Origin: Cupriavidus pauculus
Lineage (GTDB): Bacteria > Pseudomonadota > Gammaproteobacteria > Burkholderiales > Burkholderiaceae
Direction of reading: 5' to 3'
DNA: 64,000 nt
Assembly: GCF_003854935.1 (NCBI RefSeq)
Contig: NZ_CP033969.1
Location: 2,914,001 to 2,978,000, forward strand
Shown: positions 1 to 64,000 of the stretch, one piece after another
Layout: every line of letters begins with the position of its first letter
How positions within the stretch are numbered: the stretch's first letter is position 1
Position numbers and translations under genes: made by a program
The notes under the pieces: generated by a model
What the model was told of the DNA's origin: nothing
Seen by the model: only the letters and a program-made list of their open reading frames with translations
The model's database searches: none

Positions 1-248
1 GCCTGCAGGCCGAACAGTCGGACGACGCGGCGCGCGGGGTTGCAATGCGCCAGGTCAACCCGAAATACGTGCTCCGGAACCATATGGCCGAAACCGCGAT
101 CCGCGCCGCCCGCGACAAGGACTTTTCGGAAACGGACCGTCTGCTGGCCGTGCTGTCGAAACCGTTCGACGAGCAGCCCGAGGCGGCCCGCTACGCCACC
201 CTGCCGCCCGACTGGGCGTCGGGGCTCGAAGTCAGTTGTTCGTCCTGA
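1..248 (+). CDS. selO: Protein adenylyltransferase SelO, C-terminal fragment
   Basis: The window opens inside this gene; only about 81 C-terminal residues are present, read in the frame that ends at TGA 246-248. The visible tail contains [12 protein letters not shown], then [25 protein letters not shown]. The 'NPKYVLRNH' block and the terminal 'LEVSCSS' are typical of the SelO/YdiU (UPF0061) family, pseudokinase-fold enzymes that transfer AMP from ATP to protein hydroxyls and take part in redox regulation. The C-terminal Cys lies in the conserved tail. It is followed after 37 bases by msrB, a functional pairing because both act in oxidative-stress handling; the pairing is suggestive, not proof of an operon. 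The N-terminal catalytic part lies outside the window. Confidence 0.9.
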
Positions 249-285
249 GCCGCGCCCCACGCGGCCTGCCCCCAAAGGAAACGAG

Positions 286-693
286 ATGACCACCAACAAG
301 ACCGACGCCGAATGGCGTGCCCAGTTGTCCGACATCGAATACCGCGTGACGCGCGAAGCGGCCACCGAGCGCCCGTTCACCGGCCGCTACTGGGACCATT
401 GGGACCAGGGCATCTACCACTGCGTGGGCTGCGGCACGCCGCTGTTCGAATCGGCCACCAAGTTCGATGCCGGCTGCGGCTGGCCGAGCTATTTCCGGCC
501 GATCAACGGCGAGGTCATCGCCGAGCATGTAGACCATAGCCACGGCATGACCCGCGTGGAAGTCCGCTGCAAGGAATGCGGCAGCCATCTGGGCCATGTC
601 TTCGAGGACGGCCCCGCGCCGACCGGCCTGCGCTATTGCATCAACTCGGCTGCGCTAAAATTCGACGATCGCGATCCGGCCGACCGCGGGTGA
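286..693 (+). CDS. msrB: Peptide-methionine (R)-S-oxide reductase MsrB
   Basis: The protein has 135 residues and reduces the R-epimer of methionine sulfoxide in proteins using thioredoxin. The start at 286 is chosen because AAAGGAAACG precedes the ATG and because translation from here gives the normal MsrB length; the open frame extends further upstream without family similarity. Two zinc-binding CxxC pairs are visible (CVGCG and CKECG), together with the SelR-domain block [10 protein letters not shown] and the catalytic stretch [13 protein letters not shown], where the Cys is the attacking residue. A likely cytoplasmic enzyme with no signal peptide. It follows selO with 37 bases between, so co-transcription is plausible. 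Confidence 0.95.
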
Positions 694-786
694 CGCCACC
701 CGCACACCGGGCGCGTCGTCCGATCCGCCCCGCGGATCGCCCCCGGCCAGGCCGCCGCGCCTGGCCGCCAACCTGATTTGGTCCGC

Positions 787-1341
787 ATGAAATTCCTGTT
801 CGACCTGTTCCCGGTCATCCTGTTTTTTGTCGCCTTCAAGCTGTTCGGCATCTATGAGGCCACCGCCGTGGCCATCGTGGCGACGGTGCTGCAGATTGCC
901 TGGGTGCGTTTGCGCCACGGCAAGGTGGAGCCGATGCAATGGGTCAGCCTGCTGATCATCGGCGTCTTTGGCGGCGCGACGATCGTGCTGCACAACGAAA
1001 CGTTCATCAAGTGGAAGCCGACCGTGCTGTACTGGCTGTTCGCGGTCACGCTGGTGGCGTCGGTCATCGGCTGGCGCAAGAACCTGATCCGCGCGATGAT
1101 GGGCAAGCAGGTGACGCTGCCCGAGCCGATGTGGGGCAAGCTCAACGCCGCCTGGGCCGCGTTCTTCGCCGTGATGGGGGTGCTGAACCTCTACGTGGCG
1201 TACCAGTTCTCCACGGACACCTGGGTCAACTTCAAGCTGTTCGGCAGCATGGGGCTGATGGCCGTCTTCATCGTGGCGCAGAGCATCTGGCTGTCGCGCC
1301 ACATCCAGGAAACCCCGTCGCAGGAAGGCCGCTCCGAGTAA
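787..1341 (+). CDS. yciB: Inner-membrane septation protein A (YciB family)
   Basis: The protein has 184 residues and begins [14 protein letters not shown], the hallmark N-terminus of the YciB/IspZ family of inner-membrane proteins linked to cell-envelope synthesis and division. An upstream TTG at 778 is in frame, but the family starts at the Met at 787. About five hydrophobic segments are visible, at roughly residues 5-22, 26-42, 50-68, 78-95, 120-140 and 148-165, with the conserved motif [16 protein letters not shown]. It is followed 46 bases later by a BolA-like gene and then a parvulin, an arrangement common in Burkholderiaceae. The exact biochemical role of the family is not settled. Confidence 0.92.
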
Positions 1342-1387
1342 GCCGGCGCCCGCCCCTGCCCCCCACTATTCATTGGAAGGACCACCG

Positions 1388-1672
1388 ATGGCCGCCGATC
1401 CCGCCACCATCGAGACGCTGCTGCACGCGGCGCTCCAGCCCACCCGCCTGACCGTGCAGGACGACAGCGCGGCCCATGCCGGCCACGCCGGCGCGGCCTC
1501 TGGCGGTGGCCACTACAACGTGCTGATCGTAAGCGACCGGTTCGCCGGCCAATCGCGCGTGGCGCGCCATCGTATGGTGTATGATGCGCTGCGCGAACTG
1601 TTCCCCTCGCAAATCCATGCGCTGGCCGTCAGCGCCTACACCGACCAAGAATATCAATCCCGCGAAGCATGA
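1388..1672 (+). CDS. BolA-family protein
   Basis: The protein has 94 residues. A GGAAGGACCACCG stretch just before ATG 1388 serves as ribosome-binding site and decides the start. BolA-fold features are visible in the C-terminal half: HYNVLIVSDRF, then RVARHRMVYDAL (helix with the conserved Arg/His), then LFPSQIHALAVSAYT. BolA proteins partner with monothiol glutaredoxins in Fe-S and redox signalling; whether this member acts in that way or as a transcription factor cannot be seen. It has an insertion rich in Ala, Gly and His around residues 28-42. It lies in a run of same-strand genes between yciB and the parvulin, 35 bases from the next start. Confidence 0.85.
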   Translation: MAADPATIETLLHAALQPTRLTVQDDSAAHAGHAGAASGGGHYNVLIVSDRFAGQSRVARHRMVYDALRELFPSQIHALAVSAYTDQEYQSREA

Positions 1673-1707
1673 CGCGACGCGCTCTCGCTACTTTCAGACC
1701 TGACCCC

Positions 1708-2502
1708 ATGAAGACCACCGTCCTCTCGTTCAGCCTGGCGGCTGTGCTCGCTGCTGGCAGCCTGCCCGTGTTCGCCCAGAACGCCGCCGTTGTGAATGGC
1801 AAGCCCATCCCGTCGGCCAAGGTGGACAAGCTGATCGCCGGCACCGGCCAGCCCGCCACGCCCGAACTGCGCGACCGTGCACGCACCATGCTGATCGATC
1901 GGGAACTGCTGGTACAGGAAGCGTCCAAGCGCGGCATCCTGCAACGGGACGACATCCAGGACCAGCTGGAACAGGCCCGCCTGAACGTGCTGGCCGGCGC
2001 CGTCTTCGAGGACTACGTGCGCACCCACGGCGCCAACGACGACGAACTGCGCAAGCAGTACGACAAGATCAAGGGCCAGTTCGGCAACGGCAAGGAATAC
2101 CATGCCCGCCACATCCTGGTGGAGAAGGAAGCCGACGCCAAGGCCCTGATCGCCAAGATCAAGGGCGGCGCCAAGTTCGAGGACGTGGCCAAGTCGTCGT
2201 CGAAGGACACCGGCTCGGCAGCCAACGGCGGCGACCTGGACTGGGCCAACAGCGGCAGCTACGTGCCGGAGTTCTCGGCCGCCATGACCGGCCTGAAGAA
2301 GGGTCAGATGACCGACACGCCGGTCAAGACGCAGTTCGGCTGGCACATCATCGAACTGGTCGACGTGCGCGACGCCAAGATCCCGTCGTTCGAGGAAGTG
2401 AAGCCCCAGCTTCAGCAAATGCTGATGGGCGACCAGGCCTGGCAGCGCGAGCAGTTCCAGGCGATGATGAAGTCGCTCAAGGACAAGGCCAAGATCCAGT
2501 AA
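1708..2502 (+). CDS. Periplasmic peptidyl-prolyl cis-trans isomerase, parvulin type
   Basis: The protein has 264 residues. The N-terminus is a signal peptide ending at about residue 23 (VFAQ), so the mature protein should be periplasmic. A helical chaperone-like N-domain follows (AAVVNGKPIPSAKVDKL and QLEQARLNVLAGAVFEDY). A parvulin domain covers about residues 128-222: YHARHILVEKEADAKAL, FEDVAKSSSKDTGSAANGGD, FGWHIIELVDVR. This is the layout of PrsA/SurA-like single-parvulin foldases common in beta-proteobacteria, which help fold exported proteins. It ends the bolA-containing gene run and is followed at once by a strong terminator hairpin. Confidence 0.9.
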   Translation: MKTTVLSFSLAAVLAAGSLPVFAQNAAVVNGKPIPSAKVDKLIAGTGQPATPELRDRARTMLIDRELLVQEASKRGILQRDDIQDQLEQARLNVLAGAVFEDYVRTHGANDDELRKQYDKIKGQFGNGKEYHARHILVEKEADAKALIAKIKGGAKFEDVAKSSSKDTGSAANGGDLDWANSGSYVPEFSAAMTGLKKGQMTDTPVKTQFGWHIIELVDVRDAKIPSFEEVKPQLQQMLMGDQAWQREQFQAMMKSLKDKAKIQ

Positions 2503-2522
2503 CCCTGGCCCCTTGCTCAACG

Positions 2523-2549
2523 AAAACCGGCGCCCATGCGCCGGTTTTT
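2523..2549 (+). terminator. Rho-independent terminator after the parvulin gene
   Basis: An 11-base stem, AAAACCGGCGC pairing with GCGCCGGTTTT around a 4-base loop, is followed by T-rich sequence, 20 bases after the stop codon. The A-rich 5' arm makes it usable in both directions. Confidence 0.85.
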
Positions 2550-2721
2550 GCTTTTCCGGGCCCGCCGCGCCGGCCAACCGGGTGCGGTTTGGCGCGCTCG
2601 GTAACACACTGGTGCAGTTTGCCGGTTTCCTTGCCCCGCCCCGGTCAGTAATATCGGACGGATCGACAACACGGCCGGACACCCGTCCCGGCCAGTCACC
2701 GGTTGCGGAGATTCAAGGCTT

Positions 2722-3015
2722 ATGGGTGTGACCAACGGCTACTGGTACATGTGGCACCTGTACTCAAGCGGCATCGTCTATTGCGCCCTGGGCATGCCAC
2801 ACGTGGAATGCACCAACGGCCGCTGGCGCGACCTGCACCGCCATCTGCCCGCGCGAGACCGCTACGCGCAGTCCAAGCTGCTCCAGGCCACCATCGCCTT
2901 CATGGAAGTACGCGGCGAGATTGCCGTCCCGCCCGGCGCCGACCGCATGCGGCTGCTGTATTCCCGCTACCTGCCCTGGAGCGCGCGGCTGGGTGGACAG
3001 GGGTCGCCGGCATAA
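2722..3015 (+). CDS. Hypothetical protein, 97 residues
   Basis: I do not recognise a family. The frame begins MGVTNGYWYMWHLYSSGIVYC and is unusually rich in Tyr and Trp near the start, followed by an amphipathic charged middle (DLHRHLPARDRYAQSKLLQATIAFMEV) and a basic tail. No signal peptide or clear membrane segment is present. A GGAG 12-15 bases before ATG is a reasonable ribosome-binding site. It stands alone between the parvulin terminator and the small membrane-protein genes. Its amino-acid composition differs from the Arg/Pro/Ala-rich shadows around it, which supports real coding, but without homologues this remains uncertain. Confidence 0.5.
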   Translation: MGVTNGYWYMWHLYSSGIVYCALGMPHVECTNGRWRDLHRHLPARDRYAQSKLLQATIAFMEVRGEIAVPPGADRMRLLYSRYLPWSARLGGQGSPA

Positions 3016-3226
3016 CGCACGGCGAGAAATCGGTCCGAAGTCGCCTGTCCCGTTGCACTTTGAGACGCGTCTCATGACCTGACTCAAGCTCCCGGTTTTC
3101 GGACACACAAGTTCACAAAACCCCTCTTGGCGCCCCATTGCCCGCGGCCTAGGATCACACCGCTGTCACCGGGCGAGCAGCCATCGCTGCCCCGCGCAGC
3201 GCTATCCATCGGCTCTCGGGGACGAC

Positions 3227-3670
3227 ATGGGAGAGGTATCCACACTGGTCGGCTGGCTCGTCTTTAACGTGGCGATTCCACTATTGGCGCCGTTCGCACT
3301 GCTGCCTTTTGCCAAGGTGGCCGTGTTCTCGCGTTCGCGCAGCCAGGGCATCGTGCGGCGGGCGATTCAGGACGGGCAACTGCTCTGGGCAGCCATCCCG
3401 ATCAGCGCCAGCGCCTGCTATGCGCTGGCATGCTGGATCGACCAGTCCGATGGCGAGAGCTTCATGGCATGGGCGCTGATGGGCCTGCACGTGGCGCTGA
3501 TCGTGGCCGACGCGCTGCTCGTCATGCTGGGTACGCTCGACGCCTATCCGCGAAGCCGGCGCAAGCGCGGGGAACTCGATCGGGTCCTCTACCTGTCCGT
3601 GGTCCTCAGTATCGCCAGCGCCGGGGCGTATGCGTACGCCCAGGTGGTCTTCGTGACCGGCGGCACTTGA
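3227..3670 (+). CDS. Hypothetical four-helix inner-membrane protein
   Basis: The protein has 147 residues and no recognised family. Four hydrophobic segments are visible: about residues 6-28 (LVGWLVFNVAIPLLAPFALL), 48-68, 82-104 (LHVALIVADALLVMLGTL) and 120-142. Between segments three and four lies a basic stretch, PRSRRKRGELDR, expected to face the cytoplasm. The gene is followed 38 bases downstream by a 45-residue single-helix protein, and the pair ends at a shared bidirectional terminator, so they probably form a two-gene operon. Function cannot be inferred from the sequence. Confidence 0.6.
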   Translation: MGEVSTLVGWLVFNVAIPLLAPFALLPFAKVAVFSRSRSQGIVRRAIQDGQLLWAAIPISASACYALACWIDQSDGESFMAWALMGLHVALIVADALLVMLGTLDAYPRSRRKRGELDRVLYLSVVLSIASAGAYAYAQVVFVTGGT

Positions 3671-3708
3671 GACCGCCACTTTCAAACCTTCCTGACTGGA
3701 GAAATCAC

Positions 3709-3846
3709 ATGAACAAGTTCCTGACCCGCCTGCTGGAAGACGACGAATTCCAGGGCAAGGCTGCACGCCGGCTGGCATGGGGCGTCATCATCTACACCAC
3801 GCTGACGATCCTGTTCTGTGAATGGCTGCGTCAGACCGGGCGATGA
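3709..3846 (+). CDS. Small single-helix membrane protein, 45 residues
   Basis: A short frame beginning MNKFLTRLLEDDEFQGK, preceded by a good ribosome-binding site (TGGAG nine bases before ATG 3709). Residues about 20-38 form one hydrophobic segment (RLAWGVIIYTTLTILFCEW). The charged N-terminus and single helix suggest a small inner-membrane protein, perhaps a partner of the four-helix protein encoded 38 bases upstream. No family recognised. The longer in-frame extension upstream is a shadow of the preceding gene. Confidence 0.55.
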   Translation: MNKFLTRLLEDDEFQGKAARRLAWGVIIYTTLTILFCEWLRQTGR

Positions 3847-3863
3847 CGCCGGGCTCCGACGCC

Positions 3864-3897
3864 AAAAAAAACGTCCGCGCGAAGGCGGACGTTTTTT
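3864..3897. terminator. Bidirectional terminator between the small membrane genes and purL
   Basis: An eight-base GC-rich stem (ACGTCCGC with GCGGACGT) is flanked by a run of eight A on one side and six T on the other. It serves the plus-strand small genes and the minus-strand purL, whose stop codon lies 19 bases away. Confidence 0.9.
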
Positions 3898-3915
3898 CCA
3901 AGGCGGCAGGTCCTG

Positions 3916-6900
3916 TCAACCGACCCACTTGCGCGCGTTGCGGAACATGCGCATCCACGGGCTGCCGCCGTCCGGGACGGCCTTCCAGGCGTCCGGGGCC
4001 CAGCTCATGGTGGCGGTGCGGAACACGCGCTCCGGGTGCGGCATCAGCGCCGTGAAGCGGCCGTCGATAGTGGTCACCGACGTGATGCCTTCCGGCGAGC
4101 CGTTCGGGTTCAGCGGATAGGTCTGCGTCACCGCGCCAAGGTTGTCGACGAAGCGCAGCGCCACGTTGACCTTGCCGATGTCGCCCTGCTGCGAGAAGTC
4201 GGCAAAGCCTTCGCCGTGCGCCACCGCGATCGGGATGCGGCTGCCTTCCATGCCGGCGAAGAACACCGACGGCGACTGCTGCACTTCCACGGTCACGAAG
4301 CGGGCTTCGTACTGTTCCGACTGGTTGCGCGTGAACTTCGGCCATGCACCGGCGCCCGGAATGATCGGGGCAAGGTTGCTGAGCATCTGGCAGCCATTGC
4401 ACACGCCGAGCGCGAAGGTGTCCTGGCGGTTGAAGAACGCCGCGAACTGCTCGGCCATCTGGCCGTTGAACAGGATGGTCTTGGCCCAGCCCTCGCCGGC
4501 ACCCAGTACGTCGCCGTAGCTGAAGCCGCCGCAGGCCACGAAACCCTTGAAATCGGCCAGGCTGGCGCGGCCGGCGATCAGGTCGCTCATGTGCACGTCG
4601 ACAGTCTCGAAACCGGCCATGTCCATGCTGTAGGCCATCTCGATCTGCGAGTTCACGCCCTGTTCGCGCAGGATGGCCACGCGCGGCCGGCTGCCCGAGG
4701 CGATGAACGGGGCGGCGATGTCCTCGGCCGGATCGAACGTCAGCACGGGGCTGATGCCGGGGTCGGCGGCGTCCAGCACGCGGTCGTATTCGCTGTCGGC
4801 GCAGGCCGGGTTGTCGCGCAGGCGCGCGATGCGCCAGCTCACCTCGGTCCAGATGCGCTGCAGGTCGGCGCGAGCGGCGCCAAAGACCTTCTTCGCATCG
4901 CGGTAGATCTCGATCTGGTCGTTCGTGTTCGGCTTGCCGATCACATGGCTGCAGGCCGACAGGCCGGCCTCGCGCAGCACGGCAAACACCGCGTCGCGCT
5001 CCTCGGCCCGCACCTGGATCACCGCGCCCAGTTCTTCCGAGAACAGCGCGCGCAGCGTCTGGTCGTTGCGGCGCTCGGCAATCTGCTGGGCCCAGTTCTT
5101 CGCGTCGCCGTAGTCCTGCTCCTGGTTCGGATCCAGCGTCAGCATGTCGACGTTCAGCGACACGCCGGTGTGGCCCGCAAACGCCATTTCGGCCACGGCC
5201 GCCATGAAGCCGCCGTCCGACCGGTCGTGATAGGCCAGCAGCTTGCCGTCGCGGTTCAGGCGCTGGATCACGTTGAAGAAGTTCTTCAGGTCCTCGGGGT
5301 TGTCCACGTCCGGCGCGCTGTCGCCCACCTGCTGCGTCACCTGCGACAGGATGCTGCCGCCCAGGCGGTTCTTGGCGCGGCCCAGGTCGATGGCGATCAG
5401 TACCGAATCGCCCAGGTCGGTGCGCAGTTGCGGCGTCAGCGTGCGGTTGACGTCATCCACGGCGGCGAACGCCGAGATGATCAGCGACACCGGCGCCACC
5501 ACTTCCTTGTCGCCGTCCGCGTCGGACCACTTGGTCCGCATCGACAGCGAATCCTTGCCCACCGGGATGCTGATGCCCAGCGCCGGACACAGCTCCATGC
5601 CCACGGCGTGCACTGTGTCGTACAGCCGGGCGTCCTCGCCGGCCACGCCGCACGCGGCCATCCAGTTGGCCGATAGCTTGACCTTGTTCAGGTCCTTGAC
5701 CGGCGCGGCGGCCAGGTTGGTCAGCGCCTCGCCAATGGCCATGCGGCCCGACGCGGGTGCATCGATCACGGCCAGCGGCGTGCGCTCGCCCATCGTCATG
5801 GCCTCGCCGGCACGGCCCTTGTAGTCGAGCGTGGTCACGGCCACGTCCGCCACCGGCACCTGCCACGGGCCCACCATCTGGTCGCGGGCGTTCATGCCGC
5901 CCACGGTCCGGTCGCCAATCGTGATCAGGAACGACTTGCTGGCGACGGTCGGATGGCGCAGCACGTCGGTGACGGCCTGCTCCAGCGAGATACCGGTCAC
6001 GTCCACCGGCGGCAGCGCCTGTGCCACGCGCTGCACGTCGCGGTGCATGCGCGGGGGCTTGCCCAGCAGCACGTCCATCGGCATGTTGACCGGGTAATGC
6101 TCCTTGAGCGCCGCATCGACGTGGGCGTCCACGAGCTGCAACTGCTTCTCTTCGGTGGCGATGCCGACCACGGCAAACGGGGCGCGCTCACGCTCGCACA
6201 TGGCCTGGAAGCGCGGCAGGTCGTTCGGCGCAATGGCCATCACGTAGCGTTCCTGCGACTCGTTGCACCAGATCTCGGCCGGGGACAGGCCCGACTCCTC
6301 CAGGTGCACCTGGCGCAGGTCGAAGCGCGCGCCACGGCCGGCGCCGTCCACCAGTTCCGGGAACGCGTTCGAGATACCGCCCGCGCCAACGTCGTGGATC
6401 GACAGGATCGGGTTCTCGTCGCCCAGCTGCCAGCAGGCATTGATCACTTCCTGGGCACGGCGCTCCATCTCGGGGTTGCCGCGCTGCACGGAATCGAAGT
6501 CCAGGTCGGCCGTGTTGGTACCCGTGGCCATCGAGCTGGCGGCGCCGCCGCCCATGCCGATGCGCATGCCCGGGCCGCCAAGCTGGATCAGCAGCGTGCC
6601 GGCCGGCAGCGGGTCCTTGTGGGTGTGGCCGGCGTCGATGTTGCCGATGCCGCCGGCGATCATGATCGGCTTGTGGTAGCCGCGCACGGTGCCGCCGACG
6701 TTCTGCTCGTAGACGCGGAAGTAGCCGCCCAGGTTGGCGCGGCCGAATTCGTTGTTGAACGCGGCGCCACCCAGCGGGCCGTCGATCATGATCTGCAGCG
6801 GCGACGCGATGCGGTCCGGCTTGCCGGTCACGCCGGGCTTGTCGTCGGGATTGCGGTGCGCCACCGGCTGGGCCGCGTCGCGGGCGTTTTCCCAGGGCTG

Positions 6901-7962
6901 GACGGCGTCCGGCAGCATCAGGTTCGACACGGTGAAGCCGGTCAGGCCGGCCTTGGGCTTGGCCCCGCGGCCCGTGGCGCCTTCGTCGCGGATTTCACCG
7001 CCGGCGCCCGTGGAGGCCCCCGGGAACGGCGAGATCGCCGTGGGGTGGTTGTGCGTCTCCACCTTCATCAGCGTGTGGGTCAGCGCCTCGTGGCGGCCGT
7101 ATTTCTGGTCTGCGCCGCGCGGGAACCAGCGCTCGGCCACGTCGCCTTCCATGACGGCCGAATTGTCCGAATAGGCGACGATCGAGCCCTGCGGGTTCAA
7201 CTGGTGCGTGTTGCGGATCATCGCGAACAGCGACTTGTCCTGCGCCACGCCGTCGATGGTCCACGTGGCGTTGAAGATCTTGTGGCGGCAGTGCTCGCTG
7301 TTGGCCTGCGCGAACATCATCAGTTCGACGTCGGTCGGGTTGCGGCCGAGCTTGCCGTAGTTTTCCAGCAGGTAGTCGATCTCGTCCTCGGACAGCGCCA
7401 GGCCCATGGCCGTGTTGGCGTCCACCAGCGCGCTGCGGCCGGCGGAAATGTCGATGAACTGCAGCGGCTTGGCCGGCAGCTCCTGGAACAGGCCGGCCGC
7501 CTCGTCGCGCGAGGCGATCACGGTCTCGGTCATCCGGTCGAACAGGTGGGCGGCCACGGCGGCACGCGTGCCGGCGTCCAGCGACTTGCGGCCGCGCAGC
7601 AGCCCTTTCTTGCAGACCACGGTGATCTCGATGCCGCGCTCGATTCGGTGCACGTGGGTCAGGCCGCAGTTGTGCGCGATGTCGGTGGCCTTGCTGGCCC
7701 ACGGCGAGATCGTGCCGAAGCGCGGGATGACCACGAAGCGGTCGCCCTCGGGCTGGGCCGCGAACGGCGCGCCGTAGGTCAGCATGGCGCCGATGCGCGT
7801 CTGGTCCTCGGCGGACAGCGGCGTGTCCGAATCGACAAAATGCACGAACTGGCCGTGCACCGATTCAATATCGGCGTCGACTTGTTGGAGCGCGGCAAGC
7901 AGGCGTTGCTGACGGAAGGCGGAAAGCGCCAAAGCGCCGGGGAAGCACGAGAAATGCGCCAT
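3916..7962 (-). CDS. purL: Phosphoribosylformylglycinamidine synthase PurL
   Basis: The protein has 1348 residues and is the large single-chain form of FGAM synthase, which converts FGAR, glutamine and ATP to FGAM in purine synthesis. The start [16 protein letters not shown] is chosen at 7962 because it fits the family; the frame runs on upstream as a shadow. In order: a PurS-like N-domain, a linker, two AIRS-type ATP-binding halves ([14 protein letters not shown] and [16 protein letters not shown]; later [22 protein letters not shown] and [10 protein letters not shown]), and a C-terminal glutaminase ([19 protein letters not shown], nucleophile Cys in ALGVCNGCQ, His/Glu in MPHPERVF). Transcribed alone on the minus strand toward a bidirectional terminator. 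Confidence 0.98.
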
Positions 7963-8183
7963 GATCGGTACGGTCAGGAGGCGAGGAGGTGGGGCTGAAG
8001 CGGCTGCCGGCACTGCTGAATGGAATGCCGACTGTCGGAAAACCGCTATTGTACCTTGTTGGCGCCCGCTTTTTGCATTGCGCAATGCGCCGGGGACGGA
8101 CAGCGGCGGGAAATCCGGACGCGACCGCCGCCCGGTGGCGCTTCCGGCGCCCGCCCTGCACCCTCCCCGCCCCGGCCTGCCGC

Positions 8184-8762
8184 TCAGAGCGACGTGGCCG
8201 AGCGGGCCGCCTGCTCGTACAGCCCGGTCAGCACCCGCAGCAGCCGCGCCAGTTCGCCAATCTCCACGTTCTCGTCGCTGCCCTCGGTGAAATTGCTGGT
8301 CAGGCACTGCTCGCGGATCTCGCGATACCGGGCGCAGGCCTCGGCGCCGGCCTCGGTCGTCGCGTAGGTCGCCTCCTTGCCCACCCGCTCGCCGGCCACC
8401 AGGCCCAGCCCCACCAGCTTCTTGAGCGAATACGTCACCAGGTGGGTGTCCTCCACGTTCAGCACGAAGCAGATGTCCGCCAGCCGCTTGGCCCGGCCGC
8501 GGTGGTTAACGTGGTGCAGCACCAGCACGTCCAGGAAGGTCAGGTCGCGCACCCCGGCGGCGCCCATGCAGCGCACCACCCAGCGGCTGTAGGCGTTGTA
8601 GGCCGTGTTCAGGCCGAATTCGAACTCCGACAGCTCCGGGCTGCGCACCGAGACCAGGTGCGACGACGATACGATGTTGACGCCGGCGGCGCGCGCCAGC
8701 GGGCGCGTCTCCCCGGCGGCGGGCGCGTCGGCAAGGCGGTCGGGGGCGGGCTTGCGGGGCAT
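8184..8762 (-). CDS. MarR-like winged-helix transcriptional regulator
   Basis: The protein has 192 residues. The start at 8762 gives [17 protein letters not shown]; the first 45 residues are a low-complexity basic arm. A winged-helix domain follows: [36 protein letters not shown] (recognition region), [20 protein letters not shown] (wing). The C-terminal helices resemble MarR-family dimerisation helices. It is transcribed divergently from the TRAP transporter operon starting at 9063, with a 300-base intergenic region between, so it probably controls that operon. The effector is unknown. Confidence 0.75.
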
Positions 8763-8883
8763 GGGGCAGGTCTCCGGAACAATAGGGGCGGTGGCGATAG
8801 GTGAAAGCCCGGGGCGGCGTCGGGCAATTTTGGCTTGACAGTTTATCGGCGAATTATGAGCATGAACACATGAATTCGTGACT

Positions 8884-8899
8884 GGGCATGGCCCTTGCA
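8884..8899 (+). promoter_or_regulatory. Candidate sigma-54 promoter upstream of the TRAP operon
   Basis: The 300-base gap 8763-9062 holds a GG (8885-8886) and GC (8897-8898) separated by exactly ten bases, in the context GGGCAT-N5-TTGCA, close to the sigma-54 pattern TGGCAC-N5-TTGCW. An isolated TTGACA (-35-like) at 8835-8840 lacks a good -10 partner. Assignment is by pattern only; the leader to dctP would be about 150 bases. Confidence 0.35.
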
Positions 8900-9062
8900 T
8901 CGGCTGCGGCGGCAGATCGTCGCCGCACCGAAAAGGCGCCAGCCCGTTGCCGTGACCGCAGTACCGCCCCGCAGCCCATGGCCACCGGGACGGCGGCAGT
9001 TCCAGGTAGTTCCAACCCGCGCAGCCGGGCAGCGCCCGTGCGCCACACCAGGAGAGATCGAG

Positions 9063-10034
9063 ATGCGAGTCAAGGCAATGGCAGTCGCGGCGGCGGCACT
9101 GCTGCTGGCCGCCACGGCGGCACGGGCGGAGACCAAGTGGGACCTGCCCACCGGATACCCGGCCACCAACCTCCACACCGAAAACCTGCAGCAGATGGCC
9201 ACCGACGTGGAGCGCGCCACCGGCGGCAAGCTCAAGATCGTGATCCACCCGAACGGATCCCTGCTCAAGGCCAACGAGATCAAGCGCGGCGTGCAGACCG
9301 GCCAGGTGCAGATGGGCGAAATCCTGATGTCGCTGCTGGCCAACGAGAACCCGGTCTTCGGCGTGGACGCCGTGCCGTTCCTGGCCACCAGCTACGCCGA
9401 CGCCTACCGGCTCTGGCAGGCGTCCCGGGCCACCACCGACAAGGTGCTGGACCGCCAGGGCATGAAGCTGCTCTACGCCGTGGCCTGGCCGCCGCAGGGC
9501 ATCTACGCGAACAAGCCGATCAACAGCGCCGCGGACATGAAGGGCCTGAAGTGGCGCGCCTACAACCCCGCCACGTCGAAGATCGCCGAACTGGTCAGCG
9601 CCCAGCCGGTGACGATCCAGGCGGCCGATCTGGCGCAGGCGCTGGCCACCGGCACGGTCAACTCGTTCATGTCGTCGGGCGCCACGGGCGTGGACACCAA
9701 GGTCTGGGAATCGGTCAAGTACTTCTACACGGTTGACGCCTGGCTGCCGAAGAACATGCTGGTGGTCAGCAAGAAGGCGTTCAACGCGCTCGACAAGCCC
9801 ACGCAGGACGCCCTGCTCAAGGCCGTGGCCGACGCCGAGAAGCGCGGCTGGCAGGTATCGGAGCAGAAGACCAAGGAATACCTGGCCACGCTGTCCAAGA
9901 ACGGCATGACCGTGGCGCCGCCGTCGGCCCAGCTCAAGACCGACATGCAGAAGGTGGGCGAGGTCATGGTCAACGACTGGGCGAAGAGCGCGGGCGACGA
10001 CGGCAAGGCCATCCTCGACGCCTATCGCAAGTAG
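9063..10034 (+). CDS. TRAP transporter substrate-binding protein (DctP family)
   Basis: The protein has 323 residues. ATG 9063 is preceded by AGGAGA. A signal peptide (MRVKAMAVAAAALLLAATA, cleavage near ARAE) sends it to the periplasm. The mature protein has DctP-type features: THTENL-like LHTENLQQMATDVERATGGKLKI, the GVQTGQVQMGEIL stretch, MKGLKWRAYNPATSKIAEL and AQALATGTVNSFMSS. TRAP systems of this type import organic acids with a sodium gradient; the substrate is not identifiable. Genes for the small and large membrane subunits follow, separated by a 132-base gap with two stem-loops. Confidence 0.9.
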   Translation: MRVKAMAVAAAALLLAATAARAETKWDLPTGYPATNLHTENLQQMATDVERATGGKLKIVIHPNGSLLKANEIKRGVQTGQVQMGEILMSLLANENPVFGVDAVPFLATSYADAYRLWQASRATTDKVLDRQGMKLLYAVAWPPQGIYANKPINSAADMKGLKWRAYNPATSKIAELVSAQPVTIQAADLAQALATGTVNSFMSSGATGVDTKVWESVKYFYTVDAWLPKNMLVVSKKAFNALDKPTQDALLKAVADAEKRGWQVSEQKTKEYLATLSKNGMTVAPPSAQLKTDMQKVGEVMVNDWAKSAGDDGKAILDAYRK

Positions 10035-10069
10035 CCCTGAAAGCAGTCCCGGCCGGCCTGCCGACGGTG

Positions 10070-10121
10070 GGCCATGCCGGTTTGCACGCAGCATGGCCGG
10101 ACGCCGGGGCCGCCGCCCCGG
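10070..10121 (+). other. Two stem-loops between dctP and dctQ
   Basis: GGCCATGC (10070-10077) pairs with GCATGGCC (10091-10098), and CCGGGGC (10104-10110) with GCCCCGG (10115-10121) around a 4-base loop. Neither is followed by a T run. Such structures after a binding-protein gene commonly protect or partly terminate the transcript so that the binding protein is made in excess; that role is inferred. Confidence 0.5.
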
Positions 10122-10166
10122 TCCGGCCCGCCCTTCGCCGTTGCGCCTCACAGGTAGCCCGTACCC

Positions 10167-10718
10167 ATGGAAGCCCCCATCCCCCGCAAGCGCTGGCTCG
10201 ACCGGCTGCTTGACCTCTTTGCCGCGCTCGGCGCCCTCTGCATCCTGGCCGTCTGCATCGTCATGATCGCCATGTCGATCTCGCGCGAGACGCTGATCGT
10301 GCTCAAGGGCGGCGACGACATCGTCGCGTGGCTGTGCGCCGCGTCCGCATTCCTGATCCTTGGCCAGACCTTCCAGCACGGCGGCATCGTGCGCGTGGAG
10401 ATGCTGCTGGAGGCCGTCGGCCCGAAACGGCGCTGGGTGCTCGAAGTGCTGTCGCTGTCGATCTGCCTCGTGTTCGCCGCCTACGCCGCCTGGGCGCTGG
10501 GCGCGTTCGCCTGGCAGAGCTGGGAGATCAACGACGTGTCGCAGGGCCAGATCGTGATACCGCTGTGGATTCCGCAGAGTTTTGCCGTGCTGGGCGCGCT
10601 GGGCTTCCTGCTGGCGGTGGCCGACGAATGGCTGCGCGTGGTGCGCCGGCAGAAGCCGCGCTACCAGTTGGCGCAGGAAGCCAAGCTGGCCGCCGGCGAC
10701 TTCGGGGAGACCGTCTGA
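10167..10718 (+). CDS. TRAP transporter small permease (DctQ family)
   Basis: The protein has 183 residues, with four membrane helices at about residues 14-38, 50-70, 88-112 and 132-152. The order and the charged stretch between helices 2 and 3 (GGIVRVEMLLEAVGPKRRWVLE) are those of the small TRAP subunit, which bridges the binding protein and the large permease. Its stop codon overlaps the start of the next gene in TGATG, so translation of the two is probably coupled. The substrate is not visible. Confidence 0.88.
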   Translation: MEAPIPRKRWLDRLLDLFAALGALCILAVCIVMIAMSISRETLIVLKGGDDIVAWLCAASAFLILGQTFQHGGIVRVEMLLEAVGPKRRWVLEVLSLSICLVFAAYAAWALGAFAWQSWEINDVSQGQIVIPLWIPQSFAVLGALGFLLAVADEWLRVVRRQKPRYQLAQEAKLAAGDFGETV

Positions 10719-12028
10719 TGAGCACCGTACTTGTTGCCCTGATCCTGCTGCTCGTGATGATGGTCTTCCTGGCCATCGGCGCATGGATTCCGGTGGCCAT
10801 CGCCGTGACCTCGTGGGTCGGGCTGGTGGTCTTCTCCGACCACGACGCGCTGGTCAACCTGGCCAACGCCTGGTGGTCGTCCAGCGCGTCGTACACGCTG
10901 GCGTCGCTGCCGCTGTTCGTCTGGATGGGCGAGATCCTGTTCCGCACCAAGCTGTCCGAGCAGATGTTCAACGGGCTGTCGCCGTGGCTGAACTGGCTGC
11001 CGGGCCGCCTGATGCACGTCAACATCCTGGGTTGCGGCATCTTCGGGTCGGTCTCGGGGTCGTCGGCGGCCACCTGCGCGACGATCGCCAAGTCGGCCCT
11101 GCCCGAGCTGACCCGGCGCGGCTACGACGAGCGCATCACGCTGGGGTCGCTGTCGTGCGCGGGCACGCTCGGCATCCTGATTCCGCCGTCAATCACGATG
11201 GTGGTCTACGCGGTATCCGCCGACGTGTCGATCATCCGGGTGTTCCTGGCCGGCTTTCTGCCCGGCCTGCTGCTGATGCTGCTGTTCTCGGGCTATATCG
11301 TCGTGTGGGCGCTGATGAACCCGTCGCGCACGCCGGCCGCCGAGACGTTTGGCTGGCGCGCGCGGCTGGCATCGATCCGCCAGCTGCTGCCCTGCATCGT
11401 CCTGATCGCGTTCATTACGTGGATCATGATGGCCGGCTACTCCACCGCCACGGAAGCGGCCGCCTACGGCGTGGTGGCGTCGCTGGGGCTGGCCTGGGCC
11501 GGCGGGTCGCTGACGCGCAAGGCGTTCTGGGAAAGCCTGATGTCGGCCACGCGGCTGACCGCGATGATCATGTTCGTGCTGGGCGCCACGTCGTTCCTGT
11601 CGGTGACGATGAGCTTCACGGGCATTCCGCGCGCGCTGGCCGAATGGGTGGCCGCGCTGCATCTGTCGCCGTGGGCGCTGATCGCGGTGCTGACGGTCAT
11701 CTACATCGTGCTGGGCACGGCGCTGGACGGCATCTCGATGATCGCGCTGACCACGGCCACGGTGCTGCCGATGGTGCAGGCCGCCGGCTTCGACCTGGTC
11801 TGGTTCGGCATCTTCATCGTGCTGCTGGTGGAGATTGCCGAGGTGACGCCGCCCGTGGGCTTCAACCTGTTCGTGCTGCAGAGCATGACCGGCAAGGACA
11901 GCAACTACATCGCGCGGGTGTCGCTGCCGTTCTTCATGATGATGGTGGTGGCCATCGCGATCATCACGGTCTGGCCCAGCGTGGTCACGTGGCTGCCGGA
12001 CGTGGTGATGGCCAAGGAACTCAAGTAG
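10718..12028 (+). CDS. TRAP transporter large permease (DctM family)
   Basis: The protein has 436 residues with about twelve hydrophobic segments. DctM motifs are clear: MFNGLSPWLNWLPGRLMHVNI, GCGIFGSVSGSSAATCATIAK, GTLGILIPPSITMVVYAV, and near the end EIAEVTPPVGFNLFVLQSM. This is the transport subunit that couples sodium entry to uptake of the solute delivered by the binding protein. It starts by overlapping dctQ (TGATG) and ends 77 bases before nnrDE. No terminator hairpin with a T run is seen after it. Confidence 0.92.
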   Translation: MSTVLVALILLLVMMVFLAIGAWIPVAIAVTSWVGLVVFSDHDALVNLANAWWSSSASYTLASLPLFVWMGEILFRTKLSEQMFNGLSPWLNWLPGRLMHVNILGCGIFGSVSGSSAATCATIAKSALPELTRRGYDERITLGSLSCAGTLGILIPPSITMVVYAVSADVSIIRVFLAGFLPGLLLMLLFSGYIVVWALMNPSRTPAAETFGWRARLASIRQLLPCIVLIAFITWIMMAGYSTATEAAAYGVVASLGLAWAGGSLTRKAFWESLMSATRLTAMIMFVLGATSFLSVTMSFTGIPRALAEWVAALHLSPWALIAVLTVIYIVLGTALDGISMIALTTATVLPMVQAAGFDLVWFGIFIVLLVEIAEVTPPVGFNLFVLQSMTGKDSNYIARVSLPFFMMMVVAIAIITVWPSVVTWLPDVVMAKELK

Positions 12029-12105
12029 CGCGTTGTCCCCTACACTGTCTGCTTCTGGCCGGCCCGCACCCACGGGCCGGCGCCCGCCTTCCGCATGACC
12101 GTGCC

Positions 12106-13695
12106 ATGACCGCCGTGCCACCCGCCCCAGCCCCCGCCGATCCCGCATCCGCCTGGATGCCGCTCGACACCGCCGAACCCGCTCCGCTCTACGACGTGGC
12201 CACGATCCGCCGGATCGAACAGGCCGGCCTGGCCGCCACGCCGCCCTTCACGCTGATGTCCCGCGCGGGTGCCGCGGCGGCGGATTGGGTCGGCCAGCAC
12301 GTACCCGACGGGCGCATCTTGTTCCTGGCCGGCGCCGGCAACAACGGCGGCGACGCGCTGGTGGCCGCCACGCGGCTGCATCAGGCCGGGCGGCAGGTGG
12401 AGGCGTGGCTGCTGGGCGAAGCAGACCGGCTGCCCGACGATGCCGCGCGCGCCTGGCGCGAGGCCCGCGCCGCCGGGGTGCCGGTGCTGGCGATGCCGCG
12501 CGACCCGGCCGCCGCCCTGCCGCCGTGGCCGGTTGGCTGCGCCGCCGTGGTCGACGGCCTGCTCGGCATCGGCCTGAACCGGCCGGCAGACGGGGAAATG
12601 GCGCGCTGGATCGCCCATCTCAATGCGTCGCACCTGCCCGTGCTGGCGCTGGACATCCCGAGCGGGCTGTTTGCCGATACCGGCACCGGCCAGCCCGCCG
12701 TGCACGCGATACGGACGCTGACCTTCCTGGCCGCCAAGCCCGGCCTGCTGACGCTGGACGGCCGCGACTGCGCCGGCATCGTCGACATCGCGCCGCTCGG
12801 CCTCGACTACGCGCCCGCCACGCCGCCCGTGGCGCTGGTCAACCAGCCCGGCGCGTTTGCCGATGCCCTGCCGCGCCGCGACCATGCCGCCAACAAGGGC
12901 CGCTATGGCAGCCTGGCGGTGATCGGCGGCAACCACGGCATGACCGGCGCGCCGCTGCTGGGCGCCCGCGCGGCGCTGCATCTGGGCGCGGGCCGTGTCC
13001 ATGTCGGATTCCTGGCCCAGCCGGCGCCGCCTGTCGATCCGGTCCATCCGGAGTTGATGCTGCATGCCGTCGACCAACTGCCATGGGACGCCATGTCGGC
13101 CTTCGTGGCCGGACCCGGCATGGGCAGCGACGCCGCGGCCCGCCAGCAACTGGCGCAATTGATCGACCGGTGCGCCCGCGACACCCTGCCGCTGGTGCTC
13201 GATGCCGACGCACTGAACCTGCTGGCGGCAGACCCGGCGCTGGCGCGGCAACTGACCGACAGCGGGCTGGAGCCCGTCATCACGCCGCACCCGCTCGAAG
13301 CGGCGCGGCTGCTGGGCAGCGGCGTGGCCGACGTCCAGCGCGACCGGCTGGCCGCCGCCCGGGCGCTGGCAACGCGCTGGCATGCCACCGTCGTGCTCAA
13401 GGGATCGGGCACGGTCATCGCCACACCGGGCGGCGCGTCGCCCGCCATCAATCCCACCGGCAACGCCGGGCTGTCCACGGCCGGCACCGGCGACGTGCTG
13501 GCCGGCATGATCGGCGCGCTGCTGGCCCAGGGCATGGCCCGCGAGGCGGCCGCGCGCGCGGCGGTATGGATCCACGGACGCGCGGCGGACCGCCTGGTCG
13601 CCAGCGGCACCGGCCCGGCGGGCCTGGCAGCGAGCGAACTCTACCTGCCGGCGCGGGACATCCTGAACGCGCTGCTGCGCGGCGCGGCCGCATGA
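12106..13695 (+). CDS. nnrDE: Bifunctional NAD(P)HX epimerase/dehydratase
   Basis: The protein has 529 residues and repairs hydrated NADH and NADPH. The start at 12106 is the first in-frame Met that gives the family N-terminus; further upstream the frame is a shadow of dctM. The N-terminal YjeF_N epimerase domain (about residues 15-235) shows FLAGAGNNGGDALVAATRL and VDGLLGIGLNR, then LALDIPSGLFADTGT. The C-terminal dehydratase domain (about 245-525) has a ribokinase-like fold with KGRYGSLAVIGGNHGMTGAP, VLDADALNLL, VITPHPLEAARLLG and NAGLSTAGTGDVLAG. It overlaps the next gene by four bases (ATGA). The overlap suggests coupling with the exporter gene, without obvious functional logic. Confidence 0.93.
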   Translation: MTAVPPAPAPADPASAWMPLDTAEPAPLYDVATIRRIEQAGLAATPPFTLMSRAGAAAADWVGQHVPDGRILFLAGAGNNGGDALVAATRLHQAGRQVEAWLLGEADRLPDDAARAWREARAAGVPVLAMPRDPAAALPPWPVGCAAVVDGLLGIGLNRPADGEMARWIAHLNASHLPVLALDIPSGLFADTGTGQPAVHAIRTLTFLAAKPGLLTLDGRDCAGIVDIAPLGLDYAPATPPVALVNQPGAFADALPRRDHAANKGRYGSLAVIGGNHGMTGAPLLGARAALHLGAGRVHVGFLAQPAPPVDPVHPELMLHAVDQLPWDAMSAFVAGPGMGSDAAARQQLAQLIDRCARDTLPLVLDADALNLLAADPALARQLTDSGLEPVITPHPLEAARLLGSGVADVQRDRLAAARALATRWHATVVLKGSGTVIATPGGASPAINPTGNAGLSTAGTGDVLAGMIGALLAQGMAREAAARAAVWIHGRAADRLVASGTGPAGLAASELYLPARDILNALLRGAAA

Positions 13696-14651
13696 CGCGG
13701 GCCGCGACACTACCGCAAGGCACTGACGGTGGCACGGGTGGCGACCATTCCCGTCGCCAGTTGCTGACCGGCATCGCGCTGCTGGTGGTCGGCCAGTGGA
13801 TCCTGAGCCTGCTCGACGCCACGGGCAAGACGCTGACCCAGCAAGGACTGCCCGTGGTGGCCGTGGCCTGGGTGCGCTACCTGGGCCATGTGGTGGCGAT
13901 CTTCCTACTGATCGGGCCGGCACGATGGCAGCGGCTGTCGCGCCCGGCCGCCCCGCGCCTGCATTGGCTGCGCGGCGCGCTGATGCTGGCGTCGACGCTG
14001 GTGTTCTTCAGCGTGCTGAAGCTGATGCCGCTGGCCACGGCCACGGCGCTGAACTTCTGCGCGCCTCTGATCGTCGTGGCGCTGTCGCCGTGGCTGCTTG
14101 GCGAACGGCCGGGCCTGCACGCGCGCTGGACCCGCTGGATCGGCGTGGGCATCGGCTTCGCAGGGATGCTTGTGGTGGTGCGGCCGGGCGGCGAGCTCGA
14201 TGCGTTTGGCGTGGCGCTGGGGCTGCTGTCGGCGTTGCTGTTCGCGCTGCTGCAGATGCTCACGCGGCGCATCGCCGCGCATGACGCACCCATGACCACG
14301 CTGATCCAGAGCGGCGTGACCGGGGCCGCGCTGACGACGCTGCTGGTGCCGTTCTTCTGGTTCGAGGCGGTGCCGACGGCGCTGCAATGCGCGCTGCTGA
14401 TATCGGCCGGCCTGACCGGATCGCTCGGCCACTACTTCGTGATCCGCGCGTTCCAGTACGCCGACGCGTCATTCCTGAGCCCGTTCCTGTACCTGCAGAT
14501 CTTCTCGGCTACCGTGGTCGGCTACTTCGCCTTCGGCCACCTGCCAGACTGGACTACCGCGCTGGGCATCGCCGTGATCTGCGCGGGCGGCGTATGCGTG
14601 GCGGGCGGCGAGCCGCTGCTGCGCCGGATAGCCACACGGCTGGGACGCTGA
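13692..14651 (+). CDS. EamA/DMT-family transporter
   Basis: The protein has 319 residues and about ten hydrophobic segments arranged as two EamA repeats, the first around residues 25-155 and the second around 165-300. Typical stretches are [35 protein letters not shown]-like [16 protein letters not shown], and at the end [19 protein letters not shown]-like sequence. This drug/metabolite-transporter family exports small metabolites; the substrate cannot be told. Its start overlaps the nnrDE stop. A CCCGCCAC/GTGGCGGG hairpin follows six bases after the stop. Confidence 0.88.
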
Positions 14652-14656
14652 CGCGA

Positions 14657-14679
14657 CCCGCCACGCACAAAGTGGCGGG
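14657..14679 (+). terminator. Hairpin after the EamA gene
   Basis: CCCGCCAC pairs perfectly with GTGGCGGG around a 7-base loop just after the stop codon. There is no T run, so it may act as a weak or Rho-assisted terminator or as 3'-end protection. Confidence 0.45.
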
Positions 14680-14871
14680 CCGTGTCTATGCGGCAGGACG
14701 TCAGACAAGCGCCGATATGGCGCCGGCTGCGTGGCTGCTAACGTTGCGGATGTTCGCAAGCACGGTTACTTTTTGCTGCGACTTTCGGCTTTTGACGTCG
14801 TATCCCAGCGATATACTTGCGCAGGGCCTTGCCGGACGGCGCGGCCCCGCTCCCAGACTCCAGAACTTCGC

Positions 14872-16500
<1,629 letters not shown>

Positions 16501-16516
16501 GCGCCCGCCCGACCAG

Positions 16517-16541
16517 CATGGCGGCCCAGGCGGCCGCCATG
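16517..16541. terminator. Hairpin between convergent pgi and the YbbA-type ATPase gene
   Basis: CATGGCGGCC pairs with GGCCGCCATG around the 5-base loop CAGGC. The 10-base perfect stem sits exactly between the two stop codons. It lacks a T run, so termination there is inferred from position. Confidence 0.5.
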
Positions 16542-16546
16542 GCATT

Positions 16547-17245
16547 TCAGACTTCGGTACCCATCAATTCGTCGCTGGCCACGCGGCCGGCTTCGATCGT
16601 CAGGATGCGCCCGCAGCGCGCGGCCACGGAGCGGTCATGCGTGACCAGCACCAGCGTGGACCCGGCATCGCGGTTCAGCTCGAACATCAGCGCGATGACG
16701 GCCTCGCCGGTCGCGGTGTCCAGGCTGCCGGTCGGCTCGTCGGCAAACAGGATGTCGGGCCGCGCCACGAACGCGCGCGCCAGCGCCACGCGCTGCTGCT
16801 CGCCGCCGGACAGCGTCCGCGGGTAGTGCGTCAGCCGCTTGCCGAGGCCCACCCGCTCCAGCATCTCCGTGGCACGCTCGCGCACCTGCGACGTTTCGCC
16901 GCGCAACTCCAGCGGCAGCATGACGTTTTCGAGCGCCGTCAGGTGCCCGACCAGCTGGAACGACTGGAACACAAAGCCGACATGGCGCCCGCGCAGCGCG
17001 GCGCGCTGGTCTTCGTCGAGCTGGAACAGGTCCTGCCCATGGAGCCGCACGGCGCCGGTGCTGGGCAAGTCCAGGCCCGCCAGCAGGCCCAAGAGCGTCG
17101 ATTTGCCGGAGCCGGACGCGCCAACGATGGCCACCGTTTCGCCGGCCGTGACGGAAAACGAGACGTCGTGCAGAATCGTGAGCGAACCTGTCGTGTCGGC
17201 GACGGTCTTTCCGAGTGACTCGACAGCAAGAATGGAAGAGGACAT
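16547..17245 (-). CDS. ybbA: ABC transporter ATP-binding protein, YbbA/LolD type
   Basis: The protein has 232 residues and is a complete nucleotide-binding domain of the MacB/LolD/YbbA group: Walker [11 protein letters not shown]-loop [18 protein letters not shown], signature [14 protein letters not shown], Walker [13 protein letters not shown], switch His in LVTHD. In enterobacteria ybbA lies divergent from tesA with a permease gene ybbP behind it; here the divergent tesA is present but no permease follows, since pgi converges directly. So this ATPase is an orphan locally. Its ATG shares the tetranucleotide CATG with the tesA start on the other strand, so each gene's promoter must lie inside the other's coding region. 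The gene symbol rests on context. Confidence 0.85.
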
Positions 17246-17918
17246 GCGCGAGAAGATTCCCAACGTTGGGCGCCGGCGGATGCTGGCAGCCTGTTGTGCG
17301 ACAGCCGTCGCCCTGCTTTGTTCACCCGCCGCCGTGGCGCAGGCCCCGTCGGCGCCCGCCGTGCTGGTGCTGGGCGACAGCCTGTCGGCCGAGTACGGCA
17401 TTGCGCGTGGCACCGGCTGGGTCAGCCTGCTGCAGGAGCGGCTGCGCCGCGAGCGGTTCGATTATAGCGTCGTGAATGCCAGCATCAGCGGCGAGACCAC
17501 GGTGGGCGGCAAGACCCGCCTGCCCGACCTGCTGAAGCGGCACAAGCCGGCCGTCGTCGTCGTGGAACTGGGCGCCAACGACGCGCTGCGCGGTTTCTCG
17601 CTGCCATCCACGGAAGCCAACCTGCGCGCCATCATCGGCGACGCCCAGAAGGCGGGCGCCAAGGTGGTGCTGGTCGGCATGCGCATCCCGCCCAATTACG
17701 GCGCCGACTACACCGAGCGCTTCTTTGGCCTGTTTCCGAAGCTGGCCAAGGAGTATCGGACCGAACTGGTGCCGTTCTTCCTCGACAAGGTCGTCACGCG
17801 GCCCGACTGGTTCCAGGAAGACCGCATCCATCCCACCTCGGCCGCCCAGTCGGCGCTGCTCGATACCGTGTGGCCAGCGCTCAAGCCGCTGCTCCGGACG
17901 TCTGCCAAGACCGGCTGA
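17244..17918 (+). CDS. tesA: SGNH-family esterase/lysophospholipase (TesA-like)
   Basis: The protein has 224 residues. The start at 17244 follows GGAAGAGGAC; an in-frame ATG at 17232 is an alternative. A signal sequence (RRRMLAACCATAVALLCSPA, cleavage near AVAQ) suggests a periplasmic enzyme. The four SGNH blocks are seen: VLGDSLSAEYG (Ser), SISGETT (Gly), LGANDALRG (Asn), DRIHPTSAAQ (Asp/His). This matches multifunctional thioesterase I/arylesterase/lysophospholipase L1. It is divergent from the YbbA-type gene with overlapping start codons and ends before a bidirectional terminator. Confidence 0.9.
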   Translation: MREKIPNVGRRRMLAACCATAVALLCSPAAVAQAPSAPAVLVLGDSLSAEYGIARGTGWVSLLQERLRRERFDYSVVNASISGETTVGGKTRLPDLLKRHKPAVVVVELGANDALRGFSLPSTEANLRAIIGDAQKAGAKVVLVGMRIPPNYGADYTERFFGLFPKLAKEYRTELVPFFLDKVVTRPDWFQEDRIHPTSAAQSALLDTVWPALKPLLRTSAKTG

Positions 17919-17968
17919 CCCGTCGGGCTCGTCCGGCTCGCCAGGCTTGTCCGGCAGCCAAAAGGAAA

Positions 17969-18002
17969 AAGCCCCTGCGGTGCGTCACCGGCAGGGGCTT
18001 CT
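17969..18002. terminator. Bidirectional terminator between tesA and ppiD
   Basis: AAGCCCCTGC pairs with GCAGGGGCTT around a 12-base loop, with A-rich sequence on the left and CTTTT on the right. It serves tesA on the plus strand and ppiD on the minus strand. Confidence 0.85.
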
Positions 18003-18026
18003 TTTCGACGGGCGTCGCGCGCCGCG

Positions 18027-19970
18027 TCAGTTCGTGGCCGGGGCGCTGCCCGCCGCGTCTTCGGTCTTGGCCGGACGCAGCAGCTTCACCTTGGCCTGCG
18101 CCTTGAGCGCGTCGTAGTAGGCCGCCAGTTCGGTCTGGCCGGCAAGCTGGCTCAGTTGCTGGGCATCGGCATCGCGCTGGGCCGCATTGCTCTGGGTCGG
18201 CGTGCCAACCTTCGTGATCCGATACAGCGCGTAGCCATCGGCGCCGAGGTCCACGCCCACGACGGACGGCAGCTTGGCGGCGTCGGCGCGCATGATCGCG
18301 TCCACGGCCTTCGGCGACAGGCCGTCAGCCTTGGCCCGCGACACCGTCATCACCGGGCCGAAGCCGCTGGCGCTGTCGGCCTTGCGTAGTGCTTCAAGCC
18401 TGGCCTCGCCATCCTTGCGCGCCAGTTCGGCGGACTTCTGGGCGATGTATGCCTGGCGCACCTGGGCTTCCACGTCCTCGAACTTGCGGGCGGCGGCCGG
18501 CCGGTATTCGGCGATGCGGGCCGACACCAGCGTGGTCGGATTGACCTGGATGGCTTCGGTATTGCGCTTGTTCTTGATCGCGTCATCGCTGAACAGGGCC
18601 TTGAGCACCTTCTCGTTGTTCAGCGGGCTGTCCTTGCCCAGCGCCGGGTTCGGGTTGCGCGTGACGTTGTCGGCAGTCTGGATCGTCAGCTTGAACTTGT
18701 CGGCGGCCGGCTTGAGGCTGTCGGCCTGCTCGTAGACCGTGTTGCCGAAGGCGTCGGCCAGTTCCGTGTACTTCTTGCTGGCCAGTTGCTTCTTCAGTTC
18801 GGCTTCGAGCTCCGGACGAACCTCATCGAGCGAACGCGTGGCCGACGGCTTGATGCCGGTCAGCTTGATGATGTGGTAACCGTAGTCGGTTTCGACCAGA
18901 TCGCTGACCTGGCCGTCCTTGAGCGCGTACATCGCGTCCTCGAACGGCTTCACCAGCGCGCCGCGGCCCATGAAGCCGAGGTCGCCACCCTTCTCGGCCG
19001 AACCCGGGTCCTGGGAATTCTTCTTCGCCACGTCGGCGAAGGTTTCCGGATGCTTGCGCACCTCGTCCAGCAGCTTCTGCGCCTTGTCCTTGGCGGCCTT
19101 GCGATCAGCCTCCTTGGCGTCCTTCGGGGCCGTGATCAGGATATGGCTGGCGCGGCGCTGCTCTTCGGTCCGGAAACGCTGGACGTTGCTGTCGTAGTAG
19201 GACTTCAGCTCTTCCGGCGTCACCGCCTGGCTGGCGGCCAGCGCGTCGCCCGACAGCACGACGTACTCGACCTTGGCCTGCTCCGGCGTGGTGTAGGCCG
19301 ACAGGTGGGCCTCGTAGTACGCCTTCAGCGCGGCGGCGTCAGGCGTGACCTTCGATGTGAAATCGGCCGGCTTGATGTTGAGCGCCTGGACGTCGCGCTG
19401 CTGGTCGCGGATGGCGATCAGGCGGTCGAGCAGCGACTTCGGCACGAACGCCGTGGTGCCCACCGCGCTGCCAAGCTGCTGCGTCGCCAGTTCGAACCGC
19501 ATGCGCGATTCAAGCTGCTCGGGCGTCAGCCCTTGCTGGGCCAGCAGCTGGACATAGCCCTTCTCGTCGAACTTGCCGTCCGCGCCATAGAGCTGCGCCA
19601 CGGCGGGAATGGCCGCGATCGCCTCACGCAGCTGGTCCTTCGTCACGGTCAGGTTCTTCTTGGCCGTGGCGTCGGCCACCACACGTTGCTGGATCAGCTG
19701 GTCCAGCACGGACTGGCGCGCCGCGGCGCCTTCGAACATGCGCGGATCATAATTGTTGCCAAGCATCTGGCGCATGCGCTCGCTCTGGTCACGCACGACG
19801 TTGTCGACCTCCTGCACGGTGATGGTCCGGCCATCCACCTTGGCAAGATCGTGCGAGCTGTCCATGAAGCGCGAGTAACTCTCGACACCGAAGAACACGA
19901 ACGACGGGAAGACAAGCACCAGCAGCAGCATAAGCATCAGGCGCCGGTTGTTGCGTACGAAATCAAGCAT
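18027..19970 (-). CDS. ppiD: Periplasmic folding chaperone PpiD (SurA_N/parvulin domains)
   Basis: The protein has 647 residues. The start MLDFVRNNRRLMLM at 19970 is the classical PpiD N-terminus: a short cytoplasmic basic tail, then one membrane helix at about residues 11-33 (LMLMLLLVLVFPSFVFFGVE). The rest faces the periplasm: a SurA_N-like chaperone domain (MRQMLGNNYDPRMFEGAAARQ, VLDQLIQQRVV), a parvulin domain around residues 265-365 (RRASHILITAPKD, FADVAKKNSQDPGSAEKGGDLG, YGYHIIKLTGIKP), and a C-terminal domain. PpiD works with the SecYEG translocon. It lies downstream of the lon and tRNA genes, a common order in this group, although a tRNA terminator separates them. Confidence 0.93.
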   Translation of the reverse strand: MLDFVRNNRRLMLMLLLVLVFPSFVFFGVESYSRFMDSSHDLAKVDGRTITVQEVDNVVRDQSERMRQMLGNNYDPRMFEGAAARQSVLDQLIQQRVVADATAKKNLTVTKDQLREAIAAIPAVAQLYGADGKFDEKGYVQLLAQQGLTPEQLESRMRFELATQQLGSAVGTTAFVPKSLLDRLIAIRDQQRDVQALNIKPADFTSKVTPDAAALKAYYEAHLSAYTTPEQAKVEYVVLSGDALAASQAVTPEELKSYYDSNVQRFRTEEQRRASHILITAPKDAKEADRKAAKDKAQKLLDEVRKHPETFADVAKKNSQDPGSAEKGGDLGFMGRGALVKPFEDAMYALKDGQVSDLVETDYGYHIIKLTGIKPSATRSLDEVRPELEAELKKQLASKKYTELADAFGNTVYEQADSLKPAADKFKLTIQTADNVTRNPNPALGKDSPLNNEKVLKALFSDDAIKNKRNTEAIQVNPTTLVSARIAEYRPAAARKFEDVEAQVRQAYIAQKSAELARKDGEARLEALRKADSASGFGPVMTVSRAKADGLSPKAVDAIMRADAAKLPSVVGVDLGADGYALYRITKVGTPTQSNAAQRDADAQQLSQLAGQTELAAYYDALKAQAKVKLLRPAKTEDAAGSAPATN

Positions 19971-20137
19971 GCTGTTCGGGTTAAAGGGTTGGGCCTTGGG
20001 CCGACGGTCAAACTTCGCGATTCTATCAGGAGCGGCGCGCTGCACCGACGGAAAGTCCTGCAGGAAGCTTTTGAGAGGTCAAAGAAATGCTTCGCCCAGT
20101 GGGAGACTTCCGCTGCGCGGATCGAGCGGACAGACAC

Positions 20138-20160
20138 AAAAAAACCCGCTTGCGCGGGCA
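20138..20160 (-). terminator. Terminator after the tRNA-Val/tRNA-Asp unit
   Basis: Read on the minus strand, CCCGC-GCAA-GCGGG is followed by seven T, nine bases after the tRNA-Asp 3' end. A standard Rho-independent terminator. Confidence 0.85.
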
Positions 20161-20168
20161 TTTTTATT

Positions 20169-20245
20169 TGGCGGAGTGGACGGGGCTCGAACCCGCGACC
20201 CCCGGCGTGACAGGCCGGTATTCTAACCAACTGAACTACCACTCC
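20169..20245 (-). tRNA. tRNA-Asp (anticodon GTC)
   Basis: The 77-base minus-strand gene begins GGAGTGGTAG and ends with an encoded CCA. The acceptor arm GGAGTGG pairs with CCACTCC; the D-arm contains TTCAGTTGGTTAGAATA; the anticodon loop has CTGTCAC, giving GTC; the T-arm contains GGTTCGAGCCC. It is the second gene of a two-tRNA unit and is followed by a terminator. Confidence 0.97.
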
Positions 20246-20283
20246 GGATCGGGCCCTTTTCGGCAACGCGCAACGGTCAAGTG

Positions 20284-20359
20284 TGGTGGGTGCTGAGGGG
20301 TTCGAACCCCCGACCTACGCCTTGTAAGGGCGCCGCTCTACCAGCTGAGCTAAGCACCC
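20284..20359 (-). tRNA. tRNA-Val (anticodon TAC)
   Basis: The 76-base minus-strand gene begins GGGTGCTTAGCTCAGC and ends with an encoded CCA. The acceptor arm GGGTGCT pairs with AGCACCC; the anticodon loop CTTACAA gives TAC (valine); the T-arm contains GGTTCGAACCC. It is transcribed first, 38 bases before tRNA-Asp. Confidence 0.97.
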
Positions 20360-20455
20360 ACTTGGACCGTGCAAGCGATTTGCCTGCAGGGAAATCCCGC
20401 TTCGCACGATTCGGCAGATGCTGCTGGTTGCCGCTGTTTGCGTTGCGAGGCCGCG

Positions 20456-20485
20456 ATTGTAATACGAGACTTTTCGATTTGCCAA
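20456..20485 (-). promoter_or_regulatory. Sigma-70-type promoter of the tRNA-Val/tRNA-Asp unit
   Basis: On the minus strand TTGGCA (20485-20480) and TACAAT (20461-20456) are separated by 18 bases and followed by the GC-rich CGCGGCC, a discriminator typical of stringently controlled stable-RNA promoters. The leader to tRNA-Val is about 90 bases. Confidence 0.6.
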
Positions 20486-20556
20486 GCATTGATTGCAGGA
20501 TGCCGCCACGCCACATCGCCGCGCCAATCGGCACCAAACGTGAGGCGCGCGGGCAT

Positions 20557-20585
20557 AAAAAAACCGCGGGATACGATCCCGCGGG
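20557..20585 (-). terminator. Rho-independent terminator after lon
   Basis: On the minus strand CCGCGGGAT pairs with ATCCCGCGG around a 3-base loop, followed by a seven-T run, 22 bases after the lon stop. Confidence 0.88.
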
Positions 20586-20605
20586 TCTTGTCCGAGCGTT
20601 GGCGC

Positions 20606-23020
20606 TCAGTGGTGGATGCGCTCCACCTGGGCCGCCGCCTTGTCTGCCACTTCGGCAGGCTTGGCTTCTTCCTCGGGCAGGGCCTCGGGCTTGCGCTCGA
20701 GTGCCAGCTCCAGCACCTTGTCGATCCAGCGCACCGGCACGATCTCGATGGCGTTCTTGACGTTGTCGGGGATGTCCGCCAGGTCCTTGACGTTCTCCTC
20801 CGGGATCAGCGCCAGCTTGATGCCGCCCCGATGGGCCGCCAGCAGCTTTTCCTTGAGACCGCCGATCGGCAGCACCTCGCCGCGCAGCGTGATCTCGCCC
20901 GTCATCGCCACGTCCGCACGCACCGGGATACCAGTCAGCACGGACACCAGCACCGTGGTCATCGCAATACCGGCCGACGGACCGTCCTTCGGCGTCGCGC
21001 CCTCGGGCACGTGGATGTGGATGTCGCGCTTCTCGAACATCTCGTCCGCGATACCCAGACGACGCGCCCGCGACCGTACCACCGACCGCGCGGCCTCGAC
21101 CGACTCCTTCATCACGTCGCCCAGCGAACCGGTGCGCGAGATGTTGCCCTTGCCCGGCATGATCGCGGCTTCGATGGTCAGCAGGTCGCCGCCCACCTCC
21201 GTCCACGCCAGACCGGTCACCTGGCCCACCTGGTTTTCCTTGTTGGCCAGGCCGAAGTCGTACTTGCGCACGCCCAGGAACTTGTCGAGGTTCTCCGAAT
21301 CGACCTTGACCGCACCCGACTCCTTCTTCAGCAGCAGGAGCTTGACCACCTTGCGCGCAATCTTCGACACCTCGCGTTCCAGCGACCGCACGCCAGCTTC
21401 ACGCGTGTAGTAGCGGATGATGTCGCGGATGGCCGCTTCGGTGACGTCGATCTCGCCCTGCTTCAGACCGTTGTTGCGGATCTGCTTCGGCAGCAGGTAG
21501 CGCGTGGCGATGTTCACCTTCTCGTCTTCGGTATAGCCCGAGAGGCGGATCACTTCCATGCGGTCCAGCAGCGGCGGCGGGATGTTCAGCGAGTTCGACG
21601 TCGCCACGAACATCACGTCCGACAGGTCGAAGTCCACTTCGATGTAGTGGTCCTGGAACGTGTGGTTCTGTTCCGGGTCCAGCACCTCGAGCAGCGCCGA
21701 CGACGGGTCGCCACGGAAATCCATGCCCATCTTGTCGATCTCGTCGAGCAGAAAGAGCGGATTGCGCACGCCGACCTTCGACAGGCTCTGCAGGATCTTG
21801 CCCGGCATCGAGCCGATGTACGTCCGGCGGTGGCCGCGGATCTCGGCCTCGTCACGCACGCCACCCAAAGCCATGCGCACGAACTTGCGGTTCGTGGCGC
21901 GTGCCACCGACTGGCCGAGCGAGGTCTTGCCCACGCCGGGGGGCCCCACCAGGCACAGGATCGGCGCCTTGACCTTGTCCACGCGCTGTTGCACGGCAAG
22001 ATACTCGAGGATGCGTTCCTTGACCTTCTCCAGGCCGTAGTGGTCCTCGTCCAGCACGCGCTCGGCGTTGGCCAGGTCGTTGTTGACCTTGCTCTTCTTG
22101 CGCCACGGCAGGTTGACCAGCGTGTCGATGTAGTTGCGCACGACCGTGGCTTCCGCCGACATCGGCGACATCAGCTTGAGCTTCTTGAACTCGGCGTCGG
22201 CCTTCTTCTTGGCCTCCTTGGGCATGCGCGCGGCCTTGATGCGCTTGTCCAGTTCCTCGAGGTCGGCACCTTCCTCGCCCTCGCCAAGTTCCTTCTGGAT
22301 GGCCTTGACCTGCTCGTTCAGGTAGTACTCGCGCTGCGACTTCTCCATCTGGCGCTTGACGCGGCCACGGATGCGCTTTTCCACCTGCAGGATGTCGATC
22401 TCGCCCTCGAGCTGCGACAGCAGGCTCTCCAGGCGCTCGGTGACCTTTACCATCTCCAGGATCTTCTGCTTCTGCTCAAGCTTGATCGGCAGATGCGCGG
22501 CGATGGTGTCGGCCAGGCGGCCGGCCTCGTCGATGCCCGACAGCGACGTCAGGATCTCGGGCGGGATCTTCTTGTTGAGCTTCACGTACTGGTCGAACTG
22601 CGACACGATGGCGCGGCGCAGCGCCTCCGTCTCGGCCGACTCGTCGGGTGCCGGCGGCACCGGTACGGCTTCGCACATGAAGTGCGAATCGTCCTCGCTC
22701 ACTTCGGTGATGTTTGCACGCTGCGTGCCCTCGACCAGCACCTTCACGGTACCGTCGGGCAGCTTCAGCATCTGCAGGATATTGGCGATGCAGCCGACCT
22801 CGTAGAGGTCTTCCGCGGTCGGTTCGTCTTTGGCGGCGGTCTTCTGTGCCACGAGCATGATGCTCTTACCCGACTCCATCGCAGTCTCGAGCGCCTTGAT
22901 GGACTTCGGGCGACCCACGAACAGTGGGATCACCATGTGCGGAAACACCACCACGTCGCGCAGCGGCAACAGTGGCAGGCGAATCGGCTCAGCCGGGAGG
23001 AGTTGTGTTCCGGACATCAT
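20606..23020 (-). CDS. lon: ATP-dependent protease Lon
   Basis: The protein has 804 residues. Two adjacent ATGs (23020 and 23017) follow GGGGA; the second is better spaced, giving [18 protein letters not shown] and 803 residues. In order: a Lon N-terminal substrate domain (about 10-205), a coiled region (about 205-300, [18 protein letters not shown]), an AAA+ module with Walker [12 protein letters not shown] and Walker [10 protein letters not shown]-like [10 protein letters not shown], and a C-terminal protease domain with the nucleophile Ser in PKDGPSAG and the general-base Lys in [11 protein letters not shown]. Lon degrades misfolded and regulatory proteins in the cytoplasm. A heat-shock-type promoter lies just upstream, and clpX precedes it with its own terminator. 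Confidence 0.97.
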
Positions 23021-23045
23021 TTTCCCCAGTCAGTCATTTAAGGCG

Positions 23046-23074
23046 TAAATAGGGTCGCGGGAATCGATTGCAAG
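23046..23074 (-). promoter_or_regulatory. Candidate sigma-32 (heat-shock) promoter of lon
   Basis: Minus-strand CTTGCAA-N13-CCCTATTTA matches the sigma-32 pattern CTTGAAA-N13-CCCCATTTA with one change in each element. It would start transcription about 20 bases before the lon ATG, just upstream of the ribosome-binding site. Lon is heat-shock controlled in many proteobacteria, which supports the call. Confidence 0.6.
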
Positions 23075-23182
23075 ATACCCATCATCAATTCCCGGGCGCT
23101 CCTGATGTGACCCAAAGCGCACCCACGACCCACTCTGAAACAGCATACCCGCGTTTGCTCCCGTTCGTTTGTGGAATTGAAG

Positions 23183-23213
23183 AAAAAAAGCCGCTCGCTT
23201 TCCAGCGAACGGC
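23183..23213 (-). terminator. Rho-independent terminator after clpX
   Basis: On the minus strand GCCGTTCGCT pairs with AGCGAGCGGC (one T-G wobble) around GGAA, followed by seven T. It separates clpX from lon. Confidence 0.88.
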
Positions 23214-23283
23214 AGCTTGAAAGTGTCGCCAGTCTGGGAAGGACCCCGCGGGTCCCGCGCGTTCGGCGTCAGTTGGACCTCGC

Positions 23284-24561
23284 TCAGTTCGACCCTGCCA
23301 CCTTGGGCTGCTGCTCTTCGTACATCAGCAGCGGCGGTGCGTCGCCGGTGATCGTGTTCTCGTCGATCACCACCTTCTGCACGCCCTTGTAGTTGGGCAG
23401 GTCGTACATGACGTCCATCAGCGATTGTTCGAGGATCGAACGTAGGCCGCGGGCGCCCGTCTTGCGACGGATCGCCTTGCGCGCGATGGCGGACAGCGCA
23501 CCCGGACGAATCTCGAGTTCCACGCCTTCCATCGCCAGCAGCTTCTGGTATTGCTTGACCAGCGCGTTCTTGGGCTCGACCAGGATCTGCATCAGCGCGG
23601 CCTCGTCGAGCTTGGCCAGCGTGGCCACCACGGGCAGACGCCCGATCAGTTCCGGAATCAGACCGAACTTGATCAGGTCTTCCGGCTCGGTCTGGGGCAG
23701 GACTTCGCTGACTTCGCGCTCTTCCTTGCTCTGGACCTGGGCGTCGAAGCCGATACCGGTCTTGTCCGAACGCTGCATGATGACCTTTTCCAGGCCATCG
23801 AACGCACCGCCGCAGATGAACAGGATGTTCGTCGTGTCCACCTGCAGGAAGTCCTGGTTCGGATGCTTGCGGCCACCCTGCGGCGGCACCGACGCCATCG
23901 TGCCTTCGATCAGCTTCAGCAGCGCCTGCTGCACGCCCTCGCCCGACACGTCGCGCGTGATCGACGGGTTGTCCGACTTGCGCGAGATCTTGTCGATTTC
24001 GTCGATGTAGACGATGCCGCGCTGTGCCTTCTCGACCTCGTAGTTGCAGTTCTGCAGCAGCTTCTGGATGATGTTCTCGACGTCCTCGCCCACGTAGCCG
24101 GCTTCGGTCAGCGTGGTGGCGTCGGCAATCACGAACGGCACGTTCAGCAGGCGCGCCAGCGTCTGGGCGAGCAGCGTCTTGCCCGAGCCCGTGGGCCCGA
24201 TCAGCAGGATGTTGCTCTTCGACAGCTCGACGTCGTCCTTCTTGCCGAGGTGTTTCAGACGCTTGTAATGGTTGTACACCGCGACGGCCAGAATCTTCTT
24301 GGCCTGTTCCTGACCAATGACGTACTGGTCGAGGCTTTCGCGGATTTCGTGGGGCGTGGGCAGATCAGAACGGGTGACCGCGGCGGCGTCCTTGTCGGTC
24401 GCGGCGGCCTCGTCACGGATGATCTCGTTGCACAGGTCGATGCATTCGTCGCAAATGAACACCGACGGGCCCGCGATCAGCTTCTTCACCTCGTGCTGGC
24501 TCTTGCCGCAGAACGAGCAGTAAAGAAGTTTCTCGCTGGATGAACCTTTTTTGTCCGCCAT
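23284..24561 (-). CDS. clpX: ATP-dependent Clp protease ATPase subunit ClpX
   Basis: The protein has 425 residues. It begins with a four-Cys zinc-binding domain ([11 protein letters not shown] and [10 protein letters not shown], residues about 14-40), followed by the AAA+ module: Walker [13 protein letters not shown], Walker [10 protein letters not shown], the pore loop region [10 protein letters not shown], and sensor stretches [11 protein letters not shown] and [12 protein letters not shown]. ClpX unfolds tagged substrates and feeds them to ClpP, encoded just upstream. A terminator lies between clpP and clpX, so clpX probably also has its own promoter in the 24562-24684 gap; none was clear by eye. 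Confidence 0.97.
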
Positions 24562-24684
24562 AGGAATCAGTCACATTAGCCGTGTCGTCCCGCCAGGTCC
24601 GAGACCGGGCGGGAAACGCATTAAACGCATCATACGCCAAAACAATTGGCGCAGTCGGCGGCATCCCCTGCATGTGGGGCAAAA

Positions 24685-24711
24685 CGCAAAAACGAGGCGT
24701 ACAGCCTCGTT
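24685..24711 (-). terminator. Terminator after clpP
   Basis: On the minus strand AACGAGGC pairs with GCCTCGTT around a 5-base loop and runs into TTTGCGTTTT. It lies between clpP and clpX and implies partly independent expression. Confidence 0.75.
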
Positions 24712-24836
24712 CCGGTGTAGCCTTCGTCATTTGGGACGACGAGAGACTCAAGCGGCAGGTCACCGGCGGGCCGGTCACCGCCCGGACACTTCCGAGTGGA
24801 GCGTCCGGACTGATGTGCCGACACACCGGCCGGATT

Positions 24837-25487
24837 TCAACCGCGGCGCGTGATCACCTTGTCGATCAGGCCGTAGTCCACCGCCTGGTCGCCACTCATG
24901 AAATTGTCGCGGTCGGTGTCCCGGGCGATCTTTTCCACCGGCTGGCCGGTCACTTCGGACAGGATGCTGTTCAGGCGCTCGCGCAGGTACAGGATCTCGC
25001 GGGCCTGGATCTCGATGTCCGACGCCTGGCCACGCGCGCCGCCCAGCGGCTGGTGGATCATGATGCGGGAATTCGGCAGCGCGCTGCGCTTGCCCTTGGC
25101 GCCGGCGGCCAGCAGGAAGGCGCCCATGCTCGCGGCCATGCCCATGCAGAGCGTCTGCACGTCGGGCTTGATGAACTGCATCGTGTCGTAGATCGCCAGG
25201 CCGGCCGAAACGGAACCGCCGGGCGAGTTGATGTACAGCGACACGTCCTTGTCCGGGTTCTCGCTTTCCAGGAACAGCAGCTGGGCCACGACGAGGTTGG
25301 CGGTCTGGTCGTTGACCTCGCCCACCATGAAGATCACACGTTCCTTGAGCAGGCGCGAGTAGATGTCATACGCGCGCTCGCCCCGGCCGGACTGCTCGAC
25401 AACCATCGGCACCAGTCCGAGACCCTGGGTCTCCAGGGCGGAAGCCTGCGTGGTGGCGAGACGATCAAGCAAATCATTGCGGGTCAT
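24837..25487 (-). CDS. clpP: ATP-dependent Clp protease proteolytic subunit ClpP
   Basis: The protein has 216 residues. The start [10 protein letters not shown] at 25487 follows GGAGAACCTGC. The catalytic triad is visible: Ser in [12 protein letters not shown], His in [10 protein letters not shown], Asp in [11 protein letters not shown]. The Gly-rich head-domain strand [18 protein letters not shown] is intact. It forms the barrel protease that works with ClpX (next gene downstream) and follows tig by 106 bases, the widely conserved tig-clpP-clpX-lon order. Confidence 0.97.
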
Positions 25488-25593
25488 GCAGGTTCTCCAG
25501 ATATTCAGGAATGGCGCCAACCGGCCAGCGCGCGAGGCCGGCTGGCGTCGACCGGTGCCGCGCGCCTGGCGCGGCCGCCGGTCAGGCCCGACC

Positions 25594-26943
25594 TCAGGCT
25601 TGCTCGGGCGCGGCGGTGAGTTCCTCGAACGACACCGACTTGTCCGAAACCTTGGCCTTGTCGCACACGAAATTTACCACGTTGTTTTCGAGCACGTAGG
25701 CTTCCATCTCGGCCAGGCGCTGCTGGTCGCCGTAGTACCAGCGCATGACTTCCTTCGGGTCCTCGTAGCTCTTGGCAAAGTCCTCGATCTCGGCCTTGAC
25801 CTGGTCCGGCTTGGCTTCCAGGCCGTTGGCCTTGACGATCTCGGCCAGGATCAGACCCAGCTTCACGCGGCGCTCGGCTTGCTGGGCAAACATCTCGGCC
25901 GGAATGGGCATGTCCTTGGCGTTCGGCATGCCGCGTTGCTCCAGGTCGCGGCGGGCCATTTCCACCAGGCGCTCCTGGTCCTGCTCGATCAGGGCCTTCG
26001 GCACGTCCAGCTCGCTCACCTTCAGCAGCGCTTCCATGACCTGGTCCTTCAGCATGGCGTGCGTGCGGCGCTTGACTTCGCGCTCCAGGTTCTCGCGGAT
26101 GTCGGCGCGCATCTTTTCCACGCTGCCGTCGGCGATGCCGAGCGACTTGGCGAACGCATCGTCCACTTCCGGCAGGTGCGCCCACTCCACCTTCTTCAGC
26201 GTGATGGTGAACTCGGCGGTCTTGCCGGCCACTTCCTTGCCGTGGTAGTCCTCGGGGAACGTCAGCGGGAACGTCTTGGCCTCGCCTTCCTTCAGGCCCA
26301 GCGTGGCTTGCTCGAACTCGGGCAGCATGCGGCCTTCGCCCAGCACGTACACGAAGTCCTCGGCCTTGCCGCCGGCGAACTCGACGCCGTCGATCTTGCC
26401 GACGAAGTCGATGGTCACGCGGTCGCCGTTCTGGGCGGCCACTTCGCTGCCGCCGTCGCCGTGGGCGCCGGCTTCGCCGCGGTGGTGGTAGTGCACGCGC
26501 TGCTTGCGCAGGATGTCGACGGTCTTGTCGATCTCGGCGTCGCCGATTTCGGTCTTGGTGCGGGTCACCTCGGCGGCCGACAGGTCACCGATCTTGACTT
26601 CCGGATACACCTCGAACGTGGCCTCGAAGGCCACCTCGTCGTCGGCCACGCCTTCGGTCTTGATGTCGAACTTCGGCTGACCGGCCACCTTCACGTCCTG
26701 GGCCTGGGTGATGTCGAAGAACTTGCGGGCGGCCTTGTCGAAGCGCACTTCGAATTCCACCTGCTGGCCGTATTGCTTCTCGACCATCTTCATCGGCACC
26801 TTGCCCGGGCGGAAGCCGGACATTTTCACGGTCTTCGACAGACGAGCCAGGCGCTCCTGGGTTTCCTTCTGCACTTCGGCCTTGGGGATAGCCAGGGTTA
26901 CCTTGCGGTCCAGCTTGCCGAGGTTTTCAATGACGTTCGACAT
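25594..26943 (-). CDS. tig: Trigger factor
   Basis: The protein has 449 residues. The N-terminal ribosome-binding domain contains the signature [17 protein letters not shown] (the F-R-x-G-K-x-P loop that docks at L23). A central FKBP-type isomerase domain spans about residues 165-260 ([40 protein letters not shown]). The C-terminal chaperone arms follow. An insertion rich in His and Gly ([20 protein letters not shown]) sits between the N-domain and the isomerase domain, as in other Burkholderiaceae. First gene of the tig-clpP-clpX-lon block. Confidence 0.96.
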
Positions 26944-27100
26944 GGTCGTTAATCCAATCCAGAAATAGTTGTTGTCAGCGCCACCGCCTGCGCGCCTGCC
27001 GCCCGGCCGCGGCCGGTGCTCGCGAGCGGAGGTCTCCGCGCAAACGGAAAACGCGGATTATCGCACGGTTTTGGTTCGGTTCCGGCAGTTTTTACCCTAG

Positions 27101-29110
27101 TCAGTCATCATCCGGCCCCGCATCCGGCCCCACCGCGCCAGCCACCTGCCCATGGCGCAGCGCGCGCAGCAGCAGCCGTGCGGGGTCGATGGCGTCGGCC
27201 AGGTCCGCCTCCAGCGGCAGCGGTTCGCCTTCGATCTGGCACGCCACCAGTTCCGCACCCAGCGCAGCCCATGTGAGGCCGCGCGACGCATAGGCAAGGG
27301 CCGCGTAGAGGCCCGGCAGGCGCGGCACGTCGCGCAGGTGGGCGCCGCGCAGCGATGCGGCATGGTCACGCGCCTGACTGACGTCGGGCAGGCGTCCGAT
27401 CAGCGGCAGGCGGTTGTGCGTCACCGTGCGCACGCCCACATAGCCGTGCAGCGCGGCGGGATCGATGGCGGACAGCCCGGCGGCCTGCCCGGGCAGCAGC
27501 CCAGCCAGCCGGGCGAGGTTGGCGGCATGGACGGCGGCGCTTTCTACCAGCGGACCGTCGTCGGGCTCGTAGCTCGACCCGACGCGCGCCCCGCCCGCCT
27601 CGCCACGCGGCAGCAGGTAGCCGGCACCGGTGACGACACAGTCGGGCCAGCCGCCCAGTGCCTGCACCTGCCCCGCGTCGAGGTCGGTCAGTTGTCCGCG
27701 CACCCGGCGCAGCGCCAGCAGGTGATCCGGCAGCAGCGACTCGGCCTCGTGGGCATTGGCCAGCACCAGTACGGGCGCGCTGGCCAGCAGCGCGCCGGCC
27801 GCGTCCATCACCTGCCACTGGCCGTCACGATGTTCGATGCCCGCCACGCGGCAGCCGAAGCGCGCGTCGAGCCGGTCGCCGGCCGCCGCGAGCTGGGCGC
27901 GGCAGATGTCCGGCGGCGCCACCCAGCCACCCTGCGGAAACCAGAGCCCCCCGCGCGGCACCGGCGCGCCATGCTCGCGGGCGGCCTCTTCCGCCGACAT
28001 CCAGCGCACGAACGATTCGGGAAACCCCAGCGCGTCCAGCGCGGCCCGCTGCGCCGCATGGTCGGCATCATCCTCGCCGATCTGGAGCACGCCGCAGCCG
28101 TGCCAGTCCACCGGATGGCCGGCCTCCGCCAGCGCCTGCCACGCGCGCAGCGCATGCAGGTTGCCGGCGCGCGACAGTCGCGACAGCAGGCTGTCATCGG
28201 CGGATACGTGCGCGTGCATCGCCGCTGCCCGGTGACCGGACGTCTGCCGCGCCGGCCCCGCGTGGGCGTCGAACAGCGTCACGCGCCAGCCGCGCGCGGC
28301 CAGCCGCTCGGTGACGGCGCAGCCCGCCAGCCCGGCGCCGATGACGATCGCATGGCGCGTCGGCCATTGGGCGGGCTCGGGCGGCGCGTGCCGGCGATTC
28401 TTCCAGGCCGGCGCGAAGCGGGCCACGGTCATGTCCCGCTTGCCGCCAAAGCCCGGCGCCTTGCTGACATCGAAACCGGCCGCCTGCAGGCCCCGGCGCA
28501 CGAAACCCGCGGCCGTATAGGTCGCCAGCGTGGCGCCGATGCGCGCCAGCCGGCCCAGGCCGCGGAATACAGTGTCCGACCACATGTCGGCATTGCGGGC
28601 CGGCGAGAAGCCGTCCAGATAGAACGCGTCGGCGCCGGCCACGAGCTTCGGCAGCAGCGCCTGTACATCGCCAAACGCGAGCGTCAGCGTGACCGCGCCG
28701 TCGTCGAACGTCAGGCGATGGAGCCCCGGCAGCGCGTCGGGCCACTGTGCTTGCAGAATCTGCGCCCGCGGCACGAGATCGCCCAGGCCGGCATGCAACT
28801 GGGCCAGCCCGTCGCGCGTAAACGGGTGCTTTTCAATGGAAACGAAGTGCAGGCGGCGGCAGCGGTGGGGATCGTCGCGCCACGCCTGCCACGTGGCCAG
28901 GAAGTTCAGCCCCTGCCCGAAGCCGGTTTCGACGATGACAAACTGCTCGCGCCCGGCCCAGTTGCCGGGCAGGCCGTTGCCGCCCAGGAACACGTGCCGC
29001 GCCTGCGCCAGGCCGCCGGCGGTGCTGTGGTAGACATCGTCGTACGTCGGGGAATACGGGACGCCCTGGTCGGAAAGCACGGGCGCGGCGGACTCGATGG
29101 CACGCGGCAT
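27101..29110 (-). CDS. mnmC: Bifunctional tRNA 5-methylaminomethyl-2-thiouridine synthesis protein MnmC
   Basis: The protein has 669 residues and finishes the mnm5s2U34 wobble modification. The start at 29110 ([16 protein letters not shown]) fits the family. The N-terminal methyltransferase half (MnmC2) shows [26 protein letters not shown] and [16 protein letters not shown]. The C-terminal FAD-dependent oxidoreductase half (MnmC1) starts at about residue 255 with [18 protein letters not shown] and contains [18 protein letters not shown] and [15 protein letters not shown]. Single gene, divergent from rlmJ with 114 bases between. Confidence 0.95.
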
Positions 29111-29224
29111 GATGATCGGGAATACGGCCGGAAATGGCGGCGGATGGTAGCATAGCGCCCTTCGCGCCAACCGCCCGCCGGGCCTTGTTCCACCTAAGTT
29201 TGCGCGCCGTCATCCCGCCTTGCC

Positions 29225-30082
29225 ATGCTCAGTTATCGTCACGCCTTTCACGCCGGCAATCACGCCGATGTCCTCAAGCACGCCGTGGTCGTCCAGTTGC
29301 TGGACTACCTGACGCAGAAGGACAAGCCGTTCTGGTATGTCGATACCCACGCCGGCGCCGGCCTCTACGCGCTGGACCACGCCTACGCCCAGAAGAAATC
29401 GGAATTCGAGACCGGTATCGGCCCGCTCTGGCGCGCCCGTGCGGGCGGCCAGCCGCTGCCGGACATGCTGGAGGCGTACCTGGATCAGGTGCGCGAACTG
29501 AACCCCGATGGCAGCCTGAAGCACTACCCCGGCTCGCCGTGGCTGGCGTGGCAGATGCTGCGCGACGCCGACCGGCTGCGCCTGTTCGAACTGCACAGCA
29601 CCGAGATCCAGGTGCTGCGCGACAACTTCCGCGGCGCCGGCCGCAAGGTCATGCTCTACGACGGCGACGGCTTCAATGGCATCCGGGCCATCCTGCCGCC
29701 GCCGCCCCGCCGCGCGCTGGTGCTGATCGATCCGTCCTACGAGGACAAGCAGGACTACGCACGCACGCTGGACACGCTGAAGGCCGGGCTGGAGCGCTTT
29801 GCCACCGGCGTCTATGCGATCTGGTATCCGGAAGTCCAGCGGCGGGAATCGGTGCAACTGCCGGCGCAGCTCAAGCGCCTGCCGCTCAAGAGCTGGCTGC
29901 ACGTGACGCTGACCGTCAAGCATCCGGTGGAAGGCGGCCTGGGGCTGCACGGCAGCGGCATGTTCGTGGCCAACCCGCCGTGGACGCTCAAGGCCGCGGT
30001 GGAAGCGGCGATGCCGGTGCTGGTCGACCTGCTCGGCCAGGACGCCGGCGCGCAGTTCACGCTCGAATCGCTCGATAACTGA
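29225..30082 (+). CDS. rlmJ: 23S rRNA (adenine(2030)-N6)-methyltransferase RlmJ
   Basis: The protein has 285 residues. It begins MLSYRHAFHAGNHADVLKH, the RlmJ/YhiR signature, and continues with the SAM-binding segment FWYVDTHAGAGLYALD and the N6-adenine methyltransferase motif LIDPSYEDK (DPPY-like). It methylates A2030 of 23S rRNA. Its last 26 bases overlap the end of the convergent VanZ-like gene. Confidence 0.95.
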   Translation: MLSYRHAFHAGNHADVLKHAVVVQLLDYLTQKDKPFWYVDTHAGAGLYALDHAYAQKKSEFETGIGPLWRARAGGQPLPDMLEAYLDQVRELNPDGSLKHYPGSPWLAWQMLRDADRLRLFELHSTEIQVLRDNFRGAGRKVMLYDGDGFNGIRAILPPPPRRALVLIDPSYEDKQDYARTLDTLKAGLERFATGVYAIWYPEVQRRESVQLPAQLKRLPLKSWLHVTLTVKHPVEGGLGLHGSGMFVANPPWTLKAAVEAAMPVLVDLLGQDAGAQFTLESLDN

Positions 30083-30395
30083 GCATCAGCCCGATGGCGA
30101 TGCCGAGGCTGTCGGCCAGCAGGTCCGGCCACGAGGCGTCGCGGTAGCTGGTCAGCGACTGCAGGATCTCGATCAACCCGCCATAGGCCACCAGCCACAC
30201 GATCACCGGCCACACCCGCCCGGGCCAGCTACGCACGCCCAGCGCGGCCAGCACGCCGAAGGCCAGCATGTGGTTGGTCTTGTCCCAGCCCGTGGTGGGC
30301 TCGGGGATGTCCGGCGGCAGCAACGACAGCACGAGCACGGCCAGCGCGCAGAGGCCGAACAGCAGCCGGAAATGGTTGGAAGTCAGACGGGGCAC
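30057..30395 (-). CDS. VanZ-like membrane protein
   Basis: The protein has about 112 residues if it starts at the GTG at 30395 (VPRLTSNHFRLLFGLCAL); no ATG fits and no good ribosome-binding site is visible, so the start is uncertain. Four hydrophobic segments are present, with the VanZ-family features SLLPPDIPEPTTGWDKTNHMLAFGVLAAL and GGLIEILQSLTSYRDASWPDLLADSLG, where the conserved D-K-x-x-H and the E/D-x-x-D polar residues sit between helices. The family's function is mostly unknown despite its link to teicoplanin resistance. Its stop lies inside the 3' end of rlmJ. Confidence 0.75.
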   Translation of the reverse strand: MPRLTSNHFRLLFGLCALAVLVLSLLPPDIPEPTTGWDKTNHMLAFGVLAALGVRSWPGRVWPVIVWLVAYGGLIEILQSLTSYRDASWPDLLADSLGIAIGLMLSYRAIRA

Positions 30396-30550
30396 CGGGC
30401 GAGCGTGAAGGAACGATGGCAGCGAGCATCGTACAGGACCGCGTCCGGGTCTGTGCCGCAGGCCACAGTCGCGTGTAGGACCGCGCCCGATACAAGGGCC
30501 GGCCGCGCCGCCCGACACTTGTGCATCGGATCCTCAATGGGAGATGCATC

Positions 30551-30751
30551 ATGGCCGACAACATCCATGTAGTGCCCACCGAGCGCAACGGCTGGGCCGT
30601 CGAAGTCGAAGGCACGGACGGCGCCACGTCCCACTACCCGTCCCAGGAAGAAGCCATTGCGGCCGGCATGGAAAAGGCCCGGCAGGACCGCGTCGAACTG
30701 GTCATCCATGGGCCGGACGGCGAGATTCAGGAGCGCAATGATTTCAGTTGA
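30551..30751 (+). CDS. Small DUF2188-like protein
   Basis: The protein has 66 residues. ATG 30551 follows GGGAG nine bases upstream. The sequence NIHVVPTERNGWAVEVEGT, then YPSQEEAIAAGMEKARQDRVELVIHGPDG resembles DUF2188 proteins: a strand-strand-helix-strand unit in which a Trp-containing strand precedes a helix and a 'hgpdG.i' turn. Function unknown. Its last 25 bases overlap the 3' end of the convergent UvrA paralogue. Confidence 0.8.
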   Translation: MADNIHVVPTERNGWAVEVEGTDGATSHYPSQEEAIAAGMEKARQDRVELVIHGPDGEIQERNDFS

Positions 30752-33435
30752 GGGGTAGAACCAAGTTCCGCCGCGAGATAGTCCGCCGTCACGCTCGCGG
30801 TGGACGTCGCGATGGCGGCGGGCGGGCCGCTTGCCACGATCCGCCCCCCTTGGTCGCCGGCGCCGGGGCCGATGTCGATGACCCAGTCCGCCTGCGCCAC
30901 CACACGCATGTCGTGTTCCACCACGACCACCGTGTTCCCGGCGTCCACCAGTCGCTGCAACTGCATCATCAGCCGATCCACATCGGCGGGATGCAAGCCG
31001 TTGGTGGGCTCGTCGAGCACGTAAAGCGTGTCGCCCCGCTGCGTACGCTGCAGCTCGGTGGCCAGCTTGATCCGCTGCGCCTCGCCGCCCGATAGTTCCG
31101 TGGCCGGCTGCCCCAGGCGCAGATAGCCAAGCCCGATATCGCGCAAAGCCGTCAGGGCGCGCATCGCCGGCGCCTCGTCGGCAAAGAATGCGCAGGCCGC
31201 GTCGACGGTCAGGTCCAGCACCTCGGCGATGTTCCGGCCCTGCCACAGGATCTCCAGCGTCTGCGGCCGGTAGCGCGTGCCGTGGCATGCCGAGCACGGC
31301 GCGTAGACACTCGGCAGGAACAGCAGCTCCACGCTGACGAACCCTTCCCCCTCGCATGTCGGGCAGCGGCCCTGCGCAACGTTGAACGAGAAACGGCCGG
31401 CCGTGAAGCGACGTTCGCGCGCGGCGGGCGTGGCGGCGAACAGCTTGCGGATATGGTCGAAGAGCCCGGTGTACGTCGCCAGGTTGGAACGGGGCGTGCG
31501 GCCGATGGGTTTCTGGTCCACACGCACCAGCCTGCGCACGGATTCCATGCCGCCCGCGATGCGGCCTTCGGTCGGCGCGTCGGTCACCGCGAACAGCGGG
31601 TCGCGGTCGTCCTCGGCATCGGTGTCGTCGGTACGGCCCAGGTGCCGGTTGACGAGTTCGGGCAGCGCCTGGCTGATCAGGCTCGACTTGCCCGACCCCG
31701 AAACGCCGGTCACGGCCGTGAAGGCGCCCAGCGGGACATCCACATCCACCCGATGCAGGTTGTTACGCGAGACGTGGGCCAGCTTGAGCCATCCCGCCGG
31801 CGCCCGGGGCGCGCGCGCCGCCTGCTCCGGCGGGCCGAACAGGTAGGCCGCGGTGCGCGAGTCCGCGATACCGGCAAGGCCGTCCGGCGGGCCGCTGTAC
31901 AGCACGCGTCCGCCATGCTCGCCGGCGGCCGGCCCGACATCGACGATCCAGTCGGCCTGGCGCATGGTCCGCGTATCGTGCTCGACGACGAACAGCGAGT
32001 TGCCGGCGGCCTTCAGCCGGCGCAGCGCCACCAGCAGCGCCTCGCCGTCGGCGGGATGCAGCCCGGCCGAGGGTTCGTCGAGCACATAGACCACGCCGAA
32101 CAGTTGCGACGAAATCTGCGTGGCCAGCCGCAGCCGCTGCAGTTCGCCCGAAGACAGCGTGGGGGTACTGCGATCGAGCGACAGGTAGCCCAGGCCCAGA
32201 TCGATCAGCGTGGACAAGCGCTCGATCAACTCGTCCGCGATGCGTTGCGCCGCCAGCCGCTTCTCTTCGGACAGGTTCGGCGTCCGCCGCACGTCGGGGG
32301 CCGCCTTGTGGGCCGAGCCGCCGGCCGCCACGCGTCGTGCCGTATCCGCGCGGGCGGCCTTGCGGCTTAGCACGGCGCCGCCGGCATCGCCCTGCCCCGG
32401 CACCTCGCCTTGCGCGATGGGGCGCATGAGTTCGGCCACGCGGCCCAGCGGCAGGCGGGTAAATTCGCCGATGTCCAGGCCGGCGAACGTCACCGACAGC
32501 GCCGCCTTCTTGAGCCGCTTGCCGTGGCACGCCGGGCAGTCGCGCCCGATCATGTACTGCGCCACGCGCTTCTTCATCAGCGGGCTCTGCGTGGTGGCAA
32601 AGGTCTGCAGGACGTAGCGCCGGGCACCGGTGAACGTCCCCTGGTAGCTCGGCTCCAGCTTGCGCTTCAGCGCGGCACGCACCTCGCGTGGCGTGAATCC
32701 GGCGTACACCGGGACGGTCGGTTGTTCATCGGTGAAGAGGATCCAGTCGCGGTCCTTTTTCGGCAGGTCGCGCCACGGCGTATCGACGTCGTAGCCGAGC
32801 GTCACCAGGATGTCGCGCAGGTTTTGGCCGTGCCACGCGGGCGGCCACGCGGCCACCGCGCGCTCCCGAATGGTCAGCGAGTCGTCGGGCACCATCGACT
32901 GCTCGGTGACATCGTAGATGCGGCCAAGCCCGTGACATTCCGGGCAGGCGCCCTCGACGGTATTGGGCGAGAAATCCTCGGCGTAGAGCATCGGCTGCCG
33001 TGCGGGATAGGTTCCGGCGCGCGAATACAGCATGCGCACCAGGCTCGACAGCGTGGTAACGCTGCCCACCGTCGATCGCGCGTTGGGCGTGCCGCGCTGC
33101 TGCTGCAGCGCCACGGCGGGGGGCAGGCCCTCGATGCTGTCGACGTCCGGCACGCCCACCTGATCGATCAGCCGCCGCGCGTACGGCGCGACGGATTCGA
33201 AGTAGCGCCGCTGGGCCTCGGCGTAGAGCGTGCCGAAGGCCAGCGAAGACTTGCCCGAGCCGGAAACGCCCGTGAACACCACCAGCGCATTGCGCGGGAT
33301 ATCGACGGCCACGTCCTTGAGGTTGTGCTCGCGCGCGCCGCGTACCCGGACGAAGTTGTCCAGTGCCGGCGGCACGTCTGGCGCCTCCGGAGCGGAACGG
33401 TCCTTCAGCCGGGAGGGTCTCAAATCGTCACGCAT
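30727..33435 (-). CDS. UvrA paralogue (excinuclease ATPase subunit-like)
   Basis: The protein has 902 residues with two ABC ATPase halves. Half 1: Walker [19 protein letters not shown], signature [15 protein letters not shown], Walker [17 protein letters not shown]. Half 2: Walker [18 protein letters not shown], signature [15 protein letters not shown], Walker [17 protein letters not shown]. Two zinc-finger modules are visible, CPECHGLGR with CPACHGKRL, and CPTCEGEG with CSACHGTRY. At 902 residues it is somewhat shorter than housekeeping UvrA (about 940-960), and its sequence fits the secondary UvrA-like class often linked to drug or DNA-adduct tolerance. No uvrB or uvrC is nearby. It overlaps the DUF2188 gene end-to-end. 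Confidence 0.85.
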
Positions 33436-33947
33436 GTGCGCCTCTGCTTGGTTAGGTTGCCGGCGGCAGGCTTGCGCACGGTTCTTGGCACCAAGCCGCA
33501 GGAAGCGTGCCAGAGGCGACTTTCACCTGTCCGTTATCGCCAACGCGGCCCCAAAATAATAAAAATCACGCTTCTGCCAGAAAAGAAGTGCACGGATTCT
33601 CATTTCTGCAACCAAATCCGCCTTGTTCTGCGTGTGTACGGCGAACAAGGGACTTGATCCATTTGGATGAGGACGCGGGACTACAAAACCACGGTTAATG
33701 AACCTTGGCGCGCGCCGTGCAAATCCACTTCATCTATCTGACCGAGGCAAAATCTGCATGTGCAGGTTAGAGGGTGGCCCGGTCTGTGCGCGAAGTAACA
33801 GATAGGTTGCGTTTCACAGCGCGTGGCCGACTCGTCCTACCGCCTCCGAAATTCATCAGATGGTTATTGTCGGCGCACTTTGCGCCCTCCGCTGTGGCGT
33901 TGGCGACCGATTAGCGTATCGCCCGGCACGCACTGGCGGGTGACAGC

Positions 33948-33967
33948 AGGTTGCACGCCTGCAACCT
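33948..33967. promoter_or_regulatory. Perfect inverted repeat, possible activator site
   Basis: AGGTTGCA-N4-TGCAACCT, 8-base perfect arms. It lies about 100 bases upstream of the candidate sigma-54 promoter, a normal distance for an enhancer-binding protein. A half-site AGGTTGC occurs at 33804-33810. Confidence 0.5.
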
Positions 33968-34042
33968 TTGTCCGGAAACGCGAACGATGCGGTGCTTGCC
34001 GCCAGTGCGCGCCCGCCCAAGTGTTCAGGGATTGCGCCCTGC

Positions 34043-34058
34043 TGGCACATACATCGCT
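34043..34058 (+). promoter_or_regulatory. Candidate sigma-54 promoter of the exopolysaccharide operon
   Basis: TGGCAC-N5-TCGCT, with GG (34044-34045) and GC (34056-34057) exactly ten bases apart; only one base departs from TGGCAC-N5-TTGCT. Predicted start about 65 bases before the wecB ATG. Confidence 0.55.
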
Positions 34059-34134
34059 CTCTCCATCCGTCCGCATCGGTGAACCGTCAACGCCGCTGCG
34101 GGCCGATGAATCGATACGAGGGGAGAGAGCCGAC

Positions 34135-35307
34135 ATGCGCAGAAAAGTCCTCGCCGTATTTGGGACCCGGCCTGAAGCCATCAAAATGGCGCCGCTGGTC
34201 CACCGCATCAAGGCTGCCAGTGATTTCGAGCTGCGAATCTGCGTGACGGGCCAGCACCGGCATATGTTGGACCAGGTGCTGCGGCTGTTTGACATCGTCC
34301 CCGATTTCGACCTGAACGTGATTACCCAGGGCCAGACACTGGCCGGCATTACCACGCGGGTCCTGAACGGGGTACACGAAGTGCTCGACAGATTCCAGCC
34401 CGAAGTCGTGCTGGTGCATGGCGATACCACGACAACCCTGGCCGCCACGTTCGCGTCGTTCTATCGAAACGTTGCGGTGGGCCATGTCGAAGCCGGCTTG
34501 CGCACGGGCGATCTGCGCGCGCCCTGGCCCGAGGAAATGAACCGCCGCGTCACGGACGTGATGGCGTCCTGGCACTTCGCGCCCACGCAGCAGGCCATGG
34601 ACACGCTGGTACGCGAAGGCGTGGATCCCGCCCGCATCCGCCTGACGGGCAACACGGGGATCGATGCGCTGCTGAACGTCAAGCAACGCCTGGAGGCCGA
34701 TGCCGAGATGCAGCGCAGCATGGCCGACCTGTATCCGTTTCTCGATCCCGACCGCAGCCTGATTCTGGTGACCGGTCATCGACGGGAAAACTTCGGCGCG
34801 CCTTTCGAGCGGCTCTTCACCGCGCTGCGCACACTGGTGGATCGCAATCCCGACATTCAGATCGTCTATCCCGTTCACCTGAATCCGCGCGTGCGCGAGC
34901 CGGTGCACGCCATCTTGTCCGGGCACCCCGATATCCATCTGATCGAGCCGCAGGAATACGTGCCATTTGTCTATCTGATGTCCCGCGCACGGCTGATCGT
35001 CACCGATTCCGGCGGGATTCAGGAGGAAGCCCCGGCATTGGGCAAGCCGGTGCTGGTCACCCGGGATACCACCGAGCGGCCGGAGGCCGTCGCGGCCGGC
35101 ACGGCGCGGCTGGTGGGCACTGATCCGGCTCGCCTGATCGCGGCAGCGGAACTGCTGCTGCACGATCCCGAGGAATACGCCTGCATGTCTCGCGCCCATA
35201 ACCCGTTCGGCGACGGGCGCGCGAGCGAACGCATCGTCCACGCGCTGCAAGGCAAGCGCGAGTTCAAGGCGGCAGGGATGGGGCAGCTGGCCGCTGTCGC
35301 GAGTTAG
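34135..35307 (+). CDS. wecB: UDP-N-acetylglucosamine 2-epimerase (non-hydrolysing)
   Basis: The protein has 390 residues and makes UDP-N-acetylmannosamine from UDP-GlcNAc. GGGAGAG before ATG 34135 decides the start; the frame runs upstream as a shadow. Family landmarks: [17 protein letters not shown] at the N-terminus, [51 protein letters not shown], and the nucleotide-binding C-terminal [18 protein letters not shown]. It heads a nine-gene operon with a processive glycosyltransferase and envelope proteins, which suggests that the polymer contains ManNAc or a derivative. No other ManNAc-modifying gene (for example wecC) is adjacent. Confidence 0.95.
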
Positions 35308-35379
35308 TAGCCGGTGGATCTGCCCGCGACGGGTATGCCCGACGCGCGCGCAGCACGCCGTCTTCGCAGGAGTACGGAT

Positions 35380-35748
35380 ATGAAACGCAGTGAAGGGAAA
35401 TCCCGTTGGATGCGGCCGGCAGTCGGCGTTGCCACGCTGCTCGCTATCGGCCTGTCTGCCGTCCCGGCTTCGGCCGCGACCTTGTCGTCAGAGGCGACCG
35501 CGGTGTCGGCGAACGCGCCGCTATATCTTCCGGCGAGCCCCAAGGACCCTGGCGGCCTCCTCGGTTATGACCACGACTATCAGATCGACCTGAACTACGA
35601 GGCGCACGACCACGGCCAGAACAAGAAGGACATGGACAAGCTGAAGACCAAGAAGCCGAAGAAGGCGGTGACCGGACCGAAGGTCAAGGCAGGCACCTAC
35701 ACCCTGGCCCCAGCGCCCGAGGCCGAAGTGGAGCCTGAAATCAAATGA
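35380..35748 (+). CDS. Small secreted Lys-rich protein of the exopolysaccharide operon
   Basis: The protein has 122 residues and no recognised family. ATG 35380 follows GCAGGAG. A signal peptide is evident (RPAVGVATLLAIGLSAVPASA, cleavage near SAA). The mature part has GLLGYDHDYQIDLNYEAHDH, then a strongly basic section KKDMDKLKTKKPKKAVTGPKV, then an acidic tail PAPEAEVEPEIK. The lack of regular hydrophobic pattern suggests disorder; the basic segment could bind an anionic polymer or partner. Its stop overlaps a possible ATG of the next gene (ATGA). Confidence 0.65.
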   Translation: MKRSEGKSRWMRPAVGVATLLAIGLSAVPASAATLSSEATAVSANAPLYLPASPKDPGGLLGYDHDYQIDLNYEAHDHGQNKKDMDKLKTKKPKKAVTGPKVKAGTYTLAPAPEAEVEPEIK

Positions 35749-35819
35749 ACCGGCGTCTGCGGCAGGACACGCCATGTGCGCCTGCTGTCCGTCCCGCAAT
35801 CTTCCGCTGGGAGAAGGCC

Positions 35820-37646
35820 ATGCCCTGCAAACCACAACTCATCTTTCGGCAATGCCGCGACTGGATCGTCCGGTTGCTGGCGACGCTCGCGCTTGCGCTG
35901 CCGACGATCGTTTTTGCCGCGACCAATCAGATTGGATTGCTGTTGCCCGATGGCTTTCCGTTGCCGGACCCGCGGGTGTCCGCCTGGCTCGACGCCGCCC
36001 AGGAAGAGGGCCTGAAAGTCACCGTCATCAACGACGCACAGGTCCAGCAGGGCATCACGACCGCCCAGTTCTCCGGCGTGATCCTGCCTGACCAGGTACA
36101 CGTGAATGCCAGCGACGCGCTGATTGCCGCGCTGGAAACCTACGCCAGCCAGGGCGGCAACCTGATGCTGGTCTACGATTTCGGCGCGCTGACGACCACC
36201 GGGTTCTATGCGTCGCCACGCAGTCGGCTCAGCAACCTGGCCGGCGTCGACTACGTGCTTTATGACCAGTTGCTCGGCAACATGATCGGACTGGGACCGA
36301 TCGTGGGCCTGAGCAGTACGTTACGTACCATCCAGGTCCCGCCGGGAAAGTCGATGGTCTGGACGGCGTCCAATTCGGACCCTGTCGAGGGGATTTCCGG
36401 ATACGTCTACGGCTTTCTCACGTATCCCAGCTTCGTGACGCAAGGCGCCTACACCGGCACGGCGCTGATGACATCGCCCAACTTCGGGCTCGTAGTCGGG
36501 CTGCGCAGCTTTGGCTCGGGTCGGGTGCTGTTCGTGAACACGCCGCTGTCCTATCTGAAGGGCCAGACCGACGGCATGCTGATGCACGGCCTGCTGCGGT
36601 ACTTCGGCGCCAACCTGATGAAAATGCCGCGGCTGTCGGCGCAACCCAAGGCGCTCGGCGGGCTGGTACTGAACATGCACTTCTGCGCGGGCGACCAGAT
36701 CGCGCCGGCCTACACGATGAAGAACTGGGGCGTGTTCAACAAGGGCCCGTTCTCGATCTCGATCACGGCCGGGCCGGACAAGATCGCCGTCGGCGACGCC
36801 AAGGGCATCAACCTGTCGCAGAACGCGAGTGCCCAGCAGCTTGTGCAGTACCTGGTGCTGAAAGGACACAAGGTAGGCAGCCATGGCGGATGGATGCATG
36901 ATTTCTGGGGCGCCAACGCCAGCGAGACCAATCAGTCGACGTTCGAGCAGTACCTGGTCATGAACCGGCAGAGCGTGGATGGCGTGACCGGCCAGGCGTC
37001 GAAGGGGTATGCCGCGCCAGAAGGCAATACGCCCAAATGGTCGGTCAACTGGCTCGAAGCCCAGGGCGCGAGCGCCTACTACTTCCTGGGACACACCGGC
37101 TTGGGGCCCACGCGCAGTTACCGCGATGGCACGCTCACGAACGAAGCCATCCGCGCCTTTCCGGTCATGCCGTTCGGCCAGAACGCCACCTTCGAAGAGT
37201 TCAGCGAGTTCAACGTCCCGGCCGCCGACATCACCGCCTGGTATCGCAAGCTGATCGACTTCGTGGCCCAGAACCGCACGGGGCGGCTGATCTACCTGCA
37301 TCCGCTTGGCGCGGTGGGCTACCAGTCGGTGCTCAACTCGATGTTCAACCGCGCCGCGACGCAAGCATCGAACGGCCGCTTCCGCTGGTACACGATGGAA
37401 GCGCTGGGCGATTTCAGCCAACGGCGTCAGCAAACGAGCTGGCAGGCCACGGACCTGGGCAATGCCTGGACGATCCAGGCAAGCCACCCTACCGACCTGA
37501 GCGACATGGCCTGGGTGCTTCCGCGCAACGCATACACCCAGCCCGTCATCACCCAGGGATTTGGCATTGTCACGTGGGACGGCAACAACTGGATCGTGAC
37601 GGCCGTCAGCGGCACATCGCTGACGTTTATCAGCGGCAAGCTGTAG
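35820..37646 (+). CDS. Secreted polysaccharide-deacetylase-like protein
   Basis: The protein has 608 residues from 35820, where GGGAGAAGG precedes the ATG; an in-frame ATG at 35745 overlapping the previous stop would add 25 residues. A signal peptide ends near residue 34 (TIVFAA). Residues about 37-265 form an alpha/beta domain (NQIGLLLPDGFPLPDPR, GGNLMLVYDFGALTT, FGSGRVLFVNTPLSY) like the glutamine-amidotransferase-type domains fused to some deacetylases. Residues about 280-540 look like a divergent NodB domain: CAGD (D292), SHGGWMH (H355, H360), YAAPEGN (397-403), then IYLHPLGAVGYQ. Motif 2 has one residue more between its His residues than usual. A role in N-deacetylating the polymer is inferred from position and motifs. 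Confidence 0.6.
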   Translation: MPCKPQLIFRQCRDWIVRLLATLALALPTIVFAATNQIGLLLPDGFPLPDPRVSAWLDAAQEEGLKVTVINDAQVQQGITTAQFSGVILPDQVHVNASDALIAALETYASQGGNLMLVYDFGALTTTGFYASPRSRLSNLAGVDYVLYDQLLGNMIGLGPIVGLSSTLRTIQVPPGKSMVWTASNSDPVEGISGYVYGFLTYPSFVTQGAYTGTALMTSPNFGLVVGLRSFGSGRVLFVNTPLSYLKGQTDGMLMHGLLRYFGANLMKMPRLSAQPKALGGLVLNMHFCAGDQIAPAYTMKNWGVFNKGPFSISITAGPDKIAVGDAKGINLSQNASAQQLVQYLVLKGHKVGSHGGWMHDFWGANASETNQSTFEQYLVMNRQSVDGVTGQASKGYAAPEGNTPKWSVNWLEAQGASAYYFLGHTGLGPTRSYRDGTLTNEAIRAFPVMPFGQNATFEEFSEFNVPAADITAWYRKLIDFVAQNRTGRLIYLHPLGAVGYQSVLNSMFNRAATQASNGRFRWYTMEALGDFSQRRQQTSWQATDLGNAWTIQASHPTDLSDMAWVLPRNAYTQPVITQGFGIVTWDGNNWIVTAVSGTSLTFISGKL

Positions 37647-37708
37647 TGCGCATGCCGGGTCCTCGCATCCGATGCGCGATGCGAGGACTCATCCAACCGG
37701 ACACCCTG

Positions 37709-39121
37709 ATGCGATTCAACAAGCCTGCAAGACTTCTCGCCGCCCGCTGGCCGCTGGCCTTGCTCGGCGTGGTCGTGGCGCTGCTGGCGCTGCCTGTGCA
37801 GGCGCTGGAACGCGTCGAGGGTGATAACGGACGCGCACTGGAGGTGGTCGAAGGGACGCCCGTCGCCGCCATCTTCCTGACCACCCTGCTGCTGCTGATC
37901 GTCGCGCTGGTGCTGCTGTATGCCGTACGGCACTACCTGTTCACGCTGAACCGCCTGTTCGGCCGGCAGCGCCACCCGTATCTGGATATCGATGTGGCCA
38001 CCTGGCCCACGCTGACCGTGCTGATCGCCGCGCACAACGAAGAGGCCGTTATCGCCGGCTCGCTGGAGTGCCTGTTGCATGCGGACTATCCCGCCGACCG
38101 CATCACCCTCATGCCGGTGAACGATCGCTCCACCGATCGGACGCAAGAGATCATCGATGACTATGTGGCGCGGTATCCAGGCCGCATCACGCCATTTCAC
38201 CGGGTCGGCGGCAAGCCGGGCAAGGCCGCCGCACTGAAGGATGCCAGCGCGCTGGTCACCGGCGAGATCGTCGTGGTGTTCGATGCCGACTACCTGCCCC
38301 CTGTCGGGCTGCTCAAGCAACTCGTGGCGCCGTTCTTCGATCCCGAGGTCGGCGCGACCATGGGCCGCGTCGTGCCGATGAATCTCGGCCGCAACCTGCT
38401 GACGCGCCTGCTGGACCTGGAGCGCTCGGGCGGCTATCAGGTCGACCAGCAAGCCCGGATGAACCTGAACCTCGTGCCGCAGTACGGCGGCACCGTCGGC
38501 GGCATTCGCATGCGCGCGCTGGGCAGCGCCGGCGGCTGGCATGACGACGTGCTGGCCGAAGACACGGACCTGACCTACCGGCTGCTGCTGGCGGAGTGGA
38601 AGACGGTCTACCAGAACTGGTCCGAGTGCTATGAAGAGGTGCCGGAAACCTGGCCGGTACGGGTGAGGCAGATCATGCGCTGGACCAAGGGCCATAACCA
38701 GGCGCTCTATCGCCATGGATGGCGCATGGCTTCGTGCCGGCACCACGGCATCATCGAAAGGATCGACGGCGTCGCGCTGCTGGGCATCTACATGATGGCG
38801 CCGCTGATGCTGCTCGGCTGGCTGCTCGCCATCCTGCTCTTCTACTCCGGCGGCCTGGCATTGCTGGGCACGGCCGTCATGCTGTTCGCGCTGATGTCGT
38901 ACGGCTCCCTGGGGAATTTCGCGGCCTTCTTCGAGATCGCGGCGGCCGTTCACCTGGATGGCAGCCGTGAGCGCATCCGGTTGCTGCCGCTGAACTACTT
39001 CGGGTTCCTGGTCAGCATGCTGAGCGTCTCGCGCGCGATCCTCGACCAGATCGTGGTCGATCACTTCCTCGGCCGCGAACTGCGCTGGGACAAGACCGCC
39101 CGCTATCGGCAGGGAGGCTGA
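37709..39121 (+). CDS. Processive family 2 glycosyltransferase (polysaccharide synthase)
   Basis: The protein has 470 residues from ATG 37709; in-frame ATGs at 37652 and 37679 are alternatives. Two N-terminal hydrophobic segments (about 10-33, 48-72) precede the GT2 domain: LTVLIAAHNEEAVIAGSL, NDRSTDRTQEI, VVVFDADYLPP (D192, D194), AEDTDLTYRL (E284, D285) and QIMRW (321-325), the D,D,D,QxxRW set of processive synthases such as PgaC, BcsA and NfrB. C-terminal membrane segments follow (about 350-372, 378-402, 425-445). No PilZ or MshEN c-di-GMP-binding domain is visible. With WecB in the operon, UDP-ManNAc or UDP-GlcNAc is the likely donor; that is inference. Confidence 0.88.
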   Translation: MRFNKPARLLAARWPLALLGVVVALLALPVQALERVEGDNGRALEVVEGTPVAAIFLTTLLLLIVALVLLYAVRHYLFTLNRLFGRQRHPYLDIDVATWPTLTVLIAAHNEEAVIAGSLECLLHADYPADRITLMPVNDRSTDRTQEIIDDYVARYPGRITPFHRVGGKPGKAAALKDASALVTGEIVVVFDADYLPPVGLLKQLVAPFFDPEVGATMGRVVPMNLGRNLLTRLLDLERSGGYQVDQQARMNLNLVPQYGGTVGGIRMRALGSAGGWHDDVLAEDTDLTYRLLLAEWKTVYQNWSECYEEVPETWPVRVRQIMRWTKGHNQALYRHGWRMASCRHHGIIERIDGVALLGIYMMAPLMLLGWLLAILLFYSGGLALLGTAVMLFALMSYGSLGNFAAFFEIAAAVHLDGSRERIRLLPLNYFGFLVSMLSVSRAILDQIVVDHFLGRELRWDKTARYRQGG

Positions 39122-39123
39122 CC

Positions 39124-40227
39124 ATGTGGCCCCTGCTGCTCGCAGGGCTCACCCTGCTGGTATTCACGCTGCCGCTGATGCCCGCGATCATCGAATGGCA
39201 ACGCCGCAGCGACATCCGCCCGCTGGCCATCGACCCCGACCACACACTCGACGTGGCCGCGGTTGCCGCCGAGTTCCGCGCCATGGTCACGCGCCTGAAG
39301 GACTTTCCGGCGCAGGCCGACATCGACGGCGCAACCACCTCGCTCGGTCCCATCTCGCACGTTAACGGCAGGTTCGCGCTCGACACCACGGACACCGGCG
39401 CCGGCCAGTGCCACCAGACGCTGGTGGCCAGCGACGTGCTCGCGCTGCCGGACAGTTATACGTTCACGAAGGCGATCTACGCCCACGATGGGCTTCTCAC
39501 AGGCCAGGACAACGTCCTCGAATCACTGATGTCCGATGGCGTGATCGTGCTGGGCCATGGCAGCGCCTTGCGCCGCTGGGCCCACGCGCGCTGCCTGAAG
39601 ATCGAACCAGAATGCAGCTTGCAAGGGCCTGTCTGCGCCCAGCACGCCATCCTTGTGAATGGCGATTGCTCGTTCACCTCGCTGCGAGCCCCCGTGATCC
39701 GTTTTGGCGGGCCCGCGCTTGCCACGGCCGACGACGGCGACGGTCCCGTTGATCCGGCGCCCCAGACGCATACGGATGCGGTCCAACCGCTCACCCCTGG
39801 CGACGCCCGTGACGGCCGCTGGTTCGTGACGCGCGACCTCACGCTGCCCCCCGGCGGCTCCTACGAGGGCGACCTGATCGTGCACGGCAGCCTGTGGATC
39901 GGCACGGGCACGCAGATCGTCGGAAGCGTCAAGGCCAGCGGCCGCATCACCGTGGCGCCACACGTACGCATCGACGGCGCATTGATTGCAGGCGGGGGCA
40001 TCGCGATCGGCGGATGTTCGCGCATTACCGGGCCGGTCGCGGGCGAGCGCGAGATCGAGGTCGGCCCAGATTGCGTGTTCGGCAGCCCGGCACGGCCCAC
40101 GACCGTCGTGGCATCGGTCCTGCGGGTGTATCCGGGCACGGTGGCCCACGGCTCGGTCTGTGCGCTTGAAGACGGTAGAGCCATCGCGCCCTGTGTACAA
40201 CCGCTGATAAACGAGCCCACACCATGA
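39124..40227 (+). CDS. Membrane-anchored bactofilin-like beta-helix protein
   Basis: The protein has 367 residues, starting two bases after the synthase stop. One N-terminal membrane helix (about residues 2-21, LLLAGLTLLVFTLPLMPAII) is followed by a soluble region with six Cys (for example GQCHQ, ARCLKIEPECS, GPVCAQHAIL, GDCSFTS). From about residue 235 short strands repeat every 6-7 residues: GSYEGDLIVHGSLWIGTGTQ, VGSVKASGRITVAPH, RIDGALIAGGGIAIG, as in polymer-forming bactofilins or right-handed beta-helices. In this operon it could be a scaffold beside the synthase or a periplasmic polymer-binding helix. Topology (Cys-rich, single N-terminal helix) favours the periplasm. Its stop overlaps the next start by four bases. 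Confidence 0.6.
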   Translation: MWPLLLAGLTLLVFTLPLMPAIIEWQRRSDIRPLAIDPDHTLDVAAVAAEFRAMVTRLKDFPAQADIDGATTSLGPISHVNGRFALDTTDTGAGQCHQTLVASDVLALPDSYTFTKAIYAHDGLLTGQDNVLESLMSDGVIVLGHGSALRRWAHARCLKIEPECSLQGPVCAQHAILVNGDCSFTSLRAPVIRFGGPALATADDGDGPVDPAPQTHTDAVQPLTPGDARDGRWFVTRDLTLPPGGSYEGDLIVHGSLWIGTGTQIVGSVKASGRITVAPHVRIDGALIAGGGIAIGGCSRITGPVAGEREIEVGPDCVFGSPARPTTVVASVLRVYPGTVAHGSVCALEDGRAIAPCVQPLINEPTP

Positions 40228-41234
40228 GGATATTGGCCAGCCTTCTCCTGCTTGCCGCCAGCTTGAGCCAGCCTTGCGCCCATGCGGCCGGCGCGGAGTT
40301 GACGCTACAGGGCTACCAGCGTGCGGACGGGGCCATCACCACCTACTTCAATGGCGATTCGGTCGACCCCTACTTTGCGTCCAAGGCACTGCTGGCCGCG
40401 CAGGATGCGGGCATCTCCACATCGACGACGGCGCAGCGCTGGATTGCCTGGCTGCTGCCGCGACAGCACCCGGATGGGCGCTTCGACAGGTATTGCATGA
40501 AGGGCCAGCAGATGACCAGTTGCCAGTTGGCCGACGCCGACGATGCGCTGATGGCGGCATGGATGGAGTTGCTGGTGCGTTCGGCGCCAAAGAGCGGCTT
40601 GCCCCCCGCGTGGCGCGCCAGCTTCGACAAGGCCAGCCAGCATCTGGAGACGCTTCGAAACCCGAAGACGCGCGTGTATCACATCTCCGCGTCGCTACCG
40701 GTAGCGCTGCTGATGGATAACGTGGAGGTCTCCAGTGCGTTCAAGGCGGTCGGCCGCTATCGCCAGAGCCAGGGCGACAACGCCGGAGCCGAGGCATGGA
40801 TGCGCAAGGCCGGGCAACTGGACCGCGACATCCTGAGCGTCTTCTGGCGCGGCGAGGAAGGCTACCTGGTGAGCACGCAGCAGCCCAATACCAATCAGTT
40901 CTACCCGGACGCCGTGGCCCAGATCTTCCCGATCCTTGCCGACATCCGGTCCGCCGGCCGCCCGCGCGCTGCCGACTACGGCCTGTGGATGCAGCAGCAC
41001 CGCATGACGTGGCTGGGCATGTCCGAAGTCGACTACCCGTGGGGACTGGTGGCACTCATCGCCGACAAGATGAACGACAAGGACGCGATTGCCTGCTGGC
41101 GGATGCGCTCGGTCCAGTTCCGCCATGGCAGCCACTGGAATGTCCTGGAGGAGGCGCTGTACGTCGCGTTCGAAAAACGCCTGACCCCGGACCAGGCGCT
41201 GGCGCCGCCGCCAGCCGGCTTGAAATGCCGTTGA
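40224..41234 (+). CDS. Periplasmic alpha/alpha-toroid protein, glycosidase-like
   Basis: The protein has 336 residues. A signal peptide ends near residue 21 (CAHAAGA). The mature protein is a series of paired helices: DPYFASKALLAAQDAG, TAQRWIAWLLPRQHPDG, LADADDALMAAWMELL, SFDKASQHLETLRNP, and DYPWGLVALIADKM, separated by turns with conserved-looking Asp/Glu (D-S-V-D-P-Y, D-A-D-D, E-V-D-Y-P). This resembles six-hairpin glycosidases such as family 8 enzymes that trim polymers inside cellulose-type operons. I cannot assign it to a named family. Its start overlaps the upstream stop (ATGA), so expression is coupled. Confidence 0.5.
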   Translation: MRILASLLLLAASLSQPCAHAAGAELTLQGYQRADGAITTYFNGDSVDPYFASKALLAAQDAGISTSTTAQRWIAWLLPRQHPDGRFDRYCMKGQQMTSCQLADADDALMAAWMELLVRSAPKSGLPPAWRASFDKASQHLETLRNPKTRVYHISASLPVALLMDNVEVSSAFKAVGRYRQSQGDNAGAEAWMRKAGQLDRDILSVFWRGEEGYLVSTQQPNTNQFYPDAVAQIFPILADIRSAGRPRAADYGLWMQQHRMTWLGMSEVDYPWGLVALIADKMNDKDAIACWRMRSVQFRHGSHWNVLEEALYVAFEKRLTPDQALAPPPAGLKCR

Positions 41235-41312
41235 AGGCGGCAGGCAGACGCTGGGCCCGAGGGTCCTGAAGCGACCCCTTGCTCTTGATCGATGGAAACG
41301 ACAGGAGAACGC

Positions 41313-42155
41313 ATGGAGAAGCCCGCTTGTCACACAGCCCGGTTCGCGCGGCCGCTGATTTGCGCGGGCGGCCTGCTTGCGCTGCTGATCGCTGCCGATG
41401 CCAGCGCCCAGGCCGAAGCCACGCCTCCCCGGACCTTCGTGCCCTTGCTGACCGGCTTCGTCGAAGGCGGCATCGGTCACGCCAACCTTACCGGTGACAA
41501 CGCCAACTGGAACGACCAGTACCTGCGCGGGGGCGTTCACCTGACGCCGAAGGACTACGTCACCGGCGAGATCAGCCACCAGAGCCATTTCGGGGACCAG
41601 GGCACCTTCTTTGGCCTGGGCTACACCCGCATCATCGATGACGACTGGTACGCGTTCCTGAGCGCGGGCACCAGCAGTGGCGGCTTCTTCCTGTCCGAAG
41701 TCCGCGTCGACGGCATGCTGTTCCGCAAGCTGCTGGAGAAGAAGAACCTCGTCGCCAGCGCCGGCTTTACCTACTACCGCGCGAAGGACGTCTATACCGA
41801 CAAGGCGCTGCTGCTTGGCCTGACCTACTACTTCGACGCGCCGTGGATCGTCCAGGTCGGCGCCCGGCTCAACCGCAGCGATCCGGGCAACGTGCGCTCC
41901 AACCGCGGCACCGTCGCGGTGACCTATGGCCGTGACAAGGACCAGTACATCACGCTGCGATACGACGGCGGACGTGAAGCCTACCAGCTCACTGGCGAGC
42001 AAACGGTGCTCAGCGACTTTACCAGCCACGAGGTTTCGCTGAACTGGCGAAAATGGTTCACCAAACGCTACGGCATCAACCTGCGCGCGGTGTACTACGA
42101 GAATCCGTCCTACAAGCGCAAGCAGGCAGAGATAGGGTTTTTCGTCGAGTTCTAG
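41313..42155 (+). CDS. YaiO-like outer-membrane beta-barrel protein
   Basis: The protein has 280 residues. AGGAGAACGC before ATG 41313 decides the start over an upstream ATG at 41292. A signal peptide ends at about residue 30 (DASAQA). The mature part is a run of amphipathic strands with aromatic girdles and polar turns (FVEGGIGHANLTGDNANWNDQ, YLRGGVHLTPKDYVTGEIS, GTFFGLGYTRIIDDDWYAFL) and ends in F (IGFFVEF), the usual C-terminal signal for outer-membrane insertion. It resembles the YaiO family, which in E. coli lies near a GT2 and a deacetylase gene. Here it is the likely outer-membrane component of polymer export. Confidence 0.78.
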   Translation: MEKPACHTARFARPLICAGGLLALLIAADASAQAEATPPRTFVPLLTGFVEGGIGHANLTGDNANWNDQYLRGGVHLTPKDYVTGEISHQSHFGDQGTFFGLGYTRIIDDDWYAFLSAGTSSGGFFLSEVRVDGMLFRKLLEKKNLVASAGFTYYRAKDVYTDKALLLGLTYYFDAPWIVQVGARLNRSDPGNVRSNRGTVAVTYGRDKDQYITLRYDGGREAYQLTGEQTVLSDFTSHEVSLNWRKWFTKRYGINLRAVYYENPSYKRKQAEIGFFVEF

Positions 42156-42157
42156 CC

Positions 42158-42958
42158 ATGAAAGACGATCGCGGCGAGCCGACCACTGCCTCGGACCCCG
42201 GCCGGGCGCTAGGGTTGCACACACTGTCTCTGGCCAGACACCGATCGCTCGATCGCCTGACGCTGTCTCCGTCGACAATGGTCGGCATCGTGCTGGTGCC
42301 CGCCCTGTTCAACGCGATCGAATGGCGTCTCAGGGGACAGTTGAGCGCCAACTGGGCCGGCGTGCTCGCTTTCTGGCTCGACAAGCTCGGCATCGAGGGC
42401 ACCACCGGCGAGCACAACGTGTCGTTCATCTGGTTCAACCTGCCCCTGCCCTACCTGGAAGTCGCGGCCGGGCCGCCTGATGCACGGACGTGGTGGACAA
42501 CGCTCATCGTCACCCTGCTGGCGTGCATACTCGCGCGGTATATCCGCGGCCGCTTTCTGCCGCTTCGGTACCTGCTGCTGTTCGCCATCTGCATCGAAGC
42601 CACGGCGCTGATGTACTTTGCCGTCGGCGAAAAGAACTTTCCGTACACGGTGAGCGGCTACGTCGACAACGGCGTCAAGACGTCCGCCGTCCTGCTGTTC
42701 GTGCTGCCCTGGGGGCACGCGCTCGTGTACTACATCTTCGATTTCTCGTGGTCGAGGAAGATTCTGCTGACCGTCCTGAGCATTGCGTTCGTCGTGGTGG
42801 CGGTCCCTCTTCAGATGGCGCTGCACGTCTATCTGCTGTCGCGCGGCTCGCTGATGATGATGCCGCTGTTATCGTTTGTATTCGGCCCGACGCTGATCAT
42901 ACTGGGCTGCATTGCCTTGTATGGCTGGGCGATGAGCTGGGAGCGAAACGTGCCGTGA
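42158..42958 (+). CDS. Polytopic inner-membrane protein of the exopolysaccharide operon
   Basis: The protein has 266 residues and no recognised family. It starts two bases after the barrel gene. After a 35-residue cytoplasmic arm, about seven hydrophobic segments are visible (42-60, 66-80, 108-125, 132-152, 166-185, 195-218, 228-255), with a polar loop LGIEGTTGEHNVSFIWFNLP between the second and third. No acyltransferase, flippase or nucleotide-binding motif was found. It overlaps the next gene by four bases (GTGA). It may be an accessory subunit of the synthase or a polymer-modifying membrane enzyme; this cannot be decided. Confidence 0.6.
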   Translation: MKDDRGEPTTASDPGRALGLHTLSLARHRSLDRLTLSPSTMVGIVLVPALFNAIEWRLRGQLSANWAGVLAFWLDKLGIEGTTGEHNVSFIWFNLPLPYLEVAAGPPDARTWWTTLIVTLLACILARYIRGRFLPLRYLLLFAICIEATALMYFAVGEKNFPYTVSGYVDNGVKTSAVLLFVLPWGHALVYYIFDFSWSRKILLTVLSIAFVVVAVPLQMALHVYLLSRGSLMMMPLLSFVFGPTLIILGCIALYGWAMSWERNVP

Positions 42959-43272
42959 ACCCGGACGCTGCGTCCATGGAACCGCCGAAGGTTCCCGCCG
43001 CCAGGGATCGCTTCCCCGGCAGGACGCTCTTTGCGCTGCTGGAGTCGATACGCTTCGGCGAGTACGAAGCCGAAGGAAGATGGGCGCCGACCATGGCCGC
43101 CGCCAAGGCCCTGACGCAGGACATCACGTCGGTGGATTCACGCGAGTACCGGTTCTTTTGCGTCGCGCCGGAGCATTCCGGGGGCTATCGGATCGTGCGC
43201 GTCGTACCGTGCTCAAACGCTGTGGGGCGCAACCACACGGTCAATGGCGTACACGTCCGCAGCGATGGCTGA
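42955..43272 (+). CDS. Hypothetical protein, last gene of the exopolysaccharide operon
   Basis: The protein has 105 residues from the GTG that overlaps the upstream stop (GTGA); an ATG at 42976 is an alternative. The sequence has FPGRTLFALLESIRFGEYEAEG, then SREYRFFCVAPEHSGGYRIVRVVPCS. No signal peptide or membrane helix; it looks like a small cytoplasmic alpha/beta protein. No family recognised. Coupling to the membrane-protein gene and codon use like its neighbours support real coding. No clear terminator follows in the 156 bases before the LysR gene. Confidence 0.5.
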   Translation: MNPDAASMEPPKVPAARDRFPGRTLFALLESIRFGEYEAEGRWAPTMAAAKALTQDITSVDSREYRFFCVAPEHSGGYRIVRVVPCSNAVGRNHTVNGVHVRSDG

Positions 43273-43428
43273 CAAGGGCGGCGAGCATCCCCCCCCCAAG
43301 GTCCCACGGCCTCTCGACAAAACACTTGCGCACCACACGCGCCGGGCTGAACAATAGCGGGAACATTCATGAGATGCGTTCATGGCGCCCTTCGCGGCGC
43401 CTGACCGGATTCCCCGCAGAGAGCTGCC

Positions 43429-44364
43429 ATGCCCCGCCACAACCTTAACGATCTGCTCGCATTGGTCACTGTCGCGCGCGAGCGGAGCTTCACGCGCGCG
43501 GCGGCTCGCCTGGACGTCACGCAATCCGCGTTGAGCCACACCATCCGCAATCTGGAGGCAAGGCTGGGCGTGCGGCTGCTGACGCGCACCACGCGCAGTG
43601 TGTCGACGACCGATGCCGGCGAACGGCTGATCCGGTCCATCGGGCCCAAGTTCGATGAAATCGAAGCCGACCTCTCCGCTGTGGCCGAGCTTGGGGAGCG
43701 TCCGGCAGGCACGATTCGCATCACGTCCGTGGACCATCCAATCGATGCCATCATCTGGCCTCGCCTGGCCAAGGTTTTGCCGCAGTATCCGGACCTCAAC
43801 GTCGAGCTGACGGTGGACTATGGACTGACCAACATCGTCGGCGAGCGCTACGACATTGGCGTGCGGTTTGGCGACCAGATCGAGAAGGACATGATCGCCG
43901 TGCGCATCAGTCCCGACGTGAAGATGGCCATCGCGGCGTCTCCCGCCTATTTCAAGGGCCGCGACAAACCGATGGCACCGCGCGACCTGCTATCGCACCG
44001 CTGCATCAACCTGCGGCTCTCCACCAGCGGCGGACTCTACGCATGGGAACTGGCCAAGGGGTCCAAGAAGGTCCAGGCGCGCGTGGAAGGCCAGGTGGTC
44101 TGCAATAGCGTCAACCAGATGCTCAATGCCGCCCTCGACGGCTTCGGGCTGGTGTTCCTGCCGTTGCCGGTTATCCAGCCTTATGCGGACAAGGGAAAAC
44201 TGGTCAAGGTCATGGAGGACTGGTGCCCCACGTTCCCTGGTTATCACGCGTTCTATCCCAGCCGCAGGCAGTCGTCGCGGGCGCTCAAGATTGTGATAGA
44301 CGCCATCCGGCACAAGCCGGACGGCGTTGCCGCGACTAAGCCTGCGAAAGCTGGTCACGGATAG
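43429..44364 (+). CDS. LysR-family transcriptional regulator
   Basis: The protein has 311 residues. The N-terminal helix-turn-helix reads LNDLLALVTVARERSFTRAAARLDVTQSALSHTIRNLEARLGVRLLTR-like across residues 5-53. The effector domain follows from about 90 (GTIRITSVDHPIDAIIWPRL, YDIGVRFGDQIEKDMIAVRI, NQMLNAALDGFGLVFLP). This is the CrgA/DsdC-like subgroup that often controls adjacent oxidoreductases or efflux. It converges on iorB, overlapping its 3' end by 29 bases, and may act on the iorA/MFS intergenic palindromes. Confidence 0.92.
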   Translation: MPRHNLNDLLALVTVARERSFTRAAARLDVTQSALSHTIRNLEARLGVRLLTRTTRSVSTTDAGERLIRSIGPKFDEIEADLSAVAELGERPAGTIRITSVDHPIDAIIWPRLAKVLPQYPDLNVELTVDYGLTNIVGERYDIGVRFGDQIEKDMIAVRISPDVKMAIAASPAYFKGRDKPMAPRDLLSHRCINLRLSTSGGLYAWELAKGSKKVQARVEGQVVCNSVNQMLNAALDGFGLVFLPLPVIQPYADKGKLVKVMEDWCPTFPGYHAFYPSRRQSSRALKIVIDAIRHKPDGVAATKPAKAGHG

Positions 44365-46642
44365 GCAGCGACCGGATCCGTGTTCCCGTCGCCGCGAAGA
44401 TTGCATTGCAGAGTGCCGGCGCGATGGGCGGCACGGGCGGCTCGCCCACCCCGCCGGGTGGCACCGCAAAATCGCCGCCCACCATCCACGTATGGATGGC
44501 CCGTGGCGCCATATGCGACCGCAGGATCTCGAAGTCGTGGAAGTTGCTCTGCTGCACGCGGCCGTCCTTGAACGAGATCTCTCCCAGCATCGCCAGGCTG
44601 ATGCCCATCACGCAGCCGCCTTCCACCTGTGAACGGATACGCTCCGGGTTGACCTGCGGCCCGCAATCGATCGCCATGTCCACGCGCGGAATGGTGATCT
44701 GGCCCTTGGCATCCACCGCCACTTCCACCACGGTCGCCACATACGTCACAAAGCTGTAGGCCATGGCAATGCCAAGACCATGACCCTTGGGCAGCTTGCG
44801 GCCCCAGTTCGCCCGGCGCGCGGCTTCCTCGATGACGCGGCGCATGCGGCCGGTATCGAGCGGATACACGTCCGGCGATTCGTTGTAGTTCCAGCTATCC
44901 GACAGCGTCGCGGGATTGATCTTGCGCGGCGGGCCGATCAGCTCCAGCAGGTAATCCTTCGGATCGCGACGGGCCTGATGCGCCAGTTCGGCAACAAAGC
45001 TCTGTACCGCAAAGGCATGCGGGATGTTGGATACCGAGCGGAACCAGCCGATGCGCGTGTGCGCCGGCACATCGGCCGACTCCAGGCGGATCGACGGAAT
45101 CTGGAACGGGATGTTGATGGCCGACATCCCCGCTTCAAAGGGGGCCTTGCCCTCCGCGCCGACCTTGAACGTCGAGGTGATGGTGGGCGCCGCGGACCTG
45201 TGCAGCCACGCCGTGGGCTTGCCATTGGCATCCAGCACCGATTCCATGCGCTCGACCGAGACAGTGTGGAAATAGTCGTGGTGAATGTCGTCGTCGCGCG
45301 TCCATTGCAGCTTGACCGGCGTGCCGCCGATGGCCTTGGACACCAGCGCTGCCTCGGAAATGAAGTCGGCCATCGACTTGCGGCCGAAGCCGCCGCCCAG
45401 CAGTGTCAGATGCAGCGTCACGTCCCTGGCGTCGAGCCCGACGTGCTTCGCCACGCTTTCCAATGCCCCCTGAGGCGCCTGCGACGGCGCCCAGATCTCG
45501 CACTTTCCATCGACGAAGCGCGCCGTGGCCACGGGCGTTTCCATCGACGCATGCGCGAGGTGCGGAATGTAGTACTGGGCTGCTACCTTGCGCTGGCCAG
45601 CGGCTGCCGACAGGGCGGCCACGGCATCGCCATCGTTACGCAGCGGCTTGCCAGGCTGCTGCACGGCCGCTTCCAGGGTGCGGCGGAACACGGCGGAATC
45701 GTAGCTGGCGTTGGCGCCATGGTCCCATTCGAGCTTCAGCGCCGCCCTGCCCTGCATCGCCGCCCACGTGTTGGTCGCCACCACGGCAACCCCGCCCACC
45801 GGATTGAACAACGGCGGACCGTCATAGCCCTTCAGCTCGACGATGCGCAGGACACCCGGTACCTTCAGCGCGTCGGTGCCATCGACCTTGCGCAGCTTGC
45901 CGCCGAACACGGGCGGGCGCGCGATGACGGCGTAGACCATGCCCGGCAGCCGCACGTCGATACCGTAGGTGGCCTTGCCGCGCGCGATATCGCGGCTGTC
46001 GGCGGGCATGATCTTGCCCTTGCCGATATAGCGGAATGCATCCGGCTGCTTGAGGCGCAGTTGGTCTTGCTTCGGCACCGGCTGACGCATCGCGGCCTCG
46101 GCCAGTTCGCCATAGCCGATCCGCCGGCCGCTTGCCGCGTGAATGACTTCGTGGTTGCGCGCCTGCACTTCGGTGGCCGGCACTTTCCACTGCGCAGCGG
46201 CGGCGGCTTCGAGCATGTGCCGTGCCGATGCCCCCACACGACGCATCGGCGCCAGAAAATGCCGCATGCTGCGCGATCCGTCGACGTTCTGGCTGCCATA
46301 GCGGGCCTCGTTGGCGTCGGCCTGAACGATCCTGACGCGGCTCCAGTCGGCTTCCATTTCGTCGGCAACCACCATCGGCAGGCTGGTTCGCACGCCCGTG
46401 CCCATCTCCGCACGATGCGCCACGATGGTCACGGTGCCATCCCGCGCAATCGAGACGAATACCAGCGGGTTGTCCACGATGCCGCCTGGCATCGCTGCGC
46501 CGCCGTACTTCTTGTCAGCCTCCGCTGCGGCTGCCTTGGTAACCAGGCCGCCGAACTGGAGCGACAACGCGAACACCGCGCCCGCCTGCAGCAGACGGCG
46601 GCGCGCCGGTTGTTCGAGGGTGTCGAGGTCGGTGCGCGTCAT
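44336..46642 (-). CDS. Molybdopterin-dependent oxidoreductase large subunit (IorB type)
   Basis: The protein has 768 residues. It begins with a Tat-like signal (PARRRLLQAGAVFALSLQ), so it is probably exported folded. Xanthine-oxidase-family cofactor regions are visible: RAEMGTGVRTSLPMVVADEME, HASMETPVATARFVDG, GGGFGRKSMADFISEAALVSK, and near the end MAIDCGPQVNPERIRSQVEGG with GVGEPPVPPIAPALCNA. This is the isoquinoline 1-oxidoreductase/aldehyde dehydrogenase type, which hydroxylates heterocycles or oxidises aldehydes using water. Its ATG overlaps the stop of the Fe-S subunit gene. The substrate is unknown; no cytochrome or XdhC-like gene is adjacent. Confidence 0.88.
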   Translation of the reverse strand: MTRTDLDTLEQPARRRLLQAGAVFALSLQFGGLVTKAAAAEADKKYGGAAMPGGIVDNPLVFVSIARDGTVTIVAHRAEMGTGVRTSLPMVVADEMEADWSRVRIVQADANEARYGSQNVDGSRSMRHFLAPMRRVGASARHMLEAAAAAQWKVPATEVQARNHEVIHAASGRRIGYGELAEAAMRQPVPKQDQLRLKQPDAFRYIGKGKIMPADSRDIARGKATYGIDVRLPGMVYAVIARPPVFGGKLRKVDGTDALKVPGVLRIVELKGYDGPPLFNPVGGVAVVATNTWAAMQGRAALKLEWDHGANASYDSAVFRRTLEAAVQQPGKPLRNDGDAVAALSAAAGQRKVAAQYYIPHLAHASMETPVATARFVDGKCEIWAPSQAPQGALESVAKHVGLDARDVTLHLTLLGGGFGRKSMADFISEAALVSKAIGGTPVKLQWTRDDDIHHDYFHTVSVERMESVLDANGKPTAWLHRSAAPTITSTFKVGAEGKAPFEAGMSAINIPFQIPSIRLESADVPAHTRIGWFRSVSNIPHAFAVQSFVAELAHQARRDPKDYLLELIGPPRKINPATLSDSWNYNESPDVYPLDTGRMRRVIEEAARRANWGRKLPKGHGLGIAMAYSFVTYVATVVEVAVDAKGQITIPRVDMAIDCGPQVNPERIRSQVEGGCVMGISLAMLGEISFKDGRVQQSNFHDFEILRSHMAPRAIHTWMVGGDFAVPPGGVGEPPVPPIAPALCNAIFAATGTRIRSLPIRDQLSQA

Positions 46643-47121
46643 GCCTTGGCTCCCGTCTTGTTGGCCGCAAGGCGTGTCGACGCCAGCTTCACCGCCGCAT
46701 TGATGCGGTTGTAAGTGCCGCAGCGGCAGAGGTTGCCGCTCATTCCGGCGACGATCTGCTCGTCCGTGGGCTTGGGATTCGCTTTCAGCAGCGCAGTGGC
46801 GGTCATGATCTGCCCCGCCTGACAGTAGCCGCACTGGGCGACGCCCAGTTCGACCCATGCATCCTGGACGGCCCGGCCTACGCGATCCGATTCCATCGAT
46901 TCGATCGTGCGCACCTGCTTGGTGCCCACGGCGGAGATGGGCGTGACGCAGGAGCGGACCGGCTGGCCATCGACATGGACGGTGCAGGCGCCGCAAAGCG
47001 CCATGCCACAGCCAAACTTGGTGCCCGTGAAGCCCAGCGCATCGCGGAGCGTCCACAGGAGCGGGGTGTCGGACGACAGGTCGACCTCATGAGCCTGGCC
47101 GTTGATGTTTATCTTTGTCAT
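46639..47121 (-). CDS. [2Fe-2S] subunit of the molybdopterin oxidoreductase (IorA type)
   Basis: The protein has 160 residues. Two [2Fe-2S] clusters are evident: the plant-type cluster in FGCGMALCGACTVHVDG with the later Cys in RSCVTP, and the second in QCGYCQAGQIM and GNLCRCGTYNRI. It passes electrons from the molybdenum centre of the large subunit, whose start overlaps this stop (ATGA). It has no signal peptide of its own and may be exported with the Tat-bearing large subunit. It is divergent from an MFS pump gene across a 168-base region with paired palindromes. Confidence 0.93.
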   Translation of the reverse strand: MTKININGQAHEVDLSSDTPLLWTLRDALGFTGTKFGCGMALCGACTVHVDGQPVRSCVTPISAVGTKQVRTIESMESDRVGRAVQDAWVELGVAQCGYCQAGQIMTATALLKANPKPTDEQIVAGMSGNLCRCGTYNRINAAVKLASTRLAANKTGAKA

Positions 47122-47200
47122 GGACGGATGGGAGGCGGGGGACCGGGGAATGGTATCGGATACGCGCCGATTTCATTACGCACCCTGGCTCATTACCGTC

Positions 47201-47241
47201 ATGAACACAGATCATCAATCTGTTTCATGAGACTGACTCAT
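47201..47241. promoter_or_regulatory. Two adjacent palindromes, candidate operators
   Basis: The first is ACAGAT-CATCA-ATCTGT (47207-47223), extended by ATGAA/TTCAT on the outside except for one unpaired C. The second is ATGAG-ACTGA-CTCAT (47227-47241). Their centres are about 19 bases apart, in the divergent gap between iorA and the MFS gene. Confidence 0.55.
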
Positions 47242-47289
47242 CAAGGCAACAAGTATTGAGCAGCTAGTCGAGCCACCGCCTTTTTCGCG

Positions 47290-48558
47290 ATGATACGGCC
47301 GATGGAAAAACCCGCACCCTCCCAGAGCTCACCCTCTCATTCCTCCCAGCCGGCTGCCTACTGGAGCGGCGTATTCGCGATGACGCTCTGCGTATTCGCG
47401 CTGATTGCCTCGGAGTTCATGCCCGTGAGCCTGCTGACGCCGATGTCGGCGGACCTGCAAGTCACCGAAGGGATGACCGGCCAGGGCATCGCCATCTCCG
47501 GCGCCTTTGCGGTCTTCACAAGCCTGTTCATCTCCATCATCGCCGGCAGTGCGAACCGCAAGGCCCTGTTGCTGGGGCTCACGGCGGTCATGGCAGTATC
47601 GGGCGCCATCATTGCCGTGGCGCCCAACTACACCGTCTATATGATCGGGCGCGCATTGATCGGCGTCGTCGTCGGCGGCTTCTGGTCGATGTCGGCGGCC
47701 ACGGCCATCCGCCTGGTCCCGGCGCACCAGGTGCCGCGCGCGCTGGCGATCTTCAATAGCGGCAACGCACTGGCAACCGTCGTCGCGGCCCCGGTCGGTA
47801 GCTACCTCGGCGCACTCATCGGCTGGCGCGGTGCGTTCTATTGCCTGGTCCCGATTGCGCTGGTCGCGCTTGCCTGGCAATGGTTCAGCCTTCCCTCGAT
47901 GCCGGTGCCGACGCCGCCCCACGGGAACGGAAACGTGTTCGCGCACCTGAGGCGCCCGGTCGTCGCGCTGGGCATGCTGGCGGCCGGCGTGTTCTTCTCC
48001 GGGCAATTCACGCTGTTCACCTACGTCCGGCCGTTCCTCGAAACGGTCACGCGGGTCGATGCGTCCAGCCTATCGCTAATCCTGCTGGCGATTGGCGTGG
48101 CGGGATTCATCGGGACCATGCTGATCGGCGCGGTACTGACGCGGGCGTTCTACGCCACGCTTGTCATCATCCCGACGCTCATGGCTTGCATTGCGCTCGC
48201 ACTGATCGGCCTGGGCCATCACACGGCCGCTGTCGTCGTGCTGCTGGCGCTGTGGGGACTGGTGGCAACGGCGGCGCCGGTCGGATGGTGGAGCTGGATC
48301 ACCCGCACGTTCCCGCACCATGCCGAGGCAGGCGGCGGCCTGATGGTCGCCGTGGTCCAGCTGTCGATCGCACTGGGCTCCACCGTGGGCGGCATCCTGT
48401 TCGATCGATACGGCTATCGCAGCACACTCGAAGCCAGCGCATCGCTACTGATCATCGGCGCCATCCTGGCATGGATGACCGCCCGCGCTGCGAAGACGGA
48501 GGGGGTCTGGGGTTTCGATGATCGATCCGCTCACGTGCAAGCCGGGGAGGCACGGTGA
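47290..48558 (+). CDS. MFS transporter, probable efflux pump
   Basis: The protein has 422 residues from ATG 47290; ATG 47302 (MEKPAPSQ) is equally possible and neither has a clear ribosome-binding site. Twelve hydrophobic segments are visible. The sequences FALIASEFMPVSLLTPMSADLQVTEGM and GNALATVVAAPVGSYLGALIGWRGAFYCLVPIAL match the AraJ/NepI/arabinose-efflux group of DHA1 drug or purine-ribonucleoside exporters. Divergent from iorAB, so a shared response to a toxic compound is plausible. It is the last chromosomal gene before the tRNA-Leu-associated prophage remnant. Confidence 0.88.
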   Translation: MIRPMEKPAPSQSSPSHSSQPAAYWSGVFAMTLCVFALIASEFMPVSLLTPMSADLQVTEGMTGQGIAISGAFAVFTSLFISIIAGSANRKALLLGLTAVMAVSGAIIAVAPNYTVYMIGRALIGVVVGGFWSMSAATAIRLVPAHQVPRALAIFNSGNALATVVAAPVGSYLGALIGWRGAFYCLVPIALVALAWQWFSLPSMPVPTPPHGNGNVFAHLRRPVVALGMLAAGVFFSGQFTLFTYVRPFLETVTRVDASSLSLILLAIGVAGFIGTMLIGAVLTRAFYATLVIIPTLMACIALALIGLGHHTAAVVVLLALWGLVATAAPVGWWSWITRTFPHHAEAGGGLMVAVVQLSIALGSTVGGILFDRYGYRSTLEASASLLIIGAILAWMTARAAKTEGVWGFDDRSAHVQAGEAR

Positions 48559-48604
48559 AGTTTTCCGCTGGCGCCTGGCCCGAACCTGGATAAAGGAAAA
48601 AAAA

Positions 48605-48660
48605 CATTCCGGGAATTTTTGAGCAGATTCAAGAATGTGCCTAAAGGATACTTGGTGCGA
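48605..48660 (+). repeat. Left att-like direct repeat
   Basis: A 56-base segment that matches 51014-51070 at about 52 of 57 positions, with one gap. The last 20 bases (48641-48660) are identical in both copies and include the final eight bases of the tRNA-Leu gene as read on this strand. Interpreted as one end of an integrated element. Confidence 0.75.
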
Positions 48661-48868
48661 AGAAAGGGAAATCAGTTCTTCCCCAGAATCAATTGTTTAG
48701 GGGCTTTTTGGGGGGATTCTGGGTAATCCCTCCGGGGAGGACTGCCAGGCCCTCGCAAGCGCAGACGGCCGCGCCCTTCCAGCTGCCGGCCGTCACTATT
48801 CCGACGGCGCCTGGGCTTCGCGCTTCAGTGCCCACACATCCTGCCGCCGGCTGGAAACTGCCATCGGC

Positions 48869-49435
48869 ATGAGCGACCTGGACGACCTCACCGCCTGGGC
48901 CGGCGCCCTCCTCCACAACCTGGCCCCCAGCCAGCGCCGCACCCTCATGCGCGCTGCCGCGGCCGAGCTGCGCCGGCGCCAGACCCTGCGCATCGCCGCC
49001 CAGCGCAACCCCGACGGCACCCCCTACCAGCCACGCAAGCCGCGCCTGCGCGCGAAGGCAGGCAGCGTCCGCCGCAAGATGTTCGGAAAGCTGCGGACAG
49101 CGCGGTTCATGAAGACGCAGGCGGACGCCAACAGCGCAGCCGTGGAATTCGCCGCCAGCGTCAGACGAATCGCCGCGGTCCACCAGTTCGGCCTAAGGGA
49201 CCGGGTGAACCGCGGCGGGATGGTGGTGGAGTATGCGCAGCGGGAGCTGCTGGGACTGGCTGACGGGGATGTGGAGCGGCTGGGGGATTTGGTGGTGGGG
49301 TGGTGGGGGTGGTGGGGGGATAGGGCGGAGGGCCGTTTTCGACCCTTAGCGGTCCTTCACGTGCGGGCAATTTTGGGTACAGGCTCGCAGAGAATCGTGA
49401 TGCAAAAGTGCAGACGATCCGTCGAATCTGGATGA
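48869..49435 (+). CDS. P2 gpS-like tail completion (virion morphogenesis) protein, altered C-terminus
   Basis: The frame gives 188 residues beginning MSDLDDLTAWAGALLHNLAP. Features of the phage tail-completion family: RRTLMRAAAAELRRRQTLRIAAQRNPDGTPYQPRKPR (residues about 22-58), MFGKLRTARFMKTQAD, VEFAASVRRIAAVHQFGLRDRV, and VEYAQRELLGLADGDVERLGDLVVGWW. P2 gpS is about 150 residues; the last 40 here, after a G-run at about 49290-49320, look like read-through into unrelated sequence, so the 3' end is probably frayed. It likely has no function without the rest of the phage. Confidence 0.75.
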   Translation: MSDLDDLTAWAGALLHNLAPSQRRTLMRAAAAELRRRQTLRIAAQRNPDGTPYQPRKPRLRAKAGSVRRKMFGKLRTARFMKTQADANSAAVEFAASVRRIAAVHQFGLRDRVNRGGMVVEYAQRELLGLADGDVERLGDLVVGWWGWWGDRAEGRFRPLAVLHVRAILGTGSQRIVMQKCRRSVESG

Positions 49436-49716
49436 TCCCTCGACCATTCGCGCGCCGCAATCGGGATGGTTTGGCGGCAGAGTTCCGCAGCGTCCAGTGG
49501 CGAAAGGTCTTCGAGATTCGTCGTGCCTTGCGGTGCGCTGCCATGACCGACCCGTCCATCCTCCGCCAGAATCCACCCTTCCCACCCCAGAATGTGAATC
49601 TGTTTGCTGGCGAAATAGTCAACCGCTTCAATGGCTGCATTGAGAGGTAAGACAATTTCGCGATGGGAGATTGATTGCAGCGCGAGTTCAGGGGGTAGAA
49701 ATGTCAACGACCTCAT
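49357..49716 (-). CDS. Hypothetical cargo gene inside the prophage remnant
   Basis: The protein has 119 residues and no recognised family. The sequence shows LPLNAAIEAVDYFASKQIHILGWEGWILAEDG, then GHGSAPQGTTNLEDLSPLDAAELCRQTI. The strand-turn 'GWEGW...DGRVGH' with acidic surface resembles small immunity-type proteins, but I cannot name a family. It lies between the gpS and gpV fragments on the opposite strand, the position of the P2 conversion gene orf30. Its 3' end overlaps the read-through tail of the gpS frame. Lower GC than its neighbours, consistent with acquired cargo. Confidence 0.5.
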   Translation of the reverse strand: MRSLTFLPPELALQSISHREIVLPLNAAIEAVDYFASKQIHILGWEGWILAEDGRVGHGSAPQGTTNLEDLSPLDAAELCRQTIPIAAREWSRDHPDSTDRLHFCITILCEPVPKIART

Positions 49717-49875
49717 TGCGAGCGTTTTCGCTATTCAAGCTAGCAGATTAGCCTGATCTCGTCCTGGCCGTCGAGTGTCTGCTCATGGCCGAATGCAGCC
49801 CCCTCTCGTTGTCCCCCCCACCCCCACAACACCCACTCCACCACCCTCCCGCGCGCCTGAGGCACGCTGGAGGGT

Positions 49876-49980
49876 ATGCATTCCGCTGAGCTTTCCCGCC
49901 TTCTCGCCAACCTGATTCGCCTCGGCTCTGTCGTCGAGGTACGCCACGCACGGCCTCCGCGCGTGCGCGTCCGGTCTGGC
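49876..49980 (+). pseudogene. P2 gpV-like baseplate assembly protein, 5' fragment
   Basis: The first 35 codons read MHSAELSRLLANLIRLGSVV, then EVRHARPPRVRVRSG, which is the conserved N-terminus of P2-type baseplate spike proteins (gpV). The similarity stops abruptly after RVRSG; the frame continues to 50079 with low-complexity Thr/Pro-rich residues. So it is a deletion remnant. It follows gpS on the same strand as in P2, with a cargo gene between. Confidence 0.7.
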
Positions 49981-50032
49981 ACGCCAGCCAGCATCGCTAA
50001 CTCTCTCCGTACGCCCGCGGCTGCAGTTACTA

Positions 50033-50737
50033 CTACAACGCCCCCACCGGCTCGACCGTCACAAAAAACAACTTCATGACCGGCACCGCTGAGTAGCGGA
50101 TCCGCAGTCCGTCTCGATCCAGTATCACCGGCTCGGGGTCGTCCTTGTTGCGCTTGATGTTTGAGCCAAGCTGTTTGGTCGCTCTGTTAAACCAATCTGC
50201 GCTCCCTCCTTGTCTACCTTTTTCCATCCAGTCGGGGAAAGTGTTGGCAAGGACGGACGCAACCAGAACGGCCGTCTCTATTGCGCCCGCTTTGTCATCA
50301 CTGGCGATCCCGAACATCATCGTGTAACTGCGGAGATCGGCTTTCTCTCCGATCGTTTCGAGATGCAGGTGGGGGTTCAGGCGGATGGACTCACGTGGGC
50401 TTCCGTCGCGCAGCGGAACACTCGCAGAGCGCTCCAGGACAGGAAGATCCCCCAGGATCTGACGGGTACTGCGTCCGATGGTCGCCGTGCCGGTGGAGGC
50501 CGACGGCTCTTTGTCGGGGCCTGTCGCCTTTTCCGTCGATTGGGTGGACTCTTGCGCCTCAGGTTTTGAACTCCCCTCGTCCGCGCATTGGGCCAGTATG
50601 CCGATGACGATGACCGCCACCACGACGCCTTTGAGCACGGCCGTGCGGTTCGACTTCCTTCTGACGCCACAGTGCGGGCATGCCCGTGCCTTGTCAGAGA
50701 TCTCTCTGTTGCATTCGCCGCAGTTAACCAAAGCCAT
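50033..50737 (-). CDS. Zinc-ribbon membrane protein, cargo of the prophage remnant
   Basis: The protein has 234 residues. AGGAGG 11 bases before ATG 50737 decides the start. Residues 4-25 form a zinc ribbon (VNCGECNREI and ACPHCGVRR, two CxxC pairs). A single membrane helix follows at about 36-52 (AVLKGVVVAVIVIGILAQ), then a Ser/Glu/Thr-rich linker (about 55-100) and an extracytoplasmic domain (IGRSTRQILGDLPVLERSASVPL, YTMMFGIASDDKAGAIETAVLVASV). No family named. The organisation is that of a small zinc-ribbon-anchored membrane sensor or exclusion protein. It ends inside the sequence that follows the gpV fragment. Confidence 0.6.
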   Translation of the reverse strand: MALVNCGECNREISDKARACPHCGVRRKSNRTAVLKGVVVAVIVIGILAQCADEGSSKPEAQESTQSTEKATGPDKEPSASTGTATIGRSTRQILGDLPVLERSASVPLRDGSPRESIRLNPHLHLETIGEKADLRSYTMMFGIASDDKAGAIETAVLVASVLANTFPDWMEKGRQGGSADWFNRATKQLGSNIKRNKDDPEPVILDRDGLRIRYSAVPVMKLFFVTVEPVGAL

Positions 50738-51013
50738 TTCGATACGTCCTCCTATGTCCAACGTGCCTGCACAGTGCTGAGCGTGCAGCGTGAGTTGGGT
50801 AGTTGACCGTAGGGAAACAATGAGGCCACGGCCTGCTAGGGGGCGCTTGAAAACGGTTTACAGCTGGATCGAGCGAAGCATGAACTCCGCCAAATGTCAT
50901 GGGGCTTCTTTGGGGGAACTTTGGGGGCGAGGCGAAAATTATATGTGATTCTTGAAGGGAAATCCGGGGGGCGCTGTGAACTCATAACACCGGCTAACCC
51001 TTCTGGGACAAGG

Positions 51014-51070
51014 CATTCCGGGAATTTCAGAGCAGATGCACGAATGTGCTCTAAAGGATACTTGGTGCGA
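51014..51070 (+). repeat. Right att-like direct repeat at the tRNA-Leu 3' end
   Basis: A 57-base partner of 48605-48660. Its last eight bases are the 3' end of the tRNA-Leu gene (minus strand), so the intact tRNA lies on this side. The 20-base identical core is 51051-51070. Confidence 0.75.
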
Positions 51071-51149
51071 GGGAGGGGACTCGAACCCCTACACCATTGC
51101 TGGCGTCAGGACCTAAACCTGGTGCGTCTACCAATTTCGCCACCCTCGC
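51063..51149 (-). tRNA. tRNA-Leu (anticodon TAG)
   Basis: The 87-base gene begins GCGAGGGTGGCGAAATTGG and ends with an encoded CCA. The acceptor GCGAGGG pairs with CCCTCGC. The anticodon loop TTTAGGT gives TAG. A long variable arm (GCCAGCAATGGTGT) is typical of class II leucine tRNAs; the T-arm contains GGTTCGAGTCC. It is the target of the adjacent mobile-element remnant and remains intact. Confidence 0.96.
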
Positions 51150-51186
51150 AGTCCTGGGACCGGATCGCAAAGCAGGTTCGCAAAGC

Positions 51187-51216
51187 AAAAAAGGCGGCTT
51201 GAGCTGCCCGCCTTTC
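51187..51216 (-). terminator. Terminator between the MFS gene and tRNA-Leu
   Basis: On the minus strand AAGGCGG pairs with CCGCCTT around a loop of about 11 bases, followed by T6. It separates the minus-strand MFS gene from tRNA-Leu. The rest of 51217-51370 shows nothing else. Confidence 0.75.
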
Positions 51217-51370
51217 TTGATCTGGCTTGCTTTTGGCGCCTGGCGCGCCGGGATCCGGTTCGTGCCGCTGGCTTGACTTCCGGCCGCGGCGCGATAAGGA
51301 AGCGGATTGTAGCGCAAGGCGGACAGGGAATCCAGCCCCCTGCCCCGCCCTGGCGGCCGCCTCCGCCGGG

Positions 51371-52695
51371 TTACTGGCGGGCGCGGATGAAGGCGATCAC
51401 CAGCACGGTGGCGCAGGCCTCCAGCGCGGCCACGAAGTACAGGCCGGACGAGAGCTGGCCGGTGGTGGTCTTGAACCAGCCGATCATGTACGGCGCCACG
51501 AACCCGGCCAGGTTGCCGATGGAGTTGATCAGCGCGATGCCGCCGGCGGCGGCGGTGCCGGCCAGGAAGGCGGACGGCAGCGACCAGAACACCGGGAAGG
51601 CGGCCAGGATGCCGATCGACGCGACGGTCAGGGCGATCAGGGCCAGCACGGCGCTATGGAGCCAGAAGCCGGTCAGCGTCAGGCCCACGGCGGCCAGCAG
51701 CGTGGCCAGCGCGCAGTGCATGCGCCGCTCGCCGGTGCGGTCCGAGTGGATGCCGTTGAGCACCATGGCGATCGTCCCCGCCACGAACGGGATAGCCGAC
51801 ACCAGCCCGATCTGCAGGTTGCCGTGGACGCCCAGTTCCTTGATGATCGACGGCGACCAGAACGCGATGGTCGCGTTGCCGCTCACCACGCAGAAGTAGA
51901 TCGCGGCGCAGATCCAGACCCGGGCGTTGGCAAACGCGTCCTTCAGGTGCGAATGCTTGGCGGGGTCGCGCGCCTCGGCCTCCACGTCGCTCGTGACGAT
52001 GGCCTGCTCCCGGGCGTTGAGCCAGCCCGCGTTGGCCGGCTTCTCGGGCAGCCACGCCAGCACGGCAAAGCCTGCCAGCACCGACGGAATGCCTTCGATC
52101 ACGAACAGCCACTGCCAGTTGGCCAGGCCGTCCACGCCATCCATCGCGCTCATGATGAAGCCCGCCAGCGGCCCACCGATCACGCCCGCGATGGCGAACG
52201 ACGTCATGAACAGCCCGTTGATGCGCGCCCCCGCGCGGCCGGGAACCAGTACGTCAGGTACAGCACCACGCCCGGAAAGAAGCCGGCCTCGAAAATGCCG
52301 AGCAGGAAGCGCAGCGCGTAGAACTGGCCGGGCGTCTTGACGAAGATCATCGCCATCGACGCCAGCCCCCAGAGGATGGTGATCCGCGCCAGCGTCTTGC
52401 GGGCGCCGATCTTCTCCAGCAGCAGGTTGCTCGGCACCTCGAACAGGAAGTAGCCGATGAAGAAAATGCCCGCGCCCAGGCCGTAGACGGCCTCGCTGAA
52501 CTGCAGGTCCTGCAGCATCTGGAGCTTGGCAAAGCCCACGTTGACGCGGTCGATCCACGCCAGGATGAACAGGAAGACGAGGAACGGGATCAGGCGCACG
52601 GTGATCTTGCGGTACGCCTCGTTGCGTTGCTGCGCCAGTTCCGCTGGCGGCAGGTTCTCCAGGGCGCCCGGGGCGCCGGTCATCACGGAAGACAT
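51371..52695 (-). pseudogene. MFS transporter (ACS family), frameshifted
   Basis: The 5' part (from ATG 52695, with AAGGAG upstream) reads MSSVMTGAPGALENLPPAEL and continues through ARITILWGLASMAMIFVK to GVVLYLTYWFPAARG, then meets a stop. The 3' part, in the next frame, continues with ARINGLFMTSFAIAGVIGG to the stop at 51371. The two join at a run of five C (52228-52232 on the plus strand). Adding one base restores P-A-A-R-G-A-R-I-N-G, the expected loop 4/5 pattern. So the gene is interrupted by a one-base deletion, unless it is a sequencing error. Intact, it would be about 440 residues and import an organic anion, probably the substrate of the amidase pathway encoded behind it. Confidence 0.8.
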
Positions 52696-52854
52696 CGGTG
52701 ACTACTCCTTGGGTGTGGTGGGTGGGACACCGCTACATTGGCGGCGTCCTCGCGCAGTGCGCTGTGCTGGCGCGTGCGTGCCGGGCAGTGGGAAGCTGCC
52801 CGTCGGTGCAGAGATCGGGACCGCGCGGCCGGGCCGGGCCGGCCGCGTGGCGCC

Positions 52855-54183
52855 TCAGCCCAGCGCCTGTTCGATGGCGGCCGATACCTGCAGCACGCGG
52901 GCATCGCTGCCCGTCACGCCGCAGACGCCGAGCCCCATGCCCTCGCCCATCGGCAGTGACGTGGCGCAGCCGTCCAGGAAGTTGATGACGCTCGGGTTGC
53001 GCAGCACCAGGCCGTTGATCGCGAAGAAATCCTCGTCGCGCGTCAGCGCGTCCAGGCTCGGCGGGCGCACCGCCACGCTCGGCATCAGCCAGGCGTCGGC
53101 ATCGCGCAGCAGCCAGGCCGCGCGCTGCTGCATCGCGCGGCGCTCTTCCAGCAGCACGATGTAGTCCGCGGCGCTCAGCTTCTCGCCACGGCGGATGCGC
53201 TGCGCCACGCGCGGGTCGTACTGGTCGCCACGCTCGGCCAGCAGCGTCCGGTGCCACGTCCACGCCTCGGCGGCGGTCAAGCCCCCGGCGGCATTGATCT
53301 CGGGCAGGCGCCGCAGCTCAGGGAAATCGAATGGCACGATCTGGGCGCCCTGGGCCGACAACCGCTGCACGGCCGCCTCGAACGCCTGGCCGACCTCGGC
53401 GTCGATGCCGTCGAACACGAAGTCGCGCGTCACGTACAGGCGCAGGCCGCGCAGCGGCGCCGGCCGGGTGTCCAGCGTCTCGCCGCTCAGCACCGCATCC
53501 ATCGCCGCGCAGCAGGCCACCGAGCGGGCCAGCGGGCCGGCAGAATCGAGCGAGGTCGACAGCGGCACGCCGCCGTCCAGCGGCACGCGCCGCGCGGTGG
53601 GCTTGAAGCCGGTCAGGCCGCAGAACGCCGACGGAATGCGGATCGACCCGCCCGTATCGGTACCCAGCGCCGCCACGGCCATCTGCCCGGCCACGCTGAC
53701 CGCGCCGCCCGACGTCGAGCCGCCGCTGATCCGATCCGGATCGAACGGCGTGCGCGGCGTGCCGTAGTGCGGGTTCAGGCCCAGCCCGGAGAACGCAAAC
53801 TCGCTCATGTTCGTCCGGCCGATCAGCACCGCGCCGGCCGCCCGCAGGCGCGCCACGGCCACCGCGTCGGCCTGCGCCGGGGCATTGCCGTCCAGCGCCT
53901 TGGCGCCCGCCCGCGTCACTTGGCCGCGTACGTCGAACAGGTCCTTGATCGACACCGGCAGGCCGGCCAGCGGCGACGCCACCATGCCGGCCGCGCGGGC
54001 CTGGTCGGCGGCGCGGGCCTGCGCCAGCGCGCCGTCGGCATCCACGGTCAGGAAGGCGGTGCCGCCGGCCTGGCGGTGGCTGTCGATCCGGGCCAGCGCC
54101 TGCTCGGTCAGCGCGACGCTCGTGGTGCGGCCGGCCGCCAGCGCGGCGGCAAGGTCGGCAATGGTCGGGGCAGTCATCGTCAT
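52855..54183 (-). CDS. Amidase (amidase-signature family)
   Basis: The protein has 442 residues. The Ser-Ser-Lys triad is visible: Lys in GLPVSIKDLFDVRG, cis-Ser in ISGGSTSGGAVSVAG, nucleophile Ser in LGTDTGGSIRIPSAFCG. The C-terminal half lacks the extra domain of allophanate hydrolases. It hydrolyses a small amide to acid and ammonia; the substrate is not known. It lies between the MFS gene (159 bases downstream) and a DUF2848 gene (71 bases upstream) on the same strand, so an operon DUF2848-amidase-MFS is likely. Confidence 0.92.
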   Translation of the reverse strand: MTMTAPTIADLAAALAAGRTTSVALTEQALARIDSHRQAGGTAFLTVDADGALAQARAADQARAAGMVASPLAGLPVSIKDLFDVRGQVTRAGAKALDGNAPAQADAVAVARLRAAGAVLIGRTNMSEFAFSGLGLNPHYGTPRTPFDPDRISGGSTSGGAVSVAGQMAVAALGTDTGGSIRIPSAFCGLTGFKPTARRVPLDGGVPLSTSLDSAGPLARSVACCAAMDAVLSGETLDTRPAPLRGLRLYVTRDFVFDGIDAEVGQAFEAAVQRLSAQGAQIVPFDFPELRRLPEINAAGGLTAAEAWTWHRTLLAERGDQYDPRVAQRIRRGEKLSAADYIVLLEERRAMQQRAAWLLRDADAWLMPSVAVRPPSLDALTRDEDFFAINGLVLRNPSVINFLDGCATSLPMGEGMGLGVCGVTGSDARVLQVSAAIEQALG

Positions 54184-54210
54184 CGTGGTTCGCTCTCTCG
54201 GTTACGAAAT

Positions 54211-54246
54211 GGGCAGGAAAGTGGGCAGGAAGGCGGGCAGGAAGGT
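54211..54246. repeat. Three 12-base tandem repeats
   Basis: The unit GGGCAGGAAGGT is repeated three times with two changes, followed by GGGCTGG, in the gap between the DUF2848 and amidase genes. Probably slippage; it might space or fold the transcript just before the amidase ribosome-binding site. Confidence 0.7.
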
Positions 54247-54254
54247 GGGCTGGC

Positions 54255-54932
54255 TTACTCGGCCACGGCCAGCGCTTCCACGCGGTAGGCGTGGCGCAGG
54301 CTGCGGTTGCGCACGGGGTCATGCAGTTCGACTTCGAACAATTCGCCATGACCCATCTCGCCGATCACGGCCTGCGTGCCGCAGAACATCGCCGTGCCCG
54401 GCGGCAGCTGGTCCTCGCCGGTCAGGCGGCCAATCAGGTCGCGCGGGTCCAGCAGGCGCGTGACCTTGCCCTCCTGGTACAGCGCGCGCTGGCCGTCGCG
54501 CACGCGCCAGCAGCGCATTTCCAGCGCGTCCCAATGGTCGGCCACCTCGTCGAACCGCCACACTTCGCGACCCATCGGCTTGGCGCACATCTGCTTGGAC
54601 ACGGTCACGTCGTACGCCTCGACCTTGCGGTCGGTGTGGTCCGAGCCGATGCCGATGTACAGCGCGTCCGGGCCCTGCAGCAGCACGAATTCGGTCTCGC
54701 CCGACGAATCGTCGCGCGGCACTTCCAGCACGTCGGCGGTGGTCAGCAGTTGCGCGGCCAGCGGGTAGAACGTGGGCACCGTGGCGGGCGGCTTTACGCC
54801 GATGGCCTTCAGCTCGTCGATATGGTGCTGCACGGCGTCGCGGTCGCGGCCGGTCCAGCCGGCGATGATCAGTCGTTCGATGTCGAGGGCGAGTGCGCCC
54901 CCGCCGGCTACCTGGAGTTGCAGAGTCGGCAT
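54255..54932 (-). CDS. DUF2848-like protein
   Basis: The protein has 225 residues. Features: VAGGGALALDIERLIIAGWTGRD, HIDELKAIGVKPPATVPTFYPLA, FVLLQGPDALYIGIGSDHTDRKVEAYDV, SKQMCAKPMGREVWRF and GTAMFCGTQAVIGEM. This set matches DUF2848 proteins, probably enzymes of a fumarylacetoacetase-like fold usually found next to amidases and hydantoinase-type genes. Conserved His/Asp (GSDHTDR) and Cys could be catalytic. Cytoplasmic. It is transcribed ahead of the amidase; GntR lies 34 bases upstream on the same strand. Confidence 0.8.
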   Translation of the reverse strand: MPTLQLQVAGGGALALDIERLIIAGWTGRDRDAVQHHIDELKAIGVKPPATVPTFYPLAAQLLTTADVLEVPRDDSSGETEFVLLQGPDALYIGIGSDHTDRKVEAYDVTVSKQMCAKPMGREVWRFDEVADHWDALEMRCWRVRDGQRALYQEGKVTRLLDPRDLIGRLTGEDQLPPGTAMFCGTQAVIGEMGHGELFEVELHDPVRNRSLRHAYRVEALAVAE

Positions 54933-54966
54933 GGCTTGCTACCTTGTTGCGAGGAAAAGAAGTCGG

Positions 54967-55686
54967 TCAGAGGGTCCGGATGATGTTCTTCCGGAATTCG
55001 TCGATATGCGCGCGGATCGCGTCCCGCACGGCAGGCACGTCGCGCCGCTCCAGCGCATCCACGATCTCCAGGTGCTCCTGGTAGACGTTCTCAAGATGCT
55101 GCGGGTCGGAAAGCGACAGGAACCAGAAACGGGCCTGCTTCTCGTGCAGGCCACGTAGCAGTTCGGCCAGAACGCGGTTGCGCGACGCGGCGGACATCGC
55201 GGTATGGAATTTCAGGTCCAGCGACGCCAGCGCGGGAATGTCGCGGCGGGCGATCAGGTCGGGCGAACGGTCGACGATGTCGCGCATCGCCTTGAAATCG
55301 CTGTCGTGGCCGCGCTCGCAGGCCAGCGTGGCGCACAGCACCTCGTTGGTGGCGCGGACCTCGATCATGTCCAGCACCTCGTTCAGCGACAGCGGCGTCA
55401 CCAGCACGCCCTTGCGCGGCAGGATCGACACCAGCCCTTCCACTTCCAGCCGATGCAGCGCCTGGTGAACCGGCGTGCGGCCCAGGCCCAGCAGCGCGGC
55501 CACCTGCGCCTCGTTCAGCGGTTCGCCGGGCCGGAACTCGCACGCGATGATGCGGCGCTTGATCTCGGTGTACGCCTGCTCGCGCAGCGCGGCGCCGCTC
55601 TGGGCGGCAGTCGGCGGCGCGGACGTTGCCGCTTCGGCGCTGGGGTCGGCGTTGCCGACGAGTCGGATGGGATTGGCCACGGGCAC
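54967..55686 (-). CDS. GntR-family regulator, FadR/FCD type
   Basis: The protein has 239 residues. The winged helix covers about residues 35-100: LREQAYTEIKRRIIACEFRPGEPL, NEAQVAALLGLGRTPVHQALHRLE, LVSILPRKGVLVTPL. The FCD effector domain follows (MIEVRATNEVLCATLACERG, LDLKFHTAMSAASRNRVLAELL, HLEIVDALERRDVPAVRDAIRAHI) with metal-binding Asp/His residues. It probably controls the DUF2848-amidase-MFS operon and itself; a repeated GTGATA motif lies just upstream. Confidence 0.93.
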   Translation of the reverse strand: MPVANPIRLVGNADPSAEAATSAPPTAAQSGAALREQAYTEIKRRIIACEFRPGEPLNEAQVAALLGLGRTPVHQALHRLEVEGLVSILPRKGVLVTPLSLNEVLDMIEVRATNEVLCATLACERGHDSDFKAMRDIVDRSPDLIARRDIPALASLDLKFHTAMSAASRNRVLAELLRGLHEKQARFWFLSLSDPQHLENVYQEHLEIVDALERRDVPAVRDAIRAHIDEFRKNIIRTL

Positions 55687-55709
55687 TGCCTGGGTCGTTT
55701 GAAGTTGTT

Positions 55710-55732
55710 GTGATACTAGTGTGATATTTCAC
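55710..55732. promoter_or_regulatory. Candidate GntR operator
   Basis: GTGATA occurs at 55710 and 55721, one helical turn apart; the second is part of the palindrome GTGA-TATT-TCAC (55721-55732). It lies 24-46 bases upstream of the GntR start. Confidence 0.4.
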
Positions 55733-55827
55733 CGACGACAAGGCATGGAGATGTAGGGGTAAACGCGCAGGACCTTGTCAGCACTAGGCGCGCGGGGTGG
55801 CGCCACGTATCATGGGCCACCCGTTAC

Positions 55828-55844
55828 GAATCGATAATCGATTC
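55828..55844. promoter_or_regulatory. Perfect 17-base palindrome upstream of the IclR gene
   Basis: GAATCGAT-A-ATCGATTC, in the divergent gap between GntR and IclR. Position and symmetry suit an IclR-family operator. Its presence favours a downstream start for the IclR gene. Confidence 0.5.
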
Positions 55845-55895
55845 ATCCATATCTTGGTGCAATATGCTTCCATCGTGGTGCAGCGGGTCACGACG

Positions 55896-56696
55896 ATGGT
55901 GCCCGCCGCCGACATGCAAGCCACTGAAGACCGTCGCGATCCCCTGTTCAACCAGTCGCTGGAAAAAGGCCTGGACGCGCTGCGGGCGTTCAGCGCCGTC
56001 CACCGCACCCTGACCCTGGCCGAACTGGCCGCGCTGACCGGCATGAGCAAGAGTTCGGCACAGCGCACGGTCCATACGCTGGAGCGCCTTGGCTACGTCG
56101 ACAAGCACCCGCAGACGCGCCGCTTCCGGCTGACGCCGAAGGTCATGGAGATCGGCTACAACTACCTGGCCGCCGACGCGCTGATTCCCATCGCCAGCCC
56201 GTACCTGTCGCAGTTGGCCAATGCCAGCGGCGAGACGGCCAACCTGACCGAGCCGGTGGGGCTGGACATGGTCTACGTGGCGCAGTTGATGACCGCCAAG
56301 CACATGCCCGTGCTGACGCCCGTGGGCATGCGGATTCCGATGTACTGCACGAGTTCGGGCCGCGCCTATCTCAGCAAGCTGCCCGACGCGCAGGTGCGCG
56401 CCATGCTGGAAGCATCCACACGGGCGCCACGCACGCCGGCAACGCTGACCGACGTCGACGCGATCTTCGAGACGGTAGTGGCCTGCCGGACGGTTGGCTA
56501 CGCGTGCAACGAGGAGGAACTGTTCCTGGGCGACATGGGCATCGGCGCGCCGATTGTGAACAGCCGCGGCGAGGCTGTCGGCGCGGTCCACGTCTCCCCG
56601 CCCGCCAGCCGCTGGACAATGGCCGACGCCCAACGCCGCCTCGGCCCGCTGGTGATCGAGTGCGCGTGGGCGATTTCAAGGTCGATCGGGCATTAG
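55896..56696 (+). CDS. IclR-family transcriptional regulator
   Basis: The protein has 266 residues from ATG 55896; the frame opens at 55797, but that would run through the palindrome and a -10-like TATGCT, so the internal start is preferred (ATG 55914 is also possible). The winged-helix domain covers about residues 20-80: SLEKGLDALRAFSAVHRTLTLAELAALTGMSKSSAQRTVHTLERLG. The IclR effector domain follows (LIPIASPYLSQLANASGETANLTEPVG, YCTSSGRAYLSKLPD, NEEELFLGDMGIGAPIVNSRGEAVGAV). It probably controls the carbamoylase and peptide-ABC genes nearby. Confidence 0.9.
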   Translation: MVPAADMQATEDRRDPLFNQSLEKGLDALRAFSAVHRTLTLAELAALTGMSKSSAQRTVHTLERLGYVDKHPQTRRFRLTPKVMEIGYNYLAADALIPIASPYLSQLANASGETANLTEPVGLDMVYVAQLMTAKHMPVLTPVGMRIPMYCTSSGRAYLSKLPDAQVRAMLEASTRAPRTPATLTDVDAIFETVVACRTVGYACNEEELFLGDMGIGAPIVNSRGEAVGAVHVSPPASRWTMADAQRRLGPLVIECAWAISRSIGH

Positions 56697-56727
56697 GCGG
56701 GGTACGTCATTCGGCATGAGGTTTTTC

Positions 56728-56853
56728 TCCCCTCTCCCGCCTGCGGGAGAGGGGTTGGGGGAGAGGGCCAGCGGCTCAAACTGCGACAGGTCGGCAAGCA
56801 GAGCCTCGGCACCCTCTCCCCCGGCCCCTCTCCCGCACGGCGGGAGAGGGGAG
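56728..56853. repeat. REP-like element, copy 1
   Basis: A 126-base unit with the palindrome CTCTCCCGCCTGCGGGAGAG at the left end and a similar one (CTCTCCCGCACGGCGGGAGAG, shown in part) at the right, with a mirrored CCCTCTCCCCC in the middle. Copy 2 lies exactly 193 bases further. With the second copy it fills most of the 388-base gap between the IclR and carbamoylase genes. Confidence 0.85.
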
Positions 56854-56920
56854 CAAAAAAAAATCACAGCGGGAGAGGGGAAAAAATACTCGCTAGCCTG
56901 GACTTGTACCTCCTGTTTAC

Positions 56921-57046
56921 TCCCCTCTCCCGCCTGCGGGAGAGGGGTTGGGGGAGAGGGCCAGCGCATCGAACTGCGACAGGTCGGCAAGCAGAGCCTC
57001 GACACCCTCTCCCCCGGCCCCTCTCCCGCACGGCGGGAGAGGGGAG
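56921..57046. repeat. REP-like element, copy 2
   Basis: A direct repeat of 56728-56853 with only a few substitutions (for example CGGCTCAAA against CGCATCGAA). A third partial unit, GCGGGAGAGGGG, lies between the copies at 56869-56880. A related hairpin occurs at 60192-60218. Located between convergent genes, as palindromic extragenic repeats often are. Confidence 0.85.
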
Positions 57047-57084
57047 AAACACCGGGCATGACGCCATCCCTCGCCATCCCTCGC

Positions 57085-58332
57085 CTACCCCGCATGCTCC
57101 AGCATCGCCTGCAGCAGCACGTTGGCGCCGGCCGCGATGTGTTCGGGTAGTACGTCTTCCAGTTCGTTGTGGCTGATGCCGTCCTTGCACGGCACGAAGA
57201 TCATGCCGGTGGGGGCGCGGCGGGCCACGTAGACGGCGTCGTGGCCGGCGCCGCTGACCACGTCCATGTGTGGCAGGCCCAGCCGGGCGGCGGCGCGGCG
57301 TACGCTGTCCACGCAGGCGGGTGCGAACAGGCACGGCTCGAACTTGACCACCTGGCGGATCTCCACGGCCACGCGCGCCGCGTCGGCGATGCCGGCAAAC
57401 GCCGCGCGCATGGCCGCGTCCATCCGGTCCAGGCCGTCCTGGCCCAGGTTGCGGAAGTCCACCGAAAAGTCCACCCGCCCCGGAATCACGTTGCGCGAAT
57501 TTGGCGTGACCTCGACAAAGCCCACCGTGCCGCGCCCGTGCGGCGCCTCGTCGCGCGCGATGCGGTTCACGGCCTCGATCATCCGCGCCGACGCCAGCAG
57601 TGCATCGTGGCGCAGGGCCAGTGGCGTGGGCCCGGCGTGGGCGTCCTGGCCGGTCACGGTCACGTCGTACCACTGCTGGCCCAGCGCGCCCGATACCACG
57701 CCGATCGGCAGCCCGGCCGCCTCGAGCACCGGCCCCTGCTCGATATGCGCCTCGAAATAGGCGGCGTACATGCCGCCGGGCACCTCGCCGGCCGGCTGGG
57801 GGCCGTGGTAGCCGATGGCGGCCAGCGCGTCGCCCACGCTCACGCCGTCGCGGTCCCGCTGCGCGCGGGCGTGGGCCGCGTCGAACACGCCCGCGAAGAC
57901 GCCCGAGCCCATCATCACCGGCGTGAAGCGCGTGCCTTCCTCGTTGGTCCAGAACGCCACCTCGAGCGGCGCGCGCGTGCGGATGCCCAGGTCGTCGAGC
58001 GTGCGCATGACCTCCAGCCCGGCCAGCACGCCAAAGTTGCCGTCGAACTTGCCACCCGACGGCTGCGTGTCGATGTGGCTGCCCGTGGCCACGGCCGGCG
58101 CGTGCGGGTCCGTGCCGGCGCGCCGCGCGAAGACGTTGCCGATCTCGTCCACGCGCACGTCCAGCCCCGCCTCGCGGCACCACTGCACGACCAGGTCGCG
58201 CCCGCGCCGGTCCTCGTCGGTCAGCGCGATGCGGCACACGCCGCCCCTGGGCGTGGCGCCGATCTCGCCAAGCGCCATCAGCGATTGCCACAGGCGGGCG
58301 CCATTGATGCGGGGAGTGAATTGCGAATCCAT
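57085..58332 (-). CDS. M20-family amidohydrolase (hydantoinase/carbamoylase type)
   Basis: The protein has 415 residues, starting at 58332 (MDSQFTPRINGARLW). Binuclear metal ligands are visible: GSHIDTQPSGGKFDGNFG (His, Asp), WTNEEGTRF (Glu), YFEAHIEQGPVLE (His/Glu), and at the end CKDGISHNELEDVLPEH (His). The family hydrolyses N-carbamoyl amino acids or allantoate-like ureides to the amine, CO2 and ammonia. It is divergent from the peptide-ABC operon (159 bases), and together with the amidase region suggests use of an amide or ureido compound. It lacks an adjacent dihydropyrimidinase. Confidence 0.92.
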   Translation of the reverse strand: MDSQFTPRINGARLWQSLMALGEIGATPRGGVCRIALTDEDRRGRDLVVQWCREAGLDVRVDEIGNVFARRAGTDPHAPAVATGSHIDTQPSGGKFDGNFGVLAGLEVMRTLDDLGIRTRAPLEVAFWTNEEGTRFTPVMMGSGVFAGVFDAAHARAQRDRDGVSVGDALAAIGYHGPQPAGEVPGGMYAAYFEAHIEQGPVLEAAGLPIGVVSGALGQQWYDVTVTGQDAHAGPTPLALRHDALLASARMIEAVNRIARDEAPHGRGTVGFVEVTPNSRNVIPGRVDFSVDFRNLGQDGLDRMDAAMRAAFAGIADAARVAVEIRQVVKFEPCLFAPACVDSVRRAAARLGLPHMDVVSGAGHDAVYVARRAPTGMIFVPCKDGISHNELEDVLPEHIAAGANVLLQAMLEHAG

Positions 58333-58491
58333 GTCTCGGTGGTCTGCGGTGAGTGAAGATGGATTGCCCCTGTGCAAGAAGCAGACCACGCGCGGCGGAC
58401 GTCGCGATGGTGCATGGCCACTGGCACATCACTTGCTAGACCGGAGGCAGTCCCATCTCGCACCTTCACCCATCACCCAGGAGCCCTGCCT

Positions 58492-60171
58492 GTGACCCAG
58501 AACACGTCTTCCCCAGCGACCGGCCTTGCCGCCGCGCTCCGTTGCGTCTCCGCCGCCGTCGCGCTCTCGCTGCTCGCCCTGCCCGGCGCGGCCATGGCGC
58601 AGAAGGTGCTGCGCATCGGCATGACCGCCGCCGACATCCCGCGCACGCTCGGCCAGCCCGACCAGGGCTTCGAGGGCAACCGCTTCACCGGCATCCCGAT
58701 GTACGACGCGCTGACCCAGTGGGACCTGTCCAAGTCCAACGGCCCGAGCCTGCTGATCCCGGACCTGGCCACCGAGTGGAAGGTCGACGACAAGGACAAG
58801 ACCAAATGGACCTTCAAGCTGCGCCCCGGCGTGAAGTTCCATGACGGCTCGGCCTTCAACGCCGACGCCGTGGTCTGGAACGTCAACAAGGTGCTCGACA
58901 AGACCGCCAGGCAGTTCGATCCGAGCCAGGTGGGCGTGACGGCGTCGCGCATGCCCACGCTGCGCAGCGCGCGCAAGATCGACGACCTGACCGTGGAGCT
59001 GGTGACGTCCGAGCCGGATTCGTTCCTGCCGTACAACGTCTCGAACCTGTTCATGGCGTCGCCCACGCACTGGGAGAAGAAGCTCGCGGCCGTGCCGGCG
59101 TCGGTGACCGACCCGGCCGAACGCAGCAAGCAGGCGTGGGTGGCCTTTGCCGCCGATGCCTCGGGCACCGGCCCGTTCAAGATGACGCGCTTCGTGCCGC
59201 GCGAGCGGCTGGAGCTGGCAAAGAACCCGGCGTACTGGGACAGCAAGCGCGTGCCGAAGATCGACAAGGTCGTGATGCTGCCGATGCCCGAGGCCAACGC
59301 GCGCACCGCGGCGCTGCTGTCGGGCCAGGTCGACTGGATCGAGGCGCCCGCGCCCGACGCCGTCGCGCAGATCAAGAGCCGCGGCTTCGAGGTCTACGCC
59401 AACGCCCAGCCGCACATGTGGCCGTGGCAGCTCTCGTTCGCGCCGAACTCGCCGTGGCTGGACAAGCGCGTGCGCCAGGCCGCCAACCTCTGCGTGAACC
59501 GCTCTGGCCTGAAGACGCTGCTGGGCGGCTACATGGCCGAGGCCAAGGGCATCGTCGAGGCCGGCAACCCGTGGTGGGGCAATCCCGCCTTCGACATCAA
59601 GTACGACCCCGAGGCGGCGCGCAAGCTGATGGCCGAGGCCGGCTACTCGGCCGCCAAGCCGGTCAAGGTCAAGGTGCAGGTATCGGCGTCCGGATCGGGC
59701 CAGATGCAGCCGCTGCCGATGAACGAATACGTGCAGCAGAACCTCAAGGCGTGCTACTTCGACGTGGACTTCGACGTCGTGGAATGGAACACGCTGTTCA
59801 CGAACTGGCGCATCGGCGCCAAGGACCCAAGCGCCCACGGCGCCAACGCCATCAACGTCAGCTTTGCGGCGATGGACCCGTTCTTTGCGATGGTCCGCTT
59901 CGTCAGCACCAAGACGCAGCCGCCGGTATCGAACAACTGGGGCTTCTTCGGCAACGCCGAGTTCGACAAGCTGATCGAGACGGCCCGCACGTCGTTCGGC
60001 GAGAAGGACCGCGACGCCGCGCTGGCCCGGCTGCACGCCCGCATCGTCGAGGAATCGCCGTTCGTGCTGATCGCCCACGACGTGGGCCCGCGCGCGATCT
60101 CGAAGAAGGTCAAGGGCGTGGTCCAGCCGCAAAGCTGGTTCATCGACATCGCGACGATGTCGATGGATTAA
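58492..60171 (+). CDS. ABC transporter substrate-binding protein, dipeptide/oligopeptide type
   Basis: The protein has 559 residues from GTG 58492, chosen because AGGAG precedes it; the frame further upstream lacks a ribosome-binding site. A signal peptide ends near residue 40 (PGAAMAQ). Family-5 features: LTQWDLSKSNGPSLLIPDLATEW, WTFKLRPGVKFHDGSAFNADAV, DASGTGPFKMTRFVPRERLELAKN, and LDKRVRQAANLCVNRSGLK. It collects peptides or similar ligands in the periplasm and hands them to the permeases encoded next. The ligand could be a peptide-like amide related to the neighbouring amidohydrolases. Confidence 0.93.
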   Translation: MTQNTSSPATGLAAALRCVSAAVALSLLALPGAAMAQKVLRIGMTAADIPRTLGQPDQGFEGNRFTGIPMYDALTQWDLSKSNGPSLLIPDLATEWKVDDKDKTKWTFKLRPGVKFHDGSAFNADAVVWNVNKVLDKTARQFDPSQVGVTASRMPTLRSARKIDDLTVELVTSEPDSFLPYNVSNLFMASPTHWEKKLAAVPASVTDPAERSKQAWVAFAADASGTGPFKMTRFVPRERLELAKNPAYWDSKRVPKIDKVVMLPMPEANARTAALLSGQVDWIEAPAPDAVAQIKSRGFEVYANAQPHMWPWQLSFAPNSPWLDKRVRQAANLCVNRSGLKTLLGGYMAEAKGIVEAGNPWWGNPAFDIKYDPEAARKLMAEAGYSAAKPVKVKVQVSASGSGQMQPLPMNEYVQQNLKACYFDVDFDVVEWNTLFTNWRIGAKDPSAHGANAINVSFAAMDPFFAMVRFVSTKTQPPVSNNWGFFGNAEFDKLIETARTSFGEKDRDAALARLHARIVEESPFVLIAHDVGPRAISKKVKGVVQPQSWFIDIATMSMD

Positions 60172-60191
60172 GGCTGGCGGCGGTGTCGGCG

Positions 60192-60218
60192 CCCCTCTCC
60201 CGCCAGGCGAGAGAGGGG
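60192..60218 (+). other. Stem-loop between binding-protein and permease genes
   Basis: CCCCTCTC pairs with GAGAGGGG across a short GC-rich loop, 20 bases after the binding-protein stop. It belongs to the same sequence type as the REP-like elements at 56728-57046, and may lower downstream expression relative to the binding protein. Confidence 0.55.
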
Positions 60219-60264
60219 TGCCATCTTGAAACGATTTCGCTCCCCCCACAGCCGGCCACAGACC

Positions 60265-61215
60265 ATGACTTACCTGCTTCGCCGCATCCTGTATGCGCTG
60301 CCGATCCTGCTTGGGGTCGCCCTGCTCTGCTTCTCGCTGGTCCATATCGCGCCCGGTGACCCGCTCGTGTCGGTGCTGCCGCCGGACGCGTCCGAGGAAC
60401 TGCGGCTGCAGCTGACCGCGCTGTACGGCTTCGACAAGCCGTTCCTGGAGCAATTTCTCCACTGGCTGGTCCGCGCGCTGCACGGCGACCTGGGCACGTC
60501 CATCGCCACCAACCGGCCGGTGATGGCCGAGGTGTCCAACGCCGTGGTCAATTCGATCCGGCTCGCCACCGTGGCCACGCTGATCGGCTTCACGGCCGGC
60601 TGCCTGTTCGGCTTCGTGGCCGGCTACCTGCGCGATTCGGTGTGGGACCGGCTCGCCTCCGTCGTCTCGGTGCTCGGCGTCAGCATCCCGCATTACTGGC
60701 TGGGGATGGTGCTGGTCATCGCGTTCTCGGTGCTGCTGGGCTGGCTGCCGGCCACCGGCGCCGGGCCGGGCGGCTCGGGCGACTGGGCGTGGGACTGGGA
60801 GCACGTGAAGTACCTGCTGCTGCCGGCCGTGACGATGTCGGTCATCCCGATGGGCATCGTCGCGCGCACGATCCGGGCGCTGGTGGCCGAGATCCTGTCC
60901 AACGAGTTCATCGTCGGGCTGCGCGCCCGGGGCCTGTCGGACGTTGCCGTGTTCCGCCACGTGGTCAAGAACGTGGCGCCCACGGCGCTGTCGGTGATGG
61001 GCCTGCAGCTTGGCTACCTGCTGGGCGGGTCGATCCTGATCGAGACCGTGTTCTCGTGGCCGGGCACCGGCTTCCTGCTGAACGCGGCAATCTTCCAGCG
61101 CGATTTTCCGCTGCTGCAGGGCACGATCCTGGTGCTGGCCGTGTTCTTCGTGCTGCTCAACCTGGTTGTCGACGCGCTGCAGACGCTGTTCGACCCCCGC
61201 ATCCAACGCCACTAG
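60265..61215 (+). CDS. ABC transporter permease, DppB type
   Basis: The protein has 316 residues from ATG 60265 (MTYLLRRILYALPILLG); a TTG-initiated extension from 60226 is less likely. Six hydrophobic segments are present, and the conserved EAA-type loop reads EFIVGLRARGLSDVAVFRHVVKN. The N-terminal pattern and GDLGTSIATNRPV are typical of the first permease of dipeptide/nickel-type importers. It follows the binding protein after a stem-loop and precedes the second permease by eight bases. Confidence 0.93.
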   Translation: MTYLLRRILYALPILLGVALLCFSLVHIAPGDPLVSVLPPDASEELRLQLTALYGFDKPFLEQFLHWLVRALHGDLGTSIATNRPVMAEVSNAVVNSIRLATVATLIGFTAGCLFGFVAGYLRDSVWDRLASVVSVLGVSIPHYWLGMVLVIAFSVLLGWLPATGAGPGGSGDWAWDWEHVKYLLLPAVTMSVIPMGIVARTIRALVAEILSNEFIVGLRARGLSDVAVFRHVVKNVAPTALSVMGLQLGYLLGGSILIETVFSWPGTGFLLNAAIFQRDFPLLQGTILVLAVFFVLLNLVVDALQTLFDPRIQRH

Positions 61216-61223
61216 GAGCCGCC

Positions 61224-62111
61224 ATGGAACTGACGCTGAACAAGGGCGCCGCGCCGCTGTTGGTGGAGCGCTCGCCGGGCTACTGGCGCACCGTGGGACG
61301 CCGCCTGCTGCGCAACCGGCTGGCCATGGGAGCCGCGCTGGTGCTGCTGGCGCTGATCGCCACGGCCGTGTTCGCGCCGGCGCTGATGCCGGCCGACCCC
61401 TATGCCTCGTCGATCCTCAAGCGGCTCAAGCCCATCGGCTTCGAGGGCTATCCGCTGGGCACCGACGAACTGGGCCGCGACATGCTGTCGCGGCTGATGC
61501 TGGGCGCGCGGCTGTCGCTGTTCATGGGCATCACGCCGGTGCTGCTGGCGTTCGTGATCGGCAGCGCCATCGGCATCGTGGCCGGCTACGCGGGCGGCTG
61601 GACCAACACGGCCATCATGCGCGTGACCGACATCCTCTACGCGTTCCCGTCGGTGCTGCTGGCCATCGCGCTGTCCGGCACGCTGGGTGCCGGCGTGGGC
61701 AACGCGCTGCTGTCGCTGACCATCGTGTTCGTGCCGCAGATCGTGCGCGTGGCCGAGAGCGTGACCACGCAGGTGCGCAACCGCGAGTTCGTCGATGCCG
61801 CGCGGGCCTCGGGCGCCTCGTCGCTGACCATCGTGCGCGCCCACGTGCTCAACAACGTGCTCGGGCCGATCTTCGTCTACGCCACCAGCCTGATCTCGGT
61901 GTCGATGATCCTGGCCTCGGGGCTGTCGTTCCTGGGGCTGGGCGTCAAGCCGCCCGAGCCCGAGTGGGGCCTGATGCTGAACACGCTGCGCACGGCCATC
62001 TACACGCAGCCGTGGGTGGCGGCCCTGCCCGGCGCGATGATCTTCCTCACGTCGATCTCGTTCAACCTGCTGGCCGACGGCATCCGCTCGGCCATGGAAA
62101 TCAAGGAGTGA
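61224..62111 (+). CDS. ABC transporter permease, DppC type
   Basis: The protein has 295 residues. AGGAGCCGCC precedes ATG 61224. Features: the cytoplasmic start LLRNRLAMGAALVLLALIA, GTDELGRDMLSRLMLGARLSL, and the EAA loop REFVDAARASGASSLTIVRAHVLNN. It pairs with the DppB-type permease to form the channel. It ends two bases before the first ATPase gene. Confidence 0.94.
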   Translation: MELTLNKGAAPLLVERSPGYWRTVGRRLLRNRLAMGAALVLLALIATAVFAPALMPADPYASSILKRLKPIGFEGYPLGTDELGRDMLSRLMLGARLSLFMGITPVLLAFVIGSAIGIVAGYAGGWTNTAIMRVTDILYAFPSVLLAIALSGTLGAGVGNALLSLTIVFVPQIVRVAESVTTQVRNREFVDAARASGASSLTIVRAHVLNNVLGPIFVYATSLISVSMILASGLSFLGLGVKPPEPEWGLMLNTLRTAIYTQPWVAALPGAMIFLTSISFNLLADGIRSAMEIKE

Positions 62112-62113
62112 CC

Positions 62114-63196
62114 ATGGCCGACGCGTACGTTGCCCCCGCCGCCCAACCGGTCCGCGATGTGGGCGGGCCGGCCCAGCCGCTGGTCATCGCCCGCGACCTC
62201 GTCAAGCACTTTCCGCTCAAGTCGGCCGTGCCGCTGCGCAGCGGCGGCGTGGTGCGCGCCGTCGACGGCGTCAGCTTCGACGTGCTCAAGGGCGAGACGC
62301 TGGGCGTGGTGGGCGAATCGGGCTGCGGCAAGTCCACCACGGCGCGGCTGCTGATGCAGCTGACGCCGCACGACCGCGGCGAGCTGATCTTCGACGCCCA
62401 GGGCGTGGGCTCGGCCCAGTTGCCCATGAAGGCGTTCCGCAGCCAGGTGCAGATGGTGTTCCAGGACAGCTACGCGTCGCTGAACCCGCGCCTGACGATC
62501 GAGGAATCGGTCGCGTTCACGCCGCGTGTGCATGGCGTGCCGGCCCGCGAAGCCACCGAACGGGCGCGCTACCTGCTGGAGCGCGTGGGGCTGGACCCCC
62601 GGCGCTTTGCCGGCCGCTATCCGCACGAGCTGTCGGGCGGGCAGCGCCAGCGCGTGAACATCGCGCGGGCGCTGGCGCTGCGGCCCCGGCTGGTGATCCT
62701 GGACGAGGCGGTCTCCGCGCTGGACAAGTCGGTCGAGGCCCAGGTGCTGAACCTGCTGCTCGACCTCAAGGCCGAGTTCGACCTGACCTACGTGTTCATC
62801 AGCCACGACCTCAACGTCATCCGCTACCTGTGCGACCGCGTGATGGTGATGTACCTGGGCAAGGTGGTCGAGATCGGCGACACCGAGGCGGTCTACGCCA
62901 ACCCCGCGCACCCGTACACGCGGGCGCTGCTGGCGTCGATGCCGTCGATGGACCCCGACCACCGCACGCTGGCCGCCCCGCTGGCCGGCGACCCGCCGAA
63001 CCCGATCGACCCGCCGCCCGGCTGCAGCTTCCACCCGCGCTGCGCCCGCGCCGAGCCGGTCTGCGAACGCCGCGCGCCGGTGCTGTCCGACGCGCTGGCC
63101 GGCCATCCGGTCTCGTGCCTGATGGCGATGCCCGACGGCGGCCACTCGCTGCCGCTACGCCGGCTCTCGCCGGGCCTGCACGCGGCCACGCCCTGA
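62114..63196 (+). CDS. ABC transporter ATPase, DppF/OppF type
   Basis: The protein has 360 residues. Walker A GVVGESGCGKSTTARLL, Q-loop VQMVFQDSYASLNPRLTI, signature LSGGQRQRVNIARAL, Walker B RLVILDEAVSALDKS, His in VFISHDLNVIRY. The C-terminal oligopeptide-ABC domain has CSFHPRCARAEPVCERRAP, with Cys residues that can bind an Fe-S cluster in this family. In most operons the DppD-type ATPase comes first; here the F-type does. Confidence 0.94.
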   Translation: MADAYVAPAAQPVRDVGGPAQPLVIARDLVKHFPLKSAVPLRSGGVVRAVDGVSFDVLKGETLGVVGESGCGKSTTARLLMQLTPHDRGELIFDAQGVGSAQLPMKAFRSQVQMVFQDSYASLNPRLTIEESVAFTPRVHGVPAREATERARYLLERVGLDPRRFAGRYPHELSGGQRQRVNIARALALRPRLVILDEAVSALDKSVEAQVLNLLLDLKAEFDLTYVFISHDLNVIRYLCDRVMVMYLGKVVEIGDTEAVYANPAHPYTRALLASMPSMDPDHRTLAAPLAGDPPNPIDPPPGCSFHPRCARAEPVCERRAPVLSDALAGHPVSCLMAMPDGGHSLPLRRLSPGLHAATP

Positions 63197-63214
63197 TTCC
63201 ACCGGAGGATTCCG

Positions 63215-64000
63215 ATGTCCCAACTTCCCGACCCGGGCGCCCCGCAACCCCAGCCCACCCCGGCGCCGGCCGTCTCGGTCCGCGACCTGCACGTCACGTT
63301 CGCGGGCGGCGGCAAGCTGATCCGCGCCGTCAACGGCGTCTCGCTCGACGTGGCGCCCGGCGAGGCCGTCGCGCTGATCGGCGAATCGGGCTCCGGCAAG
63401 AGCGTCACGCTGCGCGCGCTGATGCGGCTGCACCCGCCCCGGCGCACGACCATGACCGGCCAGATCCGCGTGGACGGCCACGACGTGCCGGCACTGGACA
63501 AGCGCGCGCTGGCACGGCTGCGCGGCGGCACCATCGCGATGGTGTTCCAGGAGCCGCTGCTGGCGCTGGACCCGGTCTACACGATCGGCCAGCAGATCGT
63601 CGAATGCATCCGCACGCACCGCAAGGTGTCGAAGGCCCGGGCCCACGCGCTGGCGTTGCAGGCGCTGGAGGCGGTGCGCATTCCCAGCCCCGAGCGGCGG
63701 CTGGCCGCCTATCCGCACGAGATGTCGGGCGGCATGCGCCAGCGGGCGATGATCGCGCTGGCGCTGTCGGCCCAGCCCCGCATCCTGCTGGCCGACGAGC
63801 CGACCACGGCGCTCGACGCCACGGTGCAGATCCAGGTGCTGATCCTGCTGCGCGAGCTGCAGCGCGCGCTGGGCCTGTCGATCGTCTTCGTCACGCACGA
63901 CATTGGCGCGGCGGTGGAAATTGCCGACCGCGTGGCCGTGATGTACGGCGGGCGCATCGTCGAGGAAGGCCCGATCCGCACGCTGCTGCGCGACGCGCGC
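63215..64000 (+). CDS. ABC transporter ATPase, DppD/OppD type (cut by window end)
   Basis: GGAGGATTCCG precedes ATG 63215. The 262 residues in the window include Walker A LIGESGSGKSVTLRALM, Q-loop IAMVFQEPLLALDPVY, signature MSGGMRQRAMIALAL, Walker B RILLADEPTTALDATVQ and the switch His in VFVTHDIGAAVEIADR. The C-terminal ligand-transport domain lies beyond the window. It is the fifth gene of the peptide-ABC operon. Confidence 0.93.
   Translation, partial: MSQLPDPGAPQPQPTPAPAVSVRDLHVTFAGGGKLIRAVNGVSLDVAPGEAVALIGESGSGKSVTLRALMRLHPPRRTTMTGQIRVDGHDVPALDKRALARLRGGTIAMVFQEPLLALDPVYTIGQQIVECIRTHRKVSKARAHALALQALEAVRIPSPERRLAAYPHEMSGGMRQRAMIALALSAQPRILLADEPTTALDATVQIQVLILLRELQRALGLSIVFVTHDIGAAVEIADRVAVMYGGRIVEEGPIRTLLRDAR

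Follow-up and report, generated by a model that had tools for sequence, protein, structure and literature searches.

Relation to described systems

A logic like the one proposed here operates in the NGR system of E. coli (NfrB-NfrA-WecB), in which a membrane GT2 is fed UDP-ManNAc by WecB. In PMC8669472, NfrA is described as a TPR protein with a 16-strand porin. Linkage of wecB in genomes that have no other copy is argued for NfrB in PMC8669469, and we observed the same for the operon studied here. PgaABCD combines a processive GT2 with hydrolase-type and deacetylase-type periplasmic partners and an outer-membrane barrel. The Bcs cellulose synthase pairs its GT2 with a toroid protein, BcsZ of family GH8. 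In the K-12 yaiO-yaiX-yaiP-yaiS cluster, a barrel named YaiO adjoins a GT2. Rubrivivax psc1 was ruled out as the same system by its gene content, which in PMC3684757 includes several glycosyltransferases of group 1 alongside genes for polysaccharide export, FemAB and PEP-CTERM.

We analysed a window of 64,000 nucleotides from Cupriavidus pauculus (contig NZ_CP033969.1, positions 2,914,001 to 2,978,000), which holds an operon of eight genes (Table 1). Judged by the libraries and papers searched, these genes are likely to encode an unnamed machine for synthase-dependent exopolysaccharide synthesis and export. From the encoded families, the polymer is most likely built of ManNAc, and GT2, TM8, the bactofilin-like protein and YaiO would form the core of the system.

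Table 1. Features of the operon in the Cupriavidus window (positions in the window)
Feature	Position	Strand	Description	Evidence or remark
wecB	34135..35307	+	non-hydrolysing UDP-GlcNAc 2-epimerase, product UDP-ManNAc	TIGR00236 497.7 bits (cut-off 210)
gene 2	35380..35748	+	small secreted protein	alternative GTG start 35314
gene 3	35745..37646	+	secreted, flavodoxin-like and NodB-like, "deacetylase-like"	PF01522, PF08532, motif table
gene 4	37652..39121	+	membrane GT2 synthase	PF13641 7.3e-26
gene 5	39124..40227	+	N-terminal membrane helix and bactofilin-like beta-helix domain	PF04519
gene 6	40224..41234	+	secreted toroid protein of (alpha/alpha) type, probably a glycoside hydrolase	weak family matches, invariant acidic residues
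gene 7	41292..42155	+	YaiO outer-membrane beta-barrel	TIGR04390 8.9e-61
gene 8 (TM8)	42158..42958	+	polytopic membrane protein, no known family	found in 32/32 loci
short ORF after operon (gene 9 of the first-pass annotation)	42976..43272	+	outside conserved set	one relative, L028

A first-pass annotation had called the combination of WecB, a D, D, D, QxxRW GT2, a deacetylase-like protein, a toroid protein and YaiO unrecognised. All five components are present, the toroid match being weak, and neither the family models nor the literature matches listed gave a described system of this kind; papers beyond the searched collection could be missed. Genes 2, 3, 5, 6 and 8 and the GT2 gene matched no NCBIfam model at its cut-off. 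As had also been noted, there is no PgaA-type TPR porin and no PgaB among the operon genes.

We asked whether the operon is a divergent version of Pga, cellulose or NfrAB/NGR, which share its synthase type and, for NGR, its dependence on WecB. This is very unlikely. In contrast to NGR, the operon genes examined include no MshEN domain and no NfrA-type TPR/16-strand porin; instead there are a bactofilin-like protein, YaiO, TM8 and often a toroid protein, and the YaiO domain, at ~230 residues, is far smaller than NfrA as described in PMC8669472. The window GT2 did not match NfrB at E up to 0.01, nor was an NfrB match found in its own genome, in a search run without a positive control. Unlike PgaABCD, the operon lacks PgaA and has an epimerase, its GT2 being only 28% identical over 250 aa; profile comparison gave no match between gene 3 and PgaB. 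Unlike Bcs, it shows no PilZ, BcsB or BcsC match, and the toroid protein did not match BcsZ by profile comparison. In the GT2 tree the operon GT2s formed one group (support 92/93), not close to NfrB; the four K-12 rows sit on very long branches, and the tree carries a long-branch warning on their account. The suggested likeness to the yai cluster dissolved into little beyond common family names: no wecB or bactofilin is annotated in that cluster, YaiP is 31% identical over 99 aa, and the operon YaiO profile does not recognise K-12 YaiO (E = 0.49).

Gene packing and conservation of the operon

The genes are tightly packed on one strand, as first described, with overlaps of 1-4 bases and gaps of 2-72 bases read off the sequence. 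Genes 2/3 and 5/6 overlap by 4-base ATGA motifs, genes 4/5 and 7/8 are separated by 2 bases, and genes 6/7 by 57 bases. Genes 3/4 overlap by 1 base if the GT2 starts at GTG 37646 and are 5 bases apart if it starts at ATG 37652; later ATGs are also options, and the searches took the frame from 37643. The gap between wecB and gene 2 is 6 or 72 bases, depending on the start chosen for gene 2. A promoter scan found no sigma-70-type site, with 1.7 expected by chance.

In the synteny check proposed in the first-pass annotation, eight of the nine genes formed one set, whose core recurred from Burkholderiales to Escherichia (32 loci). GT2, the bactofilin-like protein, YaiO and TM8 co-occurred in 32/32 loci in profile searches, with profiles partly built from the loci counted; L117-L120 are independent. 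The same searches placed wecB in 31 loci (in L031 and L035 as a split copy), the toroid protein in 29 and the deacetylase-like protein in 23, and gene 2 was present in 16, once as a fused copy. Left out of the 32 were L024, whose contig ends within gene 5, the duplicates L020, L022 and L023 (of L030, L034 and L035) and L064 (of L028), and L042 and L027, which have a gene-3 homologue without the operon. Gene orders were shuffled between the loci. Because the same genes lie together in 32 loci, their grouping exceeds chance. Bactofilin, YaiO and TM8 were also present in all eight loci that were found via GT2 alone (L063, L066-L068, L117-L120). Among 399 genomes of the order, TM8 occurred in 7, the genome of the window included, and in all of them wecB, GT2, the bactofilin-like gene, the toroid gene and yaiO adjoin. 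Relatives of the operon were found in Burkholderiales and at gammaproteobacterial loci; among 5426 E. coli genomes, 3 carry one. Viral contigs gave a single GT2 match (27%), and phage records gave none at E up to 1e-40.

A hydrolase-like toroid protein and a small outer-membrane barrel would also suit a locus for glycan uptake or degradation instead of synthesis. We regard this as the least probable reading, as the membrane GT2 and the epimerase are among the genes best conserved in sequence, with GT2 found at every one of the 32 loci. Gene families, linkage and motifs support the synthase-dependent logic that had been proposed.

The GT2 synthase

The window GT2 carries the motifs NDRSTD, DAD, EDTD and QIMRW, and the processive D, D, D, QxxRW signature was invariant in the nine GT2 members aligned. 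Hydropathy segments flank the GT domain on both sides. Operon copies were 53-88% identical to the window GT2. Of four K-12 GT2s compared, PgaC was the closest. The window GT2 scored below the cut-offs of the PgaC/IcaA model TIGR03937 (104.3 bits, cut-off 422) and the BcsA model TIGR03030 (47.7 bits, cut-off 699). The domain search returned neither MshEN nor PilZ, and the absence of a c-di-GMP-binding domain from the synthase, as claimed earlier, held in that no known such domain matched. c-di-GMP may bind at a subunit interface.

WecB and the supply of UDP-ManNAc

The window WecB shares 59.8% identity with its E. coli K-12 counterpart but 39.5-41.7% with three other operon WecBs, from loci whose GT2s are 53.7-65.9% identical to the window GT2. 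Four distant operon WecBs also passed the TIGR00236 cut-off (210 bits). From these sequences, the operon WecBs appear to derive from more than one lineage and the GT2 from one family; a single origin of the operon WecBs may also be compatible with the starred branches of the WecB tree, from which L095, L100, L096 and L102 (no sequence passed the motif filter) and L094, L088 and L098 were left out. All 15 operon-bearing genomes checked had a WecB match. In G025, G042, G400, G1046 and G992, every WecB match (E up to 1e-20) lay inside the operon. G998, with an operon that lacks wecB, had two matches elsewhere in the genome. In G013 the sole match was the operon copy, split over two frames; unless a sequencing error accounts for the split, G013 would be without functional WecB. 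Since all WecBs of five genomes lie in the operon, and WecB lineages appear mixed whereas the GT2 is of a single family, a supply of UDP-ManNAc seems to be required by the system. The earlier claim of such a supply was supported. In three loci glmS either adjoins the operon or lies no more than 1 kb away, which would also fit the ManNAc reading.

The same machine might instead make something other than a ManNAc homopolymer, with the GT2 using GlcNAc or another sugar and WecB tuning the UDP-HexNAc pool or providing a minor residue. We consider this improbable. In its favour, the WecB reaction is reversible, according to PMC8669469; PgaC is the nearest of the four K-12 GT2s compared; the glmS linkage suits any amino-sugar polymer; and wecB is split in G013 and L035. 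However, the epimerase gene is nearly universal at the loci and has seemingly been swapped between lineages, not lost, and in five genomes it is found nowhere but in the operon. The contribution of wecB could also be limited to a minor residue or side chain. The set in L068 is directly followed by two further genes, one of GT family 4 and one for a deacetylase, the latter frameshifted; other sugars are therefore possible at that locus.

Gene 5, YaiO and TM8

Gene 5 has a single hydrophobic segment at residues 5-23. Its PF04519 match in the window was below the cut-off of 27.9 (3.3e-4, 21.3 bits), and the L063 copy was above it (31.0 bits). At E up to 0.1 the family matched all eight aligned members, with a best value of 2.5e-8. 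Weaker matches of hexapeptide type were LbH_EIF2B at 8.1e-5 (L059), Hexapep at 0.051 (L063) and Arch_glmU at 0.0084 (window). These would fit a left-handed beta-helix enzyme that adds acyl groups to the precursor or the chain, in which case gene 5 would not be a scaffold. We think this doubtful given the PF04519 matches and the Escherichia set, which has its own separate acyltransferase in place of the deacetylase-like protein.

The window YaiO scored 205.8 bits against TIGR04390 (cut-off 32). At the strict limit of 1e-20 no NCBIfam model matched the YaiO of one Escherichia operon, L066, although its record names it so. None of 9 TM8 members matched a Pfam family above cut-off, and a profile search of the PDB gave no match.

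Periplasmic candidates

NodB/CE4 deacetylases carry an Asp pair (DD) in motif 1 and a His pair in motif 2. In the window, gene 3 matched PF01522 slightly below the cut-off of 23.1 (9.5e-5, 22.8 bits); among ten members, at E up to 0.1, PF01522 was matched by nine and PF08532 by five. Its flavodoxin-like and NodB-like regions are reminiscent of Aspergillus Agd3 and Pseudomonas PelA, two exopolysaccharide deacetylases of NodB type. In contrast to these, the motif-1 Asp pair is replaced by Cys-Ala in the window protein; the motif-2 His pair is present as HGGWxH, with different spacing. The PDB profile search gave no significant match (best E = 0.26). Of the "deacetylase-like" secreted protein described at first, the family likeness stood, but the motif-1 Asp pair is lost, and the enzyme is probably catalytically altered. 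Gene 3 is missing from 9/32 loci, and from the entire genome of G138. Gene 2 stands as a separate gene only in Cupriavidus type-A loci, and its motif PASPxDPGGLxGYDH also occurs within some gene-3 homologues.

Among nine members of gene 6, the matches to TED, trehalase, MGH1 and rhamnosidase families were weak, the best being PF22422 (2.3e-7, in one member). D104, D107, D165, E168 and E310 were invariant over 11 members. The three loci that lack the toroid protein also lack it in their whole genomes.

A model for the machine

In the model we propose, WecB would convert UDP-GlcNAc to UDP-ManNAc, and the single membrane GT2 would polymerise it and move the chain across the inner membrane. TM8 would be the membrane partner of the GT2, and the membrane-anchored bactofilin-like protein would cluster or scaffold it. 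In the periplasm, the chain would be trimmed by the toroid protein and modified or bound by the deacetylase-like protein together with gene 2; in Escherichia, the acyltransferase would replace the deacetylase-like protein. YaiO would anchor the chain at the outer membrane or release it. The roles of YaiO, TM8 and the bactofilin-like protein are those that we infer. The chances are about even that this is a new class of machine in which an invariant core of GT2, TM8, anchored bactofilin and small YaiO produces a ManNAc polymer with no TPR porin, the synthase is placed by a scaffold of cytoskeletal type, YaiO is the cognate exit at the outer membrane, and islands and plasmids carry the genes between Burkholderiales and Enterobacteriaceae.

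The model gives YaiO-type barrels and the nameless TM8 family a testable function and suggests that a bactofilin-like scaffold may be integral to a polysaccharide synthase. PMC8669469 and PMC8669472 propose ManNAc polymers as a type of glycan that serves as phage receptor, and compact gene sets, some of them in E. coli, would be useful for their study.

The reading frame downstream of gene 8

The operon was first described as having nine genes. The operon itself was borne out by the co-conservation of eight, but the ninth was not: the frame 42490-43272 mostly shadows gene 8, and the ORF 42976-43272 was ruled out as a member by its single relative among 23 loci searched. This relative, in the megaplasmid copy of Cupriavidus sp. 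P-10 (L028), is 51% identical over 73 aa. Alignment of the two gave 41/88 identical residues, with differences at codon positions 27/31/50, and from this comparison the ORF may be a genuine small gene.

Conservation of the operon as a unit

The operon genes were counted by profile in 32 loci with full neighbourhoods, made up of the window, 14 loci matched by gene 3, three named Cupriavidus loci, six loci matched by TM8 (our name for the polytopic membrane protein of gene 8), four GT2 matches from the class-wide sample, and four Escherichia loci. The GT2 synthase, the bactofilin-like protein, YaiO and TM8 were each present in 32/32, and this invariant set is an unusual feature of the system. 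wecB was found in 31 loci (split in two of these), the toroid gene in 29 and the deacetylase-like gene 3 in 23; gene 2 was present in 16, with one copy lying inside gene 3. Gene order was wecB-deacetylase-GT2-bactofilin-toroid-YaiO-TM8 in the Cupriavidus type-A loci and one gammaproteobacterial-class genome (L117), wecB-GT2-bactofilin-toroid-deacetylase-YaiO-TM8 in L039-L041, L059 and L060, wecB-YaiO-TM8-GT2-bactofilin in two class-wide GT2 matches (L119, L120), and bactofilin-wecB-YaiO-TM8-acyltransferase-toroid-GT2 in Escherichia. That content is kept while order shuffles across families speaks for a working unit.

The first-pass annotation had proposed nine genes. Eight lie together on the plus strand, coding in order for WecB, a small secreted protein (gene 2), a secreted deacetylase-like protein (gene 3), the GT2 (gene 4), the bactofilin-like membrane protein (gene 5), a secreted toroid protein (gene 6), YaiO (gene 7) and TM8 (gene 8). 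The ninth is largely a shadow frame of TM8. The short ORF that follows had a relative in 1/23 loci searched, next to an operon copy (L028) in Cupriavidus sp. P-10. Flanking genes, judged by eye among the matches listed, vary from locus to locus; in the window, a prophage or remnant may start near the Phage_tail_S gene.

Genes of the window and related genes elsewhere
Feature	Sequence	Position	Strand	Remark
Eight-gene operon	window	34135-42958	+	neighbours overlap by at most 4 bases or lie 2 to 72 bases apart
UvrA-like gene	window	upstream of operon		divergent
Short ORF	window	42976-43272		mild coding signal
LysR regulator	window	43429-44364		downstream of operon
Molybdopterin-binding oxidoreductase (molybdenum hydroxylase-like) gene	window	44336-47056	-	beside LysR regulator
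Phage_tail_S (phage virion morphogenesis) gene	window	48869-49435		~6 kb past operon
Second epimerase	window's genome, outside window	G000:C2:1646612-1647691		227.7 bits, barely above WecB cut-off
Gene-3 homologue	L042	9022-11043		outside operon; gene-2 motif inserted
Gene-3 homologue	L027	9749-12106		outside operon; gene-2 motif inserted
Second gene-3 homologue	L061	15285-17555		divergently transcribed; flanks operon
Second toroid-like gene	L061	5936-7168		weak; flanks operon

Relation to known synthase-dependent systems

The window GT2 carries the motifs NDRSTD, DAD, EDTD and QIMRW, whose key positions do not vary across nine members; its hydropathy segments span residues 37-55, 74-92 and 374-412 (frame from 37643). 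With an epimerase, a membrane synthase, periplasmic modifiers and an outer-membrane barrel all present, as the first-pass annotation had recognised, the operon appears to work like synthase-dependent systems. No TPR porin occurs among its genes, a second unusual feature, which bears out the earlier remark that a PgaA-type porin is absent.

Over 250 aligned residues the window GT2 shared 28% identity with PgaC; the figures for BcsA and YaiP were 23% (361 residues) and 31% (99 residues). It gave no match to NfrB; the GT2 of the Escherichia operon matched NfrB at 25.7%. Tests of membership in the Pga, cellulose (Bcs) and NfrAB systems were negative, and sequence comparison lent no support to close kinship with the K-12 yai cluster, to which a resemblance had been noted initially. 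No description of such an operon was found in the open-access library searched, among the matches listed.

WecB and the predicted sugar

WecB produces UDP-ManNAc, an activity established for its family. A WecB match was present in 15/15 operon-bearing genomes counted, and in five of them (G025, G042, G400, G1046 and G992) all matches lay inside the operon. One genome (G998) has an operon without wecB and two WecB matches elsewhere. In another (G013) the sole match is the operon copy, split over two frames; unless this is a sequencing error, it counts as contrary evidence. Split wecB genes, reflecting decay or sequencing error, were seen in two Cupriavidus genomes (L031 and L035; also L023, a duplicate of L035). 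From the same overall WecB pattern, the authors of the NfrB study argued that UDP-ManNAc is the NfrB substrate (PMC8669469).

The window WecB was 59.8% identical to K-12 WecB, but its identity to the operon WecB was 39.5% for L058, 41.7% for L061 and 39.8% for E. coli NCTC8623. The GT2s of the three loci, by contrast, were respectively 65.9, 57.6 and 53.7% identical to that of the window. Thus, the epimerase was probably exchanged between lineages while its function stayed. In the WecB tree, the L061, L058 and Escherichia copies grouped together (support 100/99), and the label 'operon' needed three changes (two to four over bootstraps); the well supported branches of this tree, which carries a long-branch warning, are compatible with a single origin of operon WecBs. 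No other entry in the tree was more than 29% identical to the second epimerase of the window's genome.

glmS, the gene for the first step towards UDP-GlcNAc, lies beside the operon or within 1 kb in at least three loci, namely L062, L031 and L037 (in the last only a partial frame); it does not adjoin the operon in the window. Since the window's operon has one GT2 and no other transferase, we infer a homopolymer, probably of ManNAc, as the simplest reading.

Accessory proteins

The gene 3 protein combines a flavodoxin-like and a NodB-like region. At motif 1 the L042 homologue has DD, most other relatives have DA or DS, and the window clade and L062 have CA. All 13 aligned sequences retain the histidines of motif 2 and the histidine of motif 5. 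Because of the CA, deacetylation by the window protein is doubtful. In L042, L027 and L062 the gene-3 homologue itself contains the gene 2 motif, which makes it probable that the two products act together.

Gene 5 encodes a single N-terminal helix and a beta-helix domain, with a bactofilin match in 8/8 members; for the window's own member the score does not reach the cut-off. Gene 6 probably encodes a hydrolase, given weak matches to toroid enzymes and the invariance of D104, D107, D165, E168 and E310 in 11 members. No outer-membrane barrel except YaiO was recognised in every one of the 32 loci, and we propose YaiO as the exit or anchor. TM8 had no named relative in profile and structure-database searches; its Escherichia counterpart was recognised by profile comparison (84% probability) and HMM (4.5e-10).

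Distribution and mobility

Counting the window's own genome (6.18 Mb, 4 contigs) each time, gene 3 was found in 13/60 close-neighbourhood genomes and 11/36 of the genus (two copies in G025, three in G007), TM8 in 7/399 of the order (E <=1e-5), GT2 in 5/369 of the class, and gene 3 (E <=1e-20) and GT2 (E <=1e-90) each in 4/398 of the phylum sample. At least 3 of 5426 complete E. coli genomes carry the Escherichia GT2 gene by DNA similarity, a method that would miss remoter copies. Of 72,556 plasmid records, two matched at E <=1e-80; one is a conjugative plasmid of E. fergusonii and the other the megaplasmid of Cupriavidus sp. P-10. None of 50,697 phage records matched at E <=1e-40. In two of the E. 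coli loci (L066, L067) a TraI-domain gene and an integrase come after the GT2 gene, and tRNA-Phe adjoins in L066. Judging from these counts and this context, the operon is rare and patchy and is carried on mobile elements in Escherichia.

Regulators of the FaeA/PapI family and genes of the DsbA family occur several kb or less from the Escherichia operons of L063, L066 and L068, a hint of phase-variable control of these versions. In L068 the operon set is followed by a GT family 4 gene and by a deacetylase gene with a frameshift.
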